Assembly: GCA_040755715.1 (NCBI GenBank)
Contig: JBFLXN010000013.1
Coordinates: 1-27,402 of the forward strand
Direction of reading: 5' to 3'
Source: JBFLXN01 sp040755715 [NCBI: Candidatus Edwardsbacteria bacterium]
GTDB lineage: Bacteria; Edwardsbacteria; AC1; JBFLXN01
DNA length: 27,402 nucleotides
The position numbers were made by a program, and so were the translations under genes. This document shows positions 1 through 27,402 of the stretch, one piece after another. Within the stretch, counting starts at the first letter, position 1; every line of letters begins with the position of its first letter. Below the pieces are notes generated by a model. It searched no databases, was not told the origin of the DNA, and saw only the letters and a program-made list of their open reading frames with translations.

Positions 1-15
1 ACACTGACAAACGTT

Positions 16-164
16 TAAGCCTTCTGGGCTTGTTCTTCTCTTGTCCCCCGACAAGTCGGGGGAAGAAAGACAGCCCAAGCCCCGATAAATCGGGGCTTCA
101 GGGCCTCCTCAAAAGCACAAGAAAAGTTGCCTCATAGGCTTATATTATTGTGCCAGAAGGCTTA
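16..164. repeat. Long imperfect palindrome enclosing two GC-rich hairpins
   Basis: The outer arms 16-27 and 153-164 are perfect 12-base reverse complements. Inside them the similarity continues imperfectly (AAGCCTTCTGGGCTTG-type sequence against AAGCCTATGAGGC). Two compact hairpins lie in the loop: 45-62 (CCCCCGA, short loop, TCGGGGG) and 77-98 (AAGCCCCGAT, AA, ATCGGGGCTT). No T-run follows either hairpin, so they are not ordinary intrinsic terminators. Confidence 0.8.
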
Positions 165-229
165 CAGGCAGATTTTGAGCCAAAATTTAACAAAGCACTG
201 AAAATGTTCGGCAGACAGGCAAAATGACA

Positions 230-285
230 TATCAAAATACAAAATATCTGGCGAAGCAACTTTTTTTGATATTTACATTTTGATA
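230..285. repeat. AT-rich imperfect palindrome
   Basis: TATCAAAATACAAAATATC (230-248) pairs with GATATTTACATTTTGATA (268-285) around a loop of about 19 bases. It lies directly upstream of the NuoG-like gene. It uses the same CAAAAATCAAATATC-type vocabulary as the gaps near 10000, 10250 and 16900. Confidence 0.75.
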
Positions 286-303
286 TTTCAAAAAGAGAAG
301 ACT

Positions 304-2721
304 ATGAAGAACATTACCCTCACCATTGATGGTCAAGAAGTGACTATAGAAGAAAACAAAACCGTCCTGGAAGCGGCTAAGAAAGCAAATATCTATATCC
401 CGACACTCTGCACTCACAAGTATCTTTCCCCCTACGGTGCTTGCAGGTTGTGTATCGTGGAAATTGAAGGGATAAAAGGATTTCTTACTGCCTGCACCAT
501 CCCAGTCAGTCCGGAAATGATTGTCAAAACAAATACAGAGAAAATTCAACAGTTAAGAAAGACCATTCTGGAACTTATTCTAACCACTCATCCGAATGCC
601 TGTCTATTCTGCGAAAAGAAAAAGGAGTGTGAGAAATACCAAGAGTGCATCCAAAAATCGTCCGTAACCACTGGATGTAAATTTTGTCCTAAGAACGACT
701 CCTGCGAATTGCAAAAGGTAACGGATTATGTTGGTTTAGAGAGATTGCGATTTTCCACACAGTTTCGGGAATTTTCCGTAGAAAGAGATGACCCATTTTT
801 TGATAGAAATTATAATCTCTGCATTCTCTGCGGACGCTGTGTGAGAGTTTGTGAAGAAGTGCGAGGGGCGTCAATCATTGGCTTTGTCAATAGAGGAGTC
901 CAAACTATCGTCGGCACAGGTTTCGGAAGGAATCATTTAGATGCTAATTGCCAGTTTTGTGGAGCGTGTATAGATGTCTGTCCTACCGGTGCTCTTTCTG
1001 AACGATTCAGTAAATGGCAGGGCATACCCGATTGTTCTGTAGTGACAACCTGTCCGCATTGCAGTGTTGGTTGCCAGATTAGTCTGAATGTAAAAAATGG
1101 AAGGGTGATTAGTTCAACTCCTGCTGATAACCAAATCTGTCTGAAAGGGAGATTTGCGGTGGCTCCATTGGTTTATCATCCAAAGAGAGTAACAAGTCCC
1201 TGCCTCAAGAAAAATGATAGAATTTTAGAGGTGAGCTGGAATGAAGCGTTGGATTTCATCGCAGAGAATTTTCTGAAATACAAAGGAGATAATTTTGCAG
1301 CGATTGTCTCACCTAATCTTACCAATGAAGATGCTTATATTGCCCAAAAATTTACAAGAGAAGTGATGGAAAGCGAAAATATTGATAGCTCACTTAGATT
1401 GACTTTCTCCGCCAATGCGGCAGTGGGTCTGGATTCGCTAAATCCAGATCTTTCGGAAATTGGCGAAGCGGGCTGTATCTTAGTTGTCGGAAGTGATATT
1501 CCTTACAGTCACCCCATAGTTACTTTAGAAATAAAGAAAGCGGTAAAAAATGGAGCGGAATTAGTCGTCGTTGACCCACGCCAGACTTCGCTTGCTTCAT
1601 TAGCCTCGCTTTGGCTCAAGATAAATCCTGGCACTGATTTGGCTCTGCTCTTTGCAACGGCTCAGATAATTCTTGAAGAAAAACAAAAAACAAAATTAAG
1701 ACAGATTGAAGAAATTACCAATATTCCTCAGGAACAAATCCAGCACCTCATTTCAATTCTCACTTCGGTGAAACCCCTAATCATAATTTATGGCACTGGT
1801 ATTACTCAGCAGGCACAAAGCACAAAGACTCTTCAGGCACTGCTCAGTTTGGCATTTGCTGCTGATGCGCAAGTCTTTCCACTTTGGGGACAGACGAATG
1901 CCAGAGGGTTAAATGAAGTTGGTTGCTTGGGCAAAGGGCTTTCTTATTTTGAAATTCTTGAAGCGATTGAGAAGGGAAAAATTAGATGCCTCTATTCAAT
2001 TGGTGAATCTTTTATAAGCGAAAAGGTCAAGCCAGAATTTTGGGTCGTTCAAGATTTGTTCTTCCCGGAAAATCTGCTTCCAGATGTCTTTTTGCCGGCG
2101 GCGAGTTTCGCTGAAATAGATGGCACTTACAATAATCTTGAAGGAAAAACAAAGGAGGTCAAGAAAGTGATTGAACCGGTAGAGAACTCAAAACCCGATT
2201 GGTGGATTTTATGCAAGATTGCCAAAAGATTGGGAGCGAAAGAATTTGAATATGAGCATATTTCTCAAATAACCACTGAGATTCAAAGAAAGGCAAGCCT
2301 TAAGAAAAAAGTAAAAATGCTTACAATGCTTAACATTTTCACCTCAGATTATGGAGAAATAAAGAAAATGTCAGACAGAAAATATCCATTTCTCTTAATC
2401 ACTGAATACAATTTCTTTAAATTTAGAAATACCCTCTTAAGCGAAAGAATCAAGGGTATCAGGAGATTGAGAGACGAAGAGACAATCAGAATGAATCCCC
2501 AGGATGCAGATACCTTAAAAATTTCTCCTGGGGACGAGATAAAACTAATTTCACCTTATGGTGAGACAACAGGTAGAGTCAAATTTTCTGAGAAAATTTC
2601 TCCAGGGCAACTATTCATAATTCTTACACCAGGTTCGCTTAATCTTGTTAGTAAACTCCTTGACCCAATTTCAAAAACTCCAAGTCTCAAACATTGTGGC
2701 GTGAGAATTGAAAAATTGTAA
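304..2721 (+). CDS. NuoG-like iron-sulfur electron transfer subunit
   Basis: A protein of 805 residues built like NuoG and the N-terminal part of NAD-linked formate dehydrogenase alpha subunits. It has a [2Fe-2S] ferredoxin domain (first ligand Cys36), a His/Cys cluster segment (TTHPNACLFC), a further CKFC...C segment, two [4Fe-4S] motifs (CILCGRCVRVC and CQFCGACIDVCP), then a molybdopterin-oxidoreductase fold opening with CPHCSVGC and ICLKGRF. Where formate dehydrogenases carry the catalytic Sec/Cys before HSPT, this protein reads LRLTF (about residues 364-368), so formate oxidation is unlikely. I infer that it wires electrons within a cytoplasmic complex. ATG 304 follows AAGAGAAG; an in-frame TTG at 280 is less likely. 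NfnA and NfnB genes follow, which points to a flavin-based bifurcating complex. NuoE/NuoF-like partners would be expected upstream of the window. Confidence 0.85.
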   Translation: MKNITLTIDGQEVTIEENKTVLEAAKKANIYIPTLCTHKYLSPYGACRLCIVEIEGIKGFLTACTIPVSPEMIVKTNTEKIQQLRKTILELILTTHPNACLFCEKKKECEKYQECIQKSSVTTGCKFCPKNDSCELQKVTDYVGLERLRFSTQFREFSVERDDPFFDRNYNLCILCGRCVRVCEEVRGASIIGFVNRGVQTIVGTGFGRNHLDANCQFCGACIDVCPTGALSERFSKWQGIPDCSVVTTCPHCSVGCQISLNVKNGRVISSTPADNQICLKGRFAVAPLVYHPKRVTSPCLKKNDRILEVSWNEALDFIAENFLKYKGDNFAAIVSPNLTNEDAYIAQKFTREVMESENIDSSLRLTFSANAAVGLDSLNPDLSEIGEAGCILVVGSDIPYSHPIVTLEIKKAVKNGAELVVVDPRQTSLASLASLWLKINPGTDLALLFATAQIILEEKQKTKLRQIEEITNIPQEQIQHLISILTSVKPLIIIYGTGITQQAQSTKTLQALLSLAFAADAQVFPLWGQTNARGLNEVGCLGKGLSYFEILEAIEKGKIRCLYSIGESFISEKVKPEFWVVQDLFFPENLLPDVFLPAASFAEIDGTYNNLEGKTKEVKKVIEPVENSKPDWWILCKIAKRLGAKEFEYEHISQITTEIQRKASLKKKVKMLTMLNIFTSDYGEIKKMSDRKYPFLLITEYNFFKFRNTLLSERIKGIRRLRDEETIRMNPQDADTLKISPGDEIKLISPYGETTGRVKFSEKISPGQLFIILTPGSLNLVSKLLDPISKTPSLKHCGVRIEKL

Positions 2722-2745
2722 GAAACACAGAGACCGCAGAGTATG

Positions 2746-2876
2746 AATAGTAGCGAGTAGAGAGTAGCAAGTAAAAAAGTTTATTGGGTTTACACAGTTT
2801 ATTGAGTTTATCGGATTATTAAACCCAATGAACCCAACAAACTCAATAAACCCAACAAACCTAACACTCGCTACTG
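2746..2876. repeat. Nested palindrome built of 9-base words
   Basis: The outer arms AGTAGCGAGT (2748-2757) and ACTCGCTACT (2866-2875) enclose an inner imperfect pair, 2779-2810 (GTTTATTGGGTTTA-type) against 2821-2860 (AAACCCAATGAACCC-type). It separates the NuoG-like gene from nfnA. Bases 2746-2773 recur at 26604-26631 with one difference, and the GGGTTTATT word recurs around the IVP gene at 17865. Confidence 0.85.
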
Positions 2877-2945
2877 CCGACCACGATGAAAATCGGGGGA
2901 GGCTTATCTTGTTTTTGCGTAATCTGCGAACTACAGGAGCAAAAA

Positions 2946-5172
<2,227 letters not shown>

Positions 5173-5192
5173 CCTCTTCCGAGGTGAAAAAA

Positions 5193-5450
5193 ATGTCTGA
5201 TAAACACTTTAAAGGTTCTGTTCACAAATTCAAGACAATCACAGAGCAGAATGATTGGGAGTTAAAAAAGCGGTTAGAAAATGGTGAAAAACTTGAGGAA
5301 ATTGATAGATTTGAATATATCAGATTAAAGGTTAAACCATACGCTAAAGGGATTTACCGCTTTAAAACTCTAAGAGAAAAGCAAACAGATGAGTTTATTA
5401 GAATTATGACTGCTTGGGAGAAACTAACAGAAAATGAAAAGAATAGATAG
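5193..5450 (+). CDS. Small protein of unknown function paired with a nucleotidyltransferase
   Basis: I do not recognise this 85-residue protein. It is charged and rich in Lys and Glu, with a helical C-terminus (TDEFIRIMTAWEKLTENEKN) and no membrane segment or cysteines. ATG 5193 has GAGGTG at 5181-5186; an in-frame GTG at 5166 would overlap nfnB. It starts 20 bases after nfnB and overlaps the following nucleotidyltransferase by 17 bases, so the two probably work together. It lacks an R-x4-H motif, so it is not an obvious HEPN partner. A toxin-antitoxin-like role is possible but unproven. Confidence 0.7.
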   Translation: MSDKHFKGSVHKFKTITEQNDWELKKRLENGEKLEEIDRFEYIRLKVKPYAKGIYRFKTLREKQTDEFIRIMTAWEKLTENEKNR

Positions 5451-5931
5451 GACTTTTCTAAAAGTGTGTAAGAGTTTCAATGAGAATGGTGTGAAATATG
5501 TGGTCTGCGGCGCTTATGCCTGTAAATTGCATGGTATTGAGGAAATTTCTGGTCACGAAAGATCTACCATTGACTATGACTTCATCGTGGAACCATTAGA
5601 AGAGAACATGAAATTGATAAAAGAAGCCTTTAAAAATTTTAATCCTGAAGTAAAAGAATTACATAACAGTGACCTTAAAAAGTATCAAACTGTGAAAATT
5701 GCGGGAGAAACCGAAATAGACCTAATTTCTACTTTATGGCAGATAAATTATCAAAAGGCAACTCAAGATTTGATAATAAAAGAAGTAGAAGGTATTAAAA
5801 TTCCCGTGCTAAGTATTGATAAACTTATCTCAACCAAAAAGGACTCTTTTAGAGAGCGAGATAAAGCAGATGTATTCTGGTTAAATAAGATTAAAAAAAG
5901 GAATTGTGCATCATCGGAGAAAAAACTATGA
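5434..5931 (+). CDS. MNT-like nucleotidyltransferase
   Basis: A 165-residue protein of the DNA polymerase beta-type nucleotidyltransferase superfamily. The nucleotide-binding segment is KYVVCGAYACKLHG, and the metal-binding D-x-D is in TIDYDFIVEP. A later strand and helix (VLSIDKLISTKKDSFRERDK) match the C-terminal half of AbiEii/MNT-type proteins. The usual Gly-Gly or Gly-Ser before the first helix is Gly-Ala here. Family members modify protein or RNA partners with nucleotides, often as antitoxins; the substrate here is unknown. It overlaps the small upstream gene by 17 bases, and its stop overlaps the LeuC-like start in an ATGA, an odd coupling between a possible defence gene and a metabolic one. 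Confidence 0.8.
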   Translation: MKRIDRTFLKVCKSFNENGVKYVVCGAYACKLHGIEEISGHERSTIDYDFIVEPLEENMKLIKEAFKNFNPEVKELHNSDLKKYQTVKIAGETEIDLISTLWQINYQKATQDLIIKEVEGIKIPVLSIDKLISTKKDSFRERDKADVFWLNKIKKRNCASSEKKL

Positions 5932-7169
5932 GACAGACAATTATAGAAAAAATTTTATCAAAAGCATCGGGCAAACAAGTAAAAGTCGGAGAGAGAATCT
6001 GGGCAAAGTTGGATTTGGTGACAATGCGAGACTTCGGCGGGCCTAATGTGGTTCAGGAATATAAAAGTGCTTTTGGGAATAAACTTGTATTTGATGGTAA
6101 AAAGGTAGCCATCACTTTTGATTTGCATATTCCTCCACGAGATGAAAAGGTAGCACGAAATCAACAAATCTGCCGAGAATTTGTTAGAGAAACAGGGGCT
6201 TATCTGTTTGAGGTGAACACAGGTGTAGGACAACATATTCTTTTTGAGCAAGGCTTAGTTAAACCGTGGGATGTAATTGTTGGCACTGATAGCCATATGA
6301 ACCTTTTAGGAGTCTTTGGAGCTTTCGCCACTGGTGTGGGAACAACTGATATTGCGGCAGGCTTGGCCTACGGAAAACTGTGGTATAAGGTTCCCGAGAC
6401 ACATAAGTATATAATTGAAGGCGAACTTCCCAAATGGACATCTGCAAAAGATGTCATTTTACATACTTTGAAAGAAGTTAGAACAGATGGAGCAATATAC
6501 AAGGCGATAGAGTTCACTGGTAGCACTGTTGAGAAAATGTCACTGGCAGAAAGAATTACTCTGACAAGTATGGTAACAGAAATATCAGGAAAGGTCGGTT
6601 TCATTGAGCCCAATAAAGAGATTTTAAAATTTGTAGAAAGACGCAGTGGAGAGAGAGTCGAACCAATCAATGCTGATGTAGATGCCCAATACGAAAAAAT
6701 CATTAGATTTGATGTTTCTAAATTAGAACCACAGATTGCCTGTCCTCATTCACCAGACAATGTTAAACCTGTAAAAGAATTAGTCGGGCAAAAAATAGAC
6801 CAGGTGTTTATTGGTTCTTGCACCAATGGGAGGTATGAAGACTTAGAAATTGCGGCTAAGATTCTTAAGGGAAACAAGGCCAAAGCCAGACTGATTATCG
6901 TGCCAGCAACAATGGAGGTAGCCAGAGAAGCCTTAAGGAACAAATTGTATGAGATTTTCCTTTCTGCCGGTGCAGTAGTGACAAATCCTGGGTGTGCACT
7001 TTGCACCACTGGACATCCGGGAATCTTAGCCCCAGGGGAAATTATGGTCTCTACCTCCAATCGCAATTTTATTGGTAAATTGGGAAAGGATGCTTTTGTC
7101 TATCTGGCTTCACCAGCAACAGCCGCCGCCTGTGCTATTACCGGAGAAATTACCGACCCAAGGACATAA
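5928..7169 (+). CDS. Aconitase-family dehydratase large subunit (LeuC/HacA type)
   Basis: A 413-residue protein of the short LeuC type: 3-isopropylmalate or homoaconitate dehydratase large subunit, which moves a hydroxyl group on a branched acid using a [4Fe-4S] cluster. The cluster ligands are Cys298 (GSCTNGRYEDL), Cys356 and Cys359 (GCALCTTGHPG). Other family blocks are VGTDSHMNLLGVFGAFATGVG and VSTSNRNFIGKLG, ending in VYLASPATAAACAITGEITDPR. ATG 5928 has CGGAGA upstream; the in-frame TTG at 5904 would overlap more of the previous gene. No small subunit (LeuD) follows; an IVP gene and repeats occupy that spot, so the partner must be elsewhere. The exact substrate (isopropylmalate, homoaconitate or dimethylmalate) cannot be read from sequence. 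Confidence 0.85.
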   Translation: MRQTIIEKILSKASGKQVKVGERIWAKLDLVTMRDFGGPNVVQEYKSAFGNKLVFDGKKVAITFDLHIPPRDEKVARNQQICREFVRETGAYLFEVNTGVGQHILFEQGLVKPWDVIVGTDSHMNLLGVFGAFATGVGTTDIAAGLAYGKLWYKVPETHKYIIEGELPKWTSAKDVILHTLKEVRTDGAIYKAIEFTGSTVEKMSLAERITLTSMVTEISGKVGFIEPNKEILKFVERRSGERVEPINADVDAQYEKIIRFDVSKLEPQIACPHSPDNVKPVKELVGQKIDQVFIGSCTNGRYEDLEIAAKILKGNKAKARLIIVPATMEVAREALRNKLYEIFLSAGAVVTNPGCALCTTGHPGILAPGEIMVSTSNRNFIGKLGKDAFVYLASPATAAACAITGEITDPRT

Positions 7170-7180
7170 ATGAAGTAATC

Positions 7181-7211
7181 GTTATTAGTTATGAGTTAAT
7201 CGTTATTAGTC
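7181..7211. repeat. Left arm of inverted repeat around IVP gene 1
   Basis: This 31-base arm matches the reverse complement of 7611-7641 at 24 of 31 positions without gaps. It includes one of two direct copies of TAATCGTTATTAGT (7176-7189 and 7197-7210). The pair encloses the four-helix-bundle gene at 7217-7612. Confidence 0.8.
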
Positions 7212-7216
7212 AAATC

Positions 7217-7612
7217 ATGAGGGACAAAAAGGAAAGTTTCAAGAGTTTTGAAGAACTCGATTGCTGGAAAGCATGCAGAGAGGTAAGGCGATATATAACA
7301 AAATTAGTAAGAAAATATCCGTCTGAAGAGAAATTTCGTTTAATAGATGATATGCTCAGAGCGGCAAGATCAACTACTCATAATATTGCCGAGGGATTCG
7401 GAAGATTTCATTATCAGGAAAATATTCAGTTTTGTCGTCAATCTCGTGGTTCGCTTCATGAATTGAAGGATCAACTTATTTGTTCTTTAGACGAAGGTTT
7501 TATTAACCCTGATGATTATAAAGTGAGTGTAGAGTTAATTAACAAGGCATTAGCTTTATTAAATGGCTATATTAACTATCTTTCCAAAAGGAGAGCAGAT
7601 AAGAGCGATTGA
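7217..7612 (+). CDS. Four-helix-bundle protein, S23/IVP family (copy 1)
   Basis: A 131-residue protein of the 23S rRNA-intervening-sequence (IVP/S23) family. The signature parts are FEELDCWKACREVRRYI at the start, DDMLRAARSTTHNIAEGFGR in the centre, and RGSLHELKDQLICSLDEGFI. The family forms pentameric four-helix bundles and was first found inside 23S rRNA intervening sequences; relatives (Avd) serve diversity-generating retroelements. No rRNA or reverse transcriptase is visible nearby. The gene lies between inverted word repeats (7181-7211 and 7611-7641), and its last codons run into the right arm. It separates the LeuC-like gene from a second nucleotidyltransferase. Its role is unknown, possibly nucleic acid binding. 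Confidence 0.9.
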   Translation: MRDKKESFKSFEELDCWKACREVRRYITKLVRKYPSEEKFRLIDDMLRAARSTTHNIAEGFGRFHYQENIQFCRQSRGSLHELKDQLICSLDEGFINPDDYKVSVELINKALALLNGYINYLSKRRADKSD

Positions 7613-7660
7613 CTTATAACTTATAACATATAACTTATAACTTGTAACATATGACTTATG
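7611..7660. repeat. Right arm of inverted repeat around IVP gene 1
   Basis: A run of TTATAACATATAAC-type words, of which 7611-7641 pair with 7181-7211. The last words (CATATGACTTATGAC) contain the ATG of the next gene at 7658, so that start region is repeat-derived and has no evident Shine-Dalgarno site. Confidence 0.8.
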
Positions 7661-8179
7661 ACTAAAGCGTGTGAATTCTATAATAAAGCAACTAATTCAA
7701 AATTTGATATTATTGCGGAGTTCTTAAGTTTATTGCATAACGAAAGAATAAATTACTGTGTAATAGGTGGAGTGGCCATAAATGCATATTGTGAACCTTT
7801 AGTTACACTTGATTTTGACTGCGTTATAGCAAAAGATAGAATAATAGATTTGAAGGAAAAATTGAAATCAAAAGGATTTAAAATAAAGACACATCCACAT
7901 ACTTATGAAGTGACCCATCTTAACTCAGAAGTAAGGATACAGATTCAGCGAGATAACAGGTATCAAGAATTCATAAAAGGTGCTACTTTTTGCAAGGTGT
8001 TGGATTATAGAATGCGGGTGGCCAAGAAAGAAGATTTGCTGTGCGGTAAGTTATGGGCTTCTCAAGATAAGACACGAAATAAGTTGAAAAAAGAAAAGGA
8101 TATGCTTGACATCCATCGTTTGACTGATAAATATGCTGAGCTCAAGAAGTTGATGAATAAAAAATTTCAATCCGCTTAA
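7658..8179 (+). CDS. Nucleotidyltransferase, MNT/AbiEii-like (copy 2)
   Basis: A 173-residue polymerase-beta-type nucleotidyltransferase. The catalytic core is visible as INYCVIGGVAINAYCEP (Gly-Gly and helix) followed by TLDFDCVI (D-x-D). The C-terminal part, with KEDLLCGKLWASQ and KEKDMLDIHRLTD, is typical of stand-alone MNT proteins with one substrate-binding helix pair. It differs from the first nucleotidyltransferase at 5434 in both length and sequence. The start is taken at ATG 7658, inside the repeat arm that follows the IVP gene; the first 15 residues are weakly family-like. No partner gene follows; a palindrome and DUF4321 come next. Substrate unknown. Confidence 0.8.
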   Translation: MTKACEFYNKATNSKFDIIAEFLSLLHNERINYCVIGGVAINAYCEPLVTLDFDCVIAKDRIIDLKEKLKSKGFKIKTHPHTYEVTHLNSEVRIQIQRDNRYQEFIKGATFCKVLDYRMRVAKKEDLLCGKLWASQDKTRNKLKKEKDMLDIHRLTDKYAELKKLMNKKFQSA

Positions 8180-8184
8180 GGCGG

Positions 8185-8295
8185 ACCACGAAGACACGAA
8201 ATGGTAATATGCTGATACGAAATGAAAAACTTTTATACATAATCAGCATATCACCGTCTCAATACTGTGCTTTCTAAATTTCGGGCTTTCGTGGT
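8185..8295. repeat. Imperfect palindrome between nucleotidyltransferase and DUF4321 genes
   Basis: ACCACGAAGACACGAAA (8185-8201) pairs with 8279-8295 at 14 of 17 positions. The inner arms GGTAATATGCTGAT (8203-8216) and 8242-8255 pair at 13 of 14. A small hairpin TCCGC/GCGGA (8171-8185) overlaps the stop of the preceding gene. Confidence 0.85.
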
Positions 8296-8326
8296 TTAGG
8301 TGGTAAAAGAAAGAGGAATACCAAAA

Positions 8327-8587
8327 ATGCGAAAAAGAAGTGTGGGATTTTTCCTTCTTGTGATTCTCTTGGGAGGTTTAATCGGCAGTGCCGTTGGAGA
8401 ACTTATAGGTTATGTTCTCCCTTCAGGAGTAGTTAAGGATTTCTTTACGCGTTCGGTAACTCCACATTTTGCTCCGGTAACACTCAATCTCCTTGTTTGC
8501 ACGATTACCTTTGGCTTTGCCGCCAAACTCAATGTTGTTAGTCTGTTAGGGATGGTGCTTGTTTTCTATCTCCTCCGCTGGTTCTGA
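8327..8587 (+). CDS. DUF4321 small membrane protein
   Basis: An 86-residue protein with a basic N-terminus (MRKRS) and two hydrophobic helices: VGFFLLVILLGGLIGSAVGE and a C-terminal one (LNVVSLLGMVLVFYLL). The Gly-rich first helix, the LIGYVLPSG segment and the LNLLVCTITFGFAAKLN block fit the DUF4321 family, whose function is not known. ATG 8327 follows AGAGGA at 8312-8317; the in-frame upstream codon at 8300 lacks a ribosome site. It precedes tatA, separated by a palindrome. Confidence 0.8.
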   Translation: MRKRSVGFFLLVILLGGLIGSAVGELIGYVLPSGVVKDFFTRSVTPHFAPVTLNLLVCTITFGFAAKLNVVSLLGMVLVFYLLRWF

Positions 8588-8647
8588 AGAAATATGCAGA
8601 GGCCACAGAATATTCGCAGATTACAAAACTAAAAGGTTTAACCTGTA

Positions 8648-8723
8648 ACCACAAATGGATCCCATTAGAAATCTATATCATAGACAAGCAAGATAAGAGA
8701 TTTCTAACAGGTTTCATTGGTGG
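8648..8723. repeat. Imperfect palindrome upstream of tatA
   Basis: 8648-8674 (ending CATTAGAAATCT) pairs with 8698-8723 (starting AGATTTCTAACAGG), with an uninterrupted core AGATTTCTAA and a matching CATTGGTGG/CCACAAATG end. It lies before the tatA ribosome site. I see no promoter boxes I would defend. Confidence 0.75.
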
Positions 8724-8749
8724 CTAAAATTATATCAGGAGGTTTTAAA

Positions 8750-8968
8750 ATGAATATCGGACCTTGGGAATTGCTTTTAATCTTTCTGGTCGTTCTTCTG
8801 CTCTTCGGAGCAAGACGGTTGCCAGAAGTCGGAAAGTCATTGGGCCAGGCATTTCGAGAGTTTAAGAACGCTATGAAACAAGGACTGTCAGAGAATTCAG
8901 AAGAACCTACCTCGGAAGTGAAAAGTGAAAAGCGAAAAGCGAGAAACGAAGGAAACGAAAAAGCGTAA
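8750..8968 (+). CDS. tatA: Sec-independent protein translocase subunit TatA
   Basis: A 72-residue twin-arginine translocation pore subunit. It has a short N-terminal membrane helix (WELLLIFLVVLLLF), the hinge FGARRLPEVGKSLGQA and an amphipathic helix (FREFKNAMKQG), all diagnostic of TatA/TatE. ATG 8750 has a strong AGGAGG at 8737-8742. The charged tail (EVKSEKRKARNEGNEKA) is encoded by tandem GTGAAAAGCGAAAAGCG-type words that continue past the stop, so the end of the gene seems to have grown into intergenic repeat. No tatC is adjacent. Confidence 0.93.
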   Translation: MNIGPWELLLIFLVVLLLFGARRLPEVGKSLGQAFREFKNAMKQGLSENSEEPTSEVKSEKRKARNEGNEKA

Positions 8969-9056
8969 AGCGAAGAACGGAAAAAATTTTAAACTGAGGC
9001 GTTGTGCCAAATTTGTTTGGTGTTTGGAATTTGGTCATTGGTTATTAGAATTTATA

Positions 9057-9968
9057 ATGTATCCGACTTACCTTGATTTGTCTGAAACCAGCGAATTTTC
9101 AAATCGGGTAGAAAAAACCTGGCAGATGTTAGAAAAATGTGAGCTCTGTGGTAGAAAATGTAGAGTTAATAGACTTAGAGATGAAAAAGGAATTTGCCGC
9201 TCAGGAAAGGATATTTTAATTTCGAGTTTTAACGCTCACTTTGGTGAAGAACCACCTCTTTCTGGATTTTATGGCTCAGGCACGATTTTTCTCACTAATT
9301 GTAACTTGCATTGCGTCTATTGTCAAAATTATCCGATTAGCCAATTAGAAAACGGAAATAAGTATACTTTTGAAGAAGTAGCCCAAATGATGATTTCTTT
9401 GCAAAATAGAGGTTGTCATAACATAAATTTTGTTACCCCCACTCATTTTGTTCCTCAGATACTTAAATCACTTGAGATTGCTATTAAAAATGGACTGCAA
9501 ATCCCCATAGTGTATAATACCGGAGGTTATGATTCTATTGAGACCTTGCGTTTACTGGATGGAATTGTTGAGATCTATCTTCCAGACGCTCGTTATGGAG
9601 ATAGTAAAATTGCGGAGAAGTATTCTGGTTGCAAGAATTATGTGGAAATCAATCGGTCTGCTCTTAAAGAAATGCATCGTCAGGTGGGAGACTTGATTTG
9701 CGACCAGAGAGGAATTGCCAGGAAAGGTTTGATTATCAGGCATCTTGTTCTGCCTGGTGGACTGAGTGGCACAAGAGAAGTGATGCATTTCATTGCCGAA
9801 GAAATTTCACCAAAGACCTATATTTCTTTGATGGAGCAATATTTTCCGGCTTATCGGGCTTATGAATTTCCTCTTATTTCACGAAGAATTAACGACGAAG
9901 AATATGAAGAGGCAAAAAGAATAATGCGGGAAACTGGATTAGAAGAAGGTTGGTGGCAGGAGAGGTAA
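9057..9968 (+). CDS. PflX-like radical SAM protein (COG1313)
   Basis: A 303-residue radical SAM protein resembling PflX/pyruvate formate-lyase-activating homologues (COG1313). The catalytic [4Fe-4S] motif is CNLHCVYC, followed by the glycine-rich VYNTGGYDSIETL region and the YLPDARYGD segment. An extra N-terminal cysteine set (CELCGRKCRVNR ... GICR) may bind another cluster or zinc. Members probably activate a glycyl radical enzyme or modify a protein, but no glycyl radical enzyme is visible here. ATG 9057 is chosen because the family alignment begins at YPTYLDL; the in-frame extension upstream is repeat-derived (AAATTTGG-type words). No good ribosome site is seen. Confidence 0.85.
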   Translation: MYPTYLDLSETSEFSNRVEKTWQMLEKCELCGRKCRVNRLRDEKGICRSGKDILISSFNAHFGEEPPLSGFYGSGTIFLTNCNLHCVYCQNYPISQLENGNKYTFEEVAQMMISLQNRGCHNINFVTPTHFVPQILKSLEIAIKNGLQIPIVYNTGGYDSIETLRLLDGIVEIYLPDARYGDSKIAEKYSGCKNYVEINRSALKEMHRQVGDLICDQRGIARKGLIIRHLVLPGGLSGTREVMHFIAEEISPKTYISLMEQYFPAYRAYEFPLISRRINDEEYEEAKRIMRETGLEEGWWQER

Positions 9969-9975
9969 GATAGTT

Positions 9976-10030
9976 CAAATCAAAAATCAAAAATCAAATA
10001 TCAAATATCAAAAAGCAAAATGCAAAATAA
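9976..10030. repeat. Tandem CAAAAATCAAATAT words
   Basis: A run of CAAAAATCAAAAATCAAATATC-type words after the radical SAM gene. It also supplies the start codon of the small basic ORF at 10020. The same vocabulary returns at 10180-10228 in the same orientation and at 10264-10320 inverted. Confidence 0.8.
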
Positions 10031-10157
10031 AACAGCTTTGAAGAAACCACGGCGTCGATGGAAAATTAAGCCATTCACTCGGGTTAAAACGAGTAAGAAA
10101 ATCTATCACCGCCAACGCTTGAAAAATAAATGGCGAAAAATCCTAAGAGAAGAATAA
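10020..10157 (+). CDS. Tiny, highly basic protein (45 residues)
   Basis: The ORF encodes 45 residues, with Lys, Arg and His making up nearly half (KKPRRRWKIKPFTRVKTSKK, then YHRQRLKNKWRKILREE). The composition resembles small ribosome-associated or nucleic-acid-binding proteins, but I cannot match a named family. The non-repetitive coding-like sequence between two repeat blocks argues that it is real. Against that, the ATG lies inside AT-rich words and no Shine-Dalgarno site is visible. It lies upstream of ruvX on the same strand. Confidence 0.5.
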   Translation: MQNKTALKKPRRRWKIKPFTRVKTSKKIYHRQRLKNKWRKILREE

Positions 10158-10179
10158 CCTTGTAACACCAAACTAAGAT

Positions 10180-10316
10180 CAAAGATTAAAAATCAAATAT
10201 CAAATATACAAATCAAAAAAGTAAAAATTATCTTTTGTCTTTCCGTGTTCGCTAATTTGTTTTTAATTTTTATATTTTTGATTTGTGTTTTTGATTTTTG
10301 ATATTTGATTTTTGAT
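10180..10316. repeat. Large AT-rich palindrome before ruvX
   Basis: 10180-10228 pairs with 10264-10316; the inner 22 bases adjoining the loop (AATTTTTATATTTTTGATTT-type) match at about 20 of 22, then pairing continues as shifted ATTTTTGATATTTG words. It ends 15 bases before the ruvX ATG, which has no clear ribosome site. Confidence 0.85.
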
Positions 10317-10330
10317 ATTTCAATTCTGTT

Positions 10331-10750
10331 ATGGCACGAATATTAGCCTTAGACTTAGGTAGAAGAAGGGTAGGAGTGGCTATATCCGACTTTCTGAAGT
10401 GTACTGCTCAAGGATTATCTACCTTAGAAATAAGAGGGAAACGAGACCTTTTGAATAACCTCAAGAAATTAATGGCTGAATATGAAATAGAAGAAATCTT
10501 AGTTGGAATGCCATTTCCTTCAAATGGACAATTGAGTAAAAGAGGAGAAGAAATTTCTACTTTAGTAAATTGGCTGCAAAAACAGATTTCTGTGCCTTTT
10601 CGTTTCTGGGATGAAACATTTACCACCAAAATTGCTGAACAAATTTTACATGAAAGTGGTTTACATCTGAGAGGACGCAAAGGTGCCTTAGATAAAATTT
10701 CCGCTATTTTGATGTTGCAAGAATATCTGTCACAAAAAAATCAAAAGTAA
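10331..10750 (+). CDS. ruvX: Putative pre-16S rRNA nuclease / Holliday junction resolvase YqgF (RuvX)
   Basis: A 139-residue RNase H-fold protein of the YqgF/RuvX family, implicated in 16S rRNA 5' end maturation. Family blocks are ILALDLGRRRVGVAISD at residues 4-20 (first catalytic Asp), ILVGMPFPSNGQ, WDETFTT with the central acidic residue, and DKISAILMLQEYL with the last catalytic Asp. Length is normal. The last residues (QKNQK) are encoded inside the left arm of the next palindrome, so the C-terminus is repeat-derived. Confidence 0.93.
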   Translation: MARILALDLGRRRVGVAISDFLKCTAQGLSTLEIRGKRDLLNNLKKLMAEYEIEEILVGMPFPSNGQLSKRGEEISTLVNWLQKQISVPFRFWDETFTTKIAEQILHESGLHLRGRKGALDKISAILMLQEYLSQKNQK

Positions 10751-10847
10751 AAAGGCAAAACCAAAACTTAAAACTAGTAACCACTTATTGACTTAAAAAG
10801 TTTTGAATTTTGAGATGTGGTTTTACCTTTTGCGTTTTTACTTTTGA
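10741..10847. repeat. Imperfect palindrome between ruvX and hprK
   Basis: TCAAAAGTAAAAA (10741-10753) pairs perfectly with 10835-10847, and AAAACCA (10757-10763) with TGGTTTT (10818-10824); a further AAAACTTAAAAC/GTTTTGAATTTT pairing lies inside. The left arm covers the last codons and stop of ruvX. Confidence 0.85.
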
Positions 10848-10920
10848 CTTAATAGGTGAACCTTATATGTTAGCAACTTTTTTGGAGAAGAACTAAATAA
10901 AGAGGAAAGAAAATAATACT

Positions 10921-11895
10921 ATGGAAGAACGTTTCGTCACTGTGGAAGAGTTGTTAAAAGAACGGGGAGAAATCTTTGAACTTACTCTCCTAAGCGGAGA
11001 AGGTGGATTAAAAAAGAAAATAATTTCAATGGATATCAATCGCCCTGGACTTGCTTTGGCCGGTTACACCGGGTATTTCCTTTGGGAAAGAATTCAAATT
11101 ATCGGAGCCACTGAAACATCTTATCTTGAAACTCTTCCTCAAGAAAAAAGAAAAGAAGCGGTGAACAGAATCTTAACCTATGAATTGCCCTGCTTAATTG
11201 TTACCAAAGGTCTCAAACCAACAGTGGAATTAAAACGAGGAAGTGAAGAAAAAGATATTCCCCTTTTTACCACACCTCAAGATACTACACCTTTCATTCA
11301 CTCTCTTACTTCATACCTTGAACATAAGTTGGCTCCCCAAACAACAATGCACGGCACTTTAGTTGATGTCTATGGTGTTGGACTACTGTATACTGGAGAA
11401 AGTGGTATTGGCAAAAGTGAGTGTGCCCTGGATTTGGTTGTCCGAGGTCATCGTTTGGTAGCAGATGATGTCATAACTATCAAACGAAGGGGACAGGGAA
11501 TTTTGATTGGATACGGAAACGAATTACTCCTACACCATATGGAAATCAGGGGCATCGGAATTGTTGACTTAGTTAGTCTCTACGGAATTAGAGCAATTCG
11601 CATGCGGAAGAGAATTGAACTGGAAGTTCGCCTCAAAAGATGGAGCGATGAAGAAGACTACGACCGTCTAGGATTAGTTGAGCAACCAACTACTATTTTG
11701 GGAGTAGAAATTCCTTTGGTAACTGTTCCGGTTAACCCTGGGAAAAACATTAGTGTTATTTCTGAGGTAGTAGCGATGAATCATTTGCTAAAAATTTCCG
11801 GTTATCGCTCAGCCGAAGAATTTCACAAAAGACTGTTAGAATCAATGCAGAGACGATTTGAAGCCGTGCATTATTTGGAAGATGACCTAGAATAA
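10921..11895 (+). CDS. hprK: HPr kinase/phosphorylase
   Basis: A 324-residue HprK, which phosphorylates or dephosphorylates HPr at Ser46 to couple carbon status to regulation. The N-terminal regulatory domain covers about residues 1-130. The catalytic domain shows His144 in MHGTLVDVYGVG, the Walker A loop GESGIGKS (159-166), the Asp pair ADDV, and the family signature HHMEIRGIGIVDL, then PVNPGKNISVISEVVAMN. The length is typical. GAGGA at 10902-10906 is about 14 bases from ATG 10921, slightly far. The neighbours include a GH57 glucan enzyme, which fits carbon control, but no HPr or PTS gene is visible. In some phyla without PTS sugar transport, HprK still has a regulatory role; that is knowledge of the family, not seen here. 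Confidence 0.94.
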   Translation: MEERFVTVEELLKERGEIFELTLLSGEGGLKKKIISMDINRPGLALAGYTGYFLWERIQIIGATETSYLETLPQEKRKEAVNRILTYELPCLIVTKGLKPTVELKRGSEEKDIPLFTTPQDTTPFIHSLTSYLEHKLAPQTTMHGTLVDVYGVGLLYTGESGIGKSECALDLVVRGHRLVADDVITIKRRGQGILIGYGNELLLHHMEIRGIGIVDLVSLYGIRAIRMRKRIELEVRLKRWSDEEDYDRLGLVEQPTTILGVEIPLVTVPVNPGKNISVISEVVAMNHLLKISGYRSAEEFHKRLLESMQRRFEAVHYLEDDLE

Positions 11896-11915
11896 ACCTG
11901 AAGACATAGAAAAAT

Positions 11916-12039
11916 CGGAAATTTATAGAAACTGATAGAAATTTATTGAAATTTAATACAGAAATTCGTTGAAACTTGTTAAAATTCATTGGAATTTATC
12001 CGGTTCCTATAAATTTCTATTTATTTCTATCAATTTCCG
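11916..12039. repeat. Imperfect palindrome between hprK and the GH57 gene
   Basis: The 33-base arm 11916-11948 (CGGAAATTTATAGAAA...) matches the reverse complement of 12007-12039 at 28 of 33 positions. Loop and flanks are built of the same GAAATTTATTG word. The right flank ends at the GH57 ATG (12056), with no separate ribosome site visible. Confidence 0.88.
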
Positions 12040-12055
12040 CAAATTTCTATAAAAT

Positions 12056-14209
12056 ATGAAGACCATCAATTTCCTTTTTGGGGTTCATAATCACCAACCA
12101 ATTGGCAATTTTGATTATGTCTTTGAACAAGCCTACCAGAAGGCTTATCTCCCTTTCCTGAAGGAATTGGAAAGACATCCGAAAGTCAAGGTAACTTTCC
12201 ATTATAGTGGCTGTCTCTGGGAATGGCTGGATAGGTTTCATCCAGATTTTTTCTCACCTATTCAGCGCTTATTAGAAATCGGACAGATTGAACTCATCGG
12301 GGGGGGATTTTATGAACCGATTTTGCCGGTTATCCCCGAGATAGACCGTCAAGGACAGATTAAAATGATGAATGATTTTCTGAAAAGAAAATTTGATATC
12401 AGACCAAAGGGATTCTGGTTAGCTGAAAGAGTTTGGGAGCCACATTTGCCTTTTTCTATTGTTAAAGGAGGACTTGAATATACCGCTGTAGATGATTGGC
12501 ATTTTAAATCAGTAGGATTAGAAGAAAAAAATTTATTTGGTTACTATCTCACAGAAGAAGAAGGAGAGACATTAAAAATTTTTCCTATCAGCCAGAAATT
12601 GCGCTATTTAGTTCCATTTCACCGAGTAGAAGAAACAATAGATTTTTTCCGCCAGTGGGCTACCGAAGATGGAGAAAGGGCCGCCATTTTGGCTGATGAT
12701 GGGGAGAAATTCGGTATCTGGCCAGGAACTTATGAACATTGTTATCAAAAGGGATGGCTTTCTTCATTCTTTACCGTCTTAGAACAAAATAGTAATTGGC
12801 TGGAAGTTTTGACTTTTAGCGAATATGCCAAACGCTATTCACCCCTGGGTCGTATATATCTCCCGACAACTTCGTATGCAGAAATGGGAGAATGGGCACT
12901 TCCTCCAGCCGCCCATCAATACTACGAGGAATTAGTCCTCCGTCTAAAGGATGAAAATGCTTACGAGCGTTACGGACCATTTGTTAAGGGTGGGTTCTGG
13001 CGAAACTTCTTAGCCAAGTATCCAGAGGCAAATCATCTTCACAAGCGAATGCTTCAAGTCAGTCAAAGATTGGCTTCCCAGACTTTTGCCCGTCCAATTG
13101 CTTCGCTTTCAGACACGCCAGCCAGGGACGAAAAAGCTAAAATAGAGTTATTGCGAAGTCAGTGTAATTGTGCTTATTGGCATGGTGTCTTTGGTGGACT
13201 GTATTTACCACATCTGCGTTCGGCCATTTACCAGCACCTAATTACTGCCGAAAAAATCCTTGACCAGTTGAGACCCTCAACCGAGTCCTTTTGGATTGAA
13301 AGTAAAGTAGATGATTTTAATGGTGACGGAGAAGAGGAAATTATTATTGAGACCAAAACAATCAAAGCGATTTTTTCACCTGCCCAAGGAGGTAATTTGA
13401 TTGAATTAGACTACAAGCCAACAGCACAAAATTTACTTGACACTTTAACTAGGCGGAAAGAGAGTTATCATAAAAAAATTCTCCAATCAGCGATTAAAGA
13501 AAGTAGGGGCGTTAAATTTAACGCTCCTACCGGTGAAAAAAGCATCCATGAGATGGTTTTAAGTAAAGAGGAAGGGTTAGAAAAATTTCTTCAATATGAT
13601 TGGTATCAACGGGTTTCTTTAATAGACCATTTCTTCGGGGAAGGAACTACCTTAGAAGACTTCAGCCACTGTCAGTATCCGGAACAAGGTGATTTTGTCA
13701 ATCAAAGATATGATACTGAAATCATGAAGAGTTCAGAGGAATTACAACTAAATTTACTCAGAAAGGGGAACATCTGGTCTAAAGAAAAGAGACTGCCTTT
13801 GCAGGTGGAAAAGAAAATCAAATTTTCAAAAGGGCAACCTATTTTTACTGTGAATTATGCTGTGACTAATTTGAATGAGGAGCTTGTGGCTCTCTGGTTC
13901 GGGGTAGAGTTTAACTATGCTTTTTCGGGAGAAGGAGAACAAAAAAATCAGTTTAGTAGTGAGGAGAAAATTTCTGAAGTGCATCTTAAATTGGAAAATT
14001 TGGTTTTCTCTCTTTTTCTAGAAAAAGAAGCAAATCTCTGGAGATTTCCTATTGAGACTATTTCTCAATCAGAAGCAGGATTTGAAAGAATCTATCAGAG
14101 TAGCGTCTTTTGCTTTCACTGGAAATTCTCACTTGAACCACAGGAGACTTGGGATGTGGCCTTGAAACAGGAAATCTCTCATATTTCCAACTTCCTGCTT
14201 CCCACTTGA
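12056..14209 (+). CDS. GH57 4-alpha-glucanotransferase / alpha-amylase
   Basis: A 717-residue glycoside hydrolase family 57 enzyme acting on alpha-1,4-glucans. Opening GVHNHQPIGNFDYVFEQAY is the first GH57 conserved region. The nucleophile is Glu124 in FWLAERVWEP and the acid/base Asp214 lies in ADDGEKFG, equivalent to E123/D214 of the Thermococcus litoralis enzyme. The C-terminal half matches the DUF1925/DUF1926 beta domains (SIHEMV, YDWYQRVSLIDHF). Whether transfer or hydrolysis dominates cannot be told. There is no signal peptide, so it is probably cytoplasmic, working on storage glucan. Residues 483-492 (SRGVKFNAPT) are encoded by a nearly perfect palindrome (13503-13530) that looks like an in-frame insertion next to the conserved SIHEMV block. 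Confidence 0.92.
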   Translation: MKTINFLFGVHNHQPIGNFDYVFEQAYQKAYLPFLKELERHPKVKVTFHYSGCLWEWLDRFHPDFFSPIQRLLEIGQIELIGGGFYEPILPVIPEIDRQGQIKMMNDFLKRKFDIRPKGFWLAERVWEPHLPFSIVKGGLEYTAVDDWHFKSVGLEEKNLFGYYLTEEEGETLKIFPISQKLRYLVPFHRVEETIDFFRQWATEDGERAAILADDGEKFGIWPGTYEHCYQKGWLSSFFTVLEQNSNWLEVLTFSEYAKRYSPLGRIYLPTTSYAEMGEWALPPAAHQYYEELVLRLKDENAYERYGPFVKGGFWRNFLAKYPEANHLHKRMLQVSQRLASQTFARPIASLSDTPARDEKAKIELLRSQCNCAYWHGVFGGLYLPHLRSAIYQHLITAEKILDQLRPSTESFWIESKVDDFNGDGEEEIIIETKTIKAIFSPAQGGNLIELDYKPTAQNLLDTLTRRKESYHKKILQSAIKESRGVKFNAPTGEKSIHEMVLSKEEGLEKFLQYDWYQRVSLIDHFFGEGTTLEDFSHCQYPEQGDFVNQRYDTEIMKSSEELQLNLLRKGNIWSKEKRLPLQVEKKIKFSKGQPIFTVNYAVTNLNEELVALWFGVEFNYAFSGEGEQKNQFSSEEKISEVHLKLENLVFSLFLEKEANLWRFPIETISQSEAGFERIYQSSVFCFHWKFSLEPQETWDVALKQEISHISNFLLPT
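13503..13530. repeat. In-frame 28-base palindrome inside the GH57 gene
   Basis: GTAGGGGCGTTAAA followed by TTTAACGCTCCTAC is a reverse complement with one mismatch and no loop. It encodes RGVKFNAPT without disturbing the frame. Confidence 0.9.
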
Positions 14210-14224
14210 GTCTTTTCTGTGTTC

Positions 14225-14244
14225 TCCGCCACAAACACGGCGGA
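14225..14244. repeat. Small hairpin before the UDG gene
   Basis: TCCGCC and GGCGGA close an 8-base loop between the GH57 stop and the UDG start. There is no T-run, so it is not a convincing terminator. If the UDG gene starts at GTG 14219, it would be coding. Confidence 0.6.
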
Positions 14245-14269
14245 TAGGTCTGTGGTTGAGAAACTAAAA

Positions 14270-15013
14270 ATGTTTGTTGAGAAGGATTTTCTTCAATTAG
14301 CAAAACGGTATTTACAGCAAAGAATAGAATTAGGGGAAAGAGAAATCTTTGCGGTGGACCTTATCCAATTCCCTTCCAACCCCACCCTTAATCCTTCCCC
14401 TCGAGGGGAGAGTGAGGGAGGGGTTAGGAGGGAGAAAGGGAAAGGTGGAGAAGGTAGTAAACTGCAAGCCCTCTACGAATCAATTAGAGATTGTCAGAGA
14501 TGTTTGCTTTCCAAAACGCGCACTAATCTTGTTTTTGGTGTCGGCAATCCGAAGGCATCTTTGGTCTTCATCGGTGAAGCCCCGGGAAGAGAGGAGGATC
14601 TTCAGGGAGAGCCCTTTGTTGGAGCCGCTGGGCAATTGTTAACTAAAATCATTGAGGCGATTGAATTTAAAAGAAGTGAAGTCTATATTACTAATGTGAT
14701 TAAATGCAGACCACCGGAAAATAGAAATCCTCTGTTGGAAGAAATTGCCAACTGCGAGCCATATCTCATTCAACAGCTTAGTATCATTAAACCCAAAATT
14801 ATTTGTGCTCTCGGAACTTTTGCGGCTCAAACTTTGCTGAAAACGACTATCCCCATTTCCCTTCTCCGAGGGAAAATTCACTATTATCAAAGTATCAAAG
14901 TCATTCCTACTTATCATCCAGCAGCACTTTTACGAAACCCCGGCTGGAAACGACAAGTCTGGGAGGATATGAAACTAATCAAAGAAGAGTTCTCCACAGA
15001 ATATAATGGATAG
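14270..15013 (+). CDS. Family 4 uracil-DNA glycosylase
   Basis: A 247-residue iron-sulfur uracil-DNA glycosylase that removes uracil from DNA in base-excision repair. Motif 1 is VFIGEAPGREEDLQGEPFVG, and the closing motif is PTYHPAALLRNPGWK. The [4Fe-4S] ligands are CQRC, then CRPPENRNP and a Cys 16 residues further (ANC). The N-terminal helix region is joined to the core by a Pro/Gly/Arg-rich linker (residues about 34-60) encoded by a palindrome centred on CCCCTCGAGGGG (14397-14408). This linker is not part of the family core. ATG 14270 is preferred; GTG 14219 in the same frame would add 17 residues. The gene is followed by repeats and a broken IVP gene. Confidence 0.92.
   Translation: MFVEKDFLQLAKRYLQQRIELGEREIFAVDLIQFPSNPTLNPSPRGESEGGVRREKGKGGEGSKLQALYESIRDCQRCLLSKTRTNLVFGVGNPKASLVFIGEAPGREEDLQGEPFVGAAGQLLTKIIEAIEFKRSEVYITNVIKCRPPENRNPLLEEIANCEPYLIQQLSIIKPKIICALGTFAAQTLLKTTIPISLLRGKIHYYQSIKVIPTYHPAALLRNPGWKRQVWEDMKLIKEEFSTEYNG
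14371..14432. repeat. In-frame palindrome inside the UDG gene
   Basis: Arms 14371-14400 and 14405-14432 flank TCGA. The perfect core is CCCCTCGAGGGG and the outer parts (CCAACCCCACCC against GGGAGGGGTTAGG) pair with some mismatches. The frame stays open through it. Confidence 0.85.
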
Positions 15014-15029
15014 ATAAAATTCAGTGTAA

Positions 15030-15052
15030 AATTATCAGTGCAAAATTAGCAA
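15030..15052. repeat. Left arm of inverted repeat around the broken IVP gene
   Basis: AAAATTAGCAA (15042-15052) is a perfect reverse complement of 15341-15351. Pairing continues outward, imperfectly, to about 15030 and 15363. The arms enclose the IVP remnant at 15059-15326. Confidence 0.7.
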
Positions 15053-15058
15053 CTACCA

Positions 15059-15326
15059 ATGAATACAGAGGTGGAGAAAAAAACAGGCAGCGATCTAGCG
15101 GAGCGTTTGCTTGATTTTGCCGTAAGCATGATCAAGCTGGTCAATGCTTTACCCAAGACAGTCGTTGGCAAACACATCAGGGGACAACTCTTACGATCAG
15201 GAACTTCTCCGGGGGTCCAATTATGAATTGGTTAGCCCTGAACATGTTAATCCCCTCATTTCAGAATGTGAAGAATTATGTGCCATCATCACAAAGAGCA
15301 TCATTACCGTGAAAGAAAAGGAGTAG
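15059..15326 (+). pseudogene. Broken four-helix-bundle S23/IVP gene (copy 2)
   Basis: ATG 15059 opens a frame that begins as a member of the second IVP subfamily (DLAERLLDFAVSMIKLVNAL, then GKHIRGQLLRSGTSPG) and stops at TGA 15224-15226. The C-terminal part resumes immediately in another frame as SNYELVSPEHVNPLISECEE and CAIITKSIITVKEKE, ending at TAG 15324-15326. Intact members have several dozen extra residues between the SGTSPGANYE block and the C-terminal helix, so an internal deletion has removed the middle helices and shifted the frame. It lies between inverted arms, like the other two IVP genes in this window. It is unlikely to make a folded bundle. Confidence 0.85.
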
Positions 15327-15340
15327 TTTTGCAATGCTAA

Positions 15341-15363
15341 TTGCTAATTTTGAATTGCTAATT
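15341..15363. repeat. Right arm of inverted repeat around the broken IVP gene
   Basis: TTGCTAATTTT (15341-15351) with further TTGCTAATTG words on both sides pairs with 15030-15052. A small separate hairpin AATTGTT/AACAATT follows at 15383-15403. Confidence 0.7.
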
Positions 15364-15430
15364 GATGATTTTGTTGATAGAATAATTGTTTACTGAGAAC
15401 AATTTGTGCTGAGCCATTCGGAGGAACATT

Positions 15431-16804
15431 ATGCCTGAAGTTATTACTACTTCCCGCCGAACTAACGGCGGGTCTGCGACAATAGAGCGTGTTCTACCGC
15501 AATCAGTTGAAGCAGAAAGAGCGGTTTTGGGTGCGATGCTTTTGGAAAAAGAAGCTATTGGTAAAGCGGTGGAGGTCTTAGGTGAAGAGGATGTCTTTCA
15601 TCTTCGCCAGCATAGCAAGATTTATAAGGTAATTCTGTCTTTATACGAAAGAGACGAAGCAGTAGATTTGGTTACTACCACTGAAGAACTTCGAAGAAGA
15701 AAGGAAATTGAAGAAATAGGCGGTCCGGTCTATCTCACTACTTTATTGGAATCAGTGGCGACGGCGGCAAATGTAGAATATTATGCTAAAATTGTTTTAG
15801 AAAAAGCGATTTTGCGGCGATTAATACAGGTGGCTACTCAAATTGTCTCACTAGGATATAATGGTTCACAAAATGCCGAAGAATTATTGGACCAAGCTGA
15901 ACAAATGATTTTTGACATCGGCGAGCGCCGACTGCGACAGGGACTGATTTCCATTAAAACACTCCTACATCATACCTTTGAAATCATTACTGAGCTTTAT
16001 GAACACAAGAGGAAAATCACTGGGGTAGAATCTGGATTCATAGACTTGGATAAAATGACGGCTGGGTTTCAGAAGGGGGATTTAATTGTTATTGCTGGCA
16101 GGCCATCAATGGGTAAGACAAGCTTAGCCTTAAATATGGTGGATTTTATTGCCACAGAAAAAGGCATTTCTACTGCTATTTTTAGTTTGGAAATGTCAAA
16201 GGAACAGTTGGTCCAGAGATTGCTTTGTTCAAAGGCAAAGGTAAGTAGTTATGCTTTGCGGACAGGATTTTTGCAAGAGACACAGTGGGGTCATTTAACT
16301 GCCGTGGCTGGAGTTCTGGCAGAGAATCCAATTTATATTGACGACAGTTCTACTCTTTCAGCCTTAGAAATCAGAGCAAAAGCGAGAAGATTAAAAACAG
16401 AGACTGATTTGGGTTTGGTTATTGTGGACTATCTTCAGCTAATGAGAGGTCCAGAAAAAGCTGAAAATCGACAGCAAGAAATTGCTGAAATCGCCAGAGG
16501 ACTTAAGGGGTTAGCTAAAGAACTAAATGTACCAGTAATTGCTGTAAGTCAACTCTCTCGAGGACCAGAACGAAGAGAAGACCGACGTCCTGTGCTGGCA
16601 GATTTACGAGAATCCGGAGCCATTGAACAGGATGCTGATATGGTGATTTTTATTTATCGGGATGAACAGTATCATCCAGAGACCTCTGACCAAAAGGGAA
16701 TTGCCGAAATAAATGTTGCTAAACAGAGAAGCGGCCCCACTGGTGTTATAAAATTAGCATTTATCAAAGAATATATGCGATTTGAAAACCTTATTGAAAT
16801 GTAA
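15431..16804 (+). CDS. dnaB: Replicative DNA helicase DnaB
   Basis: A 457-residue hexameric replicative helicase. The N-terminal domain begins with VLPQSVEAERAVLGAMLLE. The RecA-like C-terminal domain has Walker A GRPSMGKTS (from residue 223), SLEMSKEQLVQRLL, Walker B LVIVDYLQLM, and motif SQLSRGPERR...LADLRESGAIEQDADMV, ending with KQRSGPTGVIKLAFIKEY. Full length, no intein. ATG 15431 has GGAGGA at 15419-15424. Residues about 8-15 (SRRTNGGS) are encoded by a hairpin CCCGCCG/CGGCGGG (15453-15472) in the disordered N-terminus, which may also fold in the mRNA just after the start codon. Confidence 0.95.
   Translation: MPEVITTSRRTNGGSATIERVLPQSVEAERAVLGAMLLEKEAIGKAVEVLGEEDVFHLRQHSKIYKVILSLYERDEAVDLVTTTEELRRRKEIEEIGGPVYLTTLLESVATAANVEYYAKIVLEKAILRRLIQVATQIVSLGYNGSQNAEELLDQAEQMIFDIGERRLRQGLISIKTLLHHTFEIITELYEHKRKITGVESGFIDLDKMTAGFQKGDLIVIAGRPSMGKTSLALNMVDFIATEKGISTAIFSLEMSKEQLVQRLLCSKAKVSSYALRTGFLQETQWGHLTAVAGVLAENPIYIDDSSTLSALEIRAKARRLKTETDLGLVIVDYLQLMRGPEKAENRQQEIAEIARGLKGLAKELNVPVIAVSQLSRGPERREDRRPVLADLRESGAIEQDADMVIFIYRDEQYHPETSDQKGIAEINVAKQRSGPTGVIKLAFIKEYMRFENLIEM
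15453..15472. repeat. In-frame GC hairpin in the 5' end of dnaB
   Basis: CCCGCCG, a 6-base loop and CGGCGGG, located 22 bases after the A of the start codon. The same CCCGCC...GGCGGG motif appears at 16839-16873. Confidence 0.85.
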
Positions 16805-16805
16805 T

Positions 16806-16967
16806 CTAAAAATCAAAAATCAAATATATCACCCCGCACCCCGCCTATGGCGGGGGATCCCGCTGTGGCGGGACAAACCAAAAATGTAAAAATTATTTTG
16901 TTCCTCCCTTTGATTTTTGCGTTTTTGATATGTGTTTTTGATTTTTCATATTTTATTTTTAATTTTG
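16806..16967. repeat. AT-rich inverted words enclosing two GC hairpins, dnaB-mlaE gap
   Basis: CTAAAAATCAAAAATCAAAT words after dnaB face inverted TTTTTGATATGTGTTTTTG words before mlaE. Between them are two perfect hairpins: 16839-16855 (CCCCGCC, TAT, GGCGGGG) and 16858-16873 (TCCCGC, TGTG, GCGGGA). No T-run directly follows the hairpins. The mlaE ATG sits at the end of the AT words without a ribosome site. Confidence 0.8.
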
Positions 16968-16970
16968 ATT

Positions 16971-17744
16971 ATGAAGCCACATTTTGAATACATCGGGGAA
17001 AAGGTACTAAATTCCTTTGAATACTTAGGTGGAGTCTTTGTGCTTCTGGCTCGGATTATAGCAGCTCTGCCCAAGTGTCTTAAATATTTTCATCTGACTG
17101 TCTATCAAATGATGTTTATGGGAGTTAATTCACTTCCTTTAGTGGTTTTCACCTCTATTTTTACGGGGATGGTTTCAGCCATTCAGGCTAACTATCAATT
17201 AGGGGGGAGGGCTCCTTTAATCTACATCGGTATGGGAATATGTAAGGCTGTTCTTACTGAATTGGGGCCAGTTCTTACCGCTCTGGTTGTTACTGGAAGG
17301 GTAGGAGCCGCTATTGCAGCAGAGTTGGGCACAATGAGAGTGACGGAACAAATTGATGCCTTAGAAAGTCTGGCGATTGACCCTATTCATTATCTAGTTT
17401 TGCCCCGTTTTTTAGCCGGAGCAATTATGATTCCTGTCCTAACTATCTTTGCTATTCTCGTTGCACTTTTAGGTGGCTGGTTAGTTTCTATTTTATCCCT
17501 CAGTATCAGCACTCAACTCTATCTTGATGGACTGCGACTTTACTTTTATAAAAGAGATTTGATTGGTGGGCTTGTTAAGGCGGTTTTCTTTGGCATTATC
17601 ATCGCTACTATGGGATGTTATCACGGTTTTAAGACTCGGGGGGGGGCAGAAGGGGTTGGAAGAGCTACTACCGAAGCGGTTGTTTCCTCAGCGGTGTTGA
17701 TTCTCATCTTTGACTACCTAGTTTCTTCTCTGATTTTTGGCTGA
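16971..17744 (+). CDS. mlaE: MlaE-family ABC transporter permease
   Basis: A 257-residue inner-membrane permease of the MlaE/YrbE family, which moves phospholipids between the membranes of diderm bacteria. It has several hydrophobic helices and the family's central block TELGPVLTALVVTGRVGAAIAAELGTM followed by VTEQIDALESLAIDPI. The end TRGGAEGVGRATTEAVV is also typical. ATG 16971 is chosen as it starts the family-like part; an upstream in-frame start at 16932 would add repeat-encoded hydrophobic residues. The ATPase partner mlaF follows after an inserted IVP gene, and no MlaD (MCE) gene is adjacent. Confidence 0.9.
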   Translation: MKPHFEYIGEKVLNSFEYLGGVFVLLARIIAALPKCLKYFHLTVYQMMFMGVNSLPLVVFTSIFTGMVSAIQANYQLGGRAPLIYIGMGICKAVLTELGPVLTALVVTGRVGAAIAAELGTMRVTEQIDALESLAIDPIHYLVLPRFLAGAIMIPVLTIFAILVALLGGWLVSILSLSISTQLYLDGLRLYFYKRDLIGGLVKAVFFGIIIATMGCYHGFKTRGGAEGVGRATTEAVVSSAVLILIFDYLVSSLIFG

Positions 17745-17841
17745 GGGTTTGTTGGGTTTGTTGGGTTTATTGGGTTTATTGGGTTCATTGGGTTTGTTGG
17801 GTTTATTGGGTTTATTGGGTTCATTGGGTTTGCCGGGTTCC
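17745..17841. repeat. Tandem 9-base GGGTTTRTT array, left arm around IVP gene 3
   Basis: About eleven units of GGGTTTGTT/GGGTTTATT/GGGTTCATT start right after the mlaE stop. A 36-base higher-order unit occurs twice exactly (17754-17789 and 17790-17825). The array is inverted relative to 18237-18286, so the two can pair around the IVP gene. Confidence 0.92.
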
Positions 17842-17864
17842 TATAGTTTGCTTTGAGGTGAAAG

Positions 17865-18290
17865 ATGAAAATTAAAAGGTTTGAGGATTTGCAAGCCTGG
17901 CAAGAGGCGAGAAGATTAGTCAATATGGTTTACAAGGCTATCAACGATAGCGAAAAGTTTAGAAAAGATTTTACTCTTAAGAATCAGACCACTGATGCGG
18001 CTATTTCAGCAATGTCTAATATTGCTGAAGGATTTGCCAGACATTCTAATAAAGAATTTGTCCAATTTCTATTTATTTCCAAGGCCTCGGCAGCTGAAGT
18101 ACAAAGTCTCTTTTATGTTGCTTTGGATCAAAATTATGTGTCCACTGAGGTTTTTCAAACTGTCTATCAACAAGCAGAAAAAGTTTCTAAAATAGATTCT
18201 GGCTTAATCACTTATTTGCTTAGCAAAAAGAGTCAACCCAACAAACCCAACAAACCCAACAAACTTAACAAACCCAATAAACCCAAATGA
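17865..18290 (+). CDS. Four-helix-bundle protein, S23/IVP family (copy 3), with NKP tail
   Basis: A 141-residue IVP/S23 protein of the same subfamily as copy 1: FEDLQAWQEARRLVNMVYKA, TDAAISAMSNIAEGFARHSN and KASAAEVQSLFYVALDQNYV. ATG 17865 has GAGGTG shortly upstream. The bundle domain ends near YLLSKKS; the remaining residues form a tail of Asn-Lys-Pro repeats encoded by the right inverted array (CCCAACAAA units). The stop TGA overlaps the mlaF ATG as ATGA, so translation of IVP and mlaF is coupled. Insertion between mlaE and mlaF, which normally adjoin, suggests it arrived as a unit with its arms. Function unknown; a nucleic acid or rRNA link is inferred from the family only. Confidence 0.9.
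   Translation: MKIKRFEDLQAWQEARRLVNMVYKAINDSEKFRKDFTLKNQTTDAAISAMSNIAEGFARHSNKEFVQFLFISKASAAEVQSLFYVALDQNYVSTEVFQTVYQQAEKVSKIDSGLITYLLSKKSQPNKPNKPNKLNKPNKPK
18237..18286. repeat. Tandem 9-base CCCAACAAA array, right arm around IVP gene 3
   Basis: Five units (CCCAACAAA three times, CTTAACAAA, CCCAATAAA) plus CCCAA. It is coding for the IVP tail and ends one base before the mlaF ATG. It is complementary to the array at 17745-17841. Confidence 0.92.
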
Positions 18291-19015
18291 TTGAAATCCA
18301 AAATCTCTATAAAAAATTTCATCGCCAGAAGGTTTTGCAAGGCGTAAACCTTACCATTGAGAGAGGCGAAACTCTCGTAATTATTGGGCGAAGTGGTTGT
18401 GGTAAGAGTGTGCTCCTGAAACATCTGATTGGACTGTTGAAACCAGACCACGGGTCAATTTTAGTGGATGGAGTTGATGTGGCTGAGGTCAATAAGTCAG
18501 AATTATTTGAACTGCGCCGGCGTTTCGGGATGCTCTTTCAAGGCTCGGCACTCTTTGATTCAATGACCGTGGGCGAAAATGTCGGATTGGGACTTCAGGA
18601 ACACACAGATTTGTCACTAACTAAAATTTCTGAGATGGTGAAAGAGAAACTGGCGTTAGTCGGTCTTATTGGAGTGGAGAATATGCGTCCGGCTGAACTT
18701 TCCGGAGGGATGAAGAAACGGGTTGGCTTAGCCAGGGCGATTGCGATGGAACCAGAGTATATTCTCTATGATGAGCCGACTACAGGACTTGACCCAATTA
18801 TGGCTGACCAAATCAATAATCTCATTATAGAGTTAAGGAAGAAGTTAGGTATTACCTCCATTGCTGTAACTCATGATATGGTGAGTGCTTATAAGATTGC
18901 CGACAGGATTGCTATGCTTCACGAGGGGAAGGTAATTTATATTGGAACACCTGAAGAGATTCAAAAAGCGGATAACCCACTAGTTCAACAGTTTATCAGA
19001 GGAGAGGCAGACTAG
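18287..19015 (+). CDS. mlaF: MlaF-family ABC transporter ATPase
   Basis: A 242-residue ATPase that powers the MlaE permease in phospholipid transport. Walker A is GRSGCGKS (34-41), followed by the Q-loop region MLFQGSALFDSMTVGENV, signature LSGGMKKRVGLARA, Walker B ILYDEPTTGLDP and switch His in AVTHDM. This set, especially the FDSMTVGENV segment, is typical of MlaF. The start overlaps the IVP stop by 4 bases; no independent ribosome site is evident because the upstream sequence is the CCCAACAAA array, so expression may depend on coupling with the IVP gene. Confidence 0.93.
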   Translation: MIEIQNLYKKFHRQKVLQGVNLTIERGETLVIIGRSGCGKSVLLKHLIGLLKPDHGSILVDGVDVAEVNKSELFELRRRFGMLFQGSALFDSMTVGENVGLGLQEHTDLSLTKISEMVKEKLALVGLIGVENMRPAELSGGMKKRVGLARAIAMEPEYILYDEPTTGLDPIMADQINNLIIELRKKLGITSIAVTHDMVSAYKIADRIAMLHEGKVIYIGTPEEIQKADNPLVQQFIRGEAD

Positions 19016-19058
19016 AAATCCAAAATCCAAAATCCAAATTCCAAATCTCAAAATCCAC
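19016..19058. repeat. Tandem AAATCCA words
   Basis: The 44-base gap between mlaF and the GT9 gene is made almost only of AAATCCAAAATCC-type words. No inverted partner is visible, and no ribosome site is seen before the GT9 ATG at 19060. Confidence 0.8.
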
Positions 19059-19059
19059 T

Positions 19060-20163
19060 ATGGAGTTAAAATTAGATTGTCGCTATTTTAAGGGGGAGAA
19101 ACCTTGCCTCTATAAAACGCGGTGTCAGGGTTGCACTCATTATTTTCCTATGAGACCAAAAGTCTTAATCATCAAATTAGGAGCACCCGGGGATGTCTTG
19201 CGGACAACTCCCCTTCTTAAGGGATTGAAGAAGAAGTATCAAAATGTTTATATTGTCTGGTTGACAGAAACAGATGCGGTGGAACTCTTAAATAATAACT
19301 ACCTTATTGATAGAGTTTTGAAATATAGCCTGGAGTCGGTTTTACGCCTTCAGATTGAAAAATTTGATATCTTGCTCTGTTTGGATAAAGAAATTAAGGC
19401 TACTGCTTTAGCTTCATTAGTGAAAGCAGATAAAAAGATTGGTTTTGGGCTCGGTGAAGAAGGCAATATATTTCCTCTAAATGCAAGCTCAGAATATGCC
19501 TTTCAATTAGGAATCTCTGACGAACTAAAGTTTAGAAGCAATCAAAAGACCTATCAGGAGATTATCTTTGAAATGGCAGGTTTGAAATATCATAAAGAGC
19601 CATATATTTTTAGGCTGGAGAAGGAAGAAAAAAAATTTGCCCAAGATTTTCTTAGAAACAAAAGGGTTCGTGCTGGAGACCTGTTGATTGGACTGAACAC
19701 TGGCTGTGGGGAAGCATTTGCTACCAAGAAGTGGCAATTAGAAAGGTTTTGTGAATTGGCAGAAAGACTGCATCAGAAGCTAAAGGCGAAAGTAGTTTTA
19801 TTGGGTGGACCAGAGGAAAGAGAGAGGAATGAAGAGATTAAGGAGAAAGTCAAGATACCCATAATTGATACTGGGTGTGAAAATACCCTCCGCCAATTTG
19901 CCAGTTTGATTAACTGCTGTAATCTCATAGTAAGTGGGGATACGACTGCAATGCATTTGGCTATTGCTTTAAAAAGACCAGTAGTCGCTTTATTCGGTCC
20001 CACCTGTTCTCAAGAGATAGACCTTTATGGTAAAGGAAAGAAAATTGTAGCCGATGTGAAGTGTGCTCCTTGCTATAAAGCCAAATGCAAAAAAATGGAT
20101 TGCATGCAAAATATCACTGTAGAACAAGTATTCACTGCCATTGGTGAATTGATAAGAAGGTAG
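19060..20163 (+). CDS. Glycosyltransferase family 9 with Cys-rich ends
   Basis: A 367-residue heptosyltransferase-type GT9 that would add a sugar to a lipid A core or similar surface glycan. Family parts are VLIIKLGAPGDVLRTTPLLKGL (N-terminal acceptor domain), VVLLGGPEERERNEEI and the nucleotide-sugar block INCCNLIVSGDTTAMHLAIAL...RPVVALFGPT. Unusual is an N-terminal extension with cysteines (DCRYFKGEKPC...CQGCTHYFP) and a C-terminal CAPCYKAKCKKMDCM group, which could bind a metal. It opens a tightly packed cluster that runs to 26463. ATG 19060 follows a tandem word repeat; an internal ATG before RPKVLI could also serve, but the Cys motif looks conserved-like. Confidence 0.87.
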   Translation: MELKLDCRYFKGEKPCLYKTRCQGCTHYFPMRPKVLIIKLGAPGDVLRTTPLLKGLKKKYQNVYIVWLTETDAVELLNNNYLIDRVLKYSLESVLRLQIEKFDILLCLDKEIKATALASLVKADKKIGFGLGEEGNIFPLNASSEYAFQLGISDELKFRSNQKTYQEIIFEMAGLKYHKEPYIFRLEKEEKKFAQDFLRNKRVRAGDLLIGLNTGCGEAFATKKWQLERFCELAERLHQKLKAKVVLLGGPEERERNEEIKEKVKIPIIDTGCENTLRQFASLINCCNLIVSGDTTAMHLAIALKRPVVALFGPTCSQEIDLYGKGKKIVADVKCAPCYKAKCKKMDCMQNITVEQVFTAIGELIRR

Positions 20164-20179
20164 GCACAAGGAGGATTCT

Positions 20180-21082
20180 TTGCTGAATTGCAGTATGGGA
20201 ATTACAGCCTACAATGAAGAGGCAAACATTGGACAGTTATTAGAGGCACTGCAAAAGCAAAGATTAGTCAATGTCTCTATTGACGAAATTATTGTCGTCG
20301 CCAGCGGTTGCACTAATGGAACAGTCAAAATAGTGAAAAATTACAAGATGAAAGATAAAAAGGTAAAACTTCTGATTCAGGAGAAGAGAGAAGGAAAGGC
20401 TTCAGCTATCAATCTCTTTATAAAATCAGCCAAAACAGACTTGTTAGTTTTGGAATGTGGAGATACATTACCTTATGAGGATACGGTTGAGCACCTCGTT
20501 AGCCCTTTCAGTGATTCCCGGATTGGGATGACTTCTGCTCATATCCTCCCCGTGAATAAAACAGAGACTTTTATGGGTTTTTATGTCAACCTCTTCTGGA
20601 AGTTACATCACCAGATAGCCACTCGCTCTTTTAAGGGCGGAGAAATGGTGGCCTTCCGAAAGGTCATTGAGGGAATTCCTTCGGATACCGCTACCGATGA
20701 GACTTGGATTGCGCTTCTATTGAAAGAAAAAGGTTACAAGTTGCTTTATGTGCCAGAAGCAAGAGTGAGAAATCGGGGGCCAGAAAGCATCACCGACTTT
20801 CTAAAAGTGAGACGGCGTCAGCTCATCGGCTATTTACATCTCAAACACTTATGGCCATCCGCAGAATTACCAGAGACAATGAATAATCTTTTGGTCTTAA
20901 AACTTTTGTTAAAAGAAACAAAATGGAATCTGAGGTCAACACTTTTTACACTAGGAGCTGTTGGTCTGGAACTTTTAGGTCGTATTCTGGCGACTTATGA
21001 TTGGTATTTGAGAAAACATAACCCTTATATCTGGGAAATTGCCCCCAGCACAAAAACTATAACAAAACAATGTCTAAGATAA
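20180..21082 (+). CDS. Family 2 glycosyltransferase
   Basis: A 300-residue GT-A fold glycosyltransferase. It has the N-terminal nucleotide-binding motif GITAYNEEANIGQLLEAL, the EIIVVASGCTNGT segment, a KREGKASAIN motif, and TDETWIALLLKEKG with the catalytic acidic pair followed by RRRQLIGYLH. The usual D-x-D is replaced by ECGDT (LLVLECGDTLPYED), so metal binding may differ. The C-terminus has a hydrophobic segment (LGAVGLELLGRILATY) that may attach it to the membrane. TTG 20180 is chosen because AAGGAGG ends 5 bases upstream (20168-20174); ATG 20195 is the alternative. It overlaps the next gene by 13 bases. Confidence 0.87.
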   Translation: MLNCSMGITAYNEEANIGQLLEALQKQRLVNVSIDEIIVVASGCTNGTVKIVKNYKMKDKKVKLLIQEKREGKASAINLFIKSAKTDLLVLECGDTLPYEDTVEHLVSPFSDSRIGMTSAHILPVNKTETFMGFYVNLFWKLHHQIATRSFKGGEMVAFRKVIEGIPSDTATDETWIALLLKEKGYKLLYVPEARVRNRGPESITDFLKVRRRQLIGYLHLKHLWPSAELPETMNNLLVLKLLLKETKWNLRSTLFTLGAVGLELLGRILATYDWYLRKHNPYIWEIAPSTKTITKQCLR

Positions 21083-22212
21083 CTTCAAAACTTTTGGGTT
21101 ATAAACTTTTCAGGCAATTTGGTAGACCCCATCTTCTCCCTGTAAATTTGACAGTTAGTGTTACTTATCATTGTAATTCTCGTTGTAAGACCTGTAATAT
21201 CTGGAGAAAAAAGGTTTACCTTGCTAAAATTGAGAATCCATCCCCCTCCCAGACCTTACCGGCAGAGTCCTCTAATGAGGTAAGAGAATTTACTCCTGAA
21301 GAATTTGAGAAGACATTCTTGTCTCTGGGGAAGACTCCCCATTGGATTACCTTCAGCGGTGGAGAACCATTTTTGCGCCATGATTTTTTAGAAATTTGTA
21401 AGATAGCTTACCGTTATTGTCGGCCGAAAGTGATTACCATTCCCACCAATGGAACTTTGCCCAAAGTCATTTCTGACACAGCGGCAGAAATCTGCAGCTT
21501 ATGCCCGGAGACAAAGATTATTCTCAACTGCTCCATAGATGAGATTGGAGAAAGACACGACGAAATTCGGGGTATTGAAGGTAACTATGAACAAGTTTTA
21601 GAAACCTATCAAAGACTTAGAAATCTTGACTGCCCCAACTTAACTATTGGCATCGGAACAGTAATTTCTACTTTTAATGTAGATAGGTTTCCTGTCGTTT
21701 ACGAAGAAGTAATGAGACTTGCTCCAGATTCTTATGTAACCGAGATAGCCGAGGAAAGAGAAGAATTGGATACTATAGGAGCCGATATTGTGCCTCCTTT
21801 GAATAAATATGTAAAGGCTGTTGATTTTCTCTTAATGAAACTTAAGACCCAGAAATTTGTTGGTCTGCCCAAAATCATTCAATCCTTTCGGAAGGAATAT
21901 TACTGTCTGGTAAAAAGGGTGTTGAGAGAAAAAAGACAGGCTATTCCCTGCTATGCCGGTTATGCCTCAGCCCACATTACTCCTCACGGTGAGATTTGGG
22001 CTTGTTGTGTTAAGGCTCAAGTATTAGGAGACCTGAGAGAAGCGGATTATAATTTTCGCCAGCTCTGGGTTAGTGAAAAGGCAGAGGAGGTGAGAAAAGA
22101 TATAAAAGATAAACAATGTTATTGTCCCTTAGCTAATGTTAGTTATACTAATATGCTCTGTCACTGGCAAACACTTTTAAGGATAGGAAGCAATCTCTTT
22201 TTTAGAGAGTGA
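21070..22212 (+). CDS. Radical SAM protein with C-terminal Cys domain
   Basis: A 380-residue radical SAM enzyme. The cluster motif is CNSRCKTCNIW, followed by ITFSGGEPFLRHDFLEI, TIPTNGTLP and a SPASM-like end with CYAGYASAHITPHGEIWACC, then CYCPLANVSY and MLCHW, which likely binds an auxiliary cluster. Relatives are found among genes for lipid or sugar modification. A stretch after the Cys motif (IENPSPSQTLPAESSNEV) is low complexity and may be an insertion. The start overlaps the previous GT2 gene. Its substrate is unknown; context suggests a modification of a glycan or its lipid carrier. Confidence 0.85.
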   Translation: MSKITSKLLGYKLFRQFGRPHLLPVNLTVSVTYHCNSRCKTCNIWRKKVYLAKIENPSPSQTLPAESSNEVREFTPEEFEKTFLSLGKTPHWITFSGGEPFLRHDFLEICKIAYRYCRPKVITIPTNGTLPKVISDTAAEICSLCPETKIILNCSIDEIGERHDEIRGIEGNYEQVLETYQRLRNLDCPNLTIGIGTVISTFNVDRFPVVYEEVMRLAPDSYVTEIAEEREELDTIGADIVPPLNKYVKAVDFLLMKLKTQKFVGLPKIIQSFRKEYYCLVKRVLREKRQAIPCYAGYASAHITPHGEIWACCVKAQVLGDLREADYNFRQLWVSEKAEEVRKDIKDKQCYCPLANVSYTNMLCHWQTLLRIGSNLFFRE

Positions 22213-22221
22213 CTCTTGGCC

Positions 22222-23187
22222 ATGAGAATATTAAAGAGTTCTTTCGCCTTGTTAATTTGGATAATATTGTCTATTTTGGCTAATCTTTTTATTTTATCCG
22301 TTTTTTTAAAGAATTTAATTAAAGTCCAAAATAGAAAGGTATTAGAAGTTGCTGACAATCCAAATGAACAGTTGGTTAGATTCATAGAAAGGAGTCTCAG
22401 CCAAGTGCCTTTAGATTTGGACGAAGGATTGGGTACAGTTTACGAACGAAGGGTGATGCAAAATTTCCTTAGCCGTCTTCAAGAAGAATACGGGATTAGA
22501 ATAGTTCTGGAATCGCCTGCTGACGGAATTAGCGGGATGCCCGGTCTAAATAGTTTAGAGTTTGGAAAGAGAAAAGGAGAGGTAATCTTGAGCAGTCCTT
22601 CTTTGAAACTTTTAACCAAAGTTAGAGTTATTTGGGAGAAGGAAGAAACTATGGACAAGGTTCAACTGATTCAAAGCGAAGTAAATCTTTTTCCTTTTTC
22701 TTCTAACTCTTTTGATTTGGTTTGGAATTTTTGTATCCTGGAACGGTTTTTTAGACCAGAGGTGTTTGTAAGTGAGATGAAACGTGTCTCTCGTCAATAC
22801 ATTCTTTTAGTTATCCAAAATCGCTACAATGTGGGAACTATTTTGCATAGAGTCTATCATCGTTTTATGGGTCAGGTCTGGGATCATGGCTATTCTCAAC
22901 AGATGAGATTAAAGACACTGCGCCAAATAGCCCAAAATTGTAATTTAAAAATTTTGGAGATAGGGGCTATTGATACTCCTCCCTCAATGGACACATGGGA
23001 TATGCCACTGCGGGGGGAATTAAAAAGAGTTATGTCTCTTTTAGGAAAAGAGTGGAAATGGAAAGCAACTTCTAAAAAGGAGAAGTCAAGATTTTTAGGT
23101 TTTCTGATGAGACTGGAAAGAGATCTTCCCCACTGGTTCAATCTATTTCAAACTCATCACCTCTATCTCTTGGCTCAAAAAGGTTGA
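22222..23187 (+). CDS. Membrane-anchored methyltransferase-like protein
   Basis: A 321-residue protein with an N-terminal membrane helix (FALLIWIILSILANLFILSV) and a domain resembling class I SAM-dependent methyltransferases. The Gly-rich site reads VLESPADGISGMPGLNSLEF and the post-motif SSNSFDLVWNFCILERFFRPE corresponds to the usual DLV(W/I)...(V/L)LEH region. It lacks a perfect E/D-x-G-x-G motif, so activity is an inference. ATG 22222 is preferred; TTG 22216 in frame is possible. It sits between the radical SAM and DUF362 genes with gaps under 10 bases. Confidence 0.65.
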   Translation: MRILKSSFALLIWIILSILANLFILSVFLKNLIKVQNRKVLEVADNPNEQLVRFIERSLSQVPLDLDEGLGTVYERRVMQNFLSRLQEEYGIRIVLESPADGISGMPGLNSLEFGKRKGEVILSSPSLKLLTKVRVIWEKEETMDKVQLIQSEVNLFPFSSNSFDLVWNFCILERFFRPEVFVSEMKRVSRQYILLVIQNRYNVGTILHRVYHRFMGQVWDHGYSQQMRLKTLRQIAQNCNLKILEIGAIDTPPSMDTWDMPLRGELKRVMSLLGKEWKWKATSKKEKSRFLGFLMRLERDLPHWFNLFQTHHLYLLAQKG

Positions 23188-23193
23188 TAAGAT

Positions 23194-24315
23194 TTGAGCA
23201 TAGTTTATCTTCTGAAGACTCGCACTGTTAAGCCTCTCCGTCAGATTTTAGAGACGATAGAAAAGGAGACTATCTCTCAACCAATTCTCCTTAAACCCAA
23301 TATCGTCTGTCCGGCTAAAGCCAAAAGGGGTATCGTAACTGAGCCTTTGTTGGTAAAAGAGGTGATTAGATATTTCAAAGAGAGGGGGGCACATCACTTC
23401 ATAATTGCGGAATCTCCCGGCCTCGGTGTTAAAGCCAAAGAGACCTTTGCCATTAGTGGTTATACCACTTTAGCCAAAGAAGAAGGGGCAGATTTGCTGG
23501 ATTTAAATACCGCCCCCACAAAAACTCTAAACTGGGAATTTGGTGAAATTGAAATCCCTCAGATAGTTTTAGAGTCATATTATATCAATTTAGCTAAGTT
23601 GAAGACACATATTAACACTATGGTTTCTTTGAGTTTAAAAAATCAAAAGGGACTCTTAAAATCATCAGAAAAAAAGCATTTTCACCAGTTAGGACTTCAT
23701 GCTCCCATTGCCTCTTTGGCTCAATTAGTAAAGCCCCAATTAACGATAATTGATGGTCTGGTAGGCCTACAGGGAGATGGACCGCTTTTCTCTGGCAAAA
23801 AGATAAACTCTCAACTAATAGTGGTAAGTAAAGATATGGTGGCAGCTGATGCGGTTGCCTGCCGAGTGATGGGAATTGAACCTATAAAAGTAAAACATCT
23901 CTGGTTGAGCTATCAGAAAGGGGTGGGAGATATTAATCCCCAGATTGAGGGAAATGAAATTGAGAGGATTAAACAAAACTTTTTGAAGCCCAAGGAGGAC
24001 TGTTTTCAGTTCGGCCGATTTAAAAATTGGCGTAATCCTTATTCTTGCACTATGTGTGGAATTTCTCTGCGAGCCGCTTTAGAGATGATTATAAAATCAC
24101 CACTTCTTTGGTCTTCCTGTTTGCCCAAACTGATAGATGGAATATGGGGAAAAGGGATTGACTTTATTTCTGGATTGGAGGCAAAAATCCCGCCGACTAA
24201 AGGTCAGATTTATTGTTTAGGAGATTGCACGAAGGAAATTGCTCAAAGGCATCACCTGATTTATGTAGAAGGATGTCCACCAGCCCCAAGTAAGATCGTG
24301 GAGGCCTTACGTTAA
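23194..24315 (+). CDS. DUF362 family protein
   Basis: A 373-residue protein of the DUF362 family. Recognisable parts are PILLKPNIVCPAKAKRGIVT, HHFIIAESPGLG, INLAKLKTHINTMVSLSLKN with QKGLL, LTIIDGLVGLQGDGP and DMVAADAVACRVMGI. DUF362 proteins are often fused to ferredoxin domains; here the C-terminus instead carries a sparse cysteine set (YSCTMCGISL, YCLGDCTKE, VEGCPPAP). The biochemical role of the family is not established. TTG 23194 is used as start, 6 bases after the previous stop. Its place among radical SAM genes suggests electron delivery or iron-sulfur work, which is inference. Confidence 0.82.
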   Translation: MSIVYLLKTRTVKPLRQILETIEKETISQPILLKPNIVCPAKAKRGIVTEPLLVKEVIRYFKERGAHHFIIAESPGLGVKAKETFAISGYTTLAKEEGADLLDLNTAPTKTLNWEFGEIEIPQIVLESYYINLAKLKTHINTMVSLSLKNQKGLLKSSEKKHFHQLGLHAPIASLAQLVKPQLTIIDGLVGLQGDGPLFSGKKINSQLIVVSKDMVAADAVACRVMGIEPIKVKHLWLSYQKGVGDINPQIEGNEIERIKQNFLKPKEDCFQFGRFKNWRNPYSCTMCGISLRAALEMIIKSPLLWSSCLPKLIDGIWGKGIDFISGLEAKIPPTKGQIYCLGDCTKEIAQRHHLIYVEGCPPAPSKIVEALR

Positions 24316-24320
24316 ATGTT

Positions 24321-25700
24321 ATGTCTAAAGTGTTACTTTTAAATCCCCCCGGTGATAAGGTCTATCTGCGGGATAGTTACTGTAGCAAGGTTTCTAAGAG
24401 CGGTTATATTACCCCTCCGGTTGATCTCATTATCCTGAGTGGACTTTTAGCCAGTCGGTTTGAAGTAGAAGTATTAGATGCAATCGCTGAGAGATTATCC
24501 TATGAAGAGAGTTATCAAAAAATAATGAACCTGAAAATTGAGGCCATAATCTTTCTCACCGGAGAAGTTTCTTGGGAGAGGGATTTTGAATTCTTACATT
24601 GGGTCAAGAGTAAAAGAGAGAATCTCTTGATGGTGGGAAGTGGAGATGTGCTGATGGAAGAAGGCGTAGAGATTATAAATAAGAATAGTTTTTTAGATGC
24701 GATTCTGTTGGATTATACCGAGAGTTCTATCTTAGATTATTTAGAAGGAAGACGCTCAAATCTTGAAAATCTGATTTTTAGAGATGGAGAGAGAGTGATT
24801 ATTTCCTCTAAAGTAGAGCAAAAGAGCGAGTTTTCCATTCCTCTTCCCCAACATAAACTCTTTCCTTTTCATAAGTATAGTTGGCCATTTGCCAGGCGAA
24901 CCCCCTTTACAGGTGTGGTAACCGATTTTGGGTGCCCTTATAAATGCGATTTTTGTCTGATAGGCCAATTAGGTTTTAAGACCCGACCGCCAGCAGAAGT
25001 TTTGAAAGAGCTCCTTTATATTCAATCCTTGGGAATAAAAGAGATATTCTTTGGAGACCAAACCTTTGGAGTGAAAAGAGAAAGAGCCATCAATATTTGT
25101 GAGGGAATGCTCAGGGAGAGGATAAATCTTAGCTGGGGATGTTTCTCCCGGGTTGATTTGGTTGACCACGAACTTTTAGATTGTATGAGAATAGCCGGTT
25201 GCCATACTATTATCTTTGGCGTAGAAAGTGGAAATGATGAAATTTTGAAAAGATACCATAAAGGATTTACTATAGCAAAGGTGAGAGAGACATTTCGTTT
25301 ATGTCAAGAAATGAAGATCACCACGGTAGCTACCTTTATCCTGGGACTGCCTGGAGAGAATGAAGCTTCCTGCTACAAGACCATCGCCCTGGCTAAGGAG
25401 ATAGGTTGTGATTATGCTTCTTTTAATATTCCTGTTCCTCGGAAGAGGACCCCTCTACGTGAGGAAGCGCTAAAACACGGCTGGATTTTGCCAGAAGTGA
25501 GAGAGCCAGACCAGTCAGGAACAGTAGTAGGAATCCAGACAGCTCAACTTTCGGCTAATAAACTTCAAAATCTTCGCCGTCAAGCCGAAAAAGAGTTCTA
25601 TCTGAGACCAAGCTGTCTTCTCAGACTGCTGGTGAGAATAAGGACATTTACAGAATTAAAGAATCATCTCAAACAAGGAAGAGGATTGTTCAGAAAATAG
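24321..25700 (+). CDS. B12-binding-domain-type radical SAM protein
   Basis: A 459-residue protein of the B12-binding-domain radical SAM superfamily. The N-terminal Rossmann-like domain (KVLLLNPPGD, PPVDLIILSGLLA) resembles a cobalamin-binding fold but without a clear D-x-H-x-x-G. The radical SAM core has CPYKCDFC, IKEIFFGDQTFG, GCHTIIFGVESGNDEILKR and TTVATFILGLPGE. Members methylate unactivated carbons or perform ring chemistry on lipids. Short gaps on both sides (5 and 7 bases) place it in the operon. Confidence 0.87.
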   Translation: MSKVLLLNPPGDKVYLRDSYCSKVSKSGYITPPVDLIILSGLLASRFEVEVLDAIAERLSYEESYQKIMNLKIEAIIFLTGEVSWERDFEFLHWVKSKRENLLMVGSGDVLMEEGVEIINKNSFLDAILLDYTESSILDYLEGRRSNLENLIFRDGERVIISSKVEQKSEFSIPLPQHKLFPFHKYSWPFARRTPFTGVVTDFGCPYKCDFCLIGQLGFKTRPPAEVLKELLYIQSLGIKEIFFGDQTFGVKRERAINICEGMLRERINLSWGCFSRVDLVDHELLDCMRIAGCHTIIFGVESGNDEILKRYHKGFTIAKVRETFRLCQEMKITTVATFILGLPGENEASCYKTIALAKEIGCDYASFNIPVPRKRTPLREEALKHGWILPEVREPDQSGTVVGIQTAQLSANKLQNLRRQAEKEFYLRPSCLLRLLVRIRTFTELKNHLKQGRGLFRK

Positions 25701-25707
25701 TTAAAAA

Positions 25708-26463
25708 ATGAAAACTTGCATTATGATTCCTACTTTCTGTGAGAGGGAAAACATTGTCCAGCTAGTAGAGGAAATTCTTGCTCTTAATCTCGGGGTGAAT
25801 ATTCTTATCGTTGATGATAATTCTCCTGATGGAACAGGAAAGATAGCGGATGAATTGGCAAAAAAATATCCCCAGGTTCAAGTCCTTCATCGTCAGGGAA
25901 TAGGGGGTAGAGGTTCAGCCGGAATTGCTGGGCTAAAATATCTTTTAGCTCAGGGAGCAGATTTCATTATAGAGATGGATGCGGACTTTTCACACCAACC
26001 TTGCTACCTCCCTTTATTCCTAGAAAAGATTAAAGAGGCCGATATTGTTATAGGCTCAAGATTCGTCAAAGGTGGGAAAGATATTGGCCGGGGAATGAGA
26101 CATCTGATTACTCTATTCGCGAATGTATATATTAGAAATGTTTTAGGTCTAAAGATTTATGATTGCACTTCGGGTTATCGTTGTTTTCGGCGCAAGGTTC
26201 TGGAAGCAATAAACTTAGATAACACGGTATCTTTAGGTCCAGCTATCGTTCAAGAATTGCTTTATAAAGCCTGCCTTAGGGGATTTAGGGTGGTAGAAAT
26301 TCCTGTTGTCTTTGTGGAGCGGAGAAGAGGAAAGTCAACTTTCAATTTTCGGATTATGTTAGAGGGATTTTTAATGGTTTTGATATTAAAGTTTCTTTTC
26401 TCTAAAATTAGGGGAGAGCTAACTGCCAAGGAAATAGAACGGATTTCAGGAGGAAAACTTTGA
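25708..26463 (+). CDS. Polyprenol-phosphate mannosyltransferase-like GT2
   Basis: A 251-residue GT2 enzyme of the dolichol/polyprenol phosphate mannosyltransferase (DPM1) type, which loads a sugar onto a lipid carrier at the membrane. Motifs: MIPTFCERENI, ILIVDDNSPDGTGKIADEL, the metal site EMDADFSHQP, IVIGSRFVKGG, TSGYRCFRRKVLEAI and VVFVERRRGKSTFNF. The usual KxGLGxAY segment is altered to IGGRGSAGIAG. It has no extra membrane domain. It closes the contiguous operon that began at 19060; a repeat-rich gap of about 245 bases follows. Confidence 0.9.
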   Translation: MKTCIMIPTFCERENIVQLVEEILALNLGVNILIVDDNSPDGTGKIADELAKKYPQVQVLHRQGIGGRGSAGIAGLKYLLAQGADFIIEMDADFSHQPCYLPLFLEKIKEADIVIGSRFVKGGKDIGRGMRHLITLFANVYIRNVLGLKIYDCTSGYRCFRRKVLEAINLDNTVSLGPAIVQELLYKACLRGFRVVEIPVVFVERRRGKSTFNFRIMLEGFLMVLILKFLFSKIRGELTAKEIERISGGKL

Positions 26464-26603
26464 AGCGGGAGGGGGATAAAGGATGTCTATTCTTTTACTT
26501 GGGTCACATTTTCCTCCACTAAATTGGAGAAGAACCAAATTCTGTGTTTCCTTAATTCCGTGCTTCCGTGATTAAATAGCTTGGCGTATCGGAATTTGAA
26601 TAA

Positions 26604-26666
26604 AATAGTAGCGAGTAGAAAGTAGCAAGTAGCGAGAAAAGAATTTTTAATTCTCTCTACTTGCTA
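26604..26666. repeat. AGTAGCGAGTAG palindrome
   Basis: TAGCAAGTAGCGAGAAAAGA and following bases (26623-26645) pair with AATTCTCTCTACTTGCTA (26649-26666), with a 5-base bulge. Bases 26604-26631 are a 27-of-28 match to 2746-2773. Confidence 0.85.
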
Positions 26667-26675
26667 GTTGCCGAC

Positions 26676-26692
26676 TGGCGCCACAGGCGCCA
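26676..26692. repeat. Perfect hairpin TGGCGCC/GGCGCCA
   Basis: A 7-base stem with an ACA loop, 17 bases before the ATG of the last gene. GGCGTATC occurs directly on both sides of the repeat block (about 26583-26590 and 26696-26703), which could be a duplicated target site or chance. Confidence 0.75.
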
Positions 26693-26708
26693 CGAGGCGT
26701 ATCTTGTC

Positions 26709-27402
26709 ATGCGGATTCTATTAGTTAGAACATCAACCCCGGCTCGGATGCTTGTCCCGATTGTCCCTCCATTGGGTCTCCTCTATCTGGCTTCTGCAGT
26801 GAGAGAATGGTGCCAGTCCCAGACTGAAATTAGACTTGTCCATCTGATGAAACGAAATTACGGAATTGATGATTTGCGCCAAGAGATAACCGCCTTTAGA
26901 CCACAAATGGTAGGACTATCAACACTCTTATATGAAGACCGAACCCTTCAAGATATTGCGGCGACCGTGAAGGCTTACAACTCCCATTGCTGGATAGTAG
27001 TGGGAGGACCTCAGGCAACCCTTTATCCCCAAGAGGTCTTAAAAGATAAGAATGTTGATTTTGTCGTGATTGGGGAGGGGGAAAAGACTTTTGCCGAACT
27101 GGTAGATTGTTTAGCTCTTGACCACAGTTTTGACAAACTCTCAGGAATTGCTTACCGACAATCTCACCAGATAATCTTTAATCCCCCTCGCCCATTTATT
27201 AGTGAATTAGATGAGATTCCTTTTCCCGCTTGGGATTTAATCCGACTTGAAGACTATCTCTGGCATCCTGAGGCAAGCAATTTTCTGGCCGAGAGAAATT
27301 ATGCCCCTATTTTTACCTCCCGAGCCTGCCCCTATAGTTGCATTTACTGTCACCGAATCTTTGGCAAGGGTTGGCGGGCACGCAGTCCGGAAAATGTCAT
27401 AG
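26709..27402 (+). CDS. B12-binding-domain radical SAM protein (cut off by window end)
   Basis: The first 231 residues are visible from ATG 26709 and the frame is open to the window edge. The N-terminal half is a B12-binding-like domain (RILLVRTSTPARML, PPLGLLYLASAV, QMVGLSTLLYEDRT, WIVVGGPQATLYPQEV, FVVIGEGEKTFAELV), then FPAWDLI and the radical SAM motif CPYSCIYCHRIFG begin the catalytic core. Family members include BchE-type cyclases and P-methylases. It is distinct from the related gene at 24321. No Shine-Dalgarno site is visible; the upstream sequence is repeat-derived. Confidence 0.87.
   Translation, partial: MRILLVRTSTPARMLVPIVPPLGLLYLASAVREWCQSQTEIRLVHLMKRNYGIDDLRQEITAFRPQMVGLSTLLYEDRTLQDIAATVKAYNSHCWIVVGGPQATLYPQEVLKDKNVDFVVIGEGEKTFAELVDCLALDHSFDKLSGIAYRQSHQIIFNPPRPFISELDEIPFPAWDLIRLEDYLWHPEASNFLAERNYAPIFTSRACPYSCIYCHRIFGKGWRARSPENVI

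Follow-up and report, generated by a model that had tools for sequence, protein, structure and literature searches.

Genes for IVP, a family of small proteins that form rings and are known chiefly from odd inserts in rRNA genes, are strongly associated with pairs of complementary arms, and the arm-framed IVP genes that lie between ordinary genes suggest a type of DNA element that has had little recognition in bacteria. This association is strong and reproducible, and it ties together two things that have had no assigned function, the IVP proteins and the long-described intergenic heptamer arrays, so that both puzzles can be tested together by asking whether the ring that IVP forms works on fold-back DNA. 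The arrangement of an IVP gene inside complementary arms outside rRNA, put forward in a preliminary description of one stretch of DNA, recurs in several phyla, much more often than chance would give. Our explanation, which we hold with a confidence just short of even, is that these are fold-back gene cassettes recognised by shape and not by sequence; the 23S rRNA IVS would then be the version of them found in rRNA. IVP genes are present in 10/10 genomes of the Edwardsbacteria group, in 36/39 of a sample of the KSB1 group and in 9/40 of the Zixibacteria group, and in 0/14 control genomes.

The window, by which we mean the whole stretch of 27,402 nt analysed, from a Candidatus Edwardsbacteria bacterium, holds three IVP genes on the forward strand, and all three, one of them frameshifted, sit between complementary arms (no strand is assigned to the arms). 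The first gene (7217-7612, 131 aa) is preceded by an arm at 7173-7211, with tandem units about 21 nt apart, and followed by one at 7600-7641 that belongs to a 7-nt ACTTATA array (7612-7663); as claimed beforehand, 7181-7211 and 7611-7641 match at 24 of 31 positions. Around the second gene (15059-15326), the arms at 15030-15052 and 15341-15363, the latter inside a 7/21-nt array (15327-15373), are real and match at 20 of 23 positions, although their perfect run is of 12 bases and not of 11 as described. The third gene (17865-18290, 141 aa) has a left arm at 17745-17841, an array of the 9-nt unit GGGTTTATT, and a right arm at 18235-18286, an array of the 9-nt unit AACCCAACA that lies within the gene and is encoded in its 3' end as a tail rich in Asn-Lys-Pro. 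These two arrays do pair, as had been proposed (17761-17812 with 18235-18286, 52 nt, 88%). The best local inverted-arm scores of the three sites, 20, 21 and 42, were reached by 1, 0 and 0 of 1000 dinucleotide shuffles.

Both intact proteins match TIGR02436 as well as PF05635 (E 7.5e-26 for the gene at 7217 and 2.5e-29 for that at 17865), above Pfam and NCBIfam cut-offs; PF05635 is the sole Pfam family of either, and not that of a REP-associated tyrosine transposase. In the frameshifted gene the N half is matched in one frame (E 1.9e-5) and the C half in the next (E 0.017). Homologues with solved structures are available (2gsc, 2rld). The intact pair is 25% identical, in agreement with the two subfamilies implied earlier; with proteins this different and arms that are unrelated, one recent duplication was rejected as the source of the window copies. 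Pfam also bears out the neighbours first named (aconitase/LeuC family, UDG, DnaB, MlaE, ABC ATPase), and the "MNT" at 7658 is a nucleotidyltransferase match of the DUF6036 type that falls slightly below its cut-off (22.5 vs 23.6 bits). These sites do not lie inside a 23S rRNA gene: no Rfam family at the gathering threshold and no tRNA was found in the window, and the flanks are protein genes.

In a first set, consisting of the IVP genes of ten related genomes, of one Zixibacterium and of the window, arms (score at least 15) were found at 62 of 110 IVP genes, versus 67 of 816 genes at distances above 400 bp from any IVP (p 1e-30, Fisher's test). The comparison with flanking inversion at other genes, which the preliminary description had called for, thus reveals an excess at IVP genes. 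The ten genomes contain 125 listed PF05635 matches, fragments included, for most of which stretches were retrieved; the least complete, G010, has 16 ORFs included for 29 matches. We obtained 113 IVP ORFs and scored 110, the remainder being lost to contig ends or N, while a second profile added nine ORFs (122 in total) that stand outside the 110 and two of which had counted as other genes. Arms occur at 4.8% of GC-matched other genes; when IVP arms are mispaired, 3.3% of 657 score; and among genes with a gap of at least 30 nt on each side, arms are found at 60% of 65 IVPs versus 11.7% of 359 others. These controls reject an artefact of GC, low complexity or spacer length. In a second set, drawn from further genomes and from plasmids (79 ORFs in 80 loci, 74 scored, with some PF05635 matches below cut-off and a locus, L275, that duplicates a site of the first set), 43 of 74 IVP genes have arms. 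The 48 of 110 IVP genes below the threshold are a point against the cassette explanation.

Left arms are tandem in 78 of 108 cases, and in 55 of these 78 the period is 7, as in STRRs, which are 7-nt tandem arrays in intergenic DNA; the period of 9 leaves the third cassette of the window outside the strict STRR definition. Each site has an arm sequence of its own, and no end sequence common to the copies, of the kind that IS and MITE copies share, was found, mispaired arms being at chance level. At paralogous sites, arm similarity and protein similarity are barely correlated (rho 0.09 within a genome, not significant; rho 0.07 between genomes, p 0.001), and pairs with protein identity of at least 45% have similar arms in 3.8% of 156 cases versus 0.6% of 2359. 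Sequence-specific terminal repeats are rejected, as arms barely track protein relatedness at these sites. That paralogous sites of one genome do not have more similar arms when their proteins are more alike speaks for recognition of shape and not of sequence. A TRAP-like reading, in which each subunit of the ring would bind a single 7-nt unit, was dropped, weakened by arms not following the protein.

In a tree, IVPs group by genomic site. At orthologous sites, arm sequences undergo concerted turnover and remain complementary within each genome, and the protein stays in place and is conserved. Across 46 diverged orthologous pairs, which were preselected (both members at least 14) and, coming from 40 loci, are interdependent, the arm score is 17.7 within a genome versus 10.1 across genomes; one of the orthologous groups, G008_L191/G010_L222, is possibly a terminator-like hairpin. 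The IVPs themselves are under purifying selection (median dN/dS 0.087 over 49 pairs, again not independent). The preliminary description had opposed to its own proposal a picture of ancestral genes with unrelated arms; many copies do prove ancestral, but their arms match within a genome. The mobility that it suggested is not demonstrated by these comparisons. IVPs cluster by site and several IVP-less junctions look by eye like decayed copies, but no IVP match was found in the loci that surround mlaE in nine relatives, hence the mlaE/mlaF copy of the window is lineage-specific. Junctions compared by eye hold remnants or other inserts (J2 and J5 seem to carry decayed pieces in several genomes, J4 and J6 other arrays), and no clean target-site duplication or clean insertion was seen among them. 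A conventional transposon, with the arms as terminal inverted repeats that IVP recognises by sequence as a transposase or helper, would explain the single ORF between inverted ends, the several IVP paralogues per genome and the lineage-specific mlaE/mlaF copy. We judge it very improbable, given that the ends differ among copies, that the link between protein and arm is so slight at paralogous sites, that copies keep the same sites across species and that target duplications were not seen.

The mismatches between arms number 152 for G-U and 152 for A-C over 97 loci, versus 11 and 0 in 32 tRNA acceptor stems used as a control. Since both kinds are equal, and thus strand-symmetric, pairing looks to be kept at the DNA level. 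The preliminary description had invoked a stem-loop logic; that such a logic, at the RNA level, preserves the arms finds no support, as the arms lack the G-U excess that tRNA stems show, and for want of that wobble excess selection on an RNA stem was dropped as the keeper of the arms. The corresponding model, in which the arms form a stem in the operon mRNA that is cut by RNase III or shelters the ORF and whose pairing is kept by selection, has a precedent in the rRNA IVS, which RNase III cuts according to the available part of its description (PMC4990558). It also agrees with orientation: among the 87 of 122 IVPs with a conserved neighbour on each side, 81 are in the sense of their neighbours and none is opposed to both. 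Such near-strict co-orientation would also be consistent with a role in RNA or in expression, but the mismatch counts make us consider the model improbable. Template switching during replication, without any IVP, would yield the same mismatch symmetry.

The same arm architecture is found with a family unrelated to IVP, the GxxExxY nucleases, at 23 of the 27 loci scored (out of 30), with units of 8-10 nt; nine of these 23 arms are significantly tandem. ParE genes have arms at none of the 12 loci scored (out of 17). Arrays often occur singly, or in pairs that hold no IVP, and the many arrays lacking an IVP are a point against a cassette. The window has such inverted pairs at 2778-2866, a hairpin of two inverted arrays (no strand assigned) of the 9-nt family of the third cassette, and at 9977-10320, 11918-12053 and 16803-16969; they are a caveat on specificity, and no IVP remnants were found within them. 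Among genomes with a single IVP, the motif of its own arms was found elsewhere without an IVP in three of four tested; in the fourth, G053, the recurring arrays are related to its IVP arms and not identical, a point against. Across 80 genomes array density shows a modest rise with IVP count (rho 0.36), which we also count against cassettes. It could be that replication slippage and template switching make and homogenise inverted arrays in operon spacers, and that IVP and GxxExxY genes lodge there, inert toward them. The frequency of arrays without IVP, the G-U/A-C symmetry, the identical architecture at GxxExxY genes and the failure of arms to track the protein all suit this account. We nevertheless think it rather unlikely, for other genes are rarely armed even with spacers on both sides, none of the 12 ParE genes is, and unit length differs by cargo (7 nt in 55/78 IVP arms versus 8-10 nt in 9/9 significant GxxExxY arms).

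Under the fold-back explanation that we prefer, a small cassette would carry the IVP ORF as its cargo, read along the host operon, between two arrays of short tandem units (mostly 7 nt) that are inverted relative to each other. The IVP ring, a pentamer related to the DGR protein Avd, would recognise or process the cruciform or hairpin DNA of the arms, whatever its sequence, acting through arm-to-arm templated repair and, rarely, through copying or insertion; this same act would homogenise the arms and spread the ORF-less arrays along with the cassette. In the 23S rRNA IVS, this cassette would sit in a loop of rRNA, and GxxExxY nuclease genes would form a parallel type. Such are the mechanism and mobility that we infer for the cassettes; we know of no catalysis or other activity of IVP. 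Less probable is a wider claim: that there is a widespread, hitherto unrecognised class of fold-back cassettes whose ends are read by DNA shape, so that arms drift freely while matching, with IVP rings (7 nt) and GxxExxY nucleases (8-10 nt) as two independent solutions, and that this class explains the STRRs, heptamer arrays that occur as orphans in many bacteria, together with the 23S rRNA IVS as its members in rRNA.

As far as its available description goes, the IVS of Coxiella has a terminal stem of 28 bp, two to three tandem heptamers ahead of the IVP start and an ORF on the sense strand (PMC4990558). IVP genes within arms outside rRNA have this anatomy, as had been recognised beforehand, with complementary ends around an IVP ORF, and the resemblance extends to the sense orientation and to tandem heptamers in the 5' arm. 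Unlike the 23S IVS, the cassettes lie between protein genes, in many copies per genome, with arms that are site-specific and co-evolving; they also lack an RNA-pairing signature, and their ORF is under purifying selection, whereas reductive evolution is reported for the Coxiella ORF (PMC4990558). With REPIN/RAYT systems, as partly described in PMC3116915, they share a small ORF by inverted repeats, ORF-less hairpin copies elsewhere and vertical persistence; REPs, however, are common palindromes and RAYT is a tyrosine transposase, whereas IVP arms are locus-specific tandem arrays. Avd, the DGR accessory protein, is described in the material available as a homologous four-helix-bundle protein (PMC10053308), and the protein at 7217 has a sub-cutoff match to NCBIfam Avd (NF033474), the only DGR component that came up. 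Eighteen IVP genes are reported in cas loci in the accessible part of PMC3936711, and some of these may simply ride in operon junctions as passengers; a single cas locus was met here, cas6-IVP-cas4, and it is not evidence for a cassette because its arm score is only 8. The STRRs of cyanobacteria and the heptamers of Xanthomonas and Nostoc are, like the arms, 7-nt tandem arrays between genes, often hairpin-capable, with 70 inverted pairs in X. campestris (PMC2670836, PMC4692102). X. campestris, which has inverted pairs of GGGAATC, also carries an IVP gene, XCC0516. The available parts of the two STRR and heptamer accounts draw no link to IVP, whereas here IVP loci on cyanobacterial plasmids score at least 18 in five of six cases.

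Inspected base by base, the three IVP genes of the window lie between inverted arms that score, by local inverted alignment, 20 at gene 7217 (1 of 1000 dinucleotide shuffles as high), 21 at gene 15059, which is disrupted by a frameshift (0 of 1000), and 42 at gene 17865 (0 of 1000). The intact genes, 7217 and 17865, belong to PF05635/TIGR02436. In the third cassette (gene 17865) the right arm is located within the gene end, where it encodes the Asn-Lys-Pro-rich C-terminal tail of the protein. Inverted array pairs without an IVP gene are also present in the window: the pair at 2778-2866 has a 9-nt family in common with the third cassette, and at 16803-16969 AATCAAA-type inverted arrays surround a GC-rich hairpin, not a gene.

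The enclosure of the IVP gene by inverted arms, which the preliminary description had noticed in the window, is confirmed and extends beyond it. For the window's HprK, an Edwardsbacterium, a UBP2 genome and a MAG provide the closest GTDB-representative matches (69% identity), and PF05635 matches occur in 10/10 genomes of the phylum group around that Edwardsbacterium (6 to 29 per genome); the best MlaE match per relative is 61-66% identical in nine genomes and 44% in a tenth. Our first set comprised mechanical ORF calls in 100 stretches, from ten relatives and one Zixibacterium, plus the window, with the flanks of every gene scored. Arms of at least 15 were found at 62/110 IVP genes versus 77/1002 other genes (67/816 once genes within 400 bp of an IVP are set aside), and arms of at least 18 at 34/110 versus 29/1002. 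Pairing the left arm of one IVP with the right arm of another reduced the rate to 3.3% (of 657), shuffling the IVP flanks to 1.8% (of 110), and GC-matched non-IVP genes gave 4.8%. The excess persisted where gaps on both sides were at least 30 nt (60% of 65 IVPs versus 11.7% of 359 other genes) or at least 80 nt (43.8% of 16 versus 14.8% of 210), and 56.9% still had arms when one random IVP was drawn from each of 45 site groups. A second set, covering the Zixibacteria group and the KSB1 group together with several further genomes and seven loci on plasmids, gave 43/74 IVPs at 15 or above and 37/74 at 18 or above, versus 5.7% and 2.1% of 437 mispaired arms. The top non-IVP score, 39, belongs to what by eye is a RAYT-like gene with long inverted flanks (L217:1170-1610, a fetched stretch).

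Left arms scoring at least 15 in the two sets were significantly tandem in 78/108 cases, with a 7-nt unit in 55 of those 78. G exceeds C in the left arm at 93/108 loci, a bias that a Shine-Dalgarno need may have caused. At the median, the left arm ends 13 nt before the IVP start and the right arm begins 5 nt after the stop. An RNA stem would tolerate G-U mismatches, not A-C ones. Across 97 IVP loci, counted on the sense strand, the arms hold 152 of each, versus 11 G-U and 0 A-C in 32 control tRNA acceptor stems; complementarity therefore seems to be preserved at the DNA level, through conversion, template switching or DNA-shape recognition, and an excision stem, proposed earlier as the reason for the arms, is unsupported. 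The ring protein (IVP) would act on fold-back DNA. Some role of transcription is suggested by gene orientation, as the IVP genes are near-strictly co-oriented with their neighbours: of 87, 81 match both conserved neighbours, six match one and none opposes both. Most simply, the IVP ORF would depend on host transcription.

The idea of an rRNA-type element residing in protein operons holds for its anatomy, shared with the 23S IVS; its excision logic is not supported, there being no G-U excess. The Coxiella 23S IVS likewise has an IVP ORF, complementary ends and, ahead of the start codon, heptamers in tandem (PMC4990558). Comparable arrays, some as inverted pairs, are the cyanobacterial STRRs and the Xanthomonas/Nostoc heptamers, to which the accessible portions of the reports assign no function (PMC2670836, PMC4692102). 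The closest known logic is that of REPIN/RAYT (PMC3116915). Among open-licence papers, we found none linking non-rRNA IVP genes to flanking inverted arrays, a negative that carries little weight. The occurrence of IVP genes within cas loci is already reported (PMC3936711); a Pseudanabaena plasmid locus (L305) has the order cas6-IVP-cas4 and an arm score of only 8.

In a tree of 122 IVPs, proteins cluster largely by genomic site, not by genome. An operon that we take to be hydrogenase-4-like carries IVP genes at six junctions across ten species. At one of them, J3, the IVP is orthologous in eight species and the arm sequences are very different (GTTCCTTGTTTCGTG in G003, GTTTACAATTTACAG in G011 and GATTTGGGATTGGG in G008, three of the genomes), each with its own complementary partner. 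Among orthologous pairs with arms at both loci, the arms have diverged in 46/75; in these 46, mean complementarity is 17.7 within a genome versus 10.1 between genomes, about chance level, and 16% of cross-genome scores reach 14. Concerted change is incomplete in places, since some cross-genome scores remain high in the J2 and fabZ-like groups. Purifying selection acts on the IVP ORF itself (median dN/dS 0.087, maximum 0.70, 49 pairs). Several IVP-less junctions look, by eye, like decayed copies, with the IVP start and end remaining in G003 and the left arm alone in G011. Mobility is slow at best, long-held sites predominating in the relatives. The copy at mlaE/mlaF in the window, though, is lineage-specific: searching the mlaE loci of nine relatives (about 1.5 kb each side) with a profile returned no IVP at inclusion level, and by eye the spacer 3' of mlaE differs among them (L391-L399), some having solo GxxExxY-type arrays and others different genes, one of them acetyltransferase-like; mlaF fell inside the fetched locus in 4/9. 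Two further loci were noted by eye. In the G003 operon (L131:2001-4199) an apparent prolyl-tRNA synthetase gene sits between two IVP genes, resembling a composite insertion, and at J5 of G010 (L216:7695-8699) a solitary GTTTGAAA array is accompanied by a pair of nucleotidyltransferase-like genes and by another copy of the start of the following operon gene.

GxxExxY genes (PF13366, PDDEXK_3), unrelated to IVP, have the same armed architecture: 23/27 scored loci reach 15, versus 10.7% of mispaired arms, and arms were seen at 0/12 scored ParE genes. Their inverted arrays are of CACAGAG or CGCAGATT type (L312-L341, ten Edwardsbacteria-group genomes). Only 9/23 arms are significantly tandem, and in these the unit length is 8, 9 or 10 nt, never 7 (p 5e-5 for the difference from IVP arms); the GxxExxY arms lack the IVP-type G/C polarity (10/23), and their mismatches comprise 41 G-U and 41 A-C in 23 loci. 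Junctions with IVP in one species can hold GxxExxY-type arrays in another (J4, J6 and after mlaE, by eye).

Arm motifs also recur in trans. A single IVP was found in each of G026, G038, G041 and G053, genomes of the Zixibacteria group. The G026 motif GGGATYAGGGATYAGGG, with at most one mismatch, has 17 overlapping matches in G026, 7 in G038, 15 in G053 and 0 in G041; in G026 and G038 the IVP locus is among them, whereas in G053, where the IVP has GAGATTAG arms, it is not. The G041 motif CGATTGNCGATTGNCGATTG has 12 matches in G041, spread over four contigs, one of which carries the IVP; the other three genomes have 0. Reversed CGATTGNCGATTGNCGATTG gives no match; reversed GGGATYAGGGATYAGGG also matches, because it picks up a large part of the same arrays. 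The trans copies examined are mostly solitary arrays; in G038 one forms a hairpin that lacks an IVP and has a 10-nt loop, and one G041 contig carries two arrays facing each other across about 180 nt. At the HprK loci of 80 genomes, short arrays number 11 in 237 kb where there are at least five IVP matches versus 7 in 638 kb, about fourfold denser (rho 0.36, p 0.001; shuffled sequence, 2 and 4), which is no more than suggestive. At L142:18317-18688, in a Zixibacterium, an IVP cassette whose arms are of TTTATAAG type is flanked by two apparent tRNA genes, identified by eye.
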